From positions 103,603 through 167,602 of the forward strand of contig SUZW01000001.1 in assembly GCA_015059685.1 (NCBI GenBank): DNA of 64,000 bases. Direction: 5' to 3'. Positions 1 to 64,000 of this stretch are shown here, one piece after another. Made by a program: the position numbers and the translations under genes. Position 1 is the stretch's first letter. Each line of letters starts with the position of its first letter. Origin of the DNA: Rikenellaceae bacterium (lineage in GTDB: Bacteria > Bacteroidota > Bacteroidia > Bacteroidales > Rikenellaceae). The notes beneath the pieces were generated by a model, which worked only from the letters and a program-made list of their open reading frames with translations, was not told the DNA's origin and did no database searches.

Positions 1-3000
1 CTCTTTGTCGTTCAATGCATCGCAAGTAATCACCTCTGGCTTGCCCTTTTGGACTACATTGAATGTCCAAGTCTTTGAAGGCTGTCCCTCCATAGAGGCG
101 GTAATGGTAACGGTAGTATCGCGTGCGGAACTATCATTTTTGAGTGCGGTGTAGGTCAATTTATTTTGAGCCTTATCGAACTCGAATGAAATCCAATTAT
201 CCACAGCCACAGCCGAGATGTTCCAATCGCCTACATAGTTGAATTCAACTGTGTCGATAGGGGTTGCCTCAGTAGTAGCCTGCTCAGGAACAACTACGCT
301 CTTCGGAACGGTTACATCGGCAGGTATTACTGGTATTTCGCCCTTAACGCCTACAAGACGATAGAGGCAAACAGCCTGCTTTGCAGTTTCGCCACTATAG
401 AAGTAGTTGGAAGTTGGCTCACGGTAGTATATCTTGTAGTCCGTATCGCCAATAGTTGCCACACCATCTTCAATTGAGATTGCAAACGATGTATCAGCAT
501 TGACATAGGCTTGATTTTTGAGGTAATACGATGATGTCTTGTTCAAGAGCAGGAAGCCCTTATTAACTGCATCGTAGAACGCAAATGTACCCACTGACGA
601 GCCGTTTGCCAACACCAAAGTCTGAACATCGGCAGTTGGAGTGATATAGTAGTTACCCAACTTGGTAACAGCAACTGCACTACGACGGTCGCTCGAAATA
701 GTTGTACTCATTGCCACATCGTAATCTTTGGCAGCAATAATTACCTGGTCGTTAGCCTCGAGTGTCGAAGCGTCAGTAACCAACTCCCAAGTGTTGCCCT
801 TTGTGGTGTCTGCGCTCTGAACAACGGTAACCGAAGTTGAGAGAATGTTATCGGTGAAGGTTACAATAGCCTGACGAGGTGCGCCATCGTTAGCCTCGAA
901 TGTGAGTGTTGCCTCCTCTGCGTTAGCGGTGTATGCCACCTCTGCTCCGCTTCCAACCACCGAGCAAGAGATATCGCCGGCAGGCTCCAAAGTTCCACGC
1001 TTTGTGAGGGTAAGTTTCACGCTACCACCCTCATAGCCAACGAGGTCTTTCTCTGCGGTAGCCGAGAAGTTGTAGTAGCCCTTGCAGATAGCGCGTGCGC
1101 TGCTCGAACCACCAGTTTTTGCGCCAGATACAGCCGCTACAATAGTAACAGCATCGCCAACTTCGATATCGCTATTCTCGATGAATAGAGAGCCATTGGT
1201 CATATCAATATACTTGAAGGTTGCTACATTGCCGTTAGCATCAGCAATAGTGGTGCTACCCGCTTCGCTTGTTGCCTTCTTGGTAAGAATACCCGTAACC
1301 TCGTACTCAACATTTGGATCTACCGGTTTTTCGATAAACTGCTCAACGGTAACCTTTACAGGTGCGCCCTTCTGAACAACATTGAATGTCTTTTCTTGCG
1401 TCTCCTCGCCATCGTGAGAAGCTCGGATAGTCACAGTTGCATAACGCACCTCGTTAGGGTTTGCATCTGCTGTGTATTTGAGAACGCCATCTGCATAGTT
1501 GAGTTTGAGCCACTCGGCACTGCTCGAAACCTCGATAGCCCAATCGCCAACATAGGTAAATTCAACGCCCTCGAACTCCTGAGCCTCAGCAACTCCTCCT
1601 ATCGGAACTACAACATAATCAGCCTTATCTTCTGTATCAGGAACAGAGATTACAGCGTCAGCAGTAGGTACAGTCTCCTTCTTGCCTACCCACTTGTAGA
1701 TGCAGACATCATCGTGCTTTGCAGCGTCAATATTTGCAGCGTCAATACAAACGAAACGACGATATCCCTGGTTTGTTGTATTGTTAGGATTATAGTGGTA
1801 GAATTTCAACAATACATTATCAAACTCGCTCTCCTTTGCCTCGATAGTGGCTACACCATCAGTAACCGAAATCTCGAATGCCGAGTTCTTCGATGGATAT
1901 GCCGAGAGTTTGAGATAGTTGTCGGTCCCTGCGTTAGTAAGATATCCATTCTTTGTATCGCCCTCATAATCTACACCATTGTAGAAGTCGAATGCAGCCT
2001 TGCTTGCATCCTGCTTCGAGAGTATCAACGGCTGTACCATATACGAATACTTGCTCTTGTCGGTAACGACTGGGTGGTAGAGGTAGTCGCCCACCTTAAC
2101 AATATCGGTAGTATACGATGCGTAAAGGAAAGTAGTTGTACTGTTGCAACCCAAAACAAAGTTGTTCTTCTTCGCTGCAATAGTTACAACATCGCCCGCT
2201 TCAAGTGTCGAAGCATCACGAACAAGTACCCACTTCCCGCTTGGCTCTACGCCCTCCAAATTTACGCTAAAGAGGGTAACCATACCCGCCTCAAATACAA
2301 GCGACTTGCCCTCGGCAATACTGCCCTGCTTAACAAAGAGATGCTCATTGGTAAGAACAACAACGCTATAAGTGTTGCCTGCAACAAGAGTCTCGGGCAA
2401 CACGGTGAAATATACATCGGTCGAAGTTGTAGCAACCGATACGGTGCTAACACACTCCTTTACACTAAATGCGTGTGGGTCCTCGAGGTTTGCGCTGATG
2501 CTACCTGCAAGGTTCTTGCCATCGGCTGTAAATATCACCTTCTCGACCTGCTCGCCCTCGGGGAGATTTTTGATAGTCATCTTGGCAATAGCAGCCAAAC
2601 GGGTGAAACGCAATGGCTGTGCCTCGGTAGGCTGTGCGTCGGTTACAACCGGCATCGACACCATAAGGTCGGCGTTAGGGTCGTAAGAGGTCGCTGCTGC
2701 GTTCTGCTCTGCAGGCAAAGTGAGAACTGCCTCGCCGAGGCTGGTTGCCGAGTCAAAAGCTGCTTTTGGATAGACAGCAACATATTTATACTCTGCTTTG
2801 CCAGGGTTGATGTTGAATGTAGCGTCGATATACGCCTTCTCATCAACCTTGCTGTACTCTACCGATGTAGCCTCGGCAAGTGTCTCGGTCTGCTCGAGAA
2901 CGACAAAATCCTCGTTCTCACTCCACGAAAATAGTGGTGTGTCGCCCGTAGTATCTACCGATGTTCGTGCCTCGTCGGAGATAAAGTTGATAACAACACT

Positions 3001-3105
3001 ACTCTTTATGTCCTCGTTTGTGACCTCCTCAAAACTATTTTGGCATGCTGTAAGACCCATTGCAGCTGCTGCAACGACGGTCAAAAGTTTCATCATCTTT
3101 TTCAT
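1..3105 (-). CDS. BACON/OB-fold surface lipoprotein (3' end outside window)
   Basis: The frame is open from an ATG at 3105 to the left edge, so at least 1035 residues are visible and the C-terminus is missing; the ORF track omits it for that reason. The N-terminus is a lipoprotein signal ending in the lipobox GLTAC. A fimbrillin/Mfa-like domain (about residues 30-230, with YKYVAVYPKAAF) follows. Then come a module starting WVLVRDASTLEAGD (about 288-455), a BACON-type Ig domain (about 480-575), an OB-fold/DUF5689-like domain (about 585-680, EYEVTGILTK), a second BACON strand set, a second copy of the DASTLEA module and another BACON domain. BACON domains are Bacteroidetes surface modules linked to glycan or mucin contact. 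The gene lies 15 nt behind a 50-aa ORF and downstream of the LRR lipoprotein, probably in one operon. The precise ligand is unknown. Confidence 0.85.
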   Translation of the reverse strand, partial: MKKMMKLLTVVAAAAMGLTACQNSFEEVTNEDIKSSVVINFISDEARTSVDTTGDTPLFSWSENEDFVVLEQTETLAEATSVEYSKVDEKAYIDATFNINPGKAEYKYVAVYPKAAFDSATSLGEAVLTLPAEQNAAATSYDPNADLMVSMPVVTDAQPTEAQPLRFTRLAAIAKMTIKNLPEGEQVEKVIFTADGKNLAGSISANLEDPHAFSVKECVSTVSVATTSTDVYFTVLPETLVAGNTYSVVVLTNEHLFVKQGSIAEGKSLVFEAGMVTLFSVNLEGVEPSGKWVLVRDASTLEAGDVVTIAAKKNNFVLGCNSTTTFLYASYTTDIVKVGDYLYHPVVTDKSKYSYMVQPLILSKQDASKAAFDFYNGVDYEGDTKNGYLTNAGTDNYLKLSAYPSKNSAFEISVTDGVATIEAKESEFDNVLLKFYHYNPNNTTNQGYRRFVCIDAANIDAAKHDDVCIYKWVGKKETVPTADAVISVPDTEDKADYVVVPIGGVAEAQEFEGVEFTYVGDWAIEVSSSAEWLKLNYADGVLKYTADANPNEVRYATVTIRASHDGEETQEKTFNVVQKGAPVKVTVEQFIEKPVDPNVEYEVTGILTKKATSEAGSTTIADANGNVATFKYIDMTNGSLFIENSDIEVGDAVTIVAAVSGAKTGGSSSARAICKGYYNFSATAEKDLVGYEGGSVKLTLTKRGTLEPAGDISCSVVGSGAEVAYTANAEEATLTFEANDGAPRQAIVTFTDNILSTSVTVVQSADTTKGNTWELVTDASTLEANDQVIIAAKDYDVAMSTTISSDRRSAVAVTKLGNYYITPTADVQTLVLANGSSVGTFAFYDAVNKGFLLLNKTSSYYLKNQAYVNADTSFAISIEDGVATIGDTDYKIYYREPTSNYFYSGETAKQAVCLYRLVGVKGEIPVIPADVTVPKSVVVPEQATTEATPIDTVEFNYVGDWNISAVAVDNWISFEFDKAQNKLTYTALKNDSSARDTTVTITASMEGQPSKTWTFNVVQKGKPEVITCDALNDKE

Positions 3106-3120
3106 AGTCCAATAAATTTT

Positions 3121-3273
3121 TTAGAGTTCAACTTCATCATTGATGTAGCTGGAGCCTTGTCCTGCTTCACCGATGTTACCATAGTCGGAGCTCTGAAAAA
3201 AGCCCCTCTCAACCTCCAACTCCTCGACCTCTATCGCAGGAGTTGAATACCTGTTTTGTAATAATTTTTTCAT
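3121..3273 (-). CDS. 50-aa peptide preceding BACON lipoprotein
   Basis: This short ORF is absent from the track. Its ATG is at 3273 and it ends TAA at 3121, encoding 50 residues. It has no signal peptide or membrane segment. Its features are a TPAIEVEELEVERGFF segment followed by a Gly/Ser-rich, acidic tail (YGNIGEAGQGSSY, ending VEL). A second ORF of the same architecture occurs at 53485-53661, also directly before a BACON lipoprotein and also ending GAACTCTAAAAA at the DNA level; that recurrence is the main evidence that it is real. Only 15 nt separate its stop from the next ATG, so translational coupling is likely. The function is unknown. Confidence 0.7.
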   Translation of the reverse strand: MKKLLQNRYSTPAIEVEELEVERGFFQSSDYGNIGEAGQGSSYINDEVEL

Positions 3274-3321
3274 AACTAACCTAAAATTTATTTATAATTA
3301 AGTTTGTGTCTGTTTTGTAGC

Positions 3322-5967
3322 CTACTCTTTCCACTCGTCAGGCATTGTGGCGTAGTCGGTCAAGCCTGTGCAGCCCTTGAAACAAGCTGCGTGAGCACTC
3401 TTTGAGCTTGGTACACGAGGGAAATCTTCACCCTGTACTCGCTCGTAGAGGTGAACCTTCTCCTCGCCAATAACGGTGTAAGGGCTCTCGCCTGTCAATG
3501 ACTTGCAGCCCTCGAAGCAACCGTTTATAGAGCTAATACGGCACACCGTGTCGAACAATCCCGCAGGAAGGCTCGTCAATGCCGAACAACCCTTGAAGCA
3601 ATTTGCAAAGGTTACGCTTGTGGTCGTTGTGCCGATAGCAGAGAATAGCTTTTCGGGCAAGGTCTCGAGTGCGGAACAGCCCAAGAATGCCTCCTCGAAG
3701 GTCTGAATTTTAGGGTTGCCTGCAAACAACTTCTCCGGAACGGCTTTGAGCGCAGTGCATCCCGAGAACATCCTATTTACATAAGCGAGGTTTGCGCACG
3801 AAGCCAAAAGATTTTCAGGCACGCTCTCCAATGCAGTACAACCGGTAAATGTGCCGGCAAAGTGTGTGGTTGCGGTGTTGTGTGCGAACAACTCCGCAGG
3901 GAGTGATTTCAACGATGTGCAACCCTCGAAGGTCTGCGTAAAGCGCAACTTCGCTGCACCCAGCGGCTTGAACAAATCGGCAGGGATACTCTCCAACTTC
4001 GGACAGAACGCAAAGAGTTGTGTCATCTTTGTAATTGTTGTTACCTCGGGGAAGATAGAGCCTTCAACGCTCTTCAACTCGGGACAACCATAGAAAGCAC
4101 CCTCGAAAGATGTTGAGTCGGCCTCTGTGCAGGTAACGAACAGACCCGCAGGGATACTCTCGATGCCCGAGCCAACAAAAAGACAATCCATACCGTCGGA
4201 TGCAAGTTCCGTAACATGATCGAAGAGGGTAGCAGGCACGGTTTTGAGGTTTTTGCACTCCGAGAAGAGGTAGGAGTAGTTCGCCAAGTCGTAATCTCGT
4301 ACCTCGTCGAACAGCTCCACAGGAACGCTCTCCAAAGCGGTGTTGGCAAACATATACTCAAACTCGTAAGCTGCCTTCATACCTGCCAACAAGCCGGCAG
4401 GAATGGTGCGCAACGAGGTGCAGTCGGTAAAGCAATAAGGGAACGACTTTGCTGCGGTCAAGCCCTCAAAAACGCCCGCCTCGATATCGGTAAGCGAGGT
4501 GCAGGTGTGGAAGACAGAGCCGACGGTCTTAACATTCGATAAACCTTTGAAGATGCCCTTTTTGATGCTCTGAACACCAGTGAGGCTGAAAAGATACTCC
4601 AAGTTGGTTACATTGGTACAGTTCTCGAACATCGCCACAGGTATCTCGGTAAGCGATACACAGCCCGAGAACATATACTTAATGTTGGTTGCCGAGGTGG
4701 CAGCCTTCATAAAGTTTGCAGGGATAGTCTTGAAGTTTGTACAAGCGAAGAATAGACCTTCGTAGTTTGTAGCTGCGCTGTTCTCGGCAAAAATCTTCTC
4801 CGGAACGGTGGTGATAGCGGTAGTTCCGAAGATATATTCAAACCTTGTGATGTTCGGACAGTTGCTAAACAACTTCTCAGGTACAGAGCGAAGCTTTCCA
4901 TTCGAGATAGCGTTGGAATTTTCGAGGTTGGCAGGGTAGCTGTTAAGGTAGTTGCCCGAGTTTATCTTCAACGCCTCGTTGGTAATCTTATAGTCTGTTC
5001 CCGTACCGTAGAAAGCAAAGTACATCTCCTCTGCCAACGGATTGTTGGCAAAGAGGTTTTCGGGAATTTCGCTGATAGAGGCGGTGTAGCGGAAGCAGTT
5101 CGAGAACTTCTTGGCCTCCTTGGCGTGCTGGAACAACCCCTCGGGGATAGACTTTAGCTTCTCGCAACCGAGGAATGCCGCCACAAACGAGCCTACATCT
5201 TCGAAGGAGCCTGCAACATCGGCAGGGATAGACTCCAGGTTGATGCAGCCCTTACACATATTGGCTGCATTCTTGTAGCCCATCTTGCCCCACGAGTGGA
5301 TGCGCTTCAGCTCGGGGCAGATACTATCTTCGTAGGCAAACTCGAGGTTGTGGATATCCTCGCCCGAGATGACAATGGTGTACAAACCCGGCTCGGCATA
5401 CTCCTTATATACTCGCTGACTCTCGTAGGTTGCAGGTTCACTGCCATCGCCCCAATCTACGGTCATCTTGCCACCATTTTGGTAGGTCAAGATTGGTGCA
5501 GCAACAACCTTTTGATTTGCCTCGGTGGTCTCAACCTCGTAGATAAGCTCCTCGGTGTCGGTACCAATCTGCAACACATTAATCGAGGCCTCGGCAACAT
5601 TCTCCTCTGTGCCTACTTTTACGGTTATCGACCCCTTGCGCTCGAGTTTGTCGATGCTCTCGCTGAAGGTTACAACCAAGTTGTTGTTGGAACGCTCGGC
5701 CGAAAACCACTCCTCGCCCGAGGTGGTAATCTCCCACTCCCAGTCGGGATTGACATCTACGACAACGCTCTCCACGGCACCATCGTAGTCCGCAACAACA
5801 TAGTTGCTGCCAAATTTGATATAGGCCGGCTCGGTTGGGGTGGTTGGATTAGAGGGTTCCTCTGTGTTCCCCCCCCCACCATTTGGCTCCTCTGTACCAC
5901 TGTCAGGCGTGCACGATACGGCAAACGCAACAAATAGTACTACATAGAGTAAATTCTTGATTTTCAT
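3322..5967 (-). CDS. BspA-like leucine-rich-repeat surface lipoprotein
   Basis: 881 residues. The lipoprotein signal ends FAVSC and is followed by a Gly/Pro/Thr linker. A BACON-like domain (about 45-135) and a PKD-like segment (DWGDGSEPATY, about 165-220) come next. The rest of the protein is roughly 20 tandem repeats of 24-28 residues with the pattern F-x-G-C-x-x-L-x-x-I/V-P-x-x-L-F, which resemble the BspA/DUF285 class of LRR; most repeats carry one Cys. Such proteins are typically outer-membrane-anchored adhesins or binding proteins. The ATG at 5967 is the first codon that includes the whole signal peptide. The gene appears to head an operon with the 50-aa peptide and the BACON lipoprotein, and is divergent from the AraC-type regulator. 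The ligand cannot be read from the sequence. Confidence 0.9.
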   Translation of the reverse strand: MKIKNLLYVVLFVAFAVSCTPDSGTEEPNGGGGNTEEPSNPTTPTEPAYIKFGSNYVVADYDGAVESVVVDVNPDWEWEITTSGEEWFSAERSNNNLVVTFSESIDKLERKGSITVKVGTEENVAEASINVLQIGTDTEELIYEVETTEANQKVVAAPILTYQNGGKMTVDWGDGSEPATYESQRVYKEYAEPGLYTIVISGEDIHNLEFAYEDSICPELKRIHSWGKMGYKNAANMCKGCINLESIPADVAGSFEDVGSFVAAFLGCEKLKSIPEGLFQHAKEAKKFSNCFRYTASISEIPENLFANNPLAEEMYFAFYGTGTDYKITNEALKINSGNYLNSYPANLENSNAISNGKLRSVPEKLFSNCPNITRFEYIFGTTAITTVPEKIFAENSAATNYEGLFFACTNFKTIPANFMKAATSATNIKYMFSGCVSLTEIPVAMFENCTNVTNLEYLFSLTGVQSIKKGIFKGLSNVKTVGSVFHTCTSLTDIEAGVFEGLTAAKSFPYCFTDCTSLRTIPAGLLAGMKAAYEFEYMFANTALESVPVELFDEVRDYDLANYSYLFSECKNLKTVPATLFDHVTELASDGMDCLFVGSGIESIPAGLFVTCTEADSTSFEGAFYGCPELKSVEGSIFPEVTTITKMTQLFAFCPKLESIPADLFKPLGAAKLRFTQTFEGCTSLKSLPAELFAHNTATTHFAGTFTGCTALESVPENLLASCANLAYVNRMFSGCTALKAVPEKLFAGNPKIQTFEEAFLGCSALETLPEKLFSAIGTTTTSVTFANCFKGCSALTSLPAGLFDTVCRISSINGCFEGCKSLTGESPYTVIGEEKVHLYERVQGEDFPRVPSSKSAHAACFKGCTGLTDYATMPDEWKE

Positions 5968-6020
5968 AGATTTGTATTAGTAAATTTGATGTTTCTTAAC
6001 TTGTTAAAATGTTGCCCAAA

Positions 6021-6038
6021 GATTATCTAAGGATAATC
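6021..6038. promoter_or_regulatory. candidate operator, inverted repeat GATTATC-N4-GATAATC
   Basis: A perfect 7-bp inverted repeat with a 4-bp spacer lies in the divergent intergenic region between the LRR operon and the AraC-type gene. It overlaps a minus-strand TAATCTTTG sequence that resembles the Bacteroidetes -7 element with one extra base. It could be the binding site of the neighbouring regulator; this is inference. The rest of 5968-6194 is AT-rich with no gene. Confidence 0.35.
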
Positions 6039-6195
6039 CGCCTAAAACGCATTACGCTGTTTTTCTTGAAATAGATTTTGTAACTCTATCTACTATAACA
6101 AGTTGCGAATATATGGATTTTTTTGCAACTTCAAAAGTAATTACTTAATTTTTTAATTTATTTGCTATTAAAACCCAATTTTAGGCCTATCAGAT

Positions 6196-6226
6196 TTTGG
6201 TTTTATGAATAAAATAGCTACCTTTG
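6196..6226 (+). promoter_or_regulatory. Bacteroidetes-type promoter of AraC-family gene
   Basis: TTTG at 6196-6199, a 19-nt spacer, then TACCTTTG at 6219-6226: a full match to the Bacteroidetes primary-sigma consensus TTTG-N19-21-TAnnTTTG. Transcription should begin near 6233. The track's ATG at 6205 lies inside the promoter and so cannot be the start codon. Confidence 0.75.
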
Positions 6227-6291
6227 CTTCTAGTGAAAGAGAGCCCATTTTCGGGCTATTATTTTGCAAACAAATTATACCCGATGAAATT

Positions 6292-7089
6292 ATGTTGCTG
6301 CACAACGAAGTTGTGTCATTTGGTGTTGTGCCCAATGAAGAGGTCTTCTTCACGATAGGTGTAGTCTATGAGGGGACAAAGAGAGTATATTGCCGAGGCA
6401 AGCAGTATTGTTTTGCCTCGGGCGACCTCTTTTGTGTAGGGCGGGAGTGTTGCCGTGTTGAAAATATCCCATCGAAGCACTACCCCTACAAAGAGGTTGT
6501 TATAACCTTCTCGTTTGAGGAGCTGCAGCAACTAACTCCTTGGTTTAATGACCTTATTGCGGATAATAGGTTGCGCCAAAGTGCGCATGACATAGGACCC
6601 GTTGCCGGTTGCGAGGCCGATGCGGCTGTACTCGGTATCTTCAACGCTCTCCGCCAAAGCCCTCTCCCGCCTTCGTTTACCAAGCGGCAAGGCATATTGA
6701 AGATGCTGTCGGATTATACCGACGGCATGGTTCTGCGTGTGGCGTTAAGCAATCTCGACAGCCGTAATCTCCTCCTAAACAATGTGGTGCGCAACAACCG
6801 CTTTCGACATGCAACTATCGATGATTTGGCCGAGCAGTGCCACTGCTCACGAAGCAGCTTCAAGGAGTTGTTCCACAAGCACTACGACACATCTCCCTAC
6901 CACTACTTCCTCGAACAACGCCTCGAGAAGGCGCAGTCGCTGCTGACGGGCTCATCCTGTTCGATATCGGAGATAAGCGAAATATGCGAATTTAACAGCC
7001 CTTCACACTTCGCCCGCATCTTCCGTTCGTACTTTGCGTGTTCGCCAAGCGAGTATCGCAGGCAACAACAACTCAAAAAGTGGTTATAG
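6292..7089 (+). CDS. AraC/XylS-family transcriptional regulator
   Basis: 265 residues from the chosen ATG at 6292; the longer track start (6205) lies within the promoter. The C-terminal about 100 residues are a two-HTH AraC DNA-binding domain: first helix-turn-helix around TIDDLAEQCHCSRSSFKELFHKH, then the second with the signature EFNSPSHFARIFRSYFACSPSEYR. The N-terminal part resembles a cupin-like sensing domain (SGDLFCVGRECCRVENIP). It faces the LRR/BACON lipoprotein operon across a shared intergenic region containing an inverted repeat, so it is a reasonable regulator of that operon. The inducer is not evident. Confidence 0.88.
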   Translation: MLLHNEVVSFGVVPNEEVFFTIGVVYEGTKRVYCRGKQYCFASGDLFCVGRECCRVENIPSKHYPYKEVVITFSFEELQQLTPWFNDLIADNRLRQSAHDIGPVAGCEADAAVLGIFNALRQSPLPPSFTKRQGILKMLSDYTDGMVLRVALSNLDSRNLLLNNVVRNNRFRHATIDDLAEQCHCSRSSFKELFHKHYDTSPYHYFLEQRLEKAQSLLTGSSCSISEISEICEFNSPSHFARIFRSYFACSPSEYRRQQQLKKWL

Positions 7090-7106
7090 AGGTTGTTTTA
7101 CCCCAC

Positions 7107-7143
7107 AAAACAGCCTATGCAAACAAATTGCATAGGCTGTTTA
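7107..7143. terminator. bidirectional terminator between araC-type gene and clpB
   Basis: AAACAGCCTATGCAA and its reverse complement form a 15-bp stem with a 5-nt loop, flanked by short A and T runs. It sits between the convergent stop codons and can serve both genes. Confidence 0.8.
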
Positions 7144-7170
7144 ATATGTTGATATATTGGTAGATATGTG

Positions 7171-9321
7171 TTAGTTGCTGAACGAGAGCTTATCCTTTGC
7201 AACATCTATGATAATCGGCTTCGACTTGTCGATTACGGCGGCAAGAATACGCTTCGACAGCTCGTTTACGACCTCTCGCTGAATGACTCTCTTTACAGGT
7301 CGTGCGCCATAAGCTACATCAAAACCTGCGTGGGCAATCCAGCGTCGGGCGTTGTCGGTAACACGCATCTCCACGCCCACATCTTTGAGCATTTTATAGA
7401 CCTTGGCGAGTTGTATATCGACAATCTCGGCGATATTCTTTTCGCTGAGAGGCTCGAACATCACAATCTCGTCGACACGGTTCAAAAACTCGGGCTTCAG
7501 CTCTCGTTTCAGCATCTCGACAACCTCACGACGGGTCTGCTCGACAACCTCGGTTGTAACATCGCCACCATTTGCCATAGCCCTCGAGAACTGCTCCTGA
7601 ATAAGCTGTGCGCCCATATTCGAGGTCATTATGATTATCGTGTTGCGGAAATCGACCGTGCGCCCCTTGTTGTCGGTCAGACGACCATCGTCGAGCACCT
7701 GCAACAATATATTAAAGACATCGGGATGAGCCTTCTCGATCTCGTCGAGCAGCACCACCGAGTATGGTTTGCGTCGCACCGCCTCGGTGAGCTGTCCGCC
7801 CTCATCGTAGCCCACATATCCCGGAGGCGCACCAACCAAGCGCGATACAGCGTGTCGCTCCTGATACTCGCTCATATCTATGCGGGTCATCATATTCTCG
7901 TCGTTGAAGAGGAACTCGGCCAAGGCTCGAGCCAACTCGGTCTTGCCGACACCCGTAGAGCCGAGGAAGATAAACGAGCCGATAGGTCGTCGAGCATCGG
8001 AGAGCCCTGCACGAGAGCGTCTTACGGCATCGGATACCACGGCTATAGCCTGCTCTTGTCCGACGACTCGGGCGTGGAGGGCCAGCTCCATATTGAGCAG
8101 TTTTTCACGCTCCGAGGCCAACATTCTCGACACAGGAATACCTGTCCAACGAGATACAACCTCGGCTATATCTTCGGCATCGACCTCCTCCTTTATCATC
8201 GAGCCTCCGTTGGCTGTCGCCTCCTCCAATCGGCCTTTTAATTCAGCGATATTGCGCTCCGCCTCGACTATCGAGCCGTAGCGTATCTCGGCAACCTTGC
8301 CGTAGTCGCCCGTGCGCTCGGCCTGCTGTGCCTCGATTTTGAGCTGCTCGATACGCTCCTTCTTCTGCTGTATTTGGCGCAAGATATCACGCTCGCTCTC
8401 CCATTTGGAACGCATCGAAGAGGCCTTCGCCTTCATCTCTCCAATCTCCTTGTCGAGGTTCTTGATACGCTCCTTGTCCCCCTCACGGCGTATCGCCTCA
8501 CGCTCGATTTCGAGCTGACGGATACGACGGTCGAGGTTGTCCAGCTCCTCGGGCACGGAGTTCATCTCGAGGCGCAGTCGTGATGCCGCCTCATCGACCA
8601 GATCTATAGCCTTGTCGGGCAGGTGTCGCGAGGTGATGTAGCGGTGCGAAAGCTCCACGGCCGAGACAATTGCCTCATCCTTGATACGCACCTTGTGGTG
8701 GTTTTCGTATCGCTCCTTCAGACCTCGAAGGATGGATATCGCATCCTCCATCGTAGGCTCATCGACCATAACTTTTTGGAAACGACGCTCGAGGGCCTTA
8801 TCCTGCTCGAAGTACTTTTGGTACTCGTCGAGTGTTGTTGCTCCGATGGTGCGAAGCTCGCCACGGGCAAGGGCAGGCTTGAGGATATTTGCGGCATCCA
8901 TAGCTCCGCTTGTCTTACCTGCACCCACGAGAGTATGTATCTCGTCTATAAAGAGTAACACCTCGCCCTCGCTCTCGATAACCTCCTGTACGACCATCTT
9001 GAGTCGCTCCTCAAATTCACCTTGGTACTTTGCTCCGGCGATGAGTGCGCCCATATCGAGCGAGAAGAGTCGCTTGGTGCGTAAATTCTCGGGTACATCG
9101 CCATCGACAATACGGTGGGCTATACCCTCGGCAATGGCGGTCTTTCCTACGCCCGCCTCACCTACGAGTACTGGGTTGTTTTTTGTGCGTCGGGAGAGGA
9201 TTTGCAACACTCGTCGTATCTCCTCGTCACGACCGATTACAGGGTCCAACTTACCCTTTTGTGCCTGTTCGTTGAGGTCTATCGCATAGCGTGATAGAGC
9301 CTCGTGTTTTTGATTGTTCAT
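7171..9321 (-). CDS. clpB: ClpB disaggregase lacking the N-terminal domain
   Basis: 716 residues against about 860 for full-length ClpB. The protein starts directly before the first AAA+ module: Walker A GEAGVGKT at 54-61, Walker B LLFIDEIH, then the long coiled-coil middle domain (about 245-375) that separates ClpB from ClpA/ClpC, then the second AAA+ module ([23 protein letters not shown]) and the C-terminal small domain. The Clp_N repeat domain is absent, and the 180 bp between its start and dnaX contain no trace of it. The protein corresponds to the short ClpB-80 isoform that E. coli makes from an internal start. It works with DnaK to resolubilise aggregated proteins in the cytoplasm. It is divergent from dnaX. 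Confidence 0.95.
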
Positions 9322-9408
9322 AATTTATTAGCTTTGTTTTTGTTTTCTGTTTTCCGAACTATCAAATCTTTTGCCAAGCGGTTTTGGGTGCCGTTTTGGC
9401 GGTTTGAG

Positions 9409-9443
9409 GTGACACAAGTGGCAAAAATTGTGACACAAGGGCG
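9409..9443. promoter_or_regulatory. direct repeats GTGACACAAG, 21 bp apart, between clpB and dnaX
   Basis: GTGACACAAG occurs at 9409 and again at 9430, that is two helical turns apart, in the 180-bp divergent intergenic region. The spacing suggests a tandem protein-binding site upstream of both genes. No known regulator is assigned. Confidence 0.35.
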
Positions 9444-9459
9444 ACATTTTGGCTGAAAG

Positions 9460-9492
9460 TTGGCAAGAAATAGACAAAGTTTATTAACTTTG
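9460..9492 (+). promoter_or_regulatory. dnaX promoter with overlapping divergent element
   Basis: TTGG at 9460, a 21-nt spacer and TAACTTTG at 9485-9492. The sequence CAAAGTTTATTAACTTTG is an inverted repeat, so the minus strand also carries a near -7 element (TAAACTTTG) pointing to clpB. The -7 element ends only 9 nt before the dnaX ATG, so the dnaX mRNA is predicted to be leaderless or nearly so. Confidence 0.6.
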
Positions 9493-9501
9493 TGGCCAAT
9501 T

Positions 9502-11283
9502 ATGGAGAAGTTTATCGTATCGGCTCGAAAGTATCGCCCTGCCACCTTTGCAAGCGTGGTGGGCCAAAACCACATCACCTCGACGCTCAAGAATGCCATC
9601 GAGCGTGGTCAGTTGGCACACGCCTATCTCTTTTGCGGACCCCGAGGTGTCGGCAAGACCACTTGCGCCCGCATCTTTGCGAAGGCCATAAACTGCCTCT
9701 CGCCAAATGGTGCCGAGGCGTGTGATCAGTGCGACTCGTGTCGCTCGTTCAACGAAAATCGCTCGCTCAATATCCACGAGCTTGATGCTGCATCGAACAA
9801 CTCGGTCGAGGATATCCGCCTTCTTATTGAGCAGGTGCGAGTTCTGCCACAGATAGGTCGCTACTCGGTATTTATCATCGACGAGGTGCACATGCTCTCG
9901 GCAGCAGCCTTCAACGCCTTCCTCAAGACGCTGGAGGAGCCTCCGCAGCACGCCATATTTATCCTCGCCACAACCGAGAAGCACAAGATTATACCAACCA
10001 TCCTCTCCCGTTGTCAGATTTACGATTTCAATCGTATTCGTGTGGAGGATGCAGTGGGCTATCTCCGCTATATCGCCCAGAGTGAGGGTGTGGAGGCCGA
10101 CGAGGAGTCGCTCAACCTTATCGCACAGAAGGCCGATGGCGGTATGCGTGATGCTCTGTCGATGTTCGACAAGGCGGTGTCGTTCTGCGGTGCGAAGTTG
10201 GAGTACAAGGCTGTGGCAGCGACCTTGAATGTTCTCGATTACGAAACATATTTCCATTTTACGGAGTTGCTCCTGCAGGGCGATTATGTAAATGCTCTCT
10301 TGGAGTATGATGCAGTGCTTACAAAGGGCTTCTCGGGCCAGATATTTATGGCGGGCTTGAACCAACACTTCCGTGACCTGATGATGGCACGAGGGGCGGG
10401 TATATCGCTTATAGAATATACGGGCTCGTTGCTCGAGAAGTATCGTACGCAGGCGGCAAAGTGTGACGGAGCCTTCCTCTTTGGAGCTATATCGTTGCTT
10501 ACCGAGGCCGATTCGAAGCTTCGCACGGCAACATCGCAACGACTTCTGGTTGAGCTCACGCTGATGAAGATTGCAGCGCTCGGCCAAAAAAAAAACGATG
10601 ATTTAGAGCTGCCCACGCAGACAACCTATCAGCTGCCAAACCTAAACGAAGCGCCACAGGTGACGGTTGTCGCAACGCCAACCACGCAGGCGCAACCACA
10701 GGCGCAACCACAAGCCGAGGCTAAATCGGAGGCACCGGCACCACAACCGGCACCACAACCGGTATCGCAGCTTATCGCAGAGCCTGTTGCTCCGACCGCA
10801 TCGCAACCAACCTCACAATCGACACCACAACGCAGAGCAAGTCGCTTGGGTGGGTCGTTGCAGGATATAATGGCGCAGGTGTCGGCTCCAACGGAGGGTG
10901 AAGGTAACCCATTGGAGGTGATGATAGATCCCGAGAGTGAGGCAAAACTCAACGCTGCGAAGGAGCAGATTGTGAAGCGTATGTGCGACGAGCGAGCACG
11001 CTTTGTGTCGGCATTCGAGAATATCCGTTTCGAGGGCAACACCGTGATTTTGGCGGTACCGACAGATGGCTTGCGTGACGAGTTGCTCGGTATGCGTTTC
11101 GAGATTTTGAAATCTATAGTCGAGATAGCGGGGATAAAGGGTATCCTCGAGATGACTATCGAGGTCAAGGATATAGAGTTCAAGTTGAAACCCGTGAAGC
11201 TGGAGGATCGTGAGGCTCACATCCTCAAGTTGGCCCCCGAGATGGGCTACTTGGCACAGCTTTTTGACACGATGAACGAGTAG
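9502..11283 (+). CDS. dnaX: DNA polymerase III subunits gamma and tau
   Basis: 593 residues from the ATG at 9502 (MEKFIVSARKYRPATF, the conserved Bacteroidetes DnaX start); the track start at 9460 lies upstream of the promoter. The AAA+ clamp-loader domains show Walker A GPRGVGKTT at 46-54, a four-Cys zinc module (about 65-80), Walker B VFIIDEVH and the SRC arginine-finger motif. A Pro/Gln/Ala-rich linker (about 385-450) leads to a C-terminal tau-like domain. At 10586-10595 the gene carries ten consecutive A residues (codons 362-365), exactly at the end of domain III; slippage by one base either way meets a stop within a few codons, giving a gamma-like product of about 366 residues. The protein loads the sliding clamp and couples polymerases at the fork. 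Confidence 0.96.
   Translation: MEKFIVSARKYRPATFASVVGQNHITSTLKNAIERGQLAHAYLFCGPRGVGKTTCARIFAKAINCLSPNGAEACDQCDSCRSFNENRSLNIHELDAASNNSVEDIRLLIEQVRVLPQIGRYSVFIIDEVHMLSAAAFNAFLKTLEEPPQHAIFILATTEKHKIIPTILSRCQIYDFNRIRVEDAVGYLRYIAQSEGVEADEESLNLIAQKADGGMRDALSMFDKAVSFCGAKLEYKAVAATLNVLDYETYFHFTELLLQGDYVNALLEYDAVLTKGFSGQIFMAGLNQHFRDLMMARGAGISLIEYTGSLLEKYRTQAAKCDGAFLFGAISLLTEADSKLRTATSQRLLVELTLMKIAALGQKKNDDLELPTQTTYQLPNLNEAPQVTVVATPTTQAQPQAQPQAEAKSEAPAPQPAPQPVSQLIAEPVAPTASQPTSQSTPQRRASRLGGSLQDIMAQVSAPTEGEGNPLEVMIDPESEAKLNAAKEQIVKRMCDERARFVSAFENIRFEGNTVILAVPTDGLRDELLGMRFEILKSIVEIAGIKGILEMTIEVKDIEFKLKPVKLEDREAHILKLAPEMGYLAQLFDTMNE
10586..10595 (+). promoter_or_regulatory. A10 slippage site in dnaX
   Basis: Ten A residues in the frame CAA AAA AAA AAC. 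One extra A or a -1 ribosomal slip gives ...AAA CGA TGA; one A fewer or a +1 shift gives ACG ATG ATT TAG. Both alternative frames therefore stop at once. This matches the known logic of dnaX recoding in E. coli (ribosomal) and Thermus (transcriptional slippage on an A run). Use in this organism is inferred. Confidence 0.7.
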
Positions 11284-11316
11284 AAAGTTAAACAACAAAA
11301 TATAGTTAGAAAAGAG

Positions 11317-12615
11317 ATGAGTAGAAAGAATTTTGTAGAGGAGTTGCAGTGGCGAGGTATGATCCACACGATTATGCCCGGTGCCGAGGAGCAACTCGCA
11401 AAGGAGATGACAACGGCTTACCTTGGTATTGACCCTACGGCAGACTCGCTGCATATCGGTCACTTGGTGGGCGTGATGATATTGAAGCACTTGCAGATGT
11501 GCGGACACCGCCCAATCGCCTTGGTCGGAGGTGCTACGGGAATGATTGGTGACCCTTCGGGTAAGTCGCAGGAGCGCAACCTGCTGAACGAGGAGGCTTT
11601 GCGCCACAATCAGGAGGCTATCAAGGCACAGTTGGCTCGTCTTATCGACTTCGACTCGGATGCCGAGAATGCAGCCGTGATGGTGAACAACTACGACTGG
11701 ATGAAGGAGTTTTCGTTCCTCGATTTCGCCCGTGATATCGGTAAGTGCATTACCGTAAACTATATGATGGCCAAAGACTCGGTCAAGAAGCGTTTTAATG
11801 GCGAGGGCGATGGTATGTCGTTCACCGAGTTTACATATCAGCTCTTGCAGGGTTACGACTTCCTGCACCTCTACCAGACTATGAACTGCAAGTTGCAGCT
11901 TGGTGGAGCAGACCAATGGGGCAACATCACCACGGGTACGGAGCTTATTCGTCGCAAACTCGGCTCGGAGGCGGAGGCATTTGCTATCACCTGCCCACTT
12001 ATCACAAAGGCTGACGGCACGAAGTTCGGCAAGACCGAGAGTGGCAATGTATGGCTCGATGCCCGCTACACCTCGCCATACAAGTTCTATCAGTTCTGGC
12101 TCAATGTTAGCGATGACGATGCAAAGCGTTACATCAAGATTTTCACTCTGCTCGACCGTGAGACTATTGAGAAGTTGATTGCCGAGCACGACGAAGCACC
12201 ACACTTGCGACTCTTGCAGAAGCGTTTGGCCGAGGAGGTTACAACGATGATACACTCTCGTGAGGAGTACGAGAAGGCTGTCGAGGCTTCGCAGATACTC
12301 TTCGGACAATCTACATCGGAGGCGTTGCATCGCCTCGATGAGCAGACCCTGTTGCAGGTCTTCGATGGTGTTCCGCAGTTCAAGGTGTCGAAGGAGGAGT
12401 TGGGTTGCTCGTTTATCGACCTCTGTGCCGAGAAGTCGTCTATCTTCCCATCGAAGGGTGAGTGCCGCAAGATGATACAGGGCGGAGGCGTGTCGCTCAA
12501 CAAGGAGAAGGTGACCGACATTCAGCGCACCGTAACTGCCGAGGATTTGATTGCCGAGAAGTATATCTTGGTGCAGCGAGGTAAGAAGAACTACTATCTT
12601 GTAATTGTTGAGTAG
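11317..12615 (+). CDS. tyrS: Tyrosyl-tRNA synthetase
   Basis: 432 residues, a normal length for bacterial TyrRS. The class-I catalytic core shows the HIGH box as SLHIGHLVG (about 46-54), a tyrosine-binding segment [10 protein letters not shown], the GGADQWGN motif and the KMSKS-type loop KFGKTESG (about 232-239). A C-terminal S4-like RNA-binding domain follows (about 355-432). It charges tRNA-Tyr in the cytoplasm. The gene starts 33 nt after dnaX and its TAG shares its last base with the GTG of folB, so dnaX-tyrS-folB may be one transcript. Confidence 0.97.
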
Positions 12616-12977
12616 TGAGCGCAAAATTATATACAATCGAGTTGGAGGGTATGGATTTCCACGCCCTCCATGGTTGTTACGAGTTGGAGCGACAGACAGG
12701 AAGCCACTTCGAGGTGTCGTTGCGCATCACAGCCGAACTGGGAACGGTTGCCGATGATGACGATGTGACGAAGGCGGTGAACTATCTGACCGTATATGAG
12801 GTGGTGCGTGAGCAGATGGGGCGCACGCAACACACCATCGAGCGAGTAGCGCAAAATATCATAGATGCTCTGCACGAGCGTTTTCCGCAGATTTGCGAAA
12901 CGGAGTGTCGGGTGACAAAGGTTGCCCCACCGCTTGGAGGTAAGGTGGCGCGAGTGAGCGTAATACTTCGAGGTTAA
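12615..12977 (+). CDS. folB: Dihydroneopterin aldolase
   Basis: 120 residues, typical for FolB, which converts 7,8-dihydroneopterin to 6-hydroxymethyl-7,8-dihydropterin in folate synthesis. The family features seen are the N-terminal LEGMDFHALHGCYELER segment (substrate-site region) and the C-terminal VTKVAPPLGGKVARVSV, where the conserved K-P/A-P-P-L/I core and the catalytic Lys lie. It starts with GTG overlapping the tyrS stop by one base, which suggests translational coupling. Confidence 0.92.
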   Translation: MSAKLYTIELEGMDFHALHGCYELERQTGSHFEVSLRITAELGTVADDDDVTKAVNYLTVYEVVREQMGRTQHTIERVAQNIIDALHERFPQICETECRVTKVAPPLGGKVARVSVILRG

Positions 12978-13004
12978 TGGGGGATTAGGTTATTTGGGTT
13001 TATA

Positions 13005-14309
13005 ATGAGAGAAGGAAATAACAACTCTTTTGGTAGTAAGATAGGCGCAGTATTGGTTGCTGCTGGCAGTGCGATAGGCTTGGGTAGTATTTGGCGTTTT
13101 CCCTATATCGCAGGCGAGAATGGCGGTGGAGCATTCGTGTTGCTCTACCTCGTTTGTGTGTTGATACTCGGCATACCTGTTATGTTGTCGGAGTTTGCTA
13201 TCGGCACACACACCCGCAAAGGCCCCGTGAAGGCCTACGAGCAGTTCTCAAAGTGGTGGAAACCGCTTGGCTACAACAGTATCATCGTTTCGACGCTCAT
13301 TTCGGGCTTCTACTACATTGTGGCGGGTTGGTCGCTCTACTACTTTGTCACATCGATTGATGGTACGCTCTACTCGGGTGAGGAGTTTCACTCGATATTC
13401 GAGAGGTTTACCTCGTCGTGGAAGGAGCCGTTCTACACGATGCTCTTTATCCTGATGACTCATATCGTGGTGGCACGAGGTGTCCGCAAGGGGTTGGAGC
13501 GCACGGCAGAGTGGGTTATGCCCATTCTCTTCGTGATGCTTATAGCTATGGCTCTGCGCTCGGCAACAATGGAGGGTGCTGCCAAAGGCTACGAGTTCCT
13601 CTTTAAGCCCGACTTCTCGAAGGCTTTTACCGTGAAAACCATCGTAAGTGCCATAGGTCAGGCGTTCTTCTCACTCTCGATAGGCTTGGGCTGCCTCATA
13701 ACCTTCGCATCCTACTTTAAGAGGGGGACAAACCTCTCGACTACAGCGTGGTCGGCATCGTTGATGACCTTCTTTGTGGCGGTGCTGTCGGGTATGGTTA
13801 TCTTCCCTGCGGTGTTCAGTGTCAAGGGGTTGGAGCCGACACAGGGCCCGACACTTATCTTTGAAACACTACCTTTCGTGTTTAAGGATATGGCGATGCC
13901 GGAGTTTTGGTCGGCCGTATTCTTCTTGTTGATAGCTTTGGCTGCCTTGACCTCGACAATAACATTTCACGAGGTTATCACGGAGTATTTCCAGGAGCAC
14001 CACAACCTCACCCGACAAAAGGGTGCTGCCATATCAACAGCGATAGCCGTTGTGTCGGCAATATTGTGTCTGTGGTCGGGCAAGATTTTCGACTTTTTCG
14101 ATATGATTACAGCCGATGTGCTGATGCCACTCGGGGGTCTGCTGACCTGCATCTTTGCCGGGTGGGCGTTTAAGCGTGCCGACTTCCGCAAGGAGATTTC
14201 AAACAATGGCACTCTGCGTGCGCCACTCTTCGGGCTGCTGGTCTTTCTGCTGAAGTGGGTTGCTCCGATGCTTATAGGTACTACCTTTATATATAATTTG
14301 ATATTTTAA
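13005..14309 (+). CDS. Sodium-dependent neurotransmitter:sodium symporter (NSS) family transporter
   Basis: 434 residues with about 11 hydrophobic helices. The start GSKIGAVLVAAGSAIGLGSIWRFPY is the NSS/SNF signature of TM1, with the unwound substrate- and sodium-site region. NSS proteins of this bacterial type (LeuT/MhsT-like, often with 11 TM) import amino acids with sodium at the inner membrane; the substrate cannot be read here. It lies 27 nt after folB on the same strand. Confidence 0.92.
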   Translation: MREGNNNSFGSKIGAVLVAAGSAIGLGSIWRFPYIAGENGGGAFVLLYLVCVLILGIPVMLSEFAIGTHTRKGPVKAYEQFSKWWKPLGYNSIIVSTLISGFYYIVAGWSLYYFVTSIDGTLYSGEEFHSIFERFTSSWKEPFYTMLFILMTHIVVARGVRKGLERTAEWVMPILFVMLIAMALRSATMEGAAKGYEFLFKPDFSKAFTVKTIVSAIGQAFFSLSIGLGCLITFASYFKRGTNLSTTAWSASLMTFFVAVLSGMVIFPAVFSVKGLEPTQGPTLIFETLPFVFKDMAMPEFWSAVFFLLIALAALTSTITFHEVITEYFQEHHNLTRQKGAAISTAIAVVSAILCLWSGKIFDFFDMITADVLMPLGGLLTCIFAGWAFKRADFRKEISNNGTLRAPLFGLLVFLLKWVAPMLIGTTFIYNLIF

Positions 14310-14353
14310 CGCATATTTTTGTTGAGTAGGCTCGAAGAGATGAGTTTTTTGCA

Positions 14354-14361
14354 TAAATTTG
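14354..14361 (+). promoter_or_regulatory. -7 element TAAATTTG upstream of FISUMP lipoprotein
   Basis: TAAATTTG matches the TAnnTTTG consensus 45 nt before the ATG at 14407. No clear TTTG lies at the usual distance upstream. Confidence 0.45.
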
Positions 14362-14406
14362 CGGCCGTTAGTAGAAGTTATTTAGGTTTATAAATTATTT
14401 TGGTAT

Positions 14407-16926
14407 ATGAGAAAGATTTTTTATTCAATCGCAGTGCTGGCGACAATGTTTGTTGTGTCATCGTGCGAAAATGATGGAGTAGGCAATGGTGGCGACGATG
14501 TTGTTGCTGTTGTTGCAACGCTCGAGAATGGTCGTCGATGGAGCATTGGCGACGAGGTGATTATAAATGGTGGCAAGTACACTGTAAATGAAGGTGAAAG
14601 CTCTACCACCATTATAGGCAATGTTGATGCAGCCGACAAATATTGCGCAGCATACGATATCGGCAATGGCTCGATTGTGGGCACCACGCTCAACTTTGAG
14701 GTTGCCTCTGTGCAGGGCCCTGCCTTGTCTATGGCAAAGCCGATGGTGGCATCGAACACCAAACCGAACCTGGTGTTCAAGAACCTCCTCGGAACATTGA
14801 GTCTGTCGGTATCGGGTAGTGGCACTATTACCCGTGTTATTGTAAGCTCACCCGAGGCACCTATCGCAGGAAATGGTAGCGTAGAGATCGACTTCTCGGG
14901 CTCACCCGTTGTCACGATGGGTAGCGATGGTGCTCGTTCCATCACGGTAGATTTGGGCGAGGGCGTAGCACTTCCTGCATCGGTAGATCTGAATTTGCCT
15001 GCAAATATTTATGCCGGACTTGTGGTTACAATCTATGGCACCGACAACGAGGTTATGAGCGCAAAGAGCCTCTCGGCAGTAGAGGTATCTCGTGGCGAGG
15101 TTGCCACGGTCAATGTGGAGTACACTCCAGATGCAGAGGCTCCGACCTATCTTACAGCAACATTGGAGGCTGACGCTGATGGCGTGGCTCACACTTGGTT
15201 GTCGAACTCGGTGTTGTATGTGAATGGCGTTCCTGCACAGATTGCAGGAGGCGTAGGCACAGCAAATGGTGAGTTTGGCCCTGTGTCGAGTGCCGACACC
15301 TACTATGTATCGACCTCGTCGGCTTCGGCAAATGGTTTGAGTGGTCAGGCTTTGCGTACCGCTATCCCTACTACGCAGCGTTATGGCGCAGCTCTCTCGA
15401 CCTTAAACCCTGCCGTGGGTAAGACAACCTCGAATGAGGTGGCATTGAGCTACCTTGCAGGTGGCGTAAGTGTTGAGGTTGCAGGTCCGCATATTCTGCG
15501 TACCGTAACCCTCTCAGGTATGAATAATCGTCGTCTTAGCGGCAATGGCGTTGTCGATTTATCGACCTCGACAGCCCGCCTGTCGTTGAATTCGGATGCA
15601 TCGAAGGATATAGTTGTTGATTGTGGCACTGCGGGTGTAAATATCGAAAGTGGTGCAACATTCCGCTTCGTCTTGCCTGCCGACAACTACGCTGAGGGCT
15701 TTACCCTCTCGTTGGTTGATGCCAACGGACAGACCTTCTCGGCAGAACTTGCAGGTGTCGCTGTTGAGCGCAACAAGATTGCAGCCTTGGAGAAGGTTGA
15801 GTGGGAGAGTGCGCAGGGCGATGGCAACAACCTCAGCAAACTCGGCTACTCGAACTGCTATATGGTTCACATGGAGGGCGACTACACCTTCAAGACTCGC
15901 AAGGTGGATAACACCGCTATCAACAACATTGCCAAGGCCGATTGGTTGTGGGTTTCGGTTGTTGAGGGCAAGAGTGGCAACGCTCTTATCTCGAATGTGA
16001 AGTATGAGGATGGTACAATCAGCTTTACCGCTTCGGCAGAGAAGGGTAACGCCTTGATTGCCGCATTCGATGGCGAGGGTAATATCGTATGGTCGTGGCA
16101 TATTTGGCTTACCGATATGCCTGAGGTTTATGACTACCAGAACAACAGCATACCACAGAGTGGCGGTTTGACAGATGGCTACTACTGTATGGACCGAAAC
16201 CTCGGTGCTACTTCGGCAGAGTTGCTCGGTGGCTACGAGACATTTGGCCTCTACTATCAGTGGGGTCGTAAGGACCCATTCATAGGCGATAAGCAGGAGG
16301 AGCGTAAACGCGATACCGAGGCTGGTGGTTGGAAAGATGTTGTACCGGCATTTGGCAATGGCTCACAGCTCACAATCTGCAATAGCGCATATTCGCAGGC
16401 ACAGTGGGTATCAACGGCTACATCCGATGAGATAGGCACAATAGAGTATGCTACGGCACACCCTATGACATTCCTCCACACAGGTACCGGCAGTAAGTCA
16501 AATTGGCGAGCAAAATCAACCCTTACATCTGACGAGATGTATGATGCCGACAAGAATTTGTGGCGCCCATTCCAAAAGAGTAACTACGATCCGTGTCCAG
16601 TGGGTTATCAAGTGCCTCGTAGGGCTATGTGGGTTAGCTTGGTAAGCGAAAACAGTGTACATACCGAGTATAAGGGTTTTGTGCACACCACAGACCTCGG
16701 TGCAAAGGTATGGTATCCATCAGCGGGCTATCGTAGCGCACACCCTGCTGACTTGGGCTCGCTGATGAGTGTGCAGAACGATACAGGTTTCGTAAAGATA
16801 TGGTCTTCGGAGTTGGAGGTTGCCGAAAGTTCGTACTGTTTCACCTTCGACTATCCAATGTTCTACGCAGGTCAGGGTGCAAACTGGGGCCACGGCTACA
16901 ATGTAAGATGTGTTAAGGCGTACTAA
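14407..16926 (+). CDS. FISUMP-domain lipoprotein with fimbrillin-like repeats
   Basis: 839 residues. The lipoprotein signal ends VVSSC and is followed by an acidic/Gly stretch typical of surface-exported Bacteroidetes lipoproteins. Two related beta-rich units of the fimbrillin/Mfa type are visible (about 30-240 and 245-465; compare NLVFKNLLGTLSLSVSG with VALSYLAGGVSVEVAG and their following strands). The C-terminal about 280 residues are a Fibrobacter succinogenes major paralogous (FISUMP) domain: YYCMDRNLGAT, YYQWGRKDPF, NYDPCPVGYQVPR, YNVRCVKAY. Such proteins are cell-surface and probably adhesive. The next lipoprotein gene starts 20 nt later, so the two form an operon. Confidence 0.88.
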   Translation: MRKIFYSIAVLATMFVVSSCENDGVGNGGDDVVAVVATLENGRRWSIGDEVIINGGKYTVNEGESSTTIIGNVDAADKYCAAYDIGNGSIVGTTLNFEVASVQGPALSMAKPMVASNTKPNLVFKNLLGTLSLSVSGSGTITRVIVSSPEAPIAGNGSVEIDFSGSPVVTMGSDGARSITVDLGEGVALPASVDLNLPANIYAGLVVTIYGTDNEVMSAKSLSAVEVSRGEVATVNVEYTPDAEAPTYLTATLEADADGVAHTWLSNSVLYVNGVPAQIAGGVGTANGEFGPVSSADTYYVSTSSASANGLSGQALRTAIPTTQRYGAALSTLNPAVGKTTSNEVALSYLAGGVSVEVAGPHILRTVTLSGMNNRRLSGNGVVDLSTSTARLSLNSDASKDIVVDCGTAGVNIESGATFRFVLPADNYAEGFTLSLVDANGQTFSAELAGVAVERNKIAALEKVEWESAQGDGNNLSKLGYSNCYMVHMEGDYTFKTRKVDNTAINNIAKADWLWVSVVEGKSGNALISNVKYEDGTISFTASAEKGNALIAAFDGEGNIVWSWHIWLTDMPEVYDYQNNSIPQSGGLTDGYYCMDRNLGATSAELLGGYETFGLYYQWGRKDPFIGDKQEERKRDTEAGGWKDVVPAFGNGSQLTICNSAYSQAQWVSTATSDEIGTIEYATAHPMTFLHTGTGSKSNWRAKSTLTSDEMYDADKNLWRPFQKSNYDPCPVGYQVPRRAMWVSLVSENSVHTEYKGFVHTTDLGAKVWYPSAGYRSAHPADLGSLMSVQNDTGFVKIWSSELEVAESSYCFTFDYPMFYAGQGANWGHGYNVRCVKAY

Positions 16927-16946
16927 TAATAGAGAGAATAGAAGAT

Positions 16947-18437
16947 ATGAAAAATATATTTTTAGCACTCGCTTGTGCAGCACTTGTGTTGTTGGCACCA
17001 GCCTGCAACAATGTAAACGGCGGTGATGATAGCAACAACAATATCACCCTCGAGGTTGCTCCCGAGAAGGTTGTATTTACTGCGGAGGGAGGCGTTGAGG
17101 CTGTTACAATCTCAACAAATGGAGATAGCTGGGACTTTACCAACGCCACTTCGTGGCTTGAGGTCTATGCCAATGGCTCGGAACTTACGCTTGTGGCTCT
17201 CGACTACTATGGCAAGGTTAATCGTAACGGTGAGGTTGTGGTTATAGCAACCAAGGGAGCCGATTTTGTAAAGAAGAGCATCGTTGTAGAGCAGGTGGCT
17301 CCGGGTGGGTCGTCGTCGGATGGTGATGCGAATTTCGAGTGCGAGGTGTTCAAGCAGATTGTGCTCGACTACTACGACCAGAATAACGATGGCTCATTGT
17401 CGGCCGAGGAGGCAGCAGCTGTGACCGACCTAACCCTCACATACGAGGAGAATGGCGAATATGGCAAGATAACCTCGCTCGCCGGTATCAAGAATTTCAA
17501 GAACCTCGTAAATCTCGATTGCGACTACAATGCCATCTCCAAGCTCGACTTGAGTGGTATGGAGAAGTTGGAGTATGTTGATTGCAGCCACAACACTATT
17601 GAGGAGATTAATCTAAATAACTGCCCTAATTTGAAGTGGTTGTATGCGAATATGAACAGCGTCAGCACGCTTCATCTCGATGGTTGCAATAAGCTGATGA
17701 CCTTACAGGCATATAAGAATAGTATTAGCAGCCTTGATGTTAGTGGCTTGCAGGATTTGGAGTACTTCGATTTAATGTTCAACACATTGACCGAGGTGAG
17801 ATTTAACGATTGTCCGAAGTTGAAAGTTGCATCACTGGGCAATAATAAGCTTATGTCATTGGAGTTGAAGGGTTTGCCGGCGATGTACACTTTGGGCTGC
17901 TACTCGAACAATATCTCTTCGCTCGATCTCTCGGAGTTGCCGAACCTCGAAATGCTCGAATGTTACAACAATAATATCTCTTCGCTTGACCTCTCGAAGA
18001 ATGCGAAACTTGCAACGCTGACTTGCCAAAACAACCTTATCAGCGAACTCAATATCGAGGGCTGCTCGGCATTGAAGAAGCTCGACTGCGAAAACAATCG
18101 TTTGAGTGGAACACTCGACACTTCGGCATATCCAAAGCTCTACTACCTCTATTGTGGCGGAAACAACATTTCGGAGTTGGTGATAAATAACAATACGGCT
18201 CTCACTGATGTAGATTGCGCAAATACACAGATTACAGCGTTGAATATATCGTCGCTTGTGGAGCTTACCTCGCTCAAAGCAAATGATTGCCGCCTTGTGG
18301 AGTTGGACGCAAGCAACAATCTCAAACTCGAAACGCTCTATTTGCAGGGCAACCCACTTACCAAGTTGGTGCTTGCAAACGGCCAGAGCATCAACGATTT
18401 GAAACTCGATAACCACGATGTGATTGAGTATAAATAG
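16947..18437 (+). CDS. BACON/EF-hand/LRR surface lipoprotein
   Basis: 496 residues. The signal ends LLAPAC. A BACON-like domain (about 30-115) with the usual TSWLEV core is followed by one canonical EF-hand loop DQNNDGSLSAEE (144-155). About 14 regular LRRs of roughly 21 residues follow (LKxLDCxNNxISxLDLS type, about 170-496). The LRR class is internalin-like and differs from the BspA-like repeats of the gene at 3322. A surface binding role is likely, and the EF-hand implies calcium binding. It is co-transcribed with the FISUMP lipoprotein. Confidence 0.88.
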   Translation: MKNIFLALACAALVLLAPACNNVNGGDDSNNNITLEVAPEKVVFTAEGGVEAVTISTNGDSWDFTNATSWLEVYANGSELTLVALDYYGKVNRNGEVVVIATKGADFVKKSIVVEQVAPGGSSSDGDANFECEVFKQIVLDYYDQNNDGSLSAEEAAAVTDLTLTYEENGEYGKITSLAGIKNFKNLVNLDCDYNAISKLDLSGMEKLEYVDCSHNTIEEINLNNCPNLKWLYANMNSVSTLHLDGCNKLMTLQAYKNSISSLDVSGLQDLEYFDLMFNTLTEVRFNDCPKLKVASLGNNKLMSLELKGLPAMYTLGCYSNNISSLDLSELPNLEMLECYNNNISSLDLSKNAKLATLTCQNNLISELNIEGCSALKKLDCENNRLSGTLDTSAYPKLYYLYCGGNNISELVINNNTALTDVDCANTQITALNISSLVELTSLKANDCRLVELDASNNLKLETLYLQGNPLTKLVLANGQSINDLKLDNHDVIEYK

Positions 18438-18492
18438 ACCCTTCGCATCGTTAGAACAGGAGCTATATAAATATAATTAGAGTTCTGTAAAT

Positions 18493-18531
18493 GAGGCCGA
18501 CCAAAAAGTTGTTTTGGTTGGCCTCTCTTTT
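18493..18531 (+). terminator. terminator of the FISUMP/LRR operon
   Basis: GAGGCCGACCAAAA pairs with TTTTGGTTGGCCTC around a 5-nt loop and is followed by TCTTTT, 55 nt after the LRR stop. Confidence 0.8.
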
Positions 18532-18582
18532 GCGAAGAAACGGGGCTTGCTCACAGATTTACAAAATATGGTAATGCAGCCA

Positions 18583-18650
18583 AAAACACAAGCAGACGAC
18601 TTAAAAAAGTCGTCTGCTCTGCAATTTTGGAGGTCTGAAGCGGATTCGAA
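18583..18650 (-). repeat. partial duplicate of tRNA-Cys 3' end plus its terminator
   Basis: This stretch repeats the hairpin CAGACGACTT-N4-AAGTCGTCTG and then AGGTCTGAAGCGGATTCGAA, which is the acceptor/T-arm 3' part of the tRNA-Cys gene at 18879. The match ends after the T-loop. The 185 bp between the copies (18651-18835) hold no gene but contain a hairpin, GCGGGGATA ... TATCCCCGC, and a second one near 18796-18836. Confidence 0.75.
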
Positions 18651-18837
18651 GCAAGGGCATAGCCCGCGCTCGCGGGGATACCTATTTGCACAGACGCAGT
18701 CGAGCAATTATATAAAATATCCCCGCAACCCTGCATCCAAAGGTGAGCAATACGCTAACCGTAGCAGAGCAGCAGCCGTAAGGCTGTGAGGGAGTTTTGG
18801 TGGGTGGGAGCTTGCTCACAAACCCACTAAAACACAA

Positions 18838-18862
18838 ACAGACGACTTAAAAAAGTCGTCTG
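18838..18862 (-). terminator. tRNA-Cys terminator hairpin
   Basis: A perfect 10-bp stem CAGACGACTT/AAGTCGTCTG lies about 20 nt downstream of the tRNA-Cys 3' end on the minus strand. Confidence 0.65.
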
Positions 18863-18878
18863 CTCTGCATTTTTTTCG

Positions 18879-18949
18879 AGGTCTGAAGCGGATTCGAACC
18901 GCTGTACGAGGTTTTGCAGACCTCTGCCTAGCCACTCGGCCATCAGACC
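18879..18949 (-). tRNA. tRNA-Cys (GCA)
   Basis: A 71-nt cloverleaf: acceptor GGTCTGA/TCAGACC, D-arm GCCGAGTGGCTAGGC, anticodon stem GAGGT/ACCTC with loop CTGCAAA (anticodon GCA), T-arm AGCGG-TTCGAAT-CCGCT, and discriminator U73, as expected for tRNA-Cys. CCA is not encoded. Confidence 0.95.
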
Positions 18950-19296
18950 ATTTCCGTTATTCGGTCTGCAAAAGTACAAACTTTTTTCCAAATTCCAAAA
19001 TTTTTCAAATTTTTGTTGCGAAACTTCGCTTTTAAGTTGAAATTCATTCGGTTGAAGTGCAATATCGTACCAGATTATCGAACAAAAGAAGGGACTCGAA
19101 CGGCGTCAGCAGCCGAGAGCAGACCGAAGGGAGGTTGTTTCAATCGAAGATTGTCGGGATTGATGGGCGCTGTGGCGAAAATTTTTTTAGACACAATCGC
19201 ACAACAATCACGAGTATTTGCGTAGCAAACAACAACCGACCATAGACAAGTCAGCCGAGGCGCCACAAGCTGACCGAGTCCCTTTATCAAACGAAA
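18950..19296. other. intergenic DNA between tRNA-Cys and tRNA-Leu
   Basis: No gene is supported. The stretch carries a second copy of CGGTTGAAGTGC (19049-19060, also at 19317-19328) and of AGGGACTCGAAC (19090-19101, also in the tRNA-Leu T-arm), and an inverted copy of 14 bp of the tRNA-Leu 3' part (19275-19288). These look like rearranged tRNA-Leu fragments. Confidence 0.5.
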
Positions 19297-19320
19297 ACCG
19301 AGCAGAAAAATCTGCTCGGT
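19297..19320 (-). terminator. tRNA-Leu terminator
   Basis: ACCGAGCAGA pairs with TCTGCTCGGT around a 4-nt loop, followed on the minus strand by TTTTCG, 6 nt after the tRNA-Leu 3' end. Confidence 0.75.
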
Positions 19321-19325
19321 TGAAG

Positions 19326-19407
19326 TGCGGATAAAGGGACTCGAACCCCCACGCCTCTCGGCACCAGATCCTAAGTCTGGCGTGGCTACCAATTACACCA
19401 TATCCGC
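19326..19407 (-). tRNA. tRNA-Leu (TAG)
   Basis: An 82-nt class-II tRNA: acceptor GCGGATA/TATCCGC with A73, anticodon stem CCAGA/TCTGG with loop CTTAGGA (anticodon TAG), a long variable arm TGCCGAGAGGCG, and T-arm GGGGG-TTCGAGT-CCCTT. CCA is not encoded. Confidence 0.95.
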
Positions 19408-19491
19408 CTTTGTGTGGGTACAAAGGTAGCCATTTTTTTACAATTCGCAACCTTGCTCACTCTTTTTTAGGGAAAATTCGCACAAAAGTGC

Positions 19492-19499
19492 TAAATTTG
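19492..19499 (+). promoter_or_regulatory. -7 element TAAATTTG of FAD oxidoreductase gene
   Basis: TAAATTTG lies 20 nt before the ATG at 19520; a T-rich stretch lies where the -33 box would be. Confidence 0.5.
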
Positions 19500-19519
19500 C
19501 ACAATATTAGAGAATTACC

Positions 19520-21076
19520 ATGCCCAAGATTGTAAATCTAACACTCTCGCCCAAGCAGGCATCCGATGTGAAGCACTATGCTCCGTTGGTGGCTCGTGAG
19601 TTGCGTATCAAGGAGAGCGACATTGCGCTGTTGCGCATTGTCAAGCGTTCGGTAGATGCAAGGCGTGGAGCCTTGAAGGTAAATCTCTCGCTCGAGGCCT
19701 ATATCGACAACGAGGAGCAACCGGCACCCCTCCACTTCGATTATCCGTCGGTGGTGGGTAAGCCCGAGATAATCATTATTGGCGCAGGTCCTGCGGGGTT
19801 GTATGCGGCATTGCGGCTTATAGAGCTGGGTCTGAAGCCTATAATCTTCGAGCGAGGCAAGGAGGTTGTCGAGCGAGGCAAGGATATAGCGCAGATACAG
19901 CGCAATCAGGGTGTCGATCCCGACTCGAACTACGCCTTTGGTGAGGGCGGTGCGGGAACATTCTCCGATGGTAAACTCTTCACACGCAGCAAGAAGCGTG
20001 GCGACTACAACCGTGCTTTGCAGCGTCTTGTTTTCCACGGTGCTTCGCCCGAAATATTGTACGAGGCACATCCGCATATCGGTTCGGATCGCTTGCCACG
20101 CATCATTGCGAGTATGCGTGAGGCTATTCGTGCCGCAGGTGGCGAGGTGAACTTCGGAAGTCGTGTCACGGAACTTATCGTCAAGGGTGGCAAGGTACAG
20201 GGTGTTGTGGTGGGCGACACAAAGGTTGAGGCACAGGCGGTAGTTATTGCTACGGGCCACTCGGCACGAGATATATACTATATGTTGCATCGCAGCGGTG
20301 TGCGACTCGAGGCGAAGCCATACGCTATGGGCGTGCGCATCGAGCATCCGCAGCAGTTGATAAACAATATACAGTACCACCGTTCTGCCGATATGGAGTA
20401 TCTCCCTGCAGCGTCGTACTCGCTTGTGCAGCAGGTGGGTGGTAGAGGTGTCTATTCGTTCTGTATGTGTCCGGGAGGCTTTATTGTGCCGGCAATGACC
20501 GACGAGAGTGAGTCGGTGGTGAATGGTATGTCGCCTTCGCATCGTAACTCCCCATACGCCAACTCGGGCTTCGTGACCGAGATTAGGGCGGAGGATTTTA
20601 CTCACCTCACGGAGAGATATGGAGCCTTGGCGGGTCTGGTTTTTCAGCAGCAGCTGGAGCAAGCGGCACGAGAGCAGGCTCCCGAGCATCAGATGGCTCC
20701 GGCACAGCGTGTGGCGGACTTTGTGGCGGGTCGCAGGTCGGCATCGTTGCCGAAGGCGTCGTATGTACCGGGCCTTGTGTCGTCGAGGTTGGATGAGTGG
20801 ATGCCGCAGTTTATGGCTACACGACTGCGTGAGGCTATCTCTATCTTCGACAAGAGGATGAGGGGCTACATGACAAATGAGGCTGTGGTCGTGGGTGTGG
20901 AGTCGAGGACTTCGACACCTGTGCGCATACCTCGTGATAGGGTGTCGTTGCAACATCCCGAGGTGGAGGGGCTCTATCCTACGGGTGAGGGTGCAGGTTT
21001 TGCAGGAGGAATTATATCGGCTGCGCTCGATGGTGAGCGTGTAGCCGAGAGCATAGCAGAGATAGTAAAGAGATAG
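19520..21076 (+). CDS. FAD-dependent dehydrogenase, COG2509 type
   Basis: 518 residues. A short N-terminal domain (about 1-85) precedes a Rossmann FAD-binding motif IIIGAGPAGLYAALRL (about 90-105) followed by the FERG segment that ends the second beta-strand. The middle has GEGGAGTFSDGKL and a second dinucleotide motif ATGHSARD. The C-terminus (YPTGEGAGFAGGI) closes the FAD site. These traits match the uncharacterised NAD(P)/FAD-dependent oxidoreductase family widespread in anaerobes. The substrate is unknown. The two genes downstream follow with 4-nt spacing and 4-nt overlap, suggesting one transcript. Confidence 0.9.
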   Translation: MPKIVNLTLSPKQASDVKHYAPLVARELRIKESDIALLRIVKRSVDARRGALKVNLSLEAYIDNEEQPAPLHFDYPSVVGKPEIIIIGAGPAGLYAALRLIELGLKPIIFERGKEVVERGKDIAQIQRNQGVDPDSNYAFGEGGAGTFSDGKLFTRSKKRGDYNRALQRLVFHGASPEILYEAHPHIGSDRLPRIIASMREAIRAAGGEVNFGSRVTELIVKGGKVQGVVVGDTKVEAQAVVIATGHSARDIYYMLHRSGVRLEAKPYAMGVRIEHPQQLINNIQYHRSADMEYLPAASYSLVQQVGGRGVYSFCMCPGGFIVPAMTDESESVVNGMSPSHRNSPYANSGFVTEIRAEDFTHLTERYGALAGLVFQQQLEQAAREQAPEHQMAPAQRVADFVAGRRSASLPKASYVPGLVSSRLDEWMPQFMATRLREAISIFDKRMRGYMTNEAVVVGVESRTSTPVRIPRDRVSLQHPEVEGLYPTGEGAGFAGGIISAALDGERVAESIAEIVKR

Positions 21077-21080
21077 GAGT

Positions 21081-21971
21081 ATGTTTTCGATAATAGTATG
21101 TTCGATACGGCCAAATGAGGCGGAGGCGTTGCGACAAAATATCGCTGCGACGATAGGTGATGTGCCCTTTGAGATGATAGCCTACGACAATCGTGGCACG
21201 GGTAAGGGTATTGCCGAGGTCTATAACGAGTGCGCAGCACGGGCCAAGTATGACCTGCTCTGCTTCGCCCACGAGGATATCGAGTTTCGGAGCGAAGGCT
21301 GGGGTCGAGATATAGCCTCGAAGCTCGAAGAGGTGGGCACGGGCGTTATAGGTTTTGCGGGTAGCACCTACAAGTCGGCATACCCTACGGGGTGGCTCTG
21401 CACACGCCGTTGGGGTGTGAGGATGCACTATGTGCAGGGGCGAGGAGAGGGTGAACACCTCTTCGATGACAACCCCGACAAATCCTACTACTCGGAGGTC
21501 GTGTCGCTCGATGGCTTGTGCCTCTTTGTGCACCGCAGAGTGTGGGAGGAGGTGCGCTTTGACGATGAGCTGCTGCGAGGTTTTCACTGCTACGATGTCG
21601 ATTTCACGATTGCCACGACGATTGCGGGCTACCGCAACTATGTCTGCCACACGCAGCTTGTGAAACATCGCTCGTCGGGTGCCTACTCCTATGATTGGTA
21701 CCACACAAACCTCGCCATGCACGAGAAGTGGAGCGACTTCCTGCCACTCTATGTGGCGATGCCGTCGGTGCGTGAGTGCGAGGATCTGGAGCGTCGAGCC
21801 GAGGCGGAGGCGTTGCGTAAGGTTATGCAGCACGGGATGTTCGAGGTGTGCAGCTGGGGCGATATTGTGGACTATATTGCTCGTTATCCGCTGAAATTTG
21901 TATCTTACAAACTATTTGCACAGACGATTAAATATCGTCTTCGTGCGCTACTAAAAGGGGTAAAACGATGA
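21081..21971 (+). CDS. Glycosyltransferase-like protein (Glyco_tranf_2_5 type)
   Basis: 296 residues. The start FSIIVCSIRPNEAEALRQNI and the segment RGTGKGIAEVYNECAARAKYDLLCFAHEDIEF resemble GT-A glycosyltransferases of the PF13712 family; HED is the likely DXD-equivalent. FHCYDVDFT resembles the later acidic motif. The acceptor is unknown. Its TGA overlaps the ATG of the next gene (ATGA), so the two glycan genes are coupled. TGA here clearly acts as a stop codon. Confidence 0.8.
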   Translation: MFSIIVCSIRPNEAEALRQNIAATIGDVPFEMIAYDNRGTGKGIAEVYNECAARAKYDLLCFAHEDIEFRSEGWGRDIASKLEEVGTGVIGFAGSTYKSAYPTGWLCTRRWGVRMHYVQGRGEGEHLFDDNPDKSYYSEVVSLDGLCLFVHRRVWEEVRFDDELLRGFHCYDVDFTIATTIAGYRNYVCHTQLVKHRSSGAYSYDWYHTNLAMHEKWSDFLPLYVAMPSVRECEDLERRAEAEALRKVMQHGMFEVCSWGDIVDYIARYPLKFVSYKLFAQTIKYRLRALLKGVKR

Positions 21972-22729
21972 AGGTCAAGGTTGTTATACCGATATATAGG
22001 GAGCTCACTTCGTTGGAGAGAGCGTCGCTGCAACAGACAAGCCGAGTATTGGCTGCCTATCCTATCGAGGTTCTCTACCCCGAAGGTATGGATATAGAGG
22101 CTCTCGTGGGCGGTGTGGCTTCGCTGGAGTGCCGAGCTGTCAGCGAGGAGTGGCTTGGCCGACGAAATGGTATTGCGGGCTACAATAGGATGTGTCTGTC
22201 GGAGGAGTTTTACGCCATGTATGCCGACTACGACTATATCTTGATATGCCATACCGATGCGTGGATATTTCGAGATGAGTTGCAGGAGTGGTGCGAGAGG
22301 GACTACGACTGCGTTGCTGCGCCATGGTTGCGCCGACCGATATACAACCTTCCTCTCGTGAAGCAATATATGGCGTGGCGAGCCAAACGAGCGACAAAGC
22401 CTACACGCCAGATTTTGTATGGCAAGGTCGGCAATGGCGGTCTGTCGTTGCGTAAGGTTGCCTCGTTTATGAGGGTGTGCAGGGAGGAGAAGGCGACAAT
22501 AGATTGCTTCAATGCCGAGTCACATCACCTCTATAACGAAGATGTATTCTGGGCTACGGTACCGCATGACTTTCGCTATCCCGATGCTATGGAGGCCTTG
22601 CACTTCGCTATCGACACACATCCTCGCTACTGCTACAAGCTGTTGGGCGAGAAGCTCCCTTTTGGTTGTCACAGCTGGACCAAGCCGAAGTTCTATCGCT
22701 TCTGGCACAAAATAATAGAGGTGGAGTAG
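21968..22729 (+). CDS. DUF5672-family glycosyltransferase-like protein
   Basis: 253 residues, with VKVVIPIYRELTSLERASL at the start, the segment YDYILICHTDAWIF in the middle (TDAW being the likely metal/sugar motif) and GNGGLSLRK later, as in DUF5672 proteins found in glycan clusters. It overlaps the upstream glycosyltransferase by 4 nt. The last three codons and the stop lie in a hairpin shared with the gdhA end. Confidence 0.8.
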   Translation: MKVKVVIPIYRELTSLERASLQQTSRVLAAYPIEVLYPEGMDIEALVGGVASLECRAVSEEWLGRRNGIAGYNRMCLSEEFYAMYADYDYILICHTDAWIFRDELQEWCERDYDCVAAPWLRRPIYNLPLVKQYMAWRAKRATKPTRQILYGKVGNGGLSLRKVASFMRVCREEKATIDCFNAESHHLYNEDVFWATVPHDFRYPDAMEALHFAIDTHPRYCYKLLGEKLPFGCHSWTKPKFYRFWHKIIEVE

Positions 22730-22741
22730 TGCTCCACCTCT
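22717..22741. terminator. hairpin over DUF5672 stop, between convergent genes
   Basis: AGAGGTGGAG-TAGTG-CTCCACCTCT is a perfect 10-bp stem whose loop contains the TAG stop of the DUF5672 gene. On the minus strand it is followed by TATTATTTTG, so it can terminate gdhA. Confidence 0.65.
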
Positions 22742-22763
22742 ATCTGTGTTGTAGCGCAATCTG

Positions 22764-24101
22764 CTAAATAATTCCCTGCTCAAGCATCGCCTGTGCGACC
22801 TTGAGGAAGCCGGCGATATTTGCACCCTTGACATAGTTGATGCGGTCACCCTCGTCGCCCGCCTTGACGCAAGCCTCGTGGATAGACTGCATAATGTAGT
22901 GCAACTTCTCATCAACCTCGGCTGCCGACCACGAGATATGCATTGCGTTCTGGGTCATCTCCAAGCCCGAAGTAGCTACGCCACCTGCATTCACCGCCTT
23001 ACCCGGAGCGAACAAGATGCGAGCCTTCTGGAACGCTGCGATAGCTTCAGGGGTACAACCCATATTCGATACCTCGGCAACGCACCATGTGCCATTTGCG
23101 AGCAACTCCTCGGCATCAGCACCTGTCAGCTCGTTCTGGAAAGCACAAGGGAGTGCGATGTCGCACTTCACACTCCAAGCCTTCTTGCCCGGAACGAATG
23201 TGGCATCCGAGAACTTCTCGGCAAATGGAGCAACAATATTGCGGTTCGAAGCACGAAGCTCCAACATATAGTCAATCTTCTCATCGTTCATACCGTTAGG
23301 GTTGAGAACAACACCATCAGGTCCCGAAATAGCGATAACCTTTGCGCCCAACTCGGTAGCCTTCTTCGCTGCACCCCAAGCCACATTTCCGAAGCCCGAG
23401 ATAGCAACCGTTGCGCCCTTCAACTCCTTGCCTGCACGGTGGAGCATATGCTCAACAAAATACAAAGCTCCAAAGCCCGTAGCTTCAGGACGAATAAGTG
23501 AACCACCCCAAGTCAAGCCCTTGCCTGTCAAGACACCTGTGTTGTATTCACGAGCCAACTTCTTGTACATACCGTACATATAGCCAATCTCACGACCACC
23601 TACGCCTACATCGCCAGCAGGAACATCGGTGTCAGGGCCGATATTCTGCCACAACTCCAACATAAAGGCCTGGCAGAAACGCATAATCTCGGCATCGCTC
23701 TTGCCTACAGGATCGAAGTCCGAGCCACCCTTGGCTCCACCCATAGGGAGGGTTGTCAATGCGTTCTTGAAGGTCTGCTCAAAGCCGAGGAACTTCAACA
23801 TCGAAGGGTTTACAGCCTTGTGGAAGCGGATGCCGCCCTTGTATGGACCAATAGCCGAGTTGAATTGGATACGATAGCCGAGGTTGGTCTGTATCTCGCC
23901 CTGGTCATCAACCCAAGTTACACGGAAAGTGATGATGCGGTCAGGTTCGACCATGCGCTCAACAATCTTCGCCTTCTCAAATTCGGGGTGCTGGTTATAG
24001 ACCTCTTCGATAGACTCCAAAACTTCGCGTACTGCTTGCAAGTACTCGTTCTCACCTGGGTGCTTCTGCTCCAGGTTGAGCATAATGTCATTAACCTTCA
24101 T
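22764..24101 (-). CDS. gdhA: NADP-type glutamate dehydrogenase
   Basis: 445 residues, the usual size of hexameric GDH. The glutamate site appears as PMGGAKGGSDFDP (catalytic Lys region) after GPYKGGIRFH, and the coenzyme domain has the Rossmann GFGNVAWG. The sequence follows the hexameric NADP-dependent class (E. coli GdhA-like). It links ammonia and 2-oxoglutarate to glutamate in the cytoplasm. It is monocistronic and convergent with the DUF5672 gene. NADP rather than NAD preference is inferred from class. Confidence 0.96.
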   Translation of the reverse strand: MKVNDIMLNLEQKHPGENEYLQAVREVLESIEEVYNQHPEFEKAKIVERMVEPDRIITFRVTWVDDQGEIQTNLGYRIQFNSAIGPYKGGIRFHKAVNPSMLKFLGFEQTFKNALTTLPMGGAKGGSDFDPVGKSDAEIMRFCQAFMLELWQNIGPDTDVPAGDVGVGGREIGYMYGMYKKLAREYNTGVLTGKGLTWGGSLIRPEATGFGALYFVEHMLHRAGKELKGATVAISGFGNVAWGAAKKATELGAKVIAISGPDGVVLNPNGMNDEKIDYMLELRASNRNIVAPFAEKFSDATFVPGKKAWSVKCDIALPCAFQNELTGADAEELLANGTWCVAEVSNMGCTPEAIAAFQKARILFAPGKAVNAGGVATSGLEMTQNAMHISWSAAEVDEKLHYIMQSIHEACVKAGDEGDRINYVKGANIAGFLKVAQAMLEQGII

Positions 24102-24266
24102 AATTTTCTGTAAATTTAGCGATTTACTATCTTTTAACTTGTTGTCTTTGTGTTATCTTTTCCGTAGAGGAGGCGTTTATGCTTTTTGTCGCTACTTTCA
24201 GCGCACCCCCCTAACGACCCTAACGCCTCTAACGACCCTAATCCTCCTTGCGCCATCTCTCGTCTA

Positions 24267-24301
24267 AAAACTACTCACTACTCTCTACTCACTACTCACT
24301 A
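24267..24301 (-). repeat. (TAGTGAG)n heptamer tail after LuxR-type gene
   Basis: About 31 nt of TAGTGAG-type heptamers (minus strand) directly follow the regulator stop codon. The same 35-bp sequence occurs at 42712-42746 after kbl. Confidence 0.75.
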
Positions 24302-24302
24302 A

Positions 24303-24938
24303 TTAAATCTCCACCAAGTTGTGTTTTATGGCATAGACCACCAGGCTTGCCGTGTTTTTCGAGCCTGTCTTCTCGAGAATGTTGGCTCGGTGGGCATCGA
24401 CCGTGCGCTTCGAGATGAAGAGCGAGTCGGCAATCTCCTGTGTCGATAGACCTCGGCAGATGCCGAGCAAGACATCAACCTCACGCTCCGACAGAGCATC
24501 GGTGTCGTCACGACGACGCAGTGCGCTCGAGAGGGTCTGCATAACCTCCTTGCAGAAGTACTCCTCGCCTTCGCTCACAGCCTCGATAGCGGCAAAGACC
24601 TCCTCAATCGAGGAGTCCTTCATCAAAAAGCCCTTGGCACCCGCCTCGACCATACGGGAGTAGTAGTTCTCGTCGCCGAACATCGACAGGCATATAATCT
24701 TGAAGTTGGGGTTGCGCTCCAACGCCAACATCGTGGCTTTGTCACCCGACATCTGGGGCATAGCAATGTCCATAAAGACTATATCGGCCTCCACGGCCTC
24801 GGCATTTTCGAGGAACTCCGTGCCGTCACCCGCCTCGGCAACCACACGACAGCCGTGCTGACCATCTATAAGTCTGCGAAGCCCATTGCGAAATAGGGCG
24901 TGGTCATCAACCAACGCTATCTTAAGCTCTCTTGCCAC
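24303..24938 (-). CDS. LuxR/NarL-type response regulator
   Basis: 211 residues from the GTG at 24938; an ATG at 24983 (226 residues) is possible but would overlap the kinase gene by 62 nt rather than 17. The receiver domain starts LKIALVDDHALFRNGL with phospho-acceptor Asp in DIVFMDIAMP and the conserved Lys in KGFLMKDSS. The C-terminal LuxR HTH is LSEREVDVLLGICRGLSTQEIADSLFISKRTVDAHRANI. It pairs with the histidine kinase encoded just upstream. Its target genes are unknown. Confidence 0.93.
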   Translation of the reverse strand: MARELKIALVDDHALFRNGLRRLIDGQHGCRVVAEAGDGTEFLENAEAVEADIVFMDIAMPQMSGDKATMLALERNPNFKIICLSMFGDENYYSRMVEAGAKGFLMKDSSIEEVFAAIEAVSEGEEYFCKEVMQTLSSALRRRDDTDALSEREVDVLLGICRGLSTQEIADSLFISKRTVDAHRANILEKTGSKNTASLVVYAIKHNLVEI

Positions 24939-25917
24939 CTCTTTTACGCTGTTTTTTAACCTCCTCACGATGAACCGAAACACCTATTACCGCTGTAGCG
25001 TGCATACCGTGTCCCTTTTGGCTCGTGATATCGAAGGAACCATTTAGTGAGTCTATGCGTGATACGATATTCGACAAGCCCATACCGCAATCCATCATTG
25101 CCTTTGGGCGGAAGCCTCGGCCGTTGTCCGAGTAGTCGAGTTTGAGAGCATCGCCCTCAAACGATAGCGATAGGCTTATAATCGAACACCCCGAATGTTT
25201 CAACGAGTTGTTTATCAACTCACACACAACACGATACAGGATAACCTCGATATCGCTATCGAAACGCTCCTTGCGCATATTCGTGGCGAAGCGTATATAG
25301 ACCTTATGCAGCGACAGGATGCGTGAGATGAAGCTCTTGATACCCTGCGCCAGGCCGAAGTCCATAAGTATCTGTGGCGACATATTGTTCGATATCTCTC
25401 GTACCGAGCGTATCGCTTCGTCTATAACATAGCGTGTGTTTTGCAGTATCTCGTTCTGCTCGTCGGTGAGGTTGTCGGTAGGAAGTGCCGTGAGCGACAT
25501 TCGTGCCGACGAGAGCAGAGGTCCCATGCCGTCGTGCAGCTCCTTGGCAAAGTTGGAGCGTGAACGCTCCTCGGTGCGCAGCACAGCGGTCATAATGCGC
25601 TTGTTGAAGAGTGAACGCTGATAGTTTAGGCGGTCGATGTAGTTTACAAGTCGGTTGGCAAAGATTACCGCCAAGACGATACACAACGAGGCGACAATAT
25701 CGAGTGTGATGTATAGACTGCTATCTATTGTGTAGCCTCGGCGAGAGAACATCTGTATGATGTGCTGTGCAAAGGATACAGCGAAGCCCACAATGCACAA
25801 TATCCATATAGCATTATACTTTGTGCGACGCACGAGGTGTACGGCAAACCCCATCGCAACAAGTTGAATGATGGTTAAGACAACCATTATGATGATGAAG
25901 CCGACACTCAATTGCAT
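24922..25917 (-). CDS. NarL-type sensor histidine kinase
   Basis: 331 residues. Three or more hydrophobic helices fill the first about 95 residues with hardly any periplasmic domain. Then come a HisKA_3 dimerisation segment with the phospho-accepting His in RSNFAKELHDGMGPLLSS and an HATPase_c domain (ELINNSLKHSG as N-box, DNGRGF and GMGLSNIVSRI as G-boxes). It overlaps and presumably phosphorylates the LuxR-type regulator downstream. The signal may be membrane-derived, given the lack of a sensor domain. Confidence 0.93.
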   Translation of the reverse strand: MQLSVGFIIIMVVLTIIQLVAMGFAVHLVRRTKYNAIWILCIVGFAVSFAQHIIQMFSRRGYTIDSSLYITLDIVASLCIVLAVIFANRLVNYIDRLNYQRSLFNKRIMTAVLRTEERSRSNFAKELHDGMGPLLSSARMSLTALPTDNLTDEQNEILQNTRYVIDEAIRSVREISNNMSPQILMDFGLAQGIKSFISRILSLHKVYIRFATNMRKERFDSDIEVILYRVVCELINNSLKHSGCSIISLSLSFEGDALKLDYSDNGRGFRPKAMMDCGMGLSNIVSRIDSLNGSFDITSQKGHGMHATAVIGVSVHREEVKKQRKRGGKRA

Positions 25918-25937
25918 ATAAAGCCTATTTTTTGGGG

Positions 25938-26693
25938 TTACAACAACAATTCCAACTCTTCGAGTTGCCTATACTCTGTCATATCGACCTTTATAGGCAC
26001 CACAGCAACATAGCCATTAGCCAAAGCCCACTCATCGCTCTCCTCGGCCGCAGGCTCCGCATTTTGGAAACCGCCCGTAAGCCAGAAGTATTCACGGCCG
26101 TGGGGGTCGGTGCGGAGGAAGAACTCCTCTCGCCAAAAACCACGAGTCTGCCTCGATATGCGCACACCCTTAATCTCTGCGAGAGGTATATTCGGAACAT
26201 TGACATTCAGACAACAAGGCAACGACACTCCCTTCTCGAGAACCTTCCCAACAATCTCTACGCCATACTTCACCGCACCCTCGAAATCTGCATCGGGGTC
26301 GTGGTCTGTGAGCGAGAGTCCGATGCTCGGGATGTTGTAGAACGAGGCCTCGATAGCGGCTCCCATCGTTCCGGAGTAGAGGACATTTATGGCGGCATTC
26401 GAGCCGTGGTTTATGCCCGAGATAGCCAAATCGACCTTCTCGTTGGTGAGGAGATAGTCGAAAGCCATCTTCACGCAATCTACGGGTGTGCCATTAAGGG
26501 CGTAAACCGTTACTCCCTCCTCGTCACGCACCTTGCGGAGGCGGAGTGGGTTGTAAATCGTTATGGCTTGGCTCATACCACTCTGTGGTGCCTCGGGTGC
26601 AATGGCTATAACACGACCAAAGTGGCGTGCCACCTCTATGGCTGCCTCAAAACCCTTCGAACGATAGCTGTCGTCGTTGGTTAGAAATATCAA
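25938..26693 (-). CDS. surE: 5'/3'-nucleotidase SurE
   Basis: About 251 residues from the TTG at 26693, preceded by AGGGAGAG as a strong ribosome-binding site; the GTG at 26708 chosen by the ORF track is only 5 nt from the -7 element. The start IFLTNDDSYRSKG carries the metal-binding Asp-Asp pair, followed by VIAPEAPQSGMSQAITI and the Asn in SGINHGSN, all SurE metal-site features. It dephosphorylates nucleoside 5'- and 3'-monophosphates. The gene is alone, with terminators on both sides. Confidence 0.93.
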   Translation of the reverse strand: MIFLTNDDSYRSKGFEAAIEVARHFGRVIAIAPEAPQSGMSQAITIYNPLRLRKVRDEEGVTVYALNGTPVDCVKMAFDYLLTNEKVDLAISGINHGSNAAINVLYSGTMGAAIEASFYNIPSIGLSLTDHDPDADFEGAVKYGVEIVGKVLEKGVSLPCCLNVNVPNIPLAEIKGVRISRQTRGFWREEFFLRTDPHGREYFWLTGGFQNAEPAAEESDEWALANGYVAVVPIKVDMTEYRQLEELELLL

Positions 26694-26713
26694 TCTCTCC
26701 CTATTCACACCAA

Positions 26714-26721
26714 CAAAGGTA
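26714..26721 (-). promoter_or_regulatory. -7 element TACCTTTG of surE
   Basis: TACCTTTG on the minus strand, 20 nt before the preferred TTG start. Confidence 0.55.
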
Positions 26722-26782
26722 ATGATTTATCAAGAATATCAAAAATATTGAAAATATTTTTTGCATTTTCTGCCACAAAAAA

Positions 26783-26814
26783 GGTAGTGTCCAAAAATTT
26801 TTTTGGACACTACC
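26783..26814 (-). terminator. terminator of DUF3127 gene
   Basis: GGTAGTGTCCAAAAA pairs perfectly with TTTTTGGACACTACC and is followed by TTTTTT on the minus strand, 38 nt after the DUF3127 stop. Confidence 0.9.
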
Positions 26815-26852
26815 CCTACGGTTAGACAGCCTCTTTTTGTGATGCGTCGTTT

Positions 26853-27257
26853 TTAGAATGGCAGATCATCTACCGCAACTCCGCTTGCCTCGGGCATTGC
26901 CGGTTCTGCAGTTGGCATCGGAGCCATCTCTGCACTCGGCATCGGAGCAGCATAGTTTGTTGTAGGTTGCTCGGCAATATGAGCCACCTCTTTTGGCTTG
27001 GCGCTGCGTACATTTATATCGGTGTACCAGCGACCGTTGTACTCTCGTGAGTCGATATCGAACGATACGATATACGAAGCTCCGACTACGAGGCGGGCCA
27101 CCTCGTCACGCTTGTTGAAAAACTTTACGCACGCCTTGCGTGGGTAGGGTGAGCCTGTCTGCACCTCGAATACTACATCTTGGCGGAACCACTCGCCACG
27201 AGCCGATGTGCCGCTTGTCTCGGGCAACACCTTGAATACTATTCCTTCAAACTCCAT
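26853..27257 (-). CDS. DUF3127 protein (OB-fold, SSB-like)
   Basis: 134 residues. MEFEGIVFKVLPETSG and the strand pattern through RDEVARLVVGASYIVSFDIDSREYNGRWYTDINVRS match DUF3127, a Bacteroidetes family with a predicted OB fold related to single-stranded DNA-binding proteins. A Pro/Ala/Met-rich flexible tail ends in the acidic DDLPF, which is the kind of C-terminal tip SSB uses to recruit partners. DNA binding is inferred from fold only. Confidence 0.85.
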   Translation of the reverse strand: MEFEGIVFKVLPETSGTSARGEWFRQDVVFEVQTGSPYPRKACVKFFNKRDEVARLVVGASYIVSFDIDSREYNGRWYTDINVRSAKPKEVAHIAEQPTTNYAAPMPSAEMAPMPTAEPAMPEASGVAVDDLPF

Positions 27258-27294
27258 AATTATATATTTTTTTACTCTTTGCTTCTGTGCTCTG

Positions 27295-27302
27295 CAAAGG
27301 TA
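27295..27302 (-). promoter_or_regulatory. -7 element TACCTTTG of DUF3127 gene
   Basis: TACCTTTG on the minus strand, 38 nt before the start and about 20 nt behind the hpf terminator. Confidence 0.55.
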
Positions 27303-27322
27303 GTAAAAATCCTACAATGAAA

Positions 27323-27355
27323 AAGCCTGCCGGCAACTTTTTTGCAGGCAGGCTT
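27323..27355 (-). terminator. terminator of hpf
   Basis: AAGCCTGCC and GGCAGGCTT form the stem, followed by TTTTC on the minus strand, 19 nt after the hpf stop. Confidence 0.85.
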
Positions 27356-27373
27356 GGTGGTGATTGGGCAGAG

Positions 27374-27661
27374 TTACTTGTCGCGTCGTTTTTCGATTTG
27401 GCGTTTTATGGCATCGAGGGCCAAGTCTATAGCCTCCTCGAATGTGCGGGCTCTCTGCTCGGTAAGGATGTCGTTGCCCGGCACATGGAGTGTTACAAGT
27501 GCCACTTTATTACCCTTTTCGTTATCCTTATCCAACTTAAATACAACATCAACGCCTGTTGCGCTATCCTCGAAGCGCTCCAATCTCGACATCTTTTTCT
27601 CTACAAATTCGATAAGCTGCTTGCTCGCATCGAACTTCACTGATTGAATGTTAACCTCCAT
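27374..27661 (-). CDS. hpf: Ribosome hibernation promoting factor, short form
   Basis: 95 residues, the short HPF/RaiA length with no C-terminal dimerisation domain. VNIQSVKFDASKQLIEFVEKKMSRLERF and the later EEAIDLALDAIKRQIEKRRDK give the beta-alpha-beta-beta-beta-alpha fold of the S30AE family. It binds the 30S A/P-site region and stabilises inactive ribosomes in stationary phase. It is flanked by a nested palindrome upstream and a terminator downstream. Confidence 0.95.
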   Translation of the reverse strand: MEVNIQSVKFDASKQLIEFVEKKMSRLERFEDSATGVDVVFKLDKDNEKGNKVALVTLHVPGNDILTEQRARTFEEAIDLALDAIKRQIEKRRDK

Positions 27662-27690
27662 AGTACAAATAATTTTAAGGTTTATAAATT

Positions 27691-27813
27691 AAAATTGTTC
27701 TGATTGGTAAATTTTGCACTGCACTTCGGTAGCCAAACTCCTCACATAGGCCTACTATGCTGCGGGTTTGTCTCCTCGTTTAGCACAAAATTTCCTCAAT
27801 CATCTCCAATTTT
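27691..27813. repeat. nested palindrome element, copy a
   Basis: A 123-bp imperfect palindrome. The core is CTCACATAGGCCTACTATG CTGCGG, and the outer arms AAAATTG..TGATTG..AAATTTTGCAC pair with GCACAAAATTT..CAATCA..CAATTTT. Its core stem reads CATAG/CTATG where other copies read CATAC/GTATG, a compensatory change. Confidence 0.8.
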
Positions 27814-27822
27814 GTTATTGGC

Positions 27823-27851
27823 AATTAGCCATTAGCCATTGGCCATTAGCT
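27823..27851 (-). repeat. TAATGGC heptamer island 1
   Basis: Four units of the GCTAATG/GGCTAAT heptamer between xerC and hpf, followed (27858-27902) by a CTCTTCA-type simple repeat and the inverted AATTGTCAATTCGTCAATTG-like run. Confidence 0.7.
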
Positions 27852-27944
27852 TTTTTAGTTCTCCACTCTTCACTCTTTACTCTTCACTCTTCACTCTCCA
27901 CTTGTTTCGTTTAATTGTCAATTCGTCAATTGTCAATTGTCAAT

Positions 27945-28853
27945 TCACCTATGCGGGTGTGCTTTTTTGTACGCCTCTTGTAGTTGTGTTATGCTATTGT
28001 GTGTGTAACATTGTGTCGTCTTGAGCGACGAGTGCCCCATCAGCTCCTGTATCTCTCGCATATCGGCATCTCGGTTGAGCAGATGTGTAGCGAAGGTGTG
28101 TCGCAGTACATGGGGCGACTTCTTGCCCTGCACATTTGCCTCCATAAGTTGTCGCTTTACAATGCGTTGCACGGTGGAGCGTGAGAGCACTGTGCCACTC
28201 TCCGACACTATAAGTGGCGACTGTGGCAGGATACTCAAGCCGTTCGCTTCGAGGTTTGCCACATAGCTCTTCACTCGCTGTCCCATCTCCGGCAGTATCG
28301 GTATCACACGGTGCTTATCACCTTTGCCTCGTATGCGCAGCACGGAGTAGTTGTCCGAGAAATCACCAACACGCATACCACACAACTCGGCAAGACGGAT
28401 GCCACAACTGTAGAAGAGCGCAATTATTAACGCATCACGCTGCTCTCGCAGTGCGTGGTTCGTGCTCTTTTCGCGGATGTTGTCGAGCAGGTCGGCCATG
28501 CGTGACTCGGGCACAAAGTTTGGTAGCTTGCGTGCAGTGCGCAGTGAAGATATGCGGGTAAATATGTCGTGTGTAATGTGGTTGTGGTGACGCAGGTAGC
28601 GGTAGAAGCTACGCAATGACGACAACTCACGGTTCATCGAGGCGGCACTAATCTTGTCGTGGTCCATACGGTACATTATCCACTCTCGAAGATCCTCGAA
28701 CGACACTTTGCACAAATCAACACTCTCGACATCGACACCAATGCGGGAGGCGCACCACGCAGCAAAGGTCTCAAGGTCGTGCCGATAGTTGCGCACGGTG
28801 AGCGCAGAGTAGCGTCTTTCGGCCTGAATGTATGAAATGAACGCATCGATCAT
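27945..28853 (-). CDS. xerC: Tyrosine recombinase of the XerC/XerD type
   Basis: 302 residues, the Xer size. An N-terminal SAM-like core-binding domain (about 1-85) precedes the catalytic domain with Arg in YSCGIRLAELCG, Lys in IRGKGDKHR, the box HVLRHTFATHLL, the second His in LMGHSSLKTTQCY and the nucleophile Tyr in TQCYTH. Xer recombinases resolve chromosome dimers at dif. It is a chromosomal housekeeping copy with no adjacent element. XerC versus XerD cannot be decided from this gene alone. A -7 element TATATTTG lies at 28912-28919. Confidence 0.88.
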   Translation of the reverse strand: MIDAFISYIQAERRYSALTVRNYRHDLETFAAWCASRIGVDVESVDLCKVSFEDLREWIMYRMDHDKISAASMNRELSSLRSFYRYLRHHNHITHDIFTRISSLRTARKLPNFVPESRMADLLDNIREKSTNHALREQRDALIIALFYSCGIRLAELCGMRVGDFSDNYSVLRIRGKGDKHRVIPILPEMGQRVKSYVANLEANGLSILPQSPLIVSESGTVLSRSTVQRIVKRQLMEANVQGKKSPHVLRHTFATHLLNRDADMREIQELMGHSSLKTTQCYTHNSITQLQEAYKKAHPHR

Positions 28854-28911
28854 AGTCGTACCATATTAAAAAAATCGATAGCTACAGAGTTGCCATACCA
28901 CCAACCCTACA

Positions 28912-28919
28912 CAAATATA
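28912..28919 (-). promoter_or_regulatory. -7 element TATATTTG of xerC
   Basis: TATATTTG on the minus strand, 58 nt before the ATG and just behind the terminator of the GH109 gene. Confidence 0.45.
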
Positions 28920-28941
28920 GGAAATAAAAATGACAAAAACA

Positions 28942-28976
28942 ATAATCTGTCCGGTTTTTTGAGCCGGACAGATTAT
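28942..28976 (-). terminator. terminator of GH109 gene
   Basis: ATAATCTGTCCGG pairs with CCGGACAGATTAT; on the minus strand it is followed by TGTTTTTG. Confidence 0.85.
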
Positions 28977-29008
28977 AAAAAGTTGTAATTTAACAATAAT
29001 TCCTCCAA

Positions 29009-30256
29009 CTACTTCGCCATGGCGAACTCGAAGCCTTGATACCTATCCCACTCGCCTCGTGTAAAGTCGGGTATCTCGACGGGTGCTCCACCCGCCAGTG
29101 CCGACATCTCGGTGAGCTCCACGAGTGATGACCACTCCACAGCGTCGTACACATCCATATCGAGTGGCAATCCGTTGCGCAGGCAGTATATGAGGCGGCT
29201 ATCCATCGTGTAGTCTATCCATCGTGTGCCACACAGCTCCACGCCCTTGGCCTTGTAGGCCTCGACAAATGGGTGGCGATACCTCTCGGCAAGAACCAGA
29301 CACTCCTCGCCTGCAAGTACCTCTCGACTATTTGGTGCAAAGGCGGCGTATGGCACGGGGTACTTCTGTATGTAACCCTTTGTGCCACTCAATAAGAATG
29401 AACGACTGTAGGGGCGTGGCAGGGCGATGCAGTGCTGCAGCATAATGGTGCGCCCCTTCTCGGTTGTTATTACCGAGGTGTTCATCGTGCCACGGAACTC
29501 TTCGGCCTTGCCTACACCGCGCGACGACATCGACACAAGGCTCTTCATCCTATCGCCACGATGCAGCCCGAGAGTGAGTGCCACGGGGCCAAGTCCGTGT
29601 GTGGGGTAGAAGTTGGCGATATGTGTGGCCATATACTCCACCTGCCAATTCTTCCAACGACGATGACCCTGGTCATTCGAGGATATACGCTCCCGTAGGT
29701 CGTGTATGTATGATGCCTCGGCATGAATTATATCTCCCAAAAGCCCCTCTTTGGCCATATTGAACGATGCCAGCTCGAACTCGTCGTAACAGCAGTTCTC
29801 GAGCATTATGCAGTGTCGCTGCTTGCGCTCGGCAGTATCCACCAACCGCCAGCAATCCGCTACCGACATGGCTGCAGGGACCTCCAATGCCACATGTTTG
29901 TCGCACTCCATTGCGTAGATAGCAATCTCGGCGTGGCTCAGCCAGTCGGTGCTGACATAGACCAAATCTACGCTGTCGCTCTCGCACATCGCCCTCCAGC
30001 CCGCTTCACCGAGGTATGTTTTTGGCTTTGCTCCTCCCGCCTTCTCCACAATTGCCACCGAAGCGTCGAGGTTGTCGTCGATAAAGTCACATAGAGCCAC
30101 TACCTCTGCTCCCTCGATATGGGCCATACGGTTTACCGCAAGTTGTCCTCTCGCCCCCACACCTATAAAGCCTATGCGGACACGCTCCATCGGTGCGCAT
30201 CGAAATTTCAACATGCTCTGCCGGTTTGCACTTACGGAAGAAGAGTTCTGTTGCAT
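29009..30256 (-). CDS. GH109-type Gfo/Idh/MocA oxidoreductase (alpha-N-acetylgalactosaminidase-like)
   Basis: 415 residues. The Rossmann start VRIGFIGVGARGQ binds NAD. HIANFYPTHGLGPVAL is the GH109 signature with the catalytic His, and the sugar-side EVPAAMS and GHRRWKN segments also match. GH109 enzymes remove terminal alpha-GalNAc, including from A-type blood antigens and mucin, through an NAD-dependent oxidation-elimination-hydrolysis cycle. Unlike the usual Tat-exported members, this protein has no signal peptide; it begins with a polar 20-residue stretch before MERVR. It is monocistronic. Confidence 0.85.
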   Translation of the reverse strand: MQQNSSSVSANRQSMLKFRCAPMERVRIGFIGVGARGQLAVNRMAHIEGAEVVALCDFIDDNLDASVAIVEKAGGAKPKTYLGEAGWRAMCESDSVDLVYVSTDWLSHAEIAIYAMECDKHVALEVPAAMSVADCWRLVDTAERKQRHCIMLENCCYDEFELASFNMAKEGLLGDIIHAEASYIHDLRERISSNDQGHRRWKNWQVEYMATHIANFYPTHGLGPVALTLGLHRGDRMKSLVSMSSRGVGKAEEFRGTMNTSVITTEKGRTIMLQHCIALPRPYSRSFLLSGTKGYIQKYPVPYAAFAPNSREVLAGEECLVLAERYRHPFVEAYKAKGVELCGTRWIDYTMDSRLIYCLRNGLPLDMDVYDAVEWSSLVELTEMSALAGGAPVEIPDFTRGEWDRYQGFEFAMAK

Positions 30257-30278
30257 TGTTGTCGCTTTTTTGATGTTA

Positions 30279-30286
30279 CAAATATA
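30279..30286 (-). promoter_or_regulatory. -7 element TATATTTG of GH109 gene
   Basis: TATATTTG on the minus strand, 22 nt before the ATG. The AT-rich stretch 30300-30495 holds no gene. Confidence 0.45.
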
Positions 30287-30498
30287 GGTATTTTTTGTCT
30301 ATACTCGCTCTTTTTCGACCAAAAAGAGAGTGTTAGCACCGCCTGTGACTACAGAAAAAGGCGAGAGGTGGGATTTGTGTTATCGAAATTCAATAATATT
30401 ATTAAAATATTTTATTTTTATAATATGTTGAAAATCAGTGAAGTGTGGGTTTTGCTAAAATAAAACTAAAAAATAATTAAAAAAATTTAATTAAAAAC

Positions 30499-30529
30499 TT
30501 GCACAATCAAAAAAAAGCCATTACCTTTG
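30499..30529 (+). promoter_or_regulatory. promoter of the small-RNA candidate
   Basis: TTG at 30499-30501, a 20-nt spacer and TACCTTTG at 30522-30529. No open reading frame with a plausible start follows. Confidence 0.65.
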
Positions 30530-30535
30530 CACTCG

Positions 30536-30668
30536 AAGTTTTAAGGTTCATTTTTAGGTTAGTAGTTTTAGGTTGGTTGAGGAAATCGGAAGGTTGCGAC
30601 AATGGGTCGCTAAGACTGCGGGAGGTGCTCTCTCGTGAGTCGAATTACCTCCGAAGACCTCATTTTTT
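30536..30668 (+). ncRNA. candidate structured small RNA, about 133 nt
   Basis: The predicted transcript starts about 7 nt after TACCTTTG and ends in TTTTTT at 30663-30668. It can fold into a three-way junction: closing helix TGAGG/CCTCA directly before the T-run, hairpin GCGAC/GTCGC, and hairpin GGAGGT/ACCTCC with an inner CTC/GAG. The first 50 nt are U/A/G-rich (TTTTAGG repeats). It lacks the GGAA-AGCAG apex of SRP RNA and does not look like tmRNA or RNase P. It lies alone between divergent/convergent genes. The identity is unknown. Confidence 0.6.
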
Positions 30669-30672
30669 GTTT

Positions 30673-30792
30673 AAGACCAATTAAAAGGGTAATTTCTGCG
30701 TTACACTCGAGCGAAAAATGCTCACATACACAAAGTATGCTCCGCTTTTTCGTTATTCGTAGGCCTTGAAATTCCTCCTTTTAATTGGTCTT
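30673..30792. repeat. nested palindrome element, copy b
   Basis: Outer arms AAGACCAATTAAAAGG and CCTTTTAATTGGTCTT enclose the core GCTCACATAC-N5-GTATGCTCCGC with inner arms GCGAAAAA/TTTTTCG. It starts 5 nt after the T-run of the small RNA. Confidence 0.8.
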
Positions 30793-30847
30793 AAACTGTT
30801 TAATAGCCCCTTCTATGTCGCATTTGATTTAGCGGCCCCTATTGTGG

Positions 30848-31609
30848 TTACTCCACAACGCTGATATCATCGAGGGCGAAGTATGCCGGATGCGGGAACT
30901 CACCATTGCCGTTCCACTGCACATCGAACTTCACCTTGCTGACCTTGCCCAAGCCCATGAGGTTCCACTTCTGCCACCCATCAAAGGTGCTCTTGCCTCC
31001 CCTATAGAGGTAGAAATCGAGCGAAGCGCCCTCAATCTCGTTGCTGTCGCCATCGAGTGTATAGCCTGTGGCACGCACCCATACATCTTCGGTTGTCAGT
31101 GCCGGAATAGGGTAGGTGCCGGTAAGTCCATCTTTGGCCATGGCATACGAGTAGGCGGTGTGGGCCACCCAGGCACTCTCAATTTGGCGTGGCCCATTTT
31201 TGAAGAATATCTGTGATCGACAGTCGCCATAGGCGTTGTAGCCGTGGCATACCACGCAGTTTTTGCCCGAGTGCGCCCCTTCGGTAAATACGGTAAGTTG
31301 CGACGAGGCGGTATTTGCCGTGGTGTGGTCGGTGGTGTAGTACGATGATACAGCTACGCCTCCGCCCCAAAACATATTGTCACCATAGGTGTTGGTGAGT
31401 TCGCTGCCGAGGTCTGTTGCCTCGTCATACCAGCTGTATCCATTGCCACTATAGAGCAGCTCACCCATATATTGAGGGCTATCGACCAACGCATCCCAAT
31501 AGCTCCCCTCAAAGTCGAGCGTTACACACTTTGTATCATTGCCATTATTACCGTCGGTGCAGGCAAGCAGTGTAGCTCCGAACAACAATATCAAAACAAT
31601 CTTTTTCAC
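30848..31609 (-). CDS. DUF4465 lipoprotein
   Basis: 253 residues. The lipoprotein signal ends ATLLAC. The body matches DUF4465, a Bacteroidetes secreted beta-sandwich family: TLDFEGSYWDAL near the start, GFYW-like YSWYDEATDL, repeated short beta-strands, and the C-terminal GWQKWNLMGLGKVSKVKFDVQWN ... PAYFALDDISV. The fold is carbohydrate-binding-module-like; its ligand is unknown. The gene follows comM by 53 nt and may be read from its transcript. Confidence 0.85.
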   Translation of the reverse strand: MKKIVLILLFGATLLACTDGNNGNDTKCVTLDFEGSYWDALVDSPQYMGELLYSGNGYSWYDEATDLGSELTNTYGDNMFWGGGVAVSSYYTTDHTTANTASSQLTVFTEGAHSGKNCVVCHGYNAYGDCRSQIFFKNGPRQIESAWVAHTAYSYAMAKDGLTGTYPIPALTTEDVWVRATGYTLDGDSNEIEGASLDFYLYRGGKSTFDGWQKWNLMGLGKVSKVKFDVQWNGNGEFPHPAYFALDDISVVE

Positions 31610-31662
31610 GATATACTATATATTATATATTATTGCTTCAGCCTTAATTGTCAATTGTCAAT

Positions 31663-33207
31663 TTATTTGTGTTGTCCCCAACCTTCACGGTCGAGGGTGC
31701 GGTAGTTTATCGCCTCGGCAATATGAGCTGCGGAGATATGCTCCTCGCCTGCGAGGTCGGCTATGGTGCGGGCAACCTTGATTATGCGGTCATAGGCTCG
31801 AGCCGAGAGGTTTAGTCGCTCCATAGCTCGCTCCAACAGGGCTCTCACATCGGCCTGCAGAGGGCAGAATTTGCGTAACATAGCCGAGTTCATCATGGCG
31901 TTGGCGTGTATCGAGGTGCCGTTGAAGCGTTGCAGTTGCACCTTGCGTGCCGCCACAACACGCTCTCGTATCGTGGCACTCGACTCCTCCTGTCGCTCGG
32001 CATTTATGTCGGCTATAGGTACGGGTGTAACCTCGATGTGCATATCTATACGGTCGAGCAGAGGTCCCGAGATACGGGAGAAGTAGCGGTGTATGGCAAA
32101 TGGCTGACACGAACACTCCTTGGTCGGGTGGTTGTAGTAACCGCACGGGCATGGGTTCATAGCCGCTATAAGGGTAAAGTTTGACGGATACTCCACGCTA
32201 TATTTTGCTCGAGATATCGTGATGCTTCTATCCTCCAAAGGTTGTCGCAACACCTCCAAGACATTGCGGCCAAACTCGGGCAGCTCATCGAGGAAGAGTA
32301 TGCCGTTGTGGGCAAGACTCACCTCTCCGGGTTGGGGCGACTGACCACCGCCAATGAGTGCAACTTGTGAGGTGAGGTGGTGTGGAGCCCGAAAGGGGCG
32401 TGTGGTGAGTAGTCCCACCGTGTCGCTCAACTTTCCGGCTACGGAGTGTATCTTTGTCGCCTCGACAGCCTCCTCCAAGGTCATCGGTGGCATAATCGTA
32501 GGCATACGGCGTGCCAACATCGTCTTACCCGAGCCGGGTGCGCCTATCATCAGCACATTGTGCCCTCCTGCAGCGGCAATCTCGAGGGCGCGTTTCACAT
32601 AGCCCTGACCCTTGACATCGGCAAAATCTTCGGCAAAGGGAGCTGCAACAGCCTCCTGCTCGGCAAAGGTTGTGCTGTGCGTAGGGGCTATATCTATATC
32701 GCCATTGAGGTACTCCACGACCTCTCGAAGTGTCGCAACGGGGATAACCTCGACCCCCTCTACGATAGCGGCCTCGTGTGCGCTCTCGGCAGCTACGACG
32801 ATACGGTTTATGCCCGCCTCCTTGGCCATAACGGCAATGGGGAGGATGCCTCGCACCGACTTCACGCCACCATCGAGCGAGAGCTCTCCTACGAACATCG
32901 TGTCGGCAAGGCGTGTGTCCAAGACTTGAGATGTTGCTGCGAGGATACCCACCGCAATGGGGAGGTCGAAGCCCGAGCCCTCTTTGCGTAGGTCGGCAGG
33001 GGCAAGATTTACCACAACCTTGCGGGCTGTCATTCTACACTGCGAGTTCTCGAAGGCGGAGCGAATACGCTGCTCACTCTCCTTCACGGCATTGTCGGGG
33101 AGTCCGACGAGGAATAGACCTATGCCACCCCCTGCGACATTAACCTCGACATCGACTTTCACCGCCTTGATGCCTACGATGGCACCTGCAAAACACCTTA
33201 CAAACAT
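31663..33207 (-). CDS. comM: ComM/YifB-type Mg-chelatase-like AAA+ protein
   Basis: 514 residues. An N-terminal Lon-protease-like ChlI domain (about 1-170, EGSGFDLPIAVGIL) precedes an AAA+ core with Walker A GAPGSGKTMLARR (about 220), Walker B GILFLDELPEF, and the C-terminal Mg_chelatase_C helix bundle (SARAYDRIIKVARTIADL). In Vibrio, ComM is a helicase that extends branch migration in natural transformation; the family is widely conserved. It starts 12 nt after dnaB and lies near comF, priA and dnaB. Confidence 0.92.
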   Translation of the reverse strand: MFVRCFAGAIVGIKAVKVDVEVNVAGGGIGLFLVGLPDNAVKESEQRIRSAFENSQCRMTARKVVVNLAPADLRKEGSGFDLPIAVGILAATSQVLDTRLADTMFVGELSLDGGVKSVRGILPIAVMAKEAGINRIVVAAESAHEAAIVEGVEVIPVATLREVVEYLNGDIDIAPTHSTTFAEQEAVAAPFAEDFADVKGQGYVKRALEIAAAGGHNVLMIGAPGSGKTMLARRMPTIMPPMTLEEAVEATKIHSVAGKLSDTVGLLTTRPFRAPHHLTSQVALIGGGQSPQPGEVSLAHNGILFLDELPEFGRNVLEVLRQPLEDRSITISRAKYSVEYPSNFTLIAAMNPCPCGYYNHPTKECSCQPFAIHRYFSRISGPLLDRIDMHIEVTPVPIADINAERQEESSATIRERVVAARKVQLQRFNGTSIHANAMMNSAMLRKFCPLQADVRALLERAMERLNLSARAYDRIIKVARTIADLAGEEHISAAHIAEAINYRTLDREGWGQHK

Positions 33208-33219
33208 CCTTGAAATCTG

Positions 33220-34731
33220 TTAGAATGGGGCAAACTCGTCGTTCGTGGCACTCTGCAACGCAGATGGTGCGGCACCGAAGTCACCGCTTGCAATCTCCTC
33301 GTACTGTACGCCTCCACCCGTAGTGGCGATGTTGTCCCAGTTGGTAAACTTCGCCTGGTCCTTGAGGAAGCGGAGCTTCACATCGGTAACGGCACCGTTA
33401 CGGTGCTTGGCGATGATAATCTCGGCAAGACCCTCCACAGGCTCCTCACCCGGGGCTGCCGTGAAGCCGTAGTACTCGGGGCGGTGGATAAATGCCACGA
33501 TATCGGCATCCTGCTCGATGGCTCCCGACTCACGAAGGTCGCTGAGTTGTGGTCGCTTCGAGCCACCACGCGACTCGGTAGCACGGTTCAACTGCGAGAG
33601 GGCGATAATCGGAACATCCAACTCCTTGGCGATACCCTTCAGGGTACGAGATATGAAGGCCACCTCCTGCTCGCGGTTACCCTTGTCGCCCTGTCCCGAG
33701 GCGGTCATCAGCTGTAGGTAGTCGATGATGATAATTTTGATGCCGTTGTTGGTGTGCAGACGACGCACCTTCGAGCGGAACTCGAAGATTGAGAGTGCCG
33801 GAGTATCGTCGATATAGAGTGGAGCCATACCGAGTGGCTTGGTGTTTGTCTCGAGGGTCTTCCACTCCGAAGGCGAGAGCTTACCGCTACGGATAAGGTT
33901 GCCCGACAGACCTGTCTCACCGACGATAAGTCGAGTCATCAGCTGTGTCGAGGACATCTCGAGCGAGAAGAACGCCACGGGTGCCTCGTAGTCGATAGCC
34001 ATATTTCTTGCCATCGTAAGCACAAAGGCTGTCTTACCCATCGAAGGGCGGGCTGCCACGATAATAAGGTCGGAGGGTTGCCAACCGAGGGTGATATTGT
34101 CCAACTCGGTGAAACCCGTGCATACACCGCTATAGCGAGAGTCGTTCTTCGAGGCCTTCTCAATCTGCAAGATTGTGCGACGCAGGATGTCGCTTGCATT
34201 CTGCACCGAGCGTTTTACATAACCCTCGGTAATCTTCAACACCTCGCTCTCGGCATAACCGATAAGCTCGTTCACATCTATGGCACTGTCGTAGGAGCGT
34301 CGTTGTATCTCGGTTGAGGCCCGTATCAACTCACGCTGAATATGCTTCTGGGTGATGATGCGGGAGTGGAACTCGATGTTGGCTGCGGTACCGACCTGTT
34401 GTGTAAGTTGTGCGAGGTAGGTAGGACCACCCACCTTCGTAAGCTCTCGCTTCGACTTGAGCTGGTTTGTTACGGTATAGAGGTCGATAGGCTGCTGTGC
34501 TGCCGACAACTCGTTTATGACACGATAGATAAGACGATGTTCCTCTCTGTAGAACGAAGCCTCGGTGAGGTACTCCTGCACCTCGGTAATCTTATCTGCT
34601 TCGAGCATTAAGGCTCCGAGGACCGCCTCCTCAAGCTCCACGGCTTGTGGCGGTGTCGTTCCTGCCAACTCCGGTACCAGCGCCTCGATGGCGGCACTAT
34701 TTCGTGACTGCTTATTGTATTCTTTTGCCAT
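33220..34731 (-). CDS. dnaB: Replicative DNA helicase
   Basis: About 503 residues from the ATG at 34731; the track ATG at 34743 lies at the predicted transcription start. The N-terminal DnaB helical domain begins PPQAVELEEAVLGALML, and the RecA-like C-terminal domain has Walker A AARPSMGKTAFVL, Walker B IIIIDYLQLM and SQLNR. No intein interrupts it. It unwinds DNA at the fork as a hexamer. The promoter TTG-N20-TACTTTTG precedes it, and comM follows at 12 nt. Confidence 0.97.
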   Translation of the reverse strand: MAKEYNKQSRNSAAIEALVPELAGTTPPQAVELEEAVLGALMLEADKITEVQEYLTEASFYREEHRLIYRVINELSAAQQPIDLYTVTNQLKSKRELTKVGGPTYLAQLTQQVGTAANIEFHSRIITQKHIQRELIRASTEIQRRSYDSAIDVNELIGYAESEVLKITEGYVKRSVQNASDILRRTILQIEKASKNDSRYSGVCTGFTELDNITLGWQPSDLIIVAARPSMGKTAFVLTMARNMAIDYEAPVAFFSLEMSSTQLMTRLIVGETGLSGNLIRSGKLSPSEWKTLETNTKPLGMAPLYIDDTPALSIFEFRSKVRRLHTNNGIKIIIIDYLQLMTASGQGDKGNREQEVAFISRTLKGIAKELDVPIIALSQLNRATESRGGSKRPQLSDLRESGAIEQDADIVAFIHRPEYYGFTAAPGEEPVEGLAEIIIAKHRNGAVTDVKLRFLKDQAKFTNWDNIATTGGGVQYEEIASGDFGAAPSALQSATNDEFAPF

Positions 34732-34751
34732 AGTGTTGAACATTTATCCAA

Positions 34752-34782
34752 CAAAAGTAATCTTTTTTCTGGCGTTGTGCAA
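34752..34782 (-). promoter_or_regulatory. dnaB promoter
   Basis: On the minus strand TTG, 20 nt, TACTTTTG: a good Bacteroidetes match. Transcription would start near 34746, which favours the ATG at 34731 over 34743. Confidence 0.6.
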
Positions 34783-34843
34783 CCTCTTTGGTGCGAGGTA
34801 GTGTTAAAAACTATGTTTATAACATAGATGTTATAACAGAAAA

Positions 34844-34867
34844 AGCCCTCTCGTATATCTCTGGGCT
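34844..34867 (-). terminator. terminator of comF operon
   Basis: AGCCC and GGGCT form a short stem followed by TTTTC on the minus strand, about 35 nt after the comF stop. Confidence 0.55.
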
Positions 34868-34899
34868 GTTTATATCTTTTGAAAAACTTGCCTCTCGAC

Positions 34900-35628
34900 C
34901 TATCTCTTAAATGAGTGTTGCGATACTGCGAGTGTCGCTATACTGATGCGTACATCTCCCTCGCAGGCTGCGATGATAGACTTGGCACACGAGAGTATCG
35001 TAGCTCCCGTTGTTAGCACATCATCGACCAAGAGTATATGCCGTCCTCGCAACCTCTCGGGGTGCAATACGGTGAATATATCTTCGACATTCTTCCACCT
35101 ATCACCCCTGCGCTTGCGGGTTTGACTCTCGTTGTAGCGAGAGCGACGCACCGAGCGTGAGTCACACTCGATATTCATCGCACGAGCCACACCGAGTGCC
35201 AACATCTCCGATTGGTTGTAGCTGCGCCACATACGCCTCAGAGGGTGCAGGGGTATGGGTACAACAATATCTATTTCGTTGAAGTTGGGGCTGTAGAGGA
35301 GATTTTTGCCGAGCCAACCACCCATCTTCTTCGCCAAGAGCCACTGCCCCGAGTACTTGAAGCGATGCACCACACCTCGCCAATCACTATTTTCGATAAA
35401 CCAGTAGAGCGAGGCTGCATCTTCGATGGGGATATATCCGCTGAAGAGCTGCCACACAATATTCTCCTTCTCGTTGGCGAAATTTGTTGTCGGAATACGC
35501 TGTAGGCAGACAAAGCAGATATCCTGCTCTTCATGCCCGAGCGTTCCACCGCAAATTATGCATCGCGGAGGAAATACCAACGATAAGATATCGTCGCAAA
35601 CACTCCAAATATCGCTAAATATCGACAT
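34900..35628 (-). CDS. comF: ComF-family phosphoribosyltransferase-like protein
   Basis: 242 residues. An N-terminal double zinc knuckle (FPPRCIICGG ... DICFVCLQRIP) is followed by a type-I PRTase domain with the PRPP loop ILLVDDVLTTGATI near the C-terminus, the standard ComF layout. ComF family members act in DNA uptake or a PriA-linked pathway. The gene overlaps the priA 3' end by 14 nt, so PriA and ComF are translationally coupled here. Confidence 0.92.
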   Translation of the reverse strand: MSIFSDIWSVCDDILSLVFPPRCIICGGTLGHEEQDICFVCLQRIPTTNFANEKENIVWQLFSGYIPIEDAASLYWFIENSDWRGVVHRFKYSGQWLLAKKMGGWLGKNLLYSPNFNEIDIVVPIPLHPLRRMWRSYNQSEMLALGVARAMNIECDSRSVRRSRYNESQTRKRRGDRWKNVEDIFTVLHPERLRGRHILLVDDVLTTGATILSCAKSIIAACEGDVRISIATLAVSQHSFKR

Positions 35629-37819
35629 CGCAGATTATGGTTACACCCTTGGCCTTGCCATCCGTGCGCAGCTTGGCAATCTCCTCACGAAGTATAGCCT
35701 TGGCTCGGGCATAGGATGCCTCGGTCTCTATTTTGAGTAGTAGCTCCACACGATGCTCACCTCGTACACGGTCGATAAGAGGTGTCACAGGGCCGAGCAC
35801 TCGTCGTGCAAAGCGGTTTCGCAGTCGCTCTCCGAGGGATATCGAGGCCTCGACCAACACTCCGCTGTTGTGGCTACGCATCATGATACGCACTATGCGT
35901 GTGTATGGCGGGTAGCCGTAGCGTTTGCGCTCGTTGAGGAGGCGTGTCGCCACCTGCTCGTAGTCACCGATAGAGGAGTATATATGGTGCTCCGGTTCGG
36001 AGGTTTGGATAATCACTTCACCTCGCTTATCACGCCTGCCGGCACGCCCTGCAACCTGCATCAGAAGTTGCCAAGCTCGCTCCTCGGCACGGAAACTCGA
36101 TGCCGTGAGCAGGTTGTCGCCATTGAGAATGCCGATGAGTGTGACATCGGCAAAGTCGAGCCCCTTCGATACTATTTGTGTGCCGACCAAGATATCCGCT
36201 TCGTGGCGGGCAAAGGCTCCGATAATGCGGTTGTAGGCCGTAGATGATGTTGCCGTGTCGCCATCAAGACGCAGCACCCGAGCCTGCGGAAACAGCTCTG
36301 CCACAGCCTCTTCGACACGCTCCGTGCCAAAGCCCATAGGGCGCATCTCGCTCTTGCAGTTTGGACACAGCGTAACCTTCTCCTCCGAGTACCCACAGTA
36401 GTGGCACACGAGACGACCCTGGTGTTGGTGTGCTGCGAGGGCGACATTACAACGAGGACAGCGTGCCGAGAAACCGCACTCGGGACACTCCATATAGGGT
36501 GAGTAGCCTCGTCTGTTTTGGAATAAAATGACCTGTTCACCTCGCTCCAACCGCTCGTTTATGGCATCTACGAGCACCTTGTTGAAGTGGCGTTTGCGCT
36601 CGTTACGCTTTACATTGCGCACCGTGTCGGATACGATAATTTCGGGCATCTCGACACCACCAAATCGCTCCGAAAGATGTGTGTAGGCATACTTCCCGGA
36701 GAGGTGGTTGGCGAAGCTCTCGAGCGAAGGCGTAGCACTTCCCAACACACTCTTTGCCTTATACATCGTGGCCAGCATAATAGCCGTATCACGGCCATTG
36801 TAGCGAGGATTTGGCTCGGTCTGCTTGTAGCTCGAGTCGTGCTCCTCATCTACGATGACAAGACCAAGTCGGTCGAGTGGCAGAAAGAGTGCCGAGCGTG
36901 CGCCAACAATAAGGTTGCCCCCGTTCGATGAGATGAGGTCGGTGTATATCTTGGTGCGTTGCACAGGTGTAAGCTTCGAGTGGTAGGGTGTCACGCCCTC
37001 ACCAAAGAGTCTGCGCAGACGCTCCACAAGTTGTGTCGTGAGCGATATCTCGGGAACAAGGAACAATACATCGTTTCCCTTGGCGAGCTGCTCCTCGATA
37101 AGGTGGGTGTATATCTCGGTTTTTCCCGAACTCGTAACACCGTGAAGTAGTGCCACGCTCTTTGTCGAAAGCCCCTTGCGCAGCTCCTCCAAGGCTCGTT
37201 GTTGCGCCTCCGAAAGGGTAGGAAGAAGAGTCTTTGTGCGGGCTATATCCCTCACAAAATCACGCTCTCCCCACTCCGTGAAGCCCGCTTTGCAGAGGGC
37301 ATTGAGGGTTGTGGCATCGACATCGAGTGCCGAACGGGCAATCTCCCCGCCTGCGGCTACGAGAGCCTCGACTACGCTGTAACGCTTTGGCGCACGGCGT
37401 TGCAACTTTGCCATCGCTTCGTCGTTGCAGGCCTCCTTTACGAGGCGTAGCGTACGCTCTCGCTTGGGAATATATGGTGTAAACTCCTCCTCACACCGAG
37501 CCTTTGCCTTGATGGTCGAGGGTAGTGCCACACGCATAACCTCACCGACATAGCACATATAGTAGTCGGCCACCCACTCCCAAAATCGCATCTGCAACTC
37601 CGTGAGCAGGGGTTTATCATACACGACAGCCAATATGGGCTTTGCCGTTCCGCTTCGTGGTGGGATGTCGTGGAGTCGCCATACAATGCCTGTATAGACG
37701 CTCTTTTTGCCGAATTGTACCGCCACAGCATCCCCTACACGAACCTCCATTGCCTCGCCTACGGCAAAGGTATAGGCAGGTTGTGCCAACGGTAGAACTA
37801 TGTCGGCATAACGGCTCAT
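35615..37819 (-). CDS. priA: Primosomal replication protein N' (helicase PriA)
   Basis: 734 residues. N-terminal 3'-BD and winged-helix region, then a superfamily-2 helicase with Walker A HGVTSSGKTEIY (about 230), DEEH box VIVDEEHDSSYKQ, and eight cysteines of the zinc-binding insertion (ECPECGFSARCPRCN, CHYCGYSEEKVTLCPNC) that split the second RecA lobe. The final segment is the PriA C-terminal domain. It reloads DnaB at collapsed forks. It lies between the DeoR-type gene (19-nt gap) and comF (overlap). Confidence 0.96.
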   Translation of the reverse strand: MSRYADIVLPLAQPAYTFAVGEAMEVRVGDAVAVQFGKKSVYTGIVWRLHDIPPRSGTAKPILAVVYDKPLLTELQMRFWEWVADYYMCYVGEVMRVALPSTIKAKARCEEEFTPYIPKRERTLRLVKEACNDEAMAKLQRRAPKRYSVVEALVAAGGEIARSALDVDATTLNALCKAGFTEWGERDFVRDIARTKTLLPTLSEAQQRALEELRKGLSTKSVALLHGVTSSGKTEIYTHLIEEQLAKGNDVLFLVPEISLTTQLVERLRRLFGEGVTPYHSKLTPVQRTKIYTDLISSNGGNLIVGARSALFLPLDRLGLVIVDEEHDSSYKQTEPNPRYNGRDTAIMLATMYKAKSVLGSATPSLESFANHLSGKYAYTHLSERFGGVEMPEIIVSDTVRNVKRNERKRHFNKVLVDAINERLERGEQVILFQNRRGYSPYMECPECGFSARCPRCNVALAAHQHQGRLVCHYCGYSEEKVTLCPNCKSEMRPMGFGTERVEEAVAELFPQARVLRLDGDTATSSTAYNRIIGAFARHEADILVGTQIVSKGLDFADVTLIGILNGDNLLTASSFRAEERAWQLLMQVAGRAGRRDKRGEVIIQTSEPEHHIYSSIGDYEQVATRLLNERKRYGYPPYTRIVRIMMRSHNSGVLVEASISLGERLRNRFARRVLGPVTPLIDRVRGEHRVELLLKIETEASYARAKAILREEIAKLRTDGKAKGVTIICDVDI

Positions 37820-37838
37820 CGTGTGGGTGTGGAGAGGC

Positions 37839-38612
37839 CTATGCGATAATCAACTCGATACCCATCGACTCAACCATCTCGCGCATCTCCTTCGAGATAC
37901 CATCGTCGGTGACGATTATATCGACCTCCTCGAGTGGAGCGATATGGCCAAAGCCACGACGACCAAACTTTGAAGAGTCGGCCAGCACGACAGTCTTTGA
38001 TGAAGCGTCAATCATCTTGCGTGAGAGTTGCGCCTCCTCGATAGTCGATGTGGTGATACCGAACTCGGGGTCTATGCCATCTACTCCTACAAAGAACTTC
38101 GAGCAGACCATATACTTCAGTGCGAGGCTGGCATTTTCGCCCAAAGTCGAGAACGACTTTTTATAGACACGGCCTCCGAGCTGCTCGACACTGACATTCT
38201 CCATCTCGTTGAGCAGGGCCGAAACCTTCAAAAATGGTGTCACCACATTTATCGCCTGCTCGGTCTTCGAGTTGCGTATAACCTCGGCAAGAGCATAAGT
38301 TGTCGAGCCTGCCGATATCATTATCGAGTCGTTGTCGCACAACAACTCCGCAGCTCGTGCAGCGATACGCTCCTTCGCCTCACGGTTGAGTAGGCTCTTG
38401 GTCATAAGGTCACGATCTGCGATGTGCGGATTGGCCAATCGTGCGCTACCATGAACCTTGTAGAGCAGACCTTTGCTCTCTAAAATCTTAACATCGTTAC
38501 GAATTGTAACCTTCGTAACGCCCAGCTCCTCGGCTACATCGGTGATACGGATAAATCCATACTCGTTCAACTTGTCGAGAATGTACTTGTGTCTTTCAGC
38601 AATACTTAACAT
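37839..38612 (-). CDS. DeoR-family transcriptional regulator
   Basis: 257 residues. The N-terminal HTH_DeoR is MLSIAERHKYILDKLNEYGFIRITDVAEELGVTKVTIRNDV. The C-terminal DeoR sensor domain binds sugar phosphates (MISAGSTTYALAEVIR; DGIDPEFGITT; VVLADSSKFGRRGF). No sugar gene is next to it, so the effector and targets are unknown. It is encoded between polA and priA. Confidence 0.9.
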   Translation of the reverse strand: MLSIAERHKYILDKLNEYGFIRITDVAEELGVTKVTIRNDVKILESKGLLYKVHGSARLANPHIADRDLMTKSLLNREAKERIAARAAELLCDNDSIMISAGSTTYALAEVIRNSKTEQAINVVTPFLKVSALLNEMENVSVEQLGGRVYKKSFSTLGENASLALKYMVCSKFFVGVDGIDPEFGITTSTIEEAQLSRKMIDASSKTVVLADSSKFGRRGFGHIAPLEEVDIIVTDDGISKEMREMVESMGIELIIA

Positions 38613-38708
38613 AACTCTTTTTGCTTTTAGCTATTGACCTTTGGTCTTCACCGCTGCGCTTCGGCATAGTCTGCAAGCAGCCTCTGCTCTCAGCTTAATC
38701 GCGGCGGT

Positions 38709-38725
38709 GGCCATTAGCCATTAGC
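38709..38725 (-). repeat. TAATGGC heptamer island 2
   Basis: Two and a half heptamer units between polA and the deoR-type gene; the neighbouring 38640-38708 has GC-rich short inverted repeats and no gene. Confidence 0.6.
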
Positions 38726-38741
38726 TTTTTTATTTTGTTTT

Positions 38742-41630
38742 TTAATGTGCCATTAACCAATTCTCACCCACGCCACACTCGGCTGTAAGTGGTATAGAGA
38801 GCGTGGCTGCCCCCTCCATCTCCTCTTTCACGATGCGCTCGACCACCTCACGCTCCGAGCGTAACATATCGACCACGATTTCATCGTGTACCTGCATTAT
38901 GATTTTCGAGCGAATACCCTCCTCGGCAAAGCGCCTCGAAACCCCCACCATTGCCAACTTCATAATGTCGGCTGCGGTACCCTGTATAGGGGCATTTATG
39001 GCGTTGCGCTCGGCCAAAGCACGAGCCGTAGCGTTGCGGGAGTCGATGTCGGCAAGGTAGCGACGACGACCAAATATGGTCTCGACAAAGCCCTTCTCTC
39101 TCGCCTCGGCAACGACTCTGTCCATATAGGCTTTGATGCTTGGGTATGAGTCGAAGTACCCCTCGATAAGGGCCTTGGCCTCACTGCGAGGGATGCGCAG
39201 TCGTTGGCTCAATCCAAATGCCGAGATTCCATATATGATGCCGAAGTTTGCGGTCTTGGCACGACGACGCTCCTCGGAGGTCACCTCCTCGATGCTCTTT
39301 TTGAAGATGCGGGCGGCCGTAGTTGCGTGGATATCACGCCCTTCACGGAAGGCCTCGCATAGAGCCTCGTCGCCCGATAGGTGTGCCATGATGCGTAGCT
39401 CGACCTGCGAGTAGTCGGCCGACAGGAGTTCGTGTTGCTCGTCACTTGGTATGAACGCCTCACGAATAGGTCTTCCGATGTCGTCACGAATAGGTATGTT
39501 CTGCAGGTTAGGGTTTGTCGAAGAGAGTCGCCCTGTAGCCGTAACAGCCTGATTGTACGAGGTGTGTATATGGCCCGTTGCAGGATTTATCAGCGATGGC
39601 AGAGCCTCTATATATGTCGAAAGCAACTTCTTGACACCTCTGTATTGCAGTATCAAATCCACAACCTCGTGCTCACCTGCAAAGCTCTGCAGATACTCCT
39701 CGTCGGTGCAGAACTGCTTGGTCTTGGTCATCTTCGGCTTGTCGGTGATGCGCATCTTGGCAAAGAGCAATTCACCAAGCTGTCGGCTCGAGTTTATGTT
39801 TATCTCTCGCTCGCCCGATACGGTCCGTATCTTATCCTCGATAGCGTTAAGTTGTGCCGAGAGAGTTGCCGAGTAGGCGTGCAGTGACTCGCTGTTTATG
39901 GTTACACCCTCCCACTCCATATCGGCCAATACATCTATGAGAGGTTCCTCGATGGTGCGGTACAGTTTTAACAACTCTCCCTCCTTCTCGACAAGCGGAA
40001 GCAGGGTGTGGTAGAGTTGCAGCGTTACATCTGCATCCTCGGCCGCATACTCCGATATAGGTTCCAAACCTACCATGTCCATCGTGAGCTGCTTGGCCCC
40101 CTTGCCTATAAGCGTCTCGATGGATATAGGCGAGTAGTTGAGGTATCGTTCTGCCAGGGCATTCATGTTGTGTCGTGACTCGGCATCGAGCAGGTAGTGC
40201 ATCAACATTGTGTCGTTCTTCTCGCCCGCAACACGAATACCGAGTGTGCGGAGGAAGAGTATATCGAATTTCATGTTCTGTCCGACCTTGGCAATCTTTG
40301 CGTTCTCGAACAGCGGGCGTAGTATCGAGGCGTATTCGCTCTCGATATCGTTGCGAGGTCGTCTGTCTTGGTTGTGCCCGAAAGGTATATACCACGCCTC
40401 GTGTGGCTTTATGGCGAGCGATAAGCCCACTATGCGGTCGCCAAAGATGTTGAGCCCCGAGGTCTCGAGGTCGAAGCAGAAGAGTGGCTCTTTTTCCACC
40501 TCTGCAACAACCTTGCGTAGCTCTTCGGCCGTGAGAACAGTCGTGTAGTTATGGGCCGTAGTCTTGCTGGTTGCAAACATCACCTCTTCGACTTGGCTCT
40601 CAACCTCTACGCTCTCGGCTGCGGGTGTTGTCGTAGCAAACAGAGCATCGAACATCGAGCCCTGCCCCTCCAACGAAGCCTTCTTCAGAGCTGCCGACTT
40701 TGCCCTCGCCATATTTGCAAGTTGTGTCTGCGGAGCCTGCTTCGGTATGGATAGATCCTCGGCAGGGGCGAGGTTTGTGAGGTCGGCAAGGAAGGCCTTG
40801 AAGTCGAGCTCGGTGTACAATTCACGCAGTGCATCTATCTTCGGGCGGCATACCGTCAGAGCCTTCTCGTCAAAGGCGATAGGTACATCAAGACGAATTG
40901 TGGTCAGCACCTTTGCCAATCGCAGACGCTCCTCGTTTTCTCGTATGTTTGTGGCTGTCTTACCCCCAATCTTATCGACATTGGCGATGATGTTTTCGAC
41001 CTCACCATAGCTCTGCACCATCTTGCATGCACCCTTCTCACCTACACCGGGTACACCCGGGATGTTGTCCGACGAGTCGCCCCACAGGGCCAAGATATCA
41101 CGCACAAGCTCGGGGCGGTCGATGCCATATTTTTGGCGAATAGCCTCCTTGTCGATAATCTCTATGCCATCCCCCTTCTGCTTGTAGAGGTAGCGGTGCT
41201 CGCCCACGAGCTGGCCATAGTCCTTGTCGGGCGTAACCATATAGACCTCGTAGCCCGCCTCCTCGCCCTTCATGGCGAGTGTTCCAATAACATCATCAGC
41301 CTCGAAGCCCTCGACCTCCAACACGGGGATGCACATCGCCTCGACGATACGCTTCACATAGGGCACCGACTTGATGATATCCTCGGGCGTAGCGGGGCGG
41401 TTGGCCTTGTACTCGGGGAAGATGTCACGACGAAAACAGCCTCCCTTCGGGTCAAATGCCACACCAAGCAGGTCGGGCTTCTCGCGTTTTTGGATATCTC
41501 GCAAAAACTTCGTGAAACCAAAGACAATCGAGGTGTTCATACCCGCACGATTGCGCATAGGACGCCCGATGAAGGCGTAGTAGTATTTGAAAATCAACGC
41601 ATACGCATCGACAAGGAAAAGTTTTTTCAT
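38742..41630 (-). CDS. polA: DNA polymerase I
   Basis: 962 residues with all three domains. The 5'-nuclease is at about 1-290 (LFLVDAYALIFKYYYAF; GFEADDVIG; the helix-hairpin-helix GVPGVGEKGACKM). An active-looking 3'-5' exonuclease has Asp387 and Glu389 in FDLETSGLN. The polymerase (about 560-962) has motif A SADYSQVELRIMAHLSGD, the O-helix RRAKTANFGIIYGISAFG and motif C VHDEIVV. The exonuclease metal ligands are retained, unlike in many Firmicutes. It fills gaps and removes RNA primers. It lies downstream of queD. Confidence 0.97.
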   Translation of the reverse strand: MKKLFLVDAYALIFKYYYAFIGRPMRNRAGMNTSIVFGFTKFLRDIQKREKPDLLGVAFDPKGGCFRRDIFPEYKANRPATPEDIIKSVPYVKRIVEAMCIPVLEVEGFEADDVIGTLAMKGEEAGYEVYMVTPDKDYGQLVGEHRYLYKQKGDGIEIIDKEAIRQKYGIDRPELVRDILALWGDSSDNIPGVPGVGEKGACKMVQSYGEVENIIANVDKIGGKTATNIRENEERLRLAKVLTTIRLDVPIAFDEKALTVCRPKIDALRELYTELDFKAFLADLTNLAPAEDLSIPKQAPQTQLANMARAKSAALKKASLEGQGSMFDALFATTTPAAESVEVESQVEEVMFATSKTTAHNYTTVLTAEELRKVVAEVEKEPLFCFDLETSGLNIFGDRIVGLSLAIKPHEAWYIPFGHNQDRRPRNDIESEYASILRPLFENAKIAKVGQNMKFDILFLRTLGIRVAGEKNDTMLMHYLLDAESRHNMNALAERYLNYSPISIETLIGKGAKQLTMDMVGLEPISEYAAEDADVTLQLYHTLLPLVEKEGELLKLYRTIEEPLIDVLADMEWEGVTINSESLHAYSATLSAQLNAIEDKIRTVSGEREININSSRQLGELLFAKMRITDKPKMTKTKQFCTDEEYLQSFAGEHEVVDLILQYRGVKKLLSTYIEALPSLINPATGHIHTSYNQAVTATGRLSSTNPNLQNIPIRDDIGRPIREAFIPSDEQHELLSADYSQVELRIMAHLSGDEALCEAFREGRDIHATTAARIFKKSIEEVTSEERRRAKTANFGIIYGISAFGLSQRLRIPRSEAKALIEGYFDSYPSIKAYMDRVVAEAREKGFVETIFGRRRYLADIDSRNATARALAERNAINAPIQGTAADIMKLAMVGVSRRFAEEGIRSKIIMQVHDEIVVDMLRSEREVVERIVKEEMEGAATLSIPLTAECGVGENWLMAH

Positions 41631-41631
41631 T

Positions 41632-41665
41632 ATTAGCCATTAGCTGTTGGCCATTAGCCATTAGC
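41632..41665 (-). repeat. TAATGGC heptamer island 3
   Basis: About five degenerate heptamers fill the whole 45-nt gap between queD and polA. Confidence 0.7.
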
Positions 41666-41675
41666 TTTTTATTTT

Positions 41676-42125
41676 TTAGTTGTCAATTGCAAACCACTCG
41701 GCATACGAGGTTGCGGTTTCGTGCAGACGGAGTGAATTGAGCTGCACATTCGTAGGCAAAGCCCTCTGCAGACGCTCGGCAAAGTCCGAGAGCATATTCT
41801 CGCAGGTCGGCTGGTAATCGACTACCACCACATTTTTGAACTTCTCACCGAGCGAGGCTATAAGTGCTGCATTCTGCTCCGAGCCACGCACCACAAACGA
41901 GTGGTCCAACCTATCGACAATCTCGCAATTTACGATGCGTTTCAAGTCGCCAAAGTCCATCACCATACCCAGCTTTGGATCGCTCTCGCACTGCGAAGGT
42001 TCGCCCACCACCGTAACAAAGAGGCGGTAGGAGTGGCCGTGTATCTCTCGACACAGACCATCGTAGCCATCGAGGGCGTGTGCCGACTCGAAAGAGAACT
42101 CCTTGGTAAGTCTTATCCGTGCCAT
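41676..42125 (-). CDS. queD: 6-carboxy-5,6,7,8-tetrahydropterin synthase
   Basis: 149 residues, QueD/PTPS fold. FESAHALDGYDGLCREIHGHSYRLFV holds the zinc ligands (His in SAH, the HGH pair) and the catalytic Cys. MDFGDLKRIVNCEIVDRLDHSFV and PTCENMLSDFAERL carry the second active-site His/Asp and Glu. It converts dihydroneopterin triphosphate to carboxytetrahydropterin on the way to queuosine. It starts 15 nt after the Lrp-type gene. A tetrahydropterin role cannot be excluded. Confidence 0.92.
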   Translation of the reverse strand: MARIRLTKEFSFESAHALDGYDGLCREIHGHSYRLFVTVVGEPSQCESDPKLGMVMDFGDLKRIVNCEIVDRLDHSFVVRGSEQNAALIASLGEKFKNVVVVDYQPTCENMLSDFAERLQRALPTNVQLNSLRLHETATSYAEWFAIDN

Positions 42126-42140
42126 ATCACAAAATCTCCC

Positions 42141-42614
42141 TTACTTGTCGAGGTAGTCGATGTGTGGCTCACGCTGGAACATCTCGTTCAGCGAGATGTA
42201 GGTCTGCGTACTTGTAACCCCCGGAATACGCAGGATATTGTCGAAGATGGTGTGCATCAAGTGCTCGTTATCCACGCAGTAGAGCTTCACCATCGCCGTA
42301 TATGTACCCGTGATGAAGTGGCACTCTACAACCTCGGGGATAAGTTTCATCTTCTTGGCCACCGAGATACTCATCATCGGATCCTGAATACGAAGGTTTA
42401 CAAAGGCGCAGACATCGAAGCCGAGCATCTTCGGATCGACAATCATACGGCTGCCGAGGATAACTCCCTCGTCCTCCAACTTCTTGATGCGCTGGTGTAT
42501 TGCCGCACCCGAGATACCACACGCACGGGCTATCTCCAAGTATGGCATTCTTGCGTTCTTAACCAAGAACTTCAGAATTTTTCTATCCGTAGCATCTAAT
42601 AACTCTTTGCTCAT
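42141..42614 (-). CDS. Lrp/AsnC-family transcriptional regulator
   Basis: 157 residues. N-terminal HTH_AsnC (LDATDRKILKFLVKNARMPYLEIARACGISGAAIHQRIKKLEDEG) and C-terminal RAM ligand-binding domain (VECHFITGTYTAMVKLYCVDNEHL). Such proteins form octamers and sense amino acids. It is directly upstream of queD and downstream of kbl on the same strand. Confidence 0.92.
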   Translation of the reverse strand: MSKELLDATDRKILKFLVKNARMPYLEIARACGISGAAIHQRIKKLEDEGVILGSRMIVDPKMLGFDVCAFVNLRIQDPMMSISVAKKMKLIPEVVECHFITGTYTAMVKLYCVDNEHLMHTIFDNILRIPGVTSTQTYISLNEMFQREPHIDYLDK

Positions 42615-42630
42615 AACTCTATTTTTTGGG

Positions 42631-42660
42631 CTATTAGCCGTTAGCCATTAGCCATTGGCT
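42631..42660 (-). repeat. TAATGGC heptamer island 4
   Basis: Four heptamer units between kbl and the Lrp-type gene. Confidence 0.7.
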
Positions 42661-42711
42661 TTTCAAATTAAATGTAAAATTAAAAATTGCTATGGGTGTT
42701 AGAGATTAGAG

Positions 42712-42746
42712 AAAACTACTCACTACTCTCTACTCACTACTCACTA
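42712..42746 (-). repeat. (TAGTGAG)n tail overlapping the kbl stop codon
   Basis: A 35-bp sequence identical to 24267-24301. The TAG stop of kbl is the first three bases of the heptamer run. Confidence 0.8.
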
Positions 42747-43931
42747 TTTCAGTACGCCTAACTGTTTGCCGACCTCGACAAATGCCGCCACACAACGCTC
42801 CAACTGCTCACGGGTGTGGCCTGCCGAGACCTGCACACGGATACGGGCCTGTCCCTTCGGAACAACAGGGTAGTAGAAGCCTGTTACGAAGATACCCTTC
42901 TCCTGCAATGCAGCAGCAAACTCCTGCGAGAGCTTCGCATCGTAGAGCATAACGGCACAAATTGCCGATACAGTAGGTTTAATATCAAATCCTGCTGCCA
43001 ACATCTTCTCACGGAAGAATGCCACATTCTCAACCAAGCGGTCGTGATGTTCGTTGCTCTCCTCGAGCATCTTGAACATCTCGATACCTGCACCCACAAC
43101 TGCCGGTGGCAACGAGTTTGAGAAGAGGTAAGGGCGAGAACGCTGACGCAACATATCGATAATCTCCTTGCGACCCGTTGTGAAACCACCTACAGCACCA
43201 CCAAACGCCTTGCCAAGGGTACCCGTGAGGATATCGACCTCGCCACGCAGGTTGTACAACTCGGTGATACCACGACCGGTCTTGCCCAACACGCCTGCCG
43301 AGTGGCACTCATCGACCATCACCAAAGCGTGGTACTGCTTCGCCAAACGACAAATCTCGTCGAGTGGTGCGGCATTGCCATCCATCGAGAATACACCATC
43401 GGTTACGATTATGCGGAAACGCTGTGCCTGCGCACGCTTCAGGCAATCCTCCAACTGCTCCATATCGGCATTGGCGTAACGATAACGCACCGCCTTGCAG
43501 AGGCGCACACCATCGATAATCGAGGCGTGGTTCAACGAGTCCGAAATAATTGCATCCTGCTCGGTGAAGAGTGGCTCAAAGACACCTCCGTTGGCATCGA
43601 AACAAGCGGCATAGAGGATGGTATCCTCCGTGCCAAAGTAGTCGGCAATGGCCTTCTCGAGCTCCTTGTGGATATCCTGACAGCCACAGATAAAGCGCAC
43701 CGACGACATACCGAAACCACGCTCGTCCATCGTGCGCTTCGCAGCCTCGACGAGGCGAGGATTGTCCGACAAGCCGAGGTAGTTGTTGGCGCAGAAGTTA
43801 AGGCACTCCTTGCCGGCAACCTCTATGGCGGCTCGCTGTGGCGAGCATATTATACGCTCGGTCTTGTAAAGACCGGCATCTTTGATAGATTGCAACTCTT
43901 GTTCGAGATGCGCTTTGAAATCTCCGTACAT
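42744..43931 (-). CDS. kbl: Glycine C-acetyltransferase (2-amino-3-ketobutyrate CoA ligase)
   Basis: 395 residues, the usual length of KBL. An alpha-oxoamine synthase of fold-type I: FCANNYLGLSDNPRLVEAAK, the substrate region MSSVRFICGCQDIHKELE, the PLP Asp in MVDECHSAGVLGKTGRG and the Schiff-base Lys in TGTLGKAFGGAVGGFTTG. It cleaves 2-amino-3-ketobutyrate with CoA to glycine and acetyl-CoA in threonine breakdown. The TGTLGKAFGG form separates it from the SPT-like paralogue at 45680. No threonine dehydrogenase is adjacent. Confidence 0.94.
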   Translation of the reverse strand: MYGDFKAHLEQELQSIKDAGLYKTERIICSPQRAAIEVAGKECLNFCANNYLGLSDNPRLVEAAKRTMDERGFGMSSVRFICGCQDIHKELEKAIADYFGTEDTILYAACFDANGGVFEPLFTEQDAIISDSLNHASIIDGVRLCKAVRYRYANADMEQLEDCLKRAQAQRFRIIVTDGVFSMDGNAAPLDEICRLAKQYHALVMVDECHSAGVLGKTGRGITELYNLRGEVDILTGTLGKAFGGAVGGFTTGRKEIIDMLRQRSRPYLFSNSLPPAVVGAGIEMFKMLEESNEHHDRLVENVAFFREKMLAAGFDIKPTVSAICAVMLYDAKLSQEFAAALQEKGIFVTGFYYPVVPKGQARIRVQVSAGHTREQLERCVAAFVEVGKQLGVLK

Positions 43932-44015
43932 AATTATCTGGTTTTAAGTTGTTTACATTCGTTGTAACCGTCAAATACGGATATATTGCTTACAAATTAT
44001 AAGTAATACTCCACG

Positions 44016-44023
44016 CAAAGATA
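44016..44023 (-). promoter_or_regulatory. -7 element TATCTTTG of kbl
   Basis: TATCTTTG on the minus strand, 84 nt before the kbl ATG, behind the pgk terminator. Confidence 0.5.
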
Positions 44024-44094
44024 TGATTTTTGTTGTAAAAAATCGCCTTTTCTCCCAATTTTTTCTTTCGCAACTTACAATTTCAAACAAAAAA

Positions 44095-44126
44095 TGTGGG
44101 TATCCAAAACAGTTGGACACCCACAA
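44095..44126 (-). terminator. terminator of pgk
   Basis: TGTGGGTGTCCAA pairs with TTGGATACCCACA (one mismatch) around CTGTT and is followed by TTTTTTG on the minus strand, 24 nt after the pgk stop. Confidence 0.85.
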
Positions 44127-44150
44127 CAATGCGCTATTAAGTAGTAAATA

Positions 44151-45416
44151 TTACTTGCGAATAGCAGCTACACCTGGCAACTCCTTACCCTCGATGTACT
44201 CGAGCAAAGCGCCACCACCGGTCGAAACATATGATACCTTGTCAGCCAAGCCGAACTTGTTGATACAAGCTACCGAGTCACCACCACCGATGAGCGAGTA
44301 AGCACCATTCTTCTGTGTAGCCTCAGCGATAGCCTCTGCTACGGCACGCGAACCGGTCGAGAACTTGTTGATCTCGAATACGCCTACAGGACCATTCCAG
44401 AGGATAGTCTTGCACTTGAGGATCTCCTCACGGAAGAGTTTCTTACCCTCCTCGGCGATATCGACACCCTCCCACTCTGCAGGGATATCCTTAACAGGAG
44501 CAGTCTTGGTGTTTGCCTCCTCGCTGAAGTCGTCGCAAACGAGAGCATCTGGCGACATTACGAACTCGATGCCCTTTGCCTTGGCCTTTGCCAAGATGTC
44601 GAGAGCTACAGGGAACATATCTGGCTCGCAGATAGACTTACCTACATTGCCACCGAGAGCACCTGCGAAGGTGTAGGTCATACCGCCACCGATAATAATC
44701 TTGTCAACCTTCTCCATCAAAGTCTCGATAATGGTAATCTTGGTCGAAACCTTCGAGCCACCAACGATAGCTACGAATGGGCGCTGTGGGTTCTGCATCA
44801 TAGCGTCAACGGCTTTCAACTCGTTCTCCATTACATAGCCGAACATCTTGTCGTGTGGGAAGTACTCGGCGATGAGAGCAGTCGAAGAGTGAGCACGGTG
44901 AGCAGTACCGAAGGCGTCGTTGATGTAGCAGTCAGCATACGAAGCGAGCTTCTTCACAAACTCCTTCTGTGGACCCTCTTTGAGAGCCTTCTTTGCAGCC
45001 TTCTTCTCCTCGTCGGTTGCATCCTCTGCCAAGCCACGAGGCTTACCCTCCTCCTCGGCATAGAAACGGAGGTTCTCGAGCAACATAACCTCGCCCATCT
45101 TGAGGTTAGCAGCCATCTCGGCAGCCTTCTCGCCCATGCAGTCACCTGCGAACATCACCTTCTCGCCCAAACGAGCCTCGATAGCAGGGATAATCTGCTC
45201 CAACGAGAACTTGGGATCTGGGTTCTTCTTTGGACGACCGAGGTGCGACATAAGAATTACGGCACCACCCTTCTCCAACACCTTCTTGATGGTTGGAATA
45301 GCGGCACGAATACGAGTGTCGTCAGTAACCTGTCCCTCGCCATTGAGAGGCACATTGAAATCTACACGGATAATGGCACGCTTGCCACTAAAATCGTAAT
45401 TGTCAATTGCAAACAT
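44151..45416 (-). CDS. pgk: Phosphoglycerate kinase
   Basis: 421 residues. The N-lobe has [13 protein letters not shown] (substrate Asp-Phe-Asn) and HLGRPKK; the C-lobe has [17 protein letters not shown] and the nucleotide-site GGGDSVACI with the hinge. It makes ATP from 1,3-bisphosphoglycerate. A short Lys/Glu-rich insert (about residues 120-150) is common in Bacteroidetes. It is monocistronic and divergent from spt. Confidence 0.97.
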
Positions 45417-45475
45417 AGTGTTTTGTCTTTTAAGAAATTATAGTGATTGTTATTTAATTCACACTTCCAACGGTG

Positions 45476-45483
45476 CAAAGATA
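45476..45483 (-). promoter_or_regulatory. -7 element TATCTTTG of pgk
   Basis: TATCTTTG on the minus strand, 59 nt before the pgk ATG. Confidence 0.5.
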
Positions 45484-45609
45484 GTAAAAAGATAGTAAAA
45501 AATTAAAATTGGGGGCGAAAATAGTAGCTCTATCTAAATAGTGTTACTCTTTTGTGATAGCGTTGTTAGGTATAAATACCTATCTTTCGTCGATTTTCGA
45601 TGAAAATGG

Positions 45610-45639
45610 TTGCGGTTTTTCAATTCTTTATTATCTTTG
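45610..45639 (+). promoter_or_regulatory. promoter of spt
   Basis: TTG at 45610-45612, 19 nt, TATCTTTG at 45632-45639; the ATG follows 40 nt later. Confidence 0.6.
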
Positions 45640-45679
45640 CGTTGGAAAAAATGGATAAAACCTTATAAAAAACTTAAAT

Positions 45680-46951
45680 ATGGTAGATATTTTTGACAGA
45701 TTAGAGCGAAACACCGGTGGACCTATTGGTCAGTATATGCAGAATGTACACGGCTACTTCGCATTCCCTAAATTGGAGGGCGAGATTGGTCCTCACATGC
45801 GCTTCCGTGGTAAGATGATGCTCAACTGGAGCCTCAACAACTACCTCGGTCTTGCCAACCATCCCGAGGTGCGTCAGGCAGATGCTGCAGGAGCTGCAGA
45901 GTTTGGTATGGCTGCCCCTATGGGTGCCCGTATGATGAGTGGTCAGACCAAGTATCACGAGCAGTTGGAGCGTGAGTTGGCCGAGTTCGTAGGTAAGGAG
46001 GATGCCTTCCTCTTGAACTTCGGTTATCAGGGTATGATTTCGATTATCGACTGTCTGCTCACCCCTCGTGATGTTGTTGTCTATGATGCAGAGGCACACG
46101 CTTGTATCATCGACGGTCTGCGTATGCACAAGGGCAAGCGTTTCGTCTATGGTCACAACGACGAGGCTTCGCTCCGCAAGCAGTTGCAGCACGCTACCGA
46201 CCTCGCCGAGGAGCAGGGTGGTGGTGTTCTCGTGATTACCGAGGGTGTATTCGGTATGAAGGGTGACCTCGGCTTCCTCGATGTTATCGTGAAGGCCAAG
46301 GAGGATTTCAACTTCCGTCTCTTGGTTGATGATGCTCACGGTTTCGGTACTATGGGTCCTGGTGGTCGTGGTACAGCGGCACACTTCGGTGTTACCGAGG
46401 GCGTAGATGTGTTGTTCAACACCTTCGCAAAGTCAATGGCAGGTATCGGAGCATTCGTTTCGGGTCCACGCTGGTTGATTAACCTCTTCCGCTACAATAT
46501 GCGTTCGCAGCTCTATGCAAAGTCGTTGCCTATGCCGATGGTTATCGGTGCGTTGAAGCGTTTGGAGCTTATCCGTAACCACCCTGAGTATCAGGAGAAG
46601 TTGTGGGAGATTACCCGTGCTTTGCAGTCGGGCTTCAAGGCTAACGGCTTTGATATTGGCGTTACCCAGTCGCCTGTTACCCCTGTATATATGAAGGGCG
46701 GTAACGAGGAGGGTACCAACCTCATCGTCGATTTGCGTGAGAACTACGGAGTATTCTGCTCGATAGTTATCTACCCTGTAATTCCGAAGGGCGAGATTAT
46801 CTTGCGAGTTATCCCTACCGCAGCTCACACCATGGAGGATGTTGAGTACACAATCAACGCTTTCAAGGCTGTGCGCGAGAAGTTCGAGCGTGGCGACTAT
46901 GCCGCTATGCCTATTCCAATGAAGGCAGATCCGGAGTTCAAGGTACGATAG
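45680..46951 (+). CDS. spt: Serine palmitoyltransferase-type alpha-oxoamine synthase
   Basis: 423 residues. PLP fold-type I: NWSLNNYLGLANHPEV, GMAAPMGARMMSGQTKYHEQLE, PLP Asp in LVDDAHGFGTMGPGGRG and the Schiff-base Lys in NTFAKSMAGIGAFVSG. The sequence, including the extra N-terminal helix GGPIGQYMQNVHGYFAFPKLEG, follows Bacteroidetes serine palmitoyltransferases that start sphingolipid synthesis from serine and an acyl thioester. In Alistipes-like bacteria a close relative uses cysteate to make sulfonolipids, so the true amino acid substrate is open. The protein is cytoplasmic, probably membrane-associated. The gene is monocistronic. Confidence 0.85.
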   Translation: MVDIFDRLERNTGGPIGQYMQNVHGYFAFPKLEGEIGPHMRFRGKMMLNWSLNNYLGLANHPEVRQADAAGAAEFGMAAPMGARMMSGQTKYHEQLERELAEFVGKEDAFLLNFGYQGMISIIDCLLTPRDVVVYDAEAHACIIDGLRMHKGKRFVYGHNDEASLRKQLQHATDLAEEQGGGVLVITEGVFGMKGDLGFLDVIVKAKEDFNFRLLVDDAHGFGTMGPGGRGTAAHFGVTEGVDVLFNTFAKSMAGIGAFVSGPRWLINLFRYNMRSQLYAKSLPMPMVIGALKRLELIRNHPEYQEKLWEITRALQSGFKANGFDIGVTQSPVTPVYMKGGNEEGTNLIVDLRENYGVFCSIVIYPVIPKGEIILRVIPTAAHTMEDVEYTINAFKAVREKFERGDYAAMPIPMKADPEFKVR

Positions 46952-46970
46952 TCACTTCGACAATAAAAAG

Positions 46971-47006
46971 ATATACCAGAGGCAAATGTCTCTGGTATAT
47001 TGTTTT
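46971..47006 (+). terminator. terminator of spt
   Basis: ATATACCAGAG pairs with CTCTGGTATAT and is followed by TGTTTTT. A broken half-core (CCGCAGCATACT) of the palindrome family lies just beyond, at 47029-47040. Confidence 0.85.
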
Positions 47007-47047
47007 TAGACAAACCACTTCTAATGCCCCGCAGCATACTCGACAGT

Positions 47048-47173
47048 AAAATTGTTAAATAAGTGAGGGGATTTTGCGCTAAACGAGAAAGCGAGTCCGC
47101 AGCATACTTGGCGTATGTGAGGAACTCGCTTATCGAAGAGCAGTGTAAAATTCACCGCTTATTTAACATTTTT
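47048..47173. repeat. nested palindrome element, copy c
   Basis: The 126-bp element touches the frr TAA. Outer arms AAAATGTTAAATAAG/CTTATTTAACAATTTT, inner conserved boxes (G)AATTTTACAC and GCGCAAAATC, arms AGCGAGT/ACTCGCT, and the core GCAGCATACTTGGCGTATG followed by TGAGG. Confidence 0.85.
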
Positions 47174-47730
47174 TAGACGGTCATAATCTCCTTCTCCTTC
47201 TTCTCAAAAGCAGCATCTACCGCCTTATTGAACTTCTCGACGAGCTTCTGTACCTGTGCCTCGCCATCTTTGCCCTCGTCTTCAGGCATACCCTCCTTGG
47301 TCGCCTTCTTGAACGCCTCGACAGCGTCACGACGGGCGTTGCGCAACGATATGCGTGCGTTCTCCGCCTCGGCCTTCGACTGCTTCACGAGCTCCTTACG
47401 ACGCTCCTCGGTGAGAGGCGGCATCGAGAGGCGAATGCTCTCGCCATTGTTCGATGGTGTGAGTCCGATGTTCGAGTCGATGATAGCCTTTTCGATGATG
47501 CGGATCATATTCTTGTCCCACGGCTGAATGAGGACAGTCTTTGCATCGGGTACGGTGACACTCGCCACGCCCGATACGGGAGTTTGCGAGCCGTAGTAAT
47601 CTACGAAAACGCCATTCAAGACATTTACCGAGGCCTTACCTGCACGAATATTCGACAAGGTCTCCTCCAAGAAATCGACAGCCTTCTGCATACGGGCAGT
47701 TGCGTCATTCAAGATTGTTTTAGTATCCAT
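47173..47730 (-). CDS. frr: Ribosome recycling factor
   Basis: 185 residues, the standard RRF length. ARMQKAVDFLEETLSNIRAGKASVNVL and LVKQSKAEAENARISLRNARRDAVEAFKK show the tRNA-like two-domain fold with its three-helix bundle. With EF-G it splits post-termination ribosomes. It is downstream of pyrH and tlpA in the gene order; pyrH and frr are often neighbours. The stop codon abuts a nested palindrome. Confidence 0.97.
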   Translation of the reverse strand: MDTKTILNDATARMQKAVDFLEETLSNIRAGKASVNVLNGVFVDYYGSQTPVSGVASVTVPDAKTVLIQPWDKNMIRIIEKAIIDSNIGLTPSNNGESIRLSMPPLTEERRKELVKQSKAEAENARISLRNARRDAVEAFKKATKEGMPEDEGKDGEAQVQKLVEKFNKAVDAAFEKKEKEIMTV

Positions 47731-47753
47731 AGTATAATAATTTAGTTTTTTTC

Positions 47754-47783
47754 GCCATTAGCCATTAGCCATTAGCCATTGGC
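47754..47783 (-). repeat. TAATGGC heptamer island 5
   Basis: Four clean heptamer units between the tlpA-like gene and frr. Confidence 0.75.
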
Positions 47784-47790
47784 TTTTTGA

Positions 47791-48363
47791 TTACTTCTTT
47801 ATCTCTTTTTCAATCAGTTTGATGAGCTCTGCAAACTCCGCCTCGTCGTAACCCACACTCGCCTTTACGACCTTTCCCTGCTTGTCGATAAGGAAGTTGC
47901 GAGGGATGTAGGTTTGTGCATACTCGGCATAGACACGACCATCCGTGTCGAGTCCCATAGGGAACGAGTAGCCCATCCTCTCACGAAATGCGGCCACGGT
48001 AGCCTTTTTTTCGCCTCGCGACACGGGCAGAAATAGAAAATCTTGGCCTTTGAAGCGGTCGATAATCTCCTTCTGCACTCTCGCCAACTCCGCACGACAC
48101 GGAGGGCACCAAGTCGCCCAGAAGTTCAACAAAACGACTTTGCCTTTGAGGTCGGCAAGCTTTACGGTCGAGCCGTCGAACATCTCGACCTCGAAGTTGG
48201 GAGCCTGCATACCATCCTTTACGAGCGTAGCCTGCTCGGGTGTTGGGCGTTGCTGTGCTGCTGCGGGTGTAGGGTAGAGCAGTATAAATGCCGCTATCAC
48301 AACCACCAATATCAGCATCATCGCCAATATCCAATTACTCTTTTTTTGATGTCTTCGTGCCAT
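47791..48363 (-). CDS. TlpA-like thiol-disulfide reductase, membrane-anchored
   Basis: 190 residues. A positively charged start and one hydrophobic helix (about 11-33) anchor the protein in the inner membrane. The thioredoxin/AhpC-TSA domain has the active site FWATWCPPCRAEL, a FLFLPVSRGEKK segment and the cis-Pro in YIPRNFLIDKQG. It probably reduces disulfides in periplasmic proteins. It lies between pyrH and frr in the same orientation. Confidence 0.92.
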   Translation of the reverse strand: MARRHQKKSNWILAMMLILVVVIAAFILLYPTPAAAQQRPTPEQATLVKDGMQAPNFEVEMFDGSTVKLADLKGKVVLLNFWATWCPPCRAELARVQKEIIDRFKGQDFLFLPVSRGEKKATVAAFRERMGYSFPMGLDTDGRVYAEYAQTYIPRNFLIDKQGKVVKASVGYDEAEFAELIKLIEKEIKK

Positions 48364-48375
48364 AATTTTTTGCTT

Positions 48376-48449
48376 TTAGCCATTAGCCATTAGCCCTTGG
48401 CTTTTATTATTTTATGTTTGATTTAGCCATTAGCTATTAGCCATTAGCT
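48376..48449 (-). repeat. TAATGGC heptamer island 6 (two clusters)
   Basis: Two heptamer clusters (48376-48402 and 48423-48449) followed by ACGAGAG-type repeats that run into the pyrH stop at 48480. Confidence 0.7.
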
Positions 48450-48479
48450 TTCTCTCGTCTCTCGTCTTTAGTCTCTCGT

Positions 48480-49187
48480 CTATTGATGTACTACCGTTCC
48501 GATATTTTCGCCCTGGAGGACCTTCATTAGATTGCCCGGGGTGTCCATATCGAAGACGATGATATTCAAGCCATTCTCCTTGCAGAGCGTGAAGGCTGTC
48601 ATATCCATAATCTTCAAATTTCGTGCATAAATTTCGTCGAAAGTTATCTCGTCGAACTTTGTTGCTGTAGGGTCTTTCTCGGGGTCGGCTGTATATACGC
48701 CATCTACACGAGTGCCCTTGAAGAAGCCGTCGGCCTCGATTTCGATGCCACGCAGTGCCGATGCCGAGTCGGTCGAGAAGTAGGGGTTTGATGTTCCGCC
48801 ACCTATGATAACGACATAACCCTCACGGAGATACTCGAGAGCCTTGTCCTTCGAGTAGTACTCGCCTATAGGCTCCATACGGATCGAGGTCAGCACCTTG
48901 CACTTTACCCCCTCGTCGATGAGTACCGCCTGCAATGCCAACGAGTTGATTATGGTTGCCAACATACCCATCTGGTCGCCTTTCACACGGTCGAAGCCAC
49001 GCTTTGCCCCCTGCAAGCCACGGAAGATGTTTCCTCCGCCAATCACGATGCCTATCTCGATGCCGAGTGCCTGTGCCTCTTTGATTTGCTCGGCGTAGAT
49101 GCGTGCCTGCTCCATCGAGATGCCGTACTTTTGCTCCCCCTGTAGCGACTCGCCACTGAGCTTGAGAAGTATTCGTTTGTATTTCAT
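48480..49187 (-). CDS. pyrH: UMP kinase
   Basis: 235 residues from the ATG at 49187 (MKYKRILLKLSGESLQG, the canonical UMPK start); the track adds 30 hydrophobic residues coded by intergenic repeats. GIVIGGGNIFRG binds phosphate, DQMGMLATIINSLALQ binds UMP, and TSNPYFSTDSASALR and DGVYTADPEKDP are also typical. It phosphorylates UMP to UDP in the amino-acid-kinase fold, normally with GTP activation. Confidence 0.97.
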   Translation of the reverse strand: MKYKRILLKLSGESLQGEQKYGISMEQARIYAEQIKEAQALGIEIGIVIGGGNIFRGLQGAKRGFDRVKGDQMGMLATIINSLALQAVLIDEGVKCKVLTSIRMEPIGEYYSKDKALEYLREGYVVIIGGGTSNPYFSTDSASALRGIEIEADGFFKGTRVDGVYTADPEKDPTATKFDEITFDEIYARNLKIMDMTAFTLCKENGLNIIVFDMDTPGNLMKVLQGENIGTVVHQ

Positions 49188-49246
49188 AACTCTACATTTT
49201 TTCAATTCTACTACAAATATATAAAATAAAATTGAAAAAACAAAAA

Positions 49247-49268
49247 AGCCAATGGCCAATGGTCGATA
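49247..49268 (-). repeat. TAATGGC-like heptamer island 7
   Basis: Degenerate units (AAGCCAATGGCCAATGG) between pyrH and the nuclease terminator. Confidence 0.5.
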
Positions 49269-49276
49269 GCAAAACA

Positions 49277-49304
49277 AGATGGGTATCGTTTTCGATACCC
49301 ATCT
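49277..49304 (-). terminator. terminator downstream of nuclease
   Basis: AGATGGGTATCG-TTTT-CGATACCCATCT is a perfect 12-bp stem, followed by TGTTTTG on the minus strand. Confidence 0.75.
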
Positions 49305-49352
49305 GCTTTGTGTGTTCCTGTTTTTTTAGAAGTTATGGAACTCCGCCCACCG

Positions 49353-49474
49353 AAAATCGTAAATGATTGAGGGAACTTTGTGCCAAGCAAAAAAATCGCC
49401 CCGCAGCATACTTGGCGTATGTGAGGAGCGATTTATTGAAGATTGGTGCGAAATTCACCAATCAGAACGATTTT
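49353..49474. repeat. nested palindrome element, copy d
   Basis: Outer arms AAAATCGT..ATTG pair with CAAT..ACGATTTT, middle boxes (G)AAATTTCGCACC and GGCACAAAGTTC, inner arms AAATCGC/GCGATTT, and the core GCAGCATACTTGGCGTATG identical to copy c. It overlaps the last bases of the nuclease TAA. Confidence 0.85.
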
Positions 49475-50588
49475 AGAACGCTAAAAATGCGTTCCAATCA
49501 TTACTGCTCTCCGCTGTTACCTCTACCGTGTCGGGGAGGTTTCCGAAGAAGTCGAAGCCTGTCCACTGCTCCACCTGATCGACCGTTACGGCGTAGTTGG
49601 TGTAGGCGTCGGAGTAGGCCTTGTTTTCAAACCAAAAACCGACTGTCGATGCCGATGTTACCGTGCCACTGCTGTTGGTCTTCACCTTCAACGCTACTTT
49701 GTAGAAGTAGTTTGGTATCGGCACATCCTTGGTGTCGTCGGCTGCCTGAATGTAGGATACAGACTTTGTCTCGCCCACCTTCGAGAACGCCACACCCGTT
49801 ACGATGTAGATTGTCTCGCCACTCTTTGCCTCGCTCTGCAATGCGTCTTCGAGGTTGCTCCACACTCCGCTGTTGAAGCTGTTTTGCACCTGCGGTACCG
49901 AGTTGGTAACGTAGAAGGTCTGCTTCTGCATCTCCTCGTTTCCGTTGCGCGAGGCGTTTGGAATAAGGTGTCCGCGTGAGTATGTGTCGCCCTCGTAGGA
50001 GTGGTCGCAGAGGTTTACCTGCTCACTTTCGTCGATAAGTGGGTTGTAGTACCACTTCGACGGGCGTGACAACGAACCCATGTGGCTCGACGAGAGCGGA
50101 TAAGCCACCCACATCGAGGTATAGGTTGAGTTGTCGTAGTAGGCGGTGTAGTTGCGCACACCACTCGCATTGACCTTCAACTCCACCGCATTAGGATAGA
50201 GCCCATTGGTGTCCTCGGCCGGCAATTCGAGCCAACTCTCGGTTGGCATCACCTTTGGCGTTGTCAGCGTTGTCGAAGCCGATGTTACAGCCGTGCCGTT
50301 TGTGGCGGTGCAAGAGGCATATACGGTATATGCCGTGTCGTACTCCAACTCCACATTGCTCACTTGGGCGTATGTCTGCGTTGTGCCTACATTGCAGGTC
50401 GCAGATGTTGTGTGCGAGGAGCTTGTGAAGTGGAAAGTTACATCGCCGTTAGAGATATATTCGGGACTCTCCACCATGCAACCCGCCCACGCCAAAGTGC
50501 CGTTAAGCGAAGCCGATATGTTAGTTAATCCCGGGGTAGGGTCCGTGGCAGGAGGGGTTACTTCCCCTCCTGTTCCACTACCCGAAGA
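49473..50588 (-). pseudogene. DNA/RNA non-specific endonuclease without its own start or signal peptide
   Basis: The frame is open from the base after the upstream BACON gene's TGA (50589) to the TAA at 49473, about 371 residues. It begins with a Ser/Gly/Thr/Pro linker (SSGSGTGGEVTPPATDPTPG) typical of the region after a lipobox Cys, then a FnIII-like domain (about 20-110) and a NUC1 (EndA/NucA type) nuclease domain: SRGHLIPNASR with the general-base His, NSVPQVQNSFNSGVWSNLE with the metal-binding Asn, and FYKVALKVK. No ATG lies near the start; the TTG at 50495 and ATG at 50477 would give a protein with no export signal. Either the N-terminus was lost, or it was fused to the BACON protein before a nonsense change. 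Confidence 0.7.
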
Positions 50589-53471
50589 TCAGTTAAGTTT
50601 ATAGAGCTGAATTGCCTGCTGTCCTGAATATGAACTACTCTTGTAGTAGCGGAAACGAACCTGATTTGAAGCAGAGTTGTATCGCAAATATGCACCGCCA
50701 GTACCCTTAATTGTTATATCGTCTGCACTTGCAAATGCAATTGTGTTGTTAAGTGCTGTAGCACTCTCATCGAGTTCATTTGAGTCTGTGCTTCTTCCGA
50801 TATATTTGCCGCTTGCCGATTTGATAGAGTAGTTTGCATCACCGCTCTTGGCAATGGTAAATGCAATAGCTTTCATTGCATCGGTTGCCTCAATCTGATT
50901 GTTGCTAATTGTAACGGTCTTTGTGTTACCGACAGCGTCGAGAGTCGCAAGACTACCATCAAATGCCACCTTGCCGGTCTCGTAAACGATAAGGTATGTA
51001 CCACTCCAATCACTTGGTGTCGAAGTAACCTTAACGAAGTGTGTGCCTCCCTGCTCTGGCTCATCGCCACCACCGGTGTTGCCGGCAGCCTGCGAAATGG
51101 TTACGGTCTGGCTCTCTGCACCCTCGTATGAGAGTGTTACAGTTGCCTCACGCGCTGCACCTGTGTTCTCGTCAACATAGAAAGTTACATCTGTGCTGCT
51201 AACCTCAAAGCCATGAACCCAAGTCTGATTAGCCGAAGCGGTTACGCTCTGACCAACAACAGGGTTTGTAATGGTATAAGTGATAGTTGGAACATCACCC
51301 GCAGCTGCAACATTAATAGTAGTAGCCGAAGTTACAGCCAATACCGGAGCAGGGGTCTCTGGTGTCTCGCCACCCTCGCTGCTACCGCCATAAGTTACGG
51401 TAAGAGCATCAAGGTACACCTTAGCCGAAAGTTTCGCAATTACTACACTTTCAACTGCAGTACTATATTCAATAGTTACCTTATCGCTACTTACAGTAAC
51501 TGTTGCTCCGCTTGGAGTGCCAATTGAAGAGTTCAATGCATTTGCATAAGAGCTGCTATTTGCATCAAATACAATCTTTGTGATATTGCTTGGTGCAGTA
51601 ACTGTGATTGAAGAACCAGAGTATAAACGAACTGGATTCGAATAATTTGCTACATTTGATGAAGCACTTGCCTTGTTGTTTACGAATGTAATACCATCAT
51701 TTGACCAAGTCTGCTGGTTGTTATCCTGGCTAAGACGCTGTGCGGTGCTTGCAAACGATATTGTTCCTTCTCCGGACACTACCTCGCCAGCAGCCTGCTT
51801 CTTGTTCTGCGTAATAGTGAATGTAGTAGTAACATTCTCATAGTCTGCCTTTGTAGCAGTTACATTTACAGTTGCTGTACGCTCCTCAGTCTCGCTCTCG
51901 TTAACAGTTGCAGAGAAGGTAATCTTGCCATCAGCATAAGCGAGGTCCGACACCCAAGTATCATCGGTAGTAGCAGTGATTGCCCAACCGTCGCTATTGG
52001 TTGTAGTAACAGCAACCTCGCCACTTGTTGCATCGTGTGCGATAACTGCATTAGCAACCGAAAGGGTGATTGCAGGATCCTTTACAACATACTCGCCAAC
52101 AAGCTTGTAGATGCAGATATCCTGCATACCACTGCTGTAGCAAGAGAAACGAGGATTACTGTTGTTGTATTTCACAATGTTTCGAGTGTTTGAACCCTGT
52201 GCAGTAACAGTTGCAACACCATTCTCGCCAATAGTGATAGCAAACGAAGCGTTCGCATCTATAGTTGTCTGTGACTTCAAGTTGTTGGAACTCGAGCTTG
52301 CTGCATAGAGATATTTGTTATCCGAAGTCTGGAATGCGAATGTACCCTCAACCGAACCCTCTACCAGGGTGAGAACCTCTACGGTAGAATCAATCTCGAT
52401 AGTGCTGTTTTCGTTCTTGGTGATAGCAACAGCATCGCGGTAGTCGCCATTCTGCTTACCCATAGCCACATTGTAGCCCGCTGCAGCAATAACAACCTTA
52501 TCACCAACGGCCAAGCCTGTGATGTTAGGAACGAGGTTGTAGGCGTTGTCCACCCACTCGATAGTCTCAATCTCCTCTACATTATTCGTGTCGAGCGATA
52601 CATTCAAAGTAGTAACCTTACCCCTTGCCAAGTCGATATCTTGCGACAAAGTAATCTCCTTTGTGATTGTATAGCCCTCGGTCTGAGCATTGAAAGTGAG
52701 TTTTGAACCCGAAGCCAAAGTCTGTGGATAAACAATAATATAGGTTGCGTTTGCATTGTCCATCTCATACTGAGTAGCCTCGGTGTAAATTGCGGTTACG
52801 GTATTAGATTCTCCATAATACAAGCCCTCTTCCTCGTTGAGTTTCTGATTTACGACATCAAGATACACACGACCGGTAAGGTTTGACGCTGCAGTCATAG
52901 CAAGCGTTTTCACATGCTGACCAGCCAAAGTAGAGGTATTATCCTTCAATACAACCTTTACAATTGCACCCAAGCGAGCAAACTCCAAATCCGAGAGTTG
53001 GTTACCCTCTGCATCGAGTGTTACAGGCTTTGCAATCATAATATCAGCCTTACCATCAAACGAAGTTGCAGTAGGAGCCTGCTGAGTAGGTATATCTACC
53101 TTTGCTCCCAAAGCTGCGATACCATTCGTTGTGTATGGATAGTAAACATAGAGAGTGTTAGACAAAGCGGTAGTACCTGTAAAGGTTGTTATAGTCGCAC
53201 GCTCTGTTGCATCATTAGTCAAATAATAGTTGTCTGCATCTTTCTCTTGTGCAGTATAAACACCAATCATATCGCCTACGCTCCAATATGGAGTTGTTCC
53301 CTCCAACTCGGTACGATTTTCAGATACAACAGTTGGTTTGTCTGCTGTAAGGGTTACCTTTACGAGGTTTGTGTCACCATTAACGGTTGTGTCGTTAAAG
53401 TTGTTCTCGCACGATACGAGAGCAGTTGCTGCAACTGCCCAAAGCATCATTTTTGTAAAAATCTTCTTCAT
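50589..53471 (-). CDS. BACON-domain surface lipoprotein
   Basis: 960 residues from the ATG at 53471; the longer track start lies inside the preceding small ORF. The lipobox is TALVSC. A fimbrillin-like domain (about 25-290: TPYWSVGDMIGVY, LYVYYPYTT) is followed by a module IVIAAAGYNVAMG (about 320-460) related to the repeated DASTLEA module of the 1-3105 gene. Two BACON domains (about 470-570 and 690-790) flank a beta-domain (about 575-690), and a final about 130-residue domain starts HFVKVTSTPSDWSGTYLIVYE. The sequence ends YKLN then TGA, immediately followed in frame by the nuclease ORF. Confidence 0.85.
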   Translation of the reverse strand: MKKIFTKMMLWAVAATALVSCENNFNDTTVNGDTNLVKVTLTADKPTVVSENRTELEGTTPYWSVGDMIGVYTAQEKDADNYYLTNDATERATITTFTGTTALSNTLYVYYPYTTNGIAALGAKVDIPTQQAPTATSFDGKADIMIAKPVTLDAEGNQLSDLEFARLGAIVKVVLKDNTSTLAGQHVKTLAMTAASNLTGRVYLDVVNQKLNEEEGLYYGESNTVTAIYTEATQYEMDNANATYIIVYPQTLASGSKLTFNAQTEGYTITKEITLSQDIDLARGKVTTLNVSLDTNNVEEIETIEWVDNAYNLVPNITGLAVGDKVVIAAAGYNVAMGKQNGDYRDAVAITKNENSTIEIDSTVEVLTLVEGSVEGTFAFQTSDNKYLYAASSSSNNLKSQTTIDANASFAITIGENGVATVTAQGSNTRNIVKYNNSNPRFSCYSSGMQDICIYKLVGEYVVKDPAITLSVANAVIAHDATSGEVAVTTTNSDGWAITATTDDTWVSDLAYADGKITFSATVNESETEERTATVNVTATKADYENVTTTFTITQNKKQAAGEVVSGEGTISFASTAQRLSQDNNQQTWSNDGITFVNNKASASSNVANYSNPVRLYSGSSITVTAPSNITKIVFDANSSSYANALNSSIGTPSGATVTVSSDKVTIEYSTAVESVVIAKLSAKVYLDALTVTYGGSSEGGETPETPAPVLAVTSATTINVAAAGDVPTITYTITNPVVGQSVTASANQTWVHGFEVSSTDVTFYVDENTGAAREATVTLSYEGAESQTVTISQAAGNTGGGDEPEQGGTHFVKVTSTPSDWSGTYLIVYETGKVAFDGSLATLDAVGNTKTVTISNNQIEATDAMKAIAFTIAKSGDANYSIKSASGKYIGRSTDSNELDESATALNNTIAFASADDITIKGTGGAYLRYNSASNQVRFRYYKSSSYSGQQAIQLYKLN

Positions 53472-53484
53472 AGCATTGCAGTTT

Positions 53485-53661
53485 TTAGAGTTCATAAGAA
53501 TTACCGTTTTCAATAGCTCCCGCAGCACCCTCATTTCCGTATGTCAAATCGGGGTTCTGCGACACAAAGAATCCTGCCTCGGCTTTCACGAAGCAGACCT
53601 CGACAGTAGGTGCGGCATAGCCCCCTTCCGCAAGGTTTTTCATAAGGTCTAATTTGTTCAT
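53485..53661 (-). CDS. 58-aa peptide preceding BACON lipoprotein
   Basis: ATG at 53661, TAA at 53485, absent from the ORF track. Its segment YAAPTVEVCFVKAEAGFF and Gly/Asn-rich acidic tail (YGNEGAAGAIENGNSYEL) align with the 50-aa peptide at 3121-3273. It has no signal peptide. The next ATG is 13 nt away. A full -7 element lies 60 nt upstream, so this is the first gene of the transcript. Confidence 0.75.
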   Translation of the reverse strand: MNKLDLMKNLAEGGYAAPTVEVCFVKAEAGFFVSQNPDLTYGNEGAAGAIENGNSYEL

Positions 53662-53721
53662 AATGAGTTTGTTAAGTATTAAATAAATAAAAAAATCGAA
53701 TTCTTCTCACTAACCAAGGCG

Positions 53722-53729
53722 CAAAGGTA
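53722..53729 (-). promoter_or_regulatory. -7 element TACCTTTG of peptide/BACON/nuclease transcript
   Basis: TACCTTTG on the minus strand, 60 nt before the 58-aa ORF; the -33 box is poorly defined (T-rich). Confidence 0.6.
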
Positions 53730-53884
53730 CGCAAAAAATGCTGAAAAACAGCACATTCCATAGCTTTTTTTGAAACTTTTTTTGCTCTTTTTCAGGAAGT
53801 TGCCCCACAAGGGCTATGAGAGGGTGTTTTTTGTTGAGAGCAGAGAGCAGAAGCGCAAAATGCCGAATTGACAATTTGTAATTC

Positions 53885-54145
53885 TCACGGTACGGGATCG
53901 TACCCCGAGCCGCCCCACGGATGACAGCGAGCGATGCGCTTGGCGGCAAGCCAGCACCCCTTCAGTGGGCCATATTTGCGGATGGCCTCCAACGCATATT
54001 GCGAGCAGGTGGGGGTGTAGCGACACGCTGCGGGGGTGTAGGGCGAGATACATCTTTGGTAGAAGCGTATCAGCCCGATAAAGGGGAGTGCCACGACACG
54101 ACGACAGCTACTGCGCAAGCTTCTCCAAAATTCGTTTTGTGGCAT
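53885..54145 (-). CDS. yidD: Membrane protein insertion efficiency factor YidD
   Basis: 86 residues from the ATG at 54145; the track start would overlap rnpA by 89 nt instead of 38. [35 protein letters not shown] with its three Cys and the C-terminal [12 protein letters not shown] define the family. It is an inner-face membrane-associated helper of YidC-type insertion. It directly follows rnpA, the usual order. Confidence 0.95.
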
Positions 54146-54470
54146 TTTCGATGGTTTTATAGTCGAGCACCTCCTTCGAGGAGTAGATAAGCGCAACTTG
54201 CAGATAGCGAGCGTCGTGGCTCTGCATAACTATCTGTTTATTAAGGCGGTACGCCTCACGCATACGGCGGCGCACGGTATTGCGTTTATTGGCTCGTTTC
54301 AGAAATTTCTTGGGTGTAGAGAAGAGCACCTCGGCACCCATCTCCTCGGCCGCCTCGGCATAGACCATATAGCGCAGAGGGTAGATAAAGCCACCCTTGC
54401 CCTCGGTGAAGAGGCGGCGTATAGCACCAAATGAATGGAGCCTCTCGGACTTATGTAGGGTTGCTGACAC
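54108..54470 (-). CDS. rnpA: Ribonuclease P protein component
   Basis: 120 residues. The RNR motif is present as [21 protein letters not shown], after [10 protein letters not shown]. It binds the P RNA and positions pre-tRNA leaders. It sits between hemD (21-nt gap) and yidD (overlap). Confidence 0.96.
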
Positions 54471-54491
54471 CTCGGTTATTCGGATTTGCGG

Positions 54492-55337
54492 CTACTTCTT
54501 GCGACTCTTCTTGGCGAGGCGGTTCTGCTGTGTGCGCAAAAACTCCTCCTTGGCCTCGTTGCTGCTGAAGACCACATCCTCGACAGCCTTGCCCTTGCGT
54601 ACCTTCTGTATATAGAGGTCCACGGCCTTGGCGAGAGATGGAGCCTCGGGCGATGGGGCAGCGGCTTTGACACTTATATTGCACTCGGTGGCCTTCTTCA
54701 GTGTGCCCTCACCAAAAGTTGCGATGACAGGCATATTCTCGGGTGCGACCTTCTCGCAGATGCTCTTCACATCCCATGGCGAGTAGAGCAGCACCATATC
54801 GTAGGAGCAGAGCTCCTCGGCCGAGATGTCGGTAGCGACGGTGCGGGCCAAGATGATTGGCGAGTAGTTGATATTCAGGCGTGTAAGTGCCTCGGGTATC
54901 TCGGGCTTGTGTGGCTCCGAGAGCGAGAGCAGGAACTTCTCCGACTTATTCTTCACGATAAGCTCGATAAGGCCCTGGAACGAGCCATCGGCAAACGAAA
55001 TCTTGCGCTTGCGATAGACGATATACTTCTGCAGGTAGAGGGCGATGCTCTCGGTCGAGCAGATATACTTCATCGTCTCGGGAACGGTGATGCGGGCATC
55101 TTCGCAGATATGGAAGAAGCTATCTATCGTGGTACGGGAGGTGAAGATCACCGCCGTATGATCCAAGATTGTAATTCGCTGACTACGAAACTCTTTTGGG
55201 GTAACGCCGATAACCTTAATAAGCGGGTTGTAATCGACCTGAACGCCGAGTCTTTGTGAAATTTCGTAGAAAGGTGACTTCTCTACGATTTTCGGTGCAG
55301 GTTGTGCAACGAGAATTTTGCTAACGGTATTGCTCAT
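54492..55337 (-). CDS. hemD: Uroporphyrinogen-III synthase family protein
   Basis: 281 residues. Two-lobed HemD fold with FTSRTTIDSFF (first-lobe loop) and MVLLYSPWDVKSI (second-lobe loop). A Lys/Arg-rich C-terminal tail (AKEEFLRTQQNRLAKKSRKK) is typical of the Bacteroidetes form. The canonical role is closure of the uroporphyrinogen ring; no other heme gene is adjacent, and the local cluster DUF4271-hemD-rnpA-yidD is a conserved Bacteroidetes order. Confidence 0.85.
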   Translation of the reverse strand: MSNTVSKILVAQPAPKIVEKSPFYEISQRLGVQVDYNPLIKVIGVTPKEFRSQRITILDHTAVIFTSRTTIDSFFHICEDARITVPETMKYICSTESIALYLQKYIVYRKRKISFADGSFQGLIELIVKNKSEKFLLSLSEPHKPEIPEALTRLNINYSPIILARTVATDISAEELCSYDMVLLYSPWDVKSICEKVAPENMPVIATFGEGTLKKATECNISVKAAAPSPEAPSLAKAVDLYIQKVRKGKAVEDVVFSSNEAKEEFLRTQQNRLAKKSRKK

Positions 55338-55356
55338 ATTTCAAATTTTCCATCTT

Positions 55357-56118
55357 TTACCACTCTCCACGCACGATTGGAGCGACCAACAGCGACAATG
55401 GGAGAATTTCCAGGGCGCAAAGATACAAAAACCAATGGAAAATAGAAACTCTTTGGGCTCGAAAGAGCAAAAAAGTCTCTTTCAAGAAGAAAAAAATCGT
55501 TATCGAACATATTGAAAATAAGGCATAAAGCGCCACAGAGGCCACTTTATCGCCACCGAGAAGCATAACTAAAATAATTGGCGAGGCAAGCAACATCGTG
55601 CAACCGAAATTCAACATCTTGATATGCCAAATCTCGTTGCAGAATTTTTTGGCTCCGCCCACAGCACCTATAGCATTTATCAGCCCATACTCGGCAAGAA
55701 TGGTGGCCGATATCGCCCCTGCCGACAGGATGCCGAGGCTCCAGCTGTTAAACTCCAGAAGTGGGGACATCAGCGGTCGCACACCCTCCAGCACTGTAAA
55801 TCTGACAACGAGCAGCGAGAGCAGAATAACGCCACTCACGCCCAAGACAATCTCGATATTACGAATTTCGGCAGCGAAGATATGGGTGCTTGGTCGCTTT
55901 GTGCGAGGGCTTACTATCGACAGCAGAATATGGAGAAAAACCTCGTAGTAGCGCACCAAGGCAAAAATCAGAAACAGAGCCACCACCGCCACCGCCACCT
56001 GGTAGGCGATGCCGAGTGATGCAATGCCGAGCGACGCTTCGGCTGCCTCCTGCGCAGCAAGGTGGCTTGCCGTGCCGAAAAGCTCCTCGGCCGATATGGT
56101 ATGTTGCAGCTCGTTCAT
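55357..56118 (-). CDS. DUF4271 membrane protein
   Basis: 253 residues with six or seven hydrophobic helices (from about residue 35 to the end). The family occurs next to hemD in many Bacteroidetes; the function is unknown. It lies 19 nt before hemD and 3 nt after the histidine-kinase stop, so it is in one operon with both. Confidence 0.85.
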   Translation of the reverse strand: MNELQHTISAEELFGTASHLAAQEAAEASLGIASLGIAYQVAVAVVALFLIFALVRYYEVFLHILLSIVSPRTKRPSTHIFAAEIRNIEIVLGVSGVILLSLLVVRFTVLEGVRPLMSPLLEFNSWSLGILSAGAISATILAEYGLINAIGAVGGAKKFCNEIWHIKMLNFGCTMLLASPIILVMLLGGDKVASVALYALFSICSITIFFFLKETFLLFRAQRVSIFHWFLYLCALEILPLSLLVAPIVRGEW

Positions 56119-56121
56119 TCT

Positions 56122-57294
56122 CTATGCCCGTTTCAGTGTTATGCGGAAGCGGCTACCCTTGCCGACCTCCGACTCCACGACCGCAATGCGACCGTGGTGG
56201 TACTCCTCGATGATGCGGCGTGAGAGCGAGAGCCCCAAGCCCCAGCCTCGGGTCTTGGTGGTGTAGCCCGGCTCGAAGATGCTCTTCCACTTCGACTTCG
56301 GGATGCCCTTGCCCGTGTCGGCAACATCGACCCACGCATTTTTTGCGTCGGAGCCGATGGTGACCACGATTTGTCCGTGTCCTTGCAGCGCATCGAGCGA
56401 GTTTTTCATCAAATTCTCCACCACCCACTCGAAGAGAGCGACATTTATCTTTGCCTTCACCTCGTCGATAGCCAGGCCGTTGTAGTCGAGAGTGACATTG
56501 CGAGGTATGCGCTTGCGGAAGTACATTACCGACTCTCCGACAGCCTCGTTGAGCGACCTGACAGTGAGTGGGGTGTCGGAACCAATCTTCGAGAAGCGGT
56601 CCACAATCTTCATCAGATGTGCCAAGTCCTTCTGCATCTCATCCACGGCCATCTGGTCCACGGGTTGCTCACGGAGATACTCTATCCAGCCGAGCAGCGA
56701 CGAAGTCGGTGTGCCGAGCTGGTGTGCAGTCTCCTTGGCGAGGCCTACCCATATACGGTTCTGCTCGCCCTGCTTGACCGAGCGAAAGACGATGAAGCTC
56801 ACCAAGACGAAGACCACGATGATAAACATCTGTATGTATGGGAAGATGTAGAGCGTGCGCAGGGTCTGGGAGTGGCCGTAGAATATGATGTGGTTGTGGG
56901 CGTTGGTCCACCAAAACTTCACCACTATCGGGGTGTTGTCCTTCGACATTCGTTGCAACACACGGTGTAGCTCCTTCTCGTTGTTCACGACCTCCTCGGA
57001 GATGAGATGGTGCGAGATAACACGGAGGTTCTCGTCAGTAATAATAAAAGGTATATTGTTGCGGTTGTTGATGATGGTTGCGATGAGCGGGTCGTTCATG
57101 TAGTCCCCCATAGCATCACGGTTTACCCTCTCCATGGCTGCCGCCCACAACTCCACATCGTGCTTCTCCTTCTCCCGCAGAGCCGAGGCCATGCGGTTGG
57201 TCATGATGAGCGAAGCGACGATAAGTGTCGTAGCTATGACGAGAATTACAAGACGCCCATTCTCGAAGATCCTATTTTTGAGGCGGCGCAACAT
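56122..57294 (-). CDS. Orphan sensor histidine kinase
   Basis: 390 residues. A transmembrane helix (about 16-35), a periplasmic PAS/Cache-like region (about 36-155) and a second helix (about 158-178) precede the H-box GLAKETAHQLGTPTSSLLGWIEYL. The HATPase domain has N-box ENLMKNSLDAL, G1 DTGKGIPKSKW and G2 GWGLGLSLSRRIIEE. No response regulator is adjacent. It starts 10 nt after the S41 protease gene. Confidence 0.92.
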   Translation of the reverse strand: MLRRLKNRIFENGRLVILVIATTLIVASLIMTNRMASALREKEKHDVELWAAAMERVNRDAMGDYMNDPLIATIINNRNNIPFIITDENLRVISHHLISEEVVNNEKELHRVLQRMSKDNTPIVVKFWWTNAHNHIIFYGHSQTLRTLYIFPYIQMFIIVVFVLVSFIVFRSVKQGEQNRIWVGLAKETAHQLGTPTSSLLGWIEYLREQPVDQMAVDEMQKDLAHLMKIVDRFSKIGSDTPLTVRSLNEAVGESVMYFRKRIPRNVTLDYNGLAIDEVKAKINVALFEWVVENLMKNSLDALQGHGQIVVTIGSDAKNAWVDVADTGKGIPKSKWKSIFEPGYTTKTRGWGLGLSLSRRIIEEYHHGRIAVVESEVGKGSRFRITLKRA

Positions 57295-57304
57295 CTATCA
57301 AATG

Positions 57305-58963
57305 CTATTTGCGTGCAGTGTCCTGCGAGGTTGTTATGCGCTTATACTCGGCTGGGTTCGAGAGGAGTGCCACGGCCTCGTTTATCACCTCGTCGCCCGA
57401 TAGCGAGTTGGCAATAACGCCCTCGGCATAGGCGTAGCGCAGTACGATATTGGTGTTGATGCTCTCGATAATCTCCTTGCGGAAGGTCTCGAGGTTGCTC
57501 AACTTGTCGTCTTTGAGTCCTCGGTCTATCGCCTCGAGGCTCTCCTCGAGGGATGTGTTACGCTCCGAGGCGAGGGCCTTGCGCAGCCTCTCGAGGGCTA
57601 TGCGTGACTCGGATTTGTACGGTATATCTCGCTCCATAACCATCTTCACGAAGTCGGCATAGTCGTTGTCATTTATCGAGAAGGTGCGCACATCTATCTT
57701 GTCGGCATTATGCTTGCGGATATAGTCGTCGCCATAATCCTCGATGATGCCCATAAGGTAGAGCGTCGCAGCAAAGTTGCTGATATACTTCGTCGGCACA
57801 ACCTTGTCGGGCATAACACCTCCGCCATCATAGACCTTGCGACCTCGTGAGGTCTTGAACTCTCCGATGAGCGAGTCTGCCACAGACTCGGCACGCCCCT
57901 CCTTCGAGTAGTTCAACGCCTGTATGCAACGCCCCGAAGGGATGTAGTACTTGCCCACCGTAATCTTTGCGAAGGCGTTGTAGCCGAGAGGTGCCGTGCT
58001 CTGCACCAAACCCTTACCGAAGCTGCGTTGTCCGAGCAGCACACCTCGGTCAAGGTCCTGTATTGCTCCCGCCACGATCTCGGCAGCCGAGGCGCTGTTG
58101 CCGTTTATCAGGACCGCCAATGGCGTGTCGGGAAGCAGAGGCTCGTACTCGGTGCGGAGCTGTCGTGTTGCCATACCTCGGCCTCGGGTCTCAACCACCA
58201 TGGTTCCTTTGGGTACAAAGAGTGAGAGCACCTTTATTGCGGAGTGCAGAAGGCCTCCACCGTTGTTGCGGTAGTCGAGGATAAGCGACTTCAGCTCACC
58301 CTCGCTTTGTAGGCGAAGTATTGCGGCCCGCATATCGTCGTAGCACTTGTCGGTAAAGTCTGCGTGGCGGATATAACCCACCCCGTCGGCAACATAGCCG
58401 GCGTAGGTTATGCTCGGAATGGCGATGCGTCGTCGTCTGATTTTACACTCCACGGTTGCACTGTCGAGCAGCTTTTCGATAGTCACCCTGACAGTGGTGT
58501 TTGGCTCACCACGCAGTCGCTTGCTTATATCTTCGACATTTGCTCCACGCATCGACTCTCCGTTTATGGCTACAATCTTGTCGCCCACCTTGAGCCCCAC
58601 CTCGTCGGCAGGTGAGCCCTTGTATGGCTCGGCAATGATTACGAAGTCGCCCTTCTTGCGTATGAGCGCACCGATACCGCCATATCGGCCCGTCGTCATC
58701 GTCTCGAAGTCGGGCATATCCTCCTCGGGGATAAACGAGGTGTAGGGATCGAGCTTCGATGTTATGCCGTCGGCACCGTTGCGCATCATCTCGTCGGCAT
58801 CGACCTCATCGACATACTCGGTGGCTATGGCCCGCATCAAATTGACCATAATCTCCATATTGCGCCCCAGACCGGCATCGTTGCGTGTGGCGAAGATGCC
58901 ACCTGCAACCACCAAAGCAAGTGTCGCAACAAGTAGTGTGTATTTTATAAATTTACGCTTCAT
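57305..58963 (-). CDS. S41-family C-terminal processing protease
   Basis: 552 residues. A signal anchor (about 8-27) is followed by the N-terminal helical domain, a PDZ domain (about 85-170, GIGALIRKKGDFVIIAEPYKGSPADEVGLKVGDKIVAING) and the catalytic core: LILDYRNNGGGLL, the nucleophile Ser in NGNSASAAEIVAGAIQD and the Lys in GQRSFGKGLVQS. A C-terminal about 150-residue extension follows. It cleaves C-termini of periplasmic proteins. It leads the operon with the histidine kinase, DUF4271 and hemD. Confidence 0.94.
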   Translation of the reverse strand: MKRKFIKYTLLVATLALVVAGGIFATRNDAGLGRNMEIMVNLMRAIATEYVDEVDADEMMRNGADGITSKLDPYTSFIPEEDMPDFETMTTGRYGGIGALIRKKGDFVIIAEPYKGSPADEVGLKVGDKIVAINGESMRGANVEDISKRLRGEPNTTVRVTIEKLLDSATVECKIRRRRIAIPSITYAGYVADGVGYIRHADFTDKCYDDMRAAILRLQSEGELKSLILDYRNNGGGLLHSAIKVLSLFVPKGTMVVETRGRGMATRQLRTEYEPLLPDTPLAVLINGNSASAAEIVAGAIQDLDRGVLLGQRSFGKGLVQSTAPLGYNAFAKITVGKYYIPSGRCIQALNYSKEGRAESVADSLIGEFKTSRGRKVYDGGGVMPDKVVPTKYISNFAATLYLMGIIEDYGDDYIRKHNADKIDVRTFSINDNDYADFVKMVMERDIPYKSESRIALERLRKALASERNTSLEESLEAIDRGLKDDKLSNLETFRKEIIESINTNIVLRYAYAEGVIANSLSGDEVINEAVALLSNPAEYKRITTSQDTARK

Positions 58964-58983
58964 TATCCCAAATACCCAAATTC

Positions 58984-59469
58984 TTAAATCTCGCCCGCCT
59001 CTCTGCGGTGCTTGTTCTTGATGTATCGCTCGGCATCGAAGGCGAGGCGCACCGAGAGGCTTCGCAAACCCTGCACCTCAATTTGAGTGCCGTTCTGACG
59101 AACTACCACCTCATCTTCGAAGAGCCTTATCAGTCGGCGTACCCCTTTGGCACGGTAGTGCAACTCTGTGTCGCTGCCCGCGACCAACTCCATACCTGCC
59201 ACCTCGGCTGCCATATTCAACTCTTCGCGGTCTGCAACGATGCTGCCCTCGAAGCTACGCTTGGCGAAGCCGAAAATCGGATATGTCGCTGCCAAAAGTA
59301 TGGTTACGACCACCATCGACCACCCTCTCCATGTCGAGAACAACAACTCCCAACGCTGCCCGAATGTTACCACCGAGTGCTCCGAGTAGTGCATCAACGC
59401 CATCATCGCTACATATAAAACGCACAGGGCGACCAGATATTTTGCCGAACGAATAATGTATTTCTTCAT
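58984..59469 (-). CDS. Uncharacterised two-helix membrane protein
   Basis: 161 residues. Two hydrophobic segments (about 9-27 and 50-66) are followed by a soluble domain (about 75-150) with a beta-rich, PH-like pattern (ELHYRAKGVRRLIRLFEDEVVVRQNGTQIEVQGLR). I do not recognise the family. It lies 20 nt before the S41 protease gene and may belong to its transcript. Confidence 0.75.
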   Translation of the reverse strand: MKKYIIRSAKYLVALCVLYVAMMALMHYSEHSVVTFGQRWELLFSTWRGWSMVVVTILLAATYPIFGFAKRSFEGSIVADREELNMAAEVAGMELVAGSDTELHYRAKGVRRLIRLFEDEVVVRQNGTQIEVQGLRSLSVRLAFDAERYIKNKHRREAGEI

Positions 59470-59486
59470 AATTTTTGGTTTTTAAC

Positions 59487-59500
59487 TATTAGCCATTGGC
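59487..59500 (-). repeat. TAATGGC heptamer island 8
   Basis: Two heptamer units upstream of the membrane-protein gene. Confidence 0.5.
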
Positions 59501-59512
59501 TTTTTACTTTTT

Positions 59513-59690
59513 GTGGCAACGAATGGCAACGAATGGCAACGAATGGCATTCGTTCGCTACGCTCACTTAATGACAAAGAATGATAACAACCTTCTCCGAC
59601 CTGCCATTCAGCAGTCGTCAGACTGCGAATGCCATTCAGAGCTGAAAGCTCGAATGCCATTAAATGCCATTTTTGTTGTCGCACGACAAA
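59513..59690. repeat. GGCAACGAAT tandem repeat and hairpin array
   Basis: Three tandem copies of the 10-mer AACGAATGGC are followed by three hairpin units, each bounded by CATTC and GAATG. The inner stems differ: GCAGTC/GACTGC and GAGCT/AGCTC are perfect. The array fills the intergenic space between ispH and the membrane-protein gene. Confidence 0.7.
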
Positions 59691-59694
59691 TTCG

Positions 59695-60555
59695 TCAATT
59701 CTCAATTGAAAGTATTGCCTCCGCAATACTCTCCATCAACCATTTTGGTGTTGAGGTAGCACCGCAGATGCCTACGCTGTCGGCTTCCTCGAACCACCCT
59801 CGTTGCAGCTCTCCCGCCTCCTCGATATTGTAGGAGCGTTCATTTGTCTGGCGACAGATGTCGTACAACACCTTGCCATTACTCGACTTGCGACCGCAGA
59901 CAAACACTACAACATCGTGTTGCGAAGCAAACTCTCGCAGATGCTCCTCTCGTGAGGATACACGCCTGCATATAGTATCGTCGGCCGTGAGCATATCTTC
60001 GCTCGGCAGTCGCTTACGCATAATCTCGGCCAGGCGATTGAATTTCCCGACACTCTGGGTTGTCTGCGACAGGAAATATATCGGGCGCAAGAAGTCTATC
60101 TGCTCCAAATCCTCTTCGCTCTCCACTACGATAGCCGCCTCATCGACCTGTCCGGTCAGACCGACCACTTCGGCATGACCACGCTTACCGAGGATAACCA
60201 CCGTGCCTCCGCACTCCTGCATCTTGCGATGTGCCTCCTTGACCTTGCGTTGTAGTGCTGCGACTACGGGGCATGTCGCATCTATAATCTCGATGCCGTG
60301 CTCTTTGGCGAGGGTGTAGGTGCGAGGTGGCTCGCCATGCGCACGAATTAACATCCGTTTGCCGGCTATGGTTGGTATATCTTCGTGCGAGATGGTCCGT
60401 AAACCCAATGCCTCGAGTCGTTGCACCTCAATACGGTTGTGTACAATATCTCCCAACGAGGCTATAGCACCCGTTTGCAACGCCTTCTCGGCCTCGTTGA
60501 TTGCCCTTACAACCCCGAAACAAAACCCCGAATTTATATCAATCTCAACACGCAT
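59695..60555 (-). CDS. ispH: 4-hydroxy-3-methylbut-2-enyl diphosphate reductase
   Basis: About 286 residues from the ATG at 60555 (MRVEIDINSGFCFGVVRAI); the ATG at 60573 lies in the heptamer repeat. The three Fe-S Cys are in GFCFGV, DATCPVV and SVGICGATSTP. It makes IPP and DMAPP in the MEP pathway. The gene lies downstream of cmk. Confidence 0.95.
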   Translation of the reverse strand: MRVEIDINSGFCFGVVRAINEAEKALQTGAIASLGDIVHNRIEVQRLEALGLRTISHEDIPTIAGKRMLIRAHGEPPRTYTLAKEHGIEIIDATCPVVAALQRKVKEAHRKMQECGGTVVILGKRGHAEVVGLTGQVDEAAIVVESEEDLEQIDFLRPIYFLSQTTQSVGKFNRLAEIMRKRLPSEDMLTADDTICRRVSSREEHLREFASQHDVVVFVCGRKSSNGKVLYDICRQTNERSYNIEEAGELQRGWFEEADSVGICGATSTPKWLMESIAEAILSIEN

Positions 60556-60564
60556 ATTCTTGCT

Positions 60565-60637
60565 TTTAGCCATTGGCCATTAGCCATTGGCTTTTTTATT
60601 TTTTTAGCTAATGGCTAATAGCTAACAGCTAATAGCC
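60565..60637. repeat. TAATGGC heptamer island 9, both orientations
   Basis: Heptamer units run as GCCATTA (60565-60592) and then as GCTAATG/GCTAATA (60606-60634), producing a palindromic island between cmk and ispH. Confidence 0.7.
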
Positions 60638-60682
60638 CAATGAGTTTAAGCGAGTGCTTCTTGTACTCGCTTAAACTCATTG
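60638..60682 (-). terminator. perfect 18-bp hairpin over the cmk 3' end
   Basis: CAATGAGTTTAAGCGAGT and its exact complement enclose a 9-nt loop; the structure contains the last 12 codons and the TAA of cmk. No T-run follows, so termination is uncertain. Confidence 0.55.
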
Positions 60683-61353
60683 TCAAACCACTCCATCTGC
60701 TCCTCGACAGTCATATAGCTATTGTCGAGAACGATGGCATCTTCGGCTTGTTGCAGAGGTGACACGGCACGACTCATATCGGCCTTGTCGCGCGATACGA
60801 CATTCTCGAGCACCTCCTCGAACGACACCTTGTCGCCCTTGGCCGTGAGTTCTGCGAAGCGACGCTCGGCACGCACCTTCGCATCTGCTGTCATAAATAT
60901 CTTCAGCTCGGCATCCGGAAATACCACCGTGCCGATATCTCGCCCATCCATCACTACACCTCGCTTGCGCCCCATCTCCTGTTGCATAGCCACGAGCTTC
61001 TCTCGCACCTGCGGGATAGCACTCACGGGGCTCACGCAGTTCGAGACCTCGATGGTGCGTATCTTGCCTTCGACCAAGTCGCCATTGACATAGATGTCGC
61101 TTGCCCCACGAAGAGGGTTGAAGCGGAAGGTGATGGATATATCGCCAAGCTGCTTGATTATGGCCTCCTCATCGACTATGCCCGAGCGTATGGCTCCATG
61201 CTCGAGAGCGTAGAGTGTTACGGCTCGATACATTGCGCCTGTGTCGATGAAGATGTAACCAAGACGCTGTGCAATGCTCTTGGCAAATGTGCTCTTGCCA
61301 CACGACGAGAAGCCGTCGAGGGCGATGATGATCTTTTTAGCTGGTTGCTCCAT
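60646..61353 (-). CDS. cmk: Cytidylate kinase
   Basis: 235 residues from the ATG at 61353; the track start adds 11 residues within lysE. The P-loop is ALDGFSSCGKSTFAKS, followed by IFIDTGAMYRAVTLYALE and MDGRDIGTVVFPDAELKIFMTA, the CMP-binding features. It converts CMP/dCMP to diphosphates. It overlaps the LysE-type gene by 17 nt. Confidence 0.95.
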   Translation of the reverse strand: MEQPAKKIIIALDGFSSCGKSTFAKSIAQRLGYIFIDTGAMYRAVTLYALEHGAIRSGIVDEEAIIKQLGDISITFRFNPLRGASDIYVNGDLVEGKIRTIEVSNCVSPVSAIPQVREKLVAMQQEMGRKRGVVMDGRDIGTVVFPDAELKIFMTADAKVRAERRFAELTAKGDKVSFEEVLENVVSRDKADMSRAVSPLQQAEDAIVLDNSYMTVEEQMEWFDNEFKRVQEALA

Positions 61354-62005
61354 TTGGTATAACAGTAGTAAGTATGGTGATGACACCGAGGAGTCCTATT
61401 ACAACTCCTGCGATGCGGTTTATTGTTGCCATGTGGTGTGGTCGGAAACGACGACGGAAGAGGTTTATCAAGAGTGTGAGCAAGAACCACCAGATGACGG
61501 CTCCGGCCAAGAAACCTGCGATGATAAGAAGGCTCGACGATATCGAGGCTATATCTCGTGAGCCGTCGTGCGAGGCTACACCGAACATTGCAAAAAATGC
61601 AAGCAGATATGGTACGACTGTGACGAAGTTTGCCATCGTGAAGCCGAACATCGAGACAAAATCTCGCCAGGTGGAGTCTGTGCCGGCACGGTTGCGCCTG
61701 ATTTGAGGTGAAGGCTTCTGAAAAAATATCACAACACCCACCACGATAACGAATATACCACCCAAAAGCGATATGATGTAACTATACTTTTCGATTTGAG
61801 CCTCCAGCATTGCGTAGAAGAAGAAGGCGATGATAGCCATCAGTGTGTCGGCACACGCTACACCCAAACCCGAGATGAAACCGGCTCTACGCCCCTTGCT
61901 CAAGGTGCGCTGAATACACAATACGGCAACGGGTCCCACCGTTATAGAAGAGGCGAGGCCTACGGTCATACCACGCAGCAAGATGTCGATAGTTGTCAGA
62001 AACAT
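61337..62005 (-). CDS. LysE/RhtB-family exporter
   Basis: 222 residues from the ATG at 62005; the track TTG at 62044 lies inside the promoter. Six predicted helices; the start LLRGMTVGLASSITVGPVAVLCIQRTLSKGRRAGFISGLG is the LysE signature. Family members export amino acids such as lysine, homoserine or threonine at the inner membrane. It is upstream of and overlapping cmk. Confidence 0.9.
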   Translation of the reverse strand: MFLTTIDILLRGMTVGLASSITVGPVAVLCIQRTLSKGRRAGFISGLGVACADTLMAIIAFFFYAMLEAQIEKYSYIISLLGGIFVIVVGVVIFFQKPSPQIRRNRAGTDSTWRDFVSMFGFTMANFVTVVPYLLAFFAMFGVASHDGSRDIASISSSLLIIAGFLAGAVIWWFLLTLLINLFRRRFRPHHMATINRIAGVVIGLLGVITILTTVIPNGATS

Positions 62006-62041
62006 ATCACTTGTTAGTTGCGATTTAGGCAAACTATACCG

Positions 62042-62074
62042 CAAAGATAGAAAAAAATATCAAACAATAGCCAA
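62042..62074 (-). promoter_or_regulatory. promoter of lysE-cmk-ispH transcript
   Basis: On the minus strand TTGG, 21 nt, TATCTTTG, 36 nt before the ATG at 62005. Confidence 0.6.
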
Positions 62075-62168
62075 TATTGCAGATTATGATTTTACACATA
62101 GTGTGCCGATATTCACTCTTTGTTGATAACTTATTGAGGGAAAGGGTGGAATAAAACGATTAAAAATA

Positions 62169-62176
62169 TATATTTG
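62169..62176 (+). promoter_or_regulatory. -7 element TATATTTG of DUF3467 gene
   Basis: TATATTTG, 27 nt before the ATG. Confidence 0.45.
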
Positions 62177-62203
62177 TAACACTTAAAAATACACTTACAG
62201 AAG

Positions 62204-62503
62204 ATGAACGAGAATAGATCACAGGGATTAGACCTTGAACTCGATGCCGAAGTGGCACAGGGTCACTACTCGAATTTGGCGATTATATCACACTCCACAT
62301 CGGAGTTTATCCTCGACTTTGCCGCTATTTTGCCGGGCTTACCAAAGGCGAAGGTTAAGAGTCGTATCATTCTCACTCCCGAGCACGCCAAGCGTCTTTT
62401 GATGTCGTTGCAGGATAATGTCGCCCGCTACGAAACCAATGTTGGTCGTATCGAGATACCGCAGCAGCAAGCGCCGATAGGATTCTCGCAAAAGTTAAAC
62501 TAA
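62204..62503 (+). CDS. DUF3467 protein
   Basis: 99 residues. LELDAEVAQGHYSNLAIISHSTSEFILDFAAILPG and RIILTPEHAKRLLMSLQDNVARYE match DUF3467, a small cytoplasmic family of unknown function that is widespread in Bacteroidetes. It is a single-gene unit and its TAA is the first codon of a nested palindrome. Confidence 0.9.
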   Translation: MNENRSQGLDLELDAEVAQGHYSNLAIISHSTSEFILDFAAILPGLPKAKVKSRIILTPEHAKRLLMSLQDNVARYETNVGRIEIPQQQAPIGFSQKLN

Positions 62504-62626
62504 AAATCGTTCTGATGAGTTCTTTTTGCACAAGCCTGCGGAGAGCAAAATGCTCACATACGCTTAAGTATGCTCCGCTTTTGCTCCCTGGCCTCGCACA
62601 AAAATAATCTCATCATAAGCGATTTT
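62504..62626. repeat. nested palindrome element, copy e
   Basis: Outer arms AAAATCG ..CTGATGAG/CTCATCAT..CGATTTT, boxes TTTTTGCAC and GCACAAAAA, inner arms GGAGAGCAAAA/TTTTGCTCC, core GCTCACATACG-N4-AGTATGCTCCGC. It starts directly after the DUF3467 stop. Confidence 0.85.
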
Positions 62627-62636
62627 AGGCAGGAAT

Positions 62637-62690
62637 GGTTCTGATTGGCTCTTTGTTTGTCACAAAAATAGCTCAATCATTGACGATTTT
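62637..62690. repeat. core-less mini-element of the same family
   Basis: GTTCTGATTGGCT...TTTGT and CACAAA...AGCTCAATCATTGACGATTTT reproduce the outer boxes of copies a and d with the core missing. Confidence 0.65.
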
Positions 62691-62740
62691 CACTACGAAT
62701 TGAGAGGGTAGAGTAAAAAATCTCTATCCTTTTTTGCGCT

Positions 62741-62865
62741 CGGGGTTTGGGGCGCCATTGTGAGATGGTACAAGAAAATAGTAGTGAGCCGAGTCGAATT
62801 TATTCGAGCAAAGGAACACTACTATTTTCTTGCAATAACTACCGTAGGCTGTTATCCAAACCCCG
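62741..62865. repeat. 125-bp palindrome downstream of murA
   Basis: Three nested perfect stems: CGGGGTTTGG/CCAAACCCCG (outer), CAAGAAAATAGTAGTG/CACTACTATTTTCTTG (16 bp) and TCGAAT/ATTCGA (centre). It does not share the GCAGCATAC core of the other family. Confidence 0.75.
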
Positions 62866-62942
62866 CAACAATAGTGAAAAACGGAGTTTTTCCAAAGTTT
62901 TTTGGGCGACTTTCTTTCAAAAAAGTTGCAAAGAGAGGAGCG

Positions 62943-64000
62943 TTACTCCTCCAATCGGATAATATTTGCTCCGATGGCGTTCAAGCGACCCTCGATATCG
63001 CGATATCCTCGGTCTATCTGGTCGATATTCTGAATTGTACTTACGCCCTCGGCACTCATTGCTGCAATCAGCAACGCCACACCCGCACGAATATCGGGCG
63101 AAGACATCTTCGCCGCACGAAGTTGGTGCTGGTGGTCCTGACCTATTACGGCAGCACGGTGAGGGTCGCAAAGGATAATCTGCGCACCCATATCTATCAA
63201 CTTATCCACGAAGAAGAGGCGGCTCTCGAACATCTTTTGGTGAATTAACACCGTACCCTTTGCCTGTGTCGCCACAACGAGGAAGATAGACAAGAGGTCA
63301 GGTGTCAGACCCGGCCAAGGAGCATCGGCAATGGTCATAATCGAGCCATCAATAAAGCTCTCGATGCGGTAGTGGTCTTGCTGTGGGATATAGAGGTCAT
63401 CGCCTCGTCGCTCCATAGCGATACCAAGGCGTGCAAACTGCGCAGGGATAATGCCGAGATTTTCAAACGACACACCCTTGATGGTAAGTTCCGAACGGTT
63501 CATCGCAGCCATTCCGATAAAGCTACCAACCTCAATCATATCGGGCAACATCGTGTGCGTAGTGCCTCCGAGCGACTCCACACCCTCAATTTCGAGGAGG
63601 TTCGAGCCTACGCCCGAAATCTTTGCTCCCATACGGTTGAGCATCTTGCACAACTGCTGCAAATATGGCTCGCAGGCTGCGTTGTAGATTGTGGTCTTGC
63701 CTTTGGCAAGCACGGCTGCCATAACGATATTTGCCGTACCTGTAACCGAAGCCTCGTCGAGCAACATATATGTACCCTTCAACTCCTTCGCCTTGACGGT
63801 GAAGAAGGCCTCGGCTGCATCGAAATCGAACTCTGCACCGAGCTTTTGGAAGCCGATAAAGTGGGTGTCGAGTCGGCGGCGACCGATTTTATCGCCACCC
63901 GGCTTTGGAATATAACCCACACCGAAACGAGCCAACAGCGGACCTACAATCATCACCGAGCCACGCAGACGGGCGCAGCGGTTGCGGTAGTCATCGCTTG
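62943..64000 (-). CDS. murA: UDP-N-acetylglucosamine 1-carboxyvinyltransferase (5' end outside window)
   Basis: 352 residues visible; the frame continues to the right edge (RLRGSVMIVGPLLARFG). The N-terminal substrate Lys-Asn region is outside the window. MurA adds enolpyruvate from PEP to UDP-GlcNAc, the first step of peptidoglycan synthesis. The loop that carries Cys115 in E. coli (GGCTIG) reads GGDKIG here, so the catalytic Cys is replaced by Asp, a change known in other species to give fosfomycin resistance. The C-terminal half (EASVTGTANIVMAAVLA, LTPDLLSIFLVVATQAKG, DRGYRDIEGRLNAIGANI) is normal. Confidence 0.95.
   Translation of the reverse strand, partial: SDDYRNRCARLRGSVMIVGPLLARFGVGYIPKPGGDKIGRRRLDTHFIGFQKLGAEFDFDAAEAFFTVKAKELKGTYMLLDEASVTGTANIVMAAVLAKGKTTIYNAACEPYLQQLCKMLNRMGAKISGVGSNLLEIEGVESLGGTTHTMLPDMIEVGSFIGMAAMNRSELTIKGVSFENLGIIPAQFARLGIAMERRGDDLYIPQQDHYRIESFIDGSIMTIADAPWPGLTPDLLSIFLVVATQAKGTVLIHQKMFESRLFFVDKLIDMGAQIILCDPHRAAVIGQDHQHQLRAAKMSSPDIRAGVALLIAAMSAEGVSTIQNIDQIDRGYRDIEGRLNAIGANIIRLEE

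Follow-up and report, generated by a model that had tools for sequence, protein, structure and literature searches.

A conserved Rikenellaceae small RNA family with repeated unpaired 5' seeds, a candidate counterpart of FopS in the control of SusC mRNAs

Short motifs repeated in unpaired RNA are found in multi-seed or repeat sRNAs and in sponges of the CsrB type. Two small RNAs of Bacteroides are the closest described systems for the locus studied here. FopS represses the translation of susC mRNAs experimentally, and the protein RbpB binds its 5' single-stranded part (PMC11697453). In GibS, from B. thetaiotaomicron, the 5' seed is likewise unstructured and conserved, and start codons are where it pairs (PMC7366714).

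We analysed a stretch of 64,000 nucleotides (the window) from the genome of an Alistipes-type Rikenellaceae bacterium (1.82 Mb, 87% complete). A preliminary description had noticed there an unassigned small RNA with its own promoter and a three-way-junction fold, possibly a 6S-like or a novel regulatory RNA. This overall interpretation is partly supported by our results: the promoter and the junction are features far beyond chance, and the RNA belongs to no Rfam family and has a covarying fold conserved in Rikenellaceae, as expected of a novel regulatory RNA. The 6S-like option found no support. The most informative part of the sRNA is an ultra-conserved unpaired 5' domain that was invisible to that first description.

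A chromosomal small RNA family of the Rikenellaceae

The locus has a promoter of the sigma-ABfr type of Bacteroidota (Table 1), whose two boxes (TTG and TATCTTTG) and their spacing are kept, with a variable spacer sequence, in 164 distinct copies from relatives. In these copies, near-absolute conservation begins at GAAG, six bases 3' of the -7 box, which places the 5' end of the RNA at about position 30535. A consensus scan of the locus for sigma-70 promoters and terminators found nothing, as expected given the promoter class and the junction-type 3' end. The sole ORF (61 aa) starts with a TTG at 30499, inside the promoter and upstream of the transcript, and is therefore not expressed as such. 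The flanking genes 29009-30256, weakly similar to GFO/IDH-type dehydrogenases, and 30848-31609 both lie on the minus strand. All the descriptive details of the preliminary account that we checked proved correct.

Table 1 Features of the sRNA locus (window coordinates).
Feature	Position	Strand	Evidence or remark
Sigma-ABfr-type promoter: TTG 30499-30501, N20, TACCTTTG 30522-30529	30499-30529	+	Sequence; boxes and spacing kept in 164 distinct copies
sRNA, long class, predicted ~134 nt	30535-30668	+	Start: promoter spacing and conservation onset; end: U-run
Unpaired 5' seed domain GAAGUUUUAAGGUUCAUUUUUAGGUUAGUAGUUUUAGGUUGGU	30535-30577	+	Near-invariant; fold z -0.05; complementary to SusC start regions
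Leading variant repeat GUUUUAAGGUUCA	30538-30550	+	Missing in L342 and L343
Repeat unit 1 UUUUAGGUUAGUAG	30552-30565	+	Two units in most members
Repeat unit 2 UUUUAGGUUGGU	30566-30577	+	As for unit 1
Helix P1, TGAGG 30578-30582 with CCTCA 30658-30662, closing the 3' domain	30578-30662	+	Fold; 87.9% paired, with one-base misalignments in some rows
Helix P2, UCGGA 30586-30590 and GGU 30592-30594 with ACC 30647-30649 and UCCGA 30650-30654	30586-30654	+	96.9% paired
Hairpin P3, 30596-30600 with 30606-30610	30596-30610	+	6/7 pairs changed on both sides
Hairpin P4, 30614-30617 with 30638-30641 and 30619-30624 with 30630-30635	30614-30641	+	8/10 pairs changed on both sides
P4 loop GUGCU	30625-30629	+	Near-invariant sequence
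Terminal U-run (T6)	30663-30668	+	Sequence; T-run after P1 in most long-class relatives

A near-perfect inverted repeat of ~128 nt (GTTTAAGACCAATTAAAAGG..., fold z -9.56) occupies positions 30669-30796, right after the U-run, and resembles a REP- or MITE-like palindrome. Its core (GCGAAAAATGCTCACATAC..GTATGCTCCGC) occurs again at positions 62541-62582 of the window. Several relatives (L057, L160, L166) also have it 3' of their sRNA, at a distance of ~150 nt.

DNA searches detected the sRNA in 22 of 25 genomes of the same genus, its own included, and in none of 16 genomes from other families; weaker matches, such as those in G021 and G030 (E 1e-4 to 1e-5), covered only the promoter and were discounted. 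An exact ~35-nt pattern was present in 87 of 150 genomes of the family, belonging to 7 of its 22 genera, with zero control matches, and the named matches were exclusively to Alistipes, Tidjanibacter or Rikenellaceae. Sequence-model searches added divergent members in further Rikenellaceae genera and, outside the family, weak matches only. Most of the 62 Alistipes genomes carry one exact copy (41 genomes), 15 have two, one has three and five have none; the genome studied here has a single copy. The genes next to the sRNA vary between genomes and none is fixed, indicating that it is not the leader of one particular operon. We found no credible match pointing to a phage or plasmid origin, and a looser viral scan gave scattered matches among the matches listed. 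The sRNA belongs to a chromosomal family whose hosts are Rikenellaceae: Alistipes, Tidjanibacter and their allies. It is confirmed as real and apparently undescribed: it is absent from Rfam release 15, and a literature search found no small-RNA study of Alistipes.

An unpaired repeat array followed by one of two 3' domains

The 5' domain is an array in which a leading GUUUUAAGGUUCA(UU) precedes tandem UUUUAGGUUAGUAG units. Most members have two of these units, L153 and L323 have three, and L326 and L329 have more, with a maximum of five; the divergent members L342 and L343 are devoid of the leading variant repeat. The first 43 nt are unstructured when their fold is compared with that of shuffled sequences. 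Their invariance in the 164 copies is by construction inside the pattern used to gather them, which fixed most of the seed, and has independent support from the DNA and sequence-model searches. A segment that is unpaired and yet invariant must have a partner, be it RNA or protein. The complement of the seed domain contains ACUAACCUAAAA.

Weak matches in other families prompted us to consider the seed as a general element upstream of terminators, an idea that we rejected, as a seed 11-mer was enriched neither in Alistipes outside the sRNA nor in most other genomes. Separately, some loci of other Bacteroidales families, namely L213/L243 (G187), L214/L242 (G348) and L212 (G358), have UAGGUU-type repeats directly 5' of a terminator hairpin and are possibly further FopS-like RNAs.

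The 3' part exists in two classes. The short class, found throughout the Rikenellaceae, ends in a single terminator hairpin; the long class, to which the window copy belongs, folds into a three-way junction and was seen in Alistipes alone. In several genomes both classes are represented, by copies that a few hundred bases separate. The junction had been proposed from a predicted fold closed by TGAGG/CCTCA immediately before the T-run, and comparison of 38 distinct long sequences bears it out, compensatory changes included: 94% of the alignment cells are paired, against 34-51% in controls with slid partners, and 17 of the 30 pairs show double-sided changes. The covariation score was 0.391 vs 0.192 in shuffles, and none of 500 shuffles matched it. 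Hairpins P3 and P4 were also recovered by RNAalifold from the 38-sequence alignment, with 13 doubly changed pairs. In place of P2, which is mostly invariant and has three pairs with double changes, RNAalifold paired the conserved ACC-CC strand with the GGUUGGU of the seed; these mostly invariant columns fit either arrangement. Apart from the P4 loop, CUAAGA and UCGAA are conserved elements of the long class. The 3' 91 nt fold better than shuffles (z -3.94), and the weak value for the whole 136 nt (z -0.99, no better than shuffles) is explained by the unstructured 5' 43 nt.

A second long-class junction, truncated at its 5' end, lies at ~992-1084 of L028 (G003 contig 40), ~500 nt from a complete copy. 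It has intact P3, P4 and terminator and no seed array, so that it can be read either as a decayed duplicate or as an independent use of the junction.

Complementarity to SusC start regions and candidate function

The core of the repeat unit is complementary to AACCTA (AACCUA in RNA), a motif that we found between -45 and +18 of the start codon in 16 of 47 SusC-type genes from four Rikenellaceae genomes and in 4 of 251 other genes from one of them (Fisher 4e-11). The mean energy of the predicted duplexes with the sRNA was -20.5 kcal/mol for SusC and -15.8 kcal/mol for the other genes (MWU 1e-10). These comparisons rely on simple ORF rules for the start codons and on genes that are not phylogenetically independent. 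Dinucleotide-preserving shuffles of the sRNA (n=200) were used against composition effects: on SusC leaders the real sRNA was better than 199 of the 200 shuffles (z -3.63), and on non-SusC genes it was unremarkable (z -0.69). The predicted SusC duplexes were centred at -11 from the start codon.

We also ranked the genes in 400 kb of one Alistipes genome, a sample taken without selection. Among the best predicted targets were SusC, SusD, an alpha-galactosidase, a GH39-type enzyme, a phosphodiester glycosidase and other secreted proteins; genes with signal-peptide-like starts scored better than the remaining ones (MWU 6e-6). Seed-complement k-mers were not enriched at the start codons of all genes, either in the window or in pooled gene sets, which suggests that the targets are a subset of genes. 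Exact YWAACCTAAA sites lay upstream of an ATG in 13 of 28 cases vs 3 of 30 for the reversed-pattern control (p 0.003, own and sister genome pooled), a weaker line of evidence given that the 13 include a few doubtful ORFs and that all 28 sites come from two genomes. The genes concerned include an MFS transporter, a sodium symporter, a GH109-like lipoprotein and a phosphatidate cytidylyltransferase. In the host genome, at its 87% completeness, none of the four SusC genes has AACCTA in the regions read (the start of one, L317, was probably called too far downstream).

The motif CTAACCTAAAA was observed immediately 5' of the ATG of several genes (L229, L230, L233, L235) in G348, a genome of another Bacteroidales family with AC-rich leaders containing AACCTA and without a clear sRNA member. 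This suggests that the motif recurs in Bacteroidales 5' leaders other than those of SusC genes, and it may predate the sRNA.

The near-invariant, repeated 5' segment, complementary to the start regions of many SusC genes for sugar uptake at the outer membrane, probably blocks their translation. The reading that we favour, to which we give about two chances in three, is that the RNA is a trans-acting antisense sRNA repressing glycan-uptake mRNAs, those of SusC above all, and represents the Rikenellaceae counterpart of FopS. From the computed promoter, conservation, repeats, covarying structure and complementarity to SusC leaders, we infer its transcription, the repression, the sign of the regulation and the role of the 3' domain. 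The promoter would drive a ~134-nt transcript displaying at its unpaired 5' end a tandem seed array, UUUUAGGUU(A/G)GU plus the leading variant UUUUAAGGUUCA. This array would pair with the start-codon region, from about -40 to +15, in mRNAs with ACUAACCUAAAA-like leaders, foremost those of SusC-type TonB-dependent receptors but also of other glycan-utilisation genes, and would block the initiation of their translation. The 3' part, either the terminator hairpin or the Alistipes junction, would terminate and protect the transcript, and its conserved GUGCU loop may serve to bind a protein or a second partner. A bolder version of this scheme, which we put forward tentatively and hold to be rather less probable than its opposite, is that of a multivalent antisense RNA with tandem identical 14-nt seeds, in which seed and SusC leaders drifted together along a path separate from that of FopS; such an RNA would dispense with the RRM chaperone and, in Alistipes, would have gained by fusion a new junction domain with its own partner. 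Alistipes is a common gut genus, and the family provides a testable candidate regulator of glycan uptake there.

The same array could instead act on a protein. Tandem identical single-stranded motifs in variable number resemble a protein-binding array, and RbpB binds the single-stranded 5' part of FopS (PMC11697453), so that the UUUUAGGUUAGUAG units might bind an RNA-binding protein of the RRM type and titrate it as CsrB does CsrA, the complementarity to SusC being secondary. We consider this unlikely: a pure sponge predicts no lineage-specific match to SusC leaders, and an RRM_1 gene was found in just one (G139) of the five Rikenellaceae genomes searched; the four without it (G000, G005, G077 and G058) include the sRNA's own genome and G058, which is 99% complete and has several sRNA copies, although other RNA-binding proteins are possible partners. 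Slightly less probable still is that the function of the long class has passed to the junction, which would have a target or partner unrelated to SusC, and that the 5' domain is kept for stability or for a few targets. The existence of genomes with a long copy alone, the constraint proper to the GUGCU loop and to the CUAAGA and UCGAA elements, and the few SusC genes of the host genome, all without core site, would fit such a shift; nevertheless, the 5' domain stays near-invariant in long-class copies, from which we conclude that strong selection persists there.

The own promoter and the stable fold would also suit a 6S-like RNA, as the preliminary description suggested, another housekeeping RNA, or a cis-acting leader or riboswitch, but all of these appear very improbable. 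In the region 30400-30850 no Rfam model, 6S included, matched at the gathering score, and a scan with permissive filters up to E=10 gave nothing relevant. For 6S RNA, in addition, the expected long hairpin opened by a central bubble is absent, the anatomy being that of an unpaired seed array followed by a junction. The readings as a cis-acting leader and as a riboswitch were rejected for want of a conserved sense gene downstream, as the neighbours vary among genomes and the window's next gene is antisense. Neither Rfam nor ARAGORN revealed a tmRNA, SRP RNA or RNase P RNA, three identities that had been dismissed from the outset. The antisense reading remains the one that we prefer and compare below with known systems.

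Comparison with FopS, GibS and CsrB-type RNAs

The resemblance to FopS (RF04319, BTncRNA_FopS, from Bacteroides and other Bacteroidales) extends to the canonical sigma-ABfr promoter, the conserved unpaired 5' seed domain followed by a terminator, the existence of paralogous and sometimes tandem copies, a shared UUUaAGGUU core, and the complementarity to SusC start regions, which for the Rikenellaceae sRNA is in silico and concerns Rikenellaceae genomes other than its own. However, the Rikenellaceae seed is a tandem 14-nt repeat, it is predicted to pair with another SusC leader motif, and the sRNA usually has 1-3 copies per genome vs 12-15 for FopS in Bacteroides. The single-hairpin terminator of FopS is present in short-class relatives and is replaced by the added three-way junction in the long class, as in the window. 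FopS also forms head-to-tail tandem clusters, for instance in G382 (contig 21:15920-16857, four copies with 289-nt spacing) and G297 (contig 1:3141137-3141708), which resemble the tandem short and long copies of Alistipes.

The RF04319 model (gathering cut-off 56 bits) had no match up to E=10 in window positions 30400-30850. Its best score among the relatives was that of the divergent L326, with 24.7 bits over the full length (E 0.054 on 181 bases). It found nothing in G000, G059 and G077 and exceeded the cut-off in 44 of 247 Bacteroidales genomes; the absence of FopS from Rikenellaceae is read from these three sampled genomes and the Rfam scans of the loci. We took the FopS consensus from the Rfam alignment and collected 30 SusC leaders in two genomes that carry FopS. 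On these leaders FopS scored z -8.03, showing that the method finds the known repressor, and its value on Rikenellaceae leaders was -2.36; conversely, the value of the Rikenellaceae sRNA was -3.63 on Rikenellaceae leaders and -1.09 on the SusC leaders of FopS genomes. Each RNA thus fits best the leaders of its own lineage. This lineage-specific match suggests that seeds and target leaders co-vary and that Bacteroidales in general use paralogous antisense RNAs to control their polysaccharide-utilisation loci after transcription. Most of the tested genomes bearing the sRNA lack an RRM protein, which raises the question of how such RNAs act without RbpB.

The unstructured conserved 5' seed is also reminiscent of GibS, which differs by its two distinct seeds and another promoter class and whose Rfam family has no match at window positions 30400-30850. 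With respect to CsrB-type RNAs, the Rikenellaceae repeat differs in being complementary to mRNA leaders, and no CsrA-type array of GGA hairpins is evident. The closest parallel is FopS: the weak full-length match and the UUUaAGGUU core may reflect a distant common origin, and the Rikenellaceae sRNA, a separate family by sequence score, would nonetheless act as FopS does.
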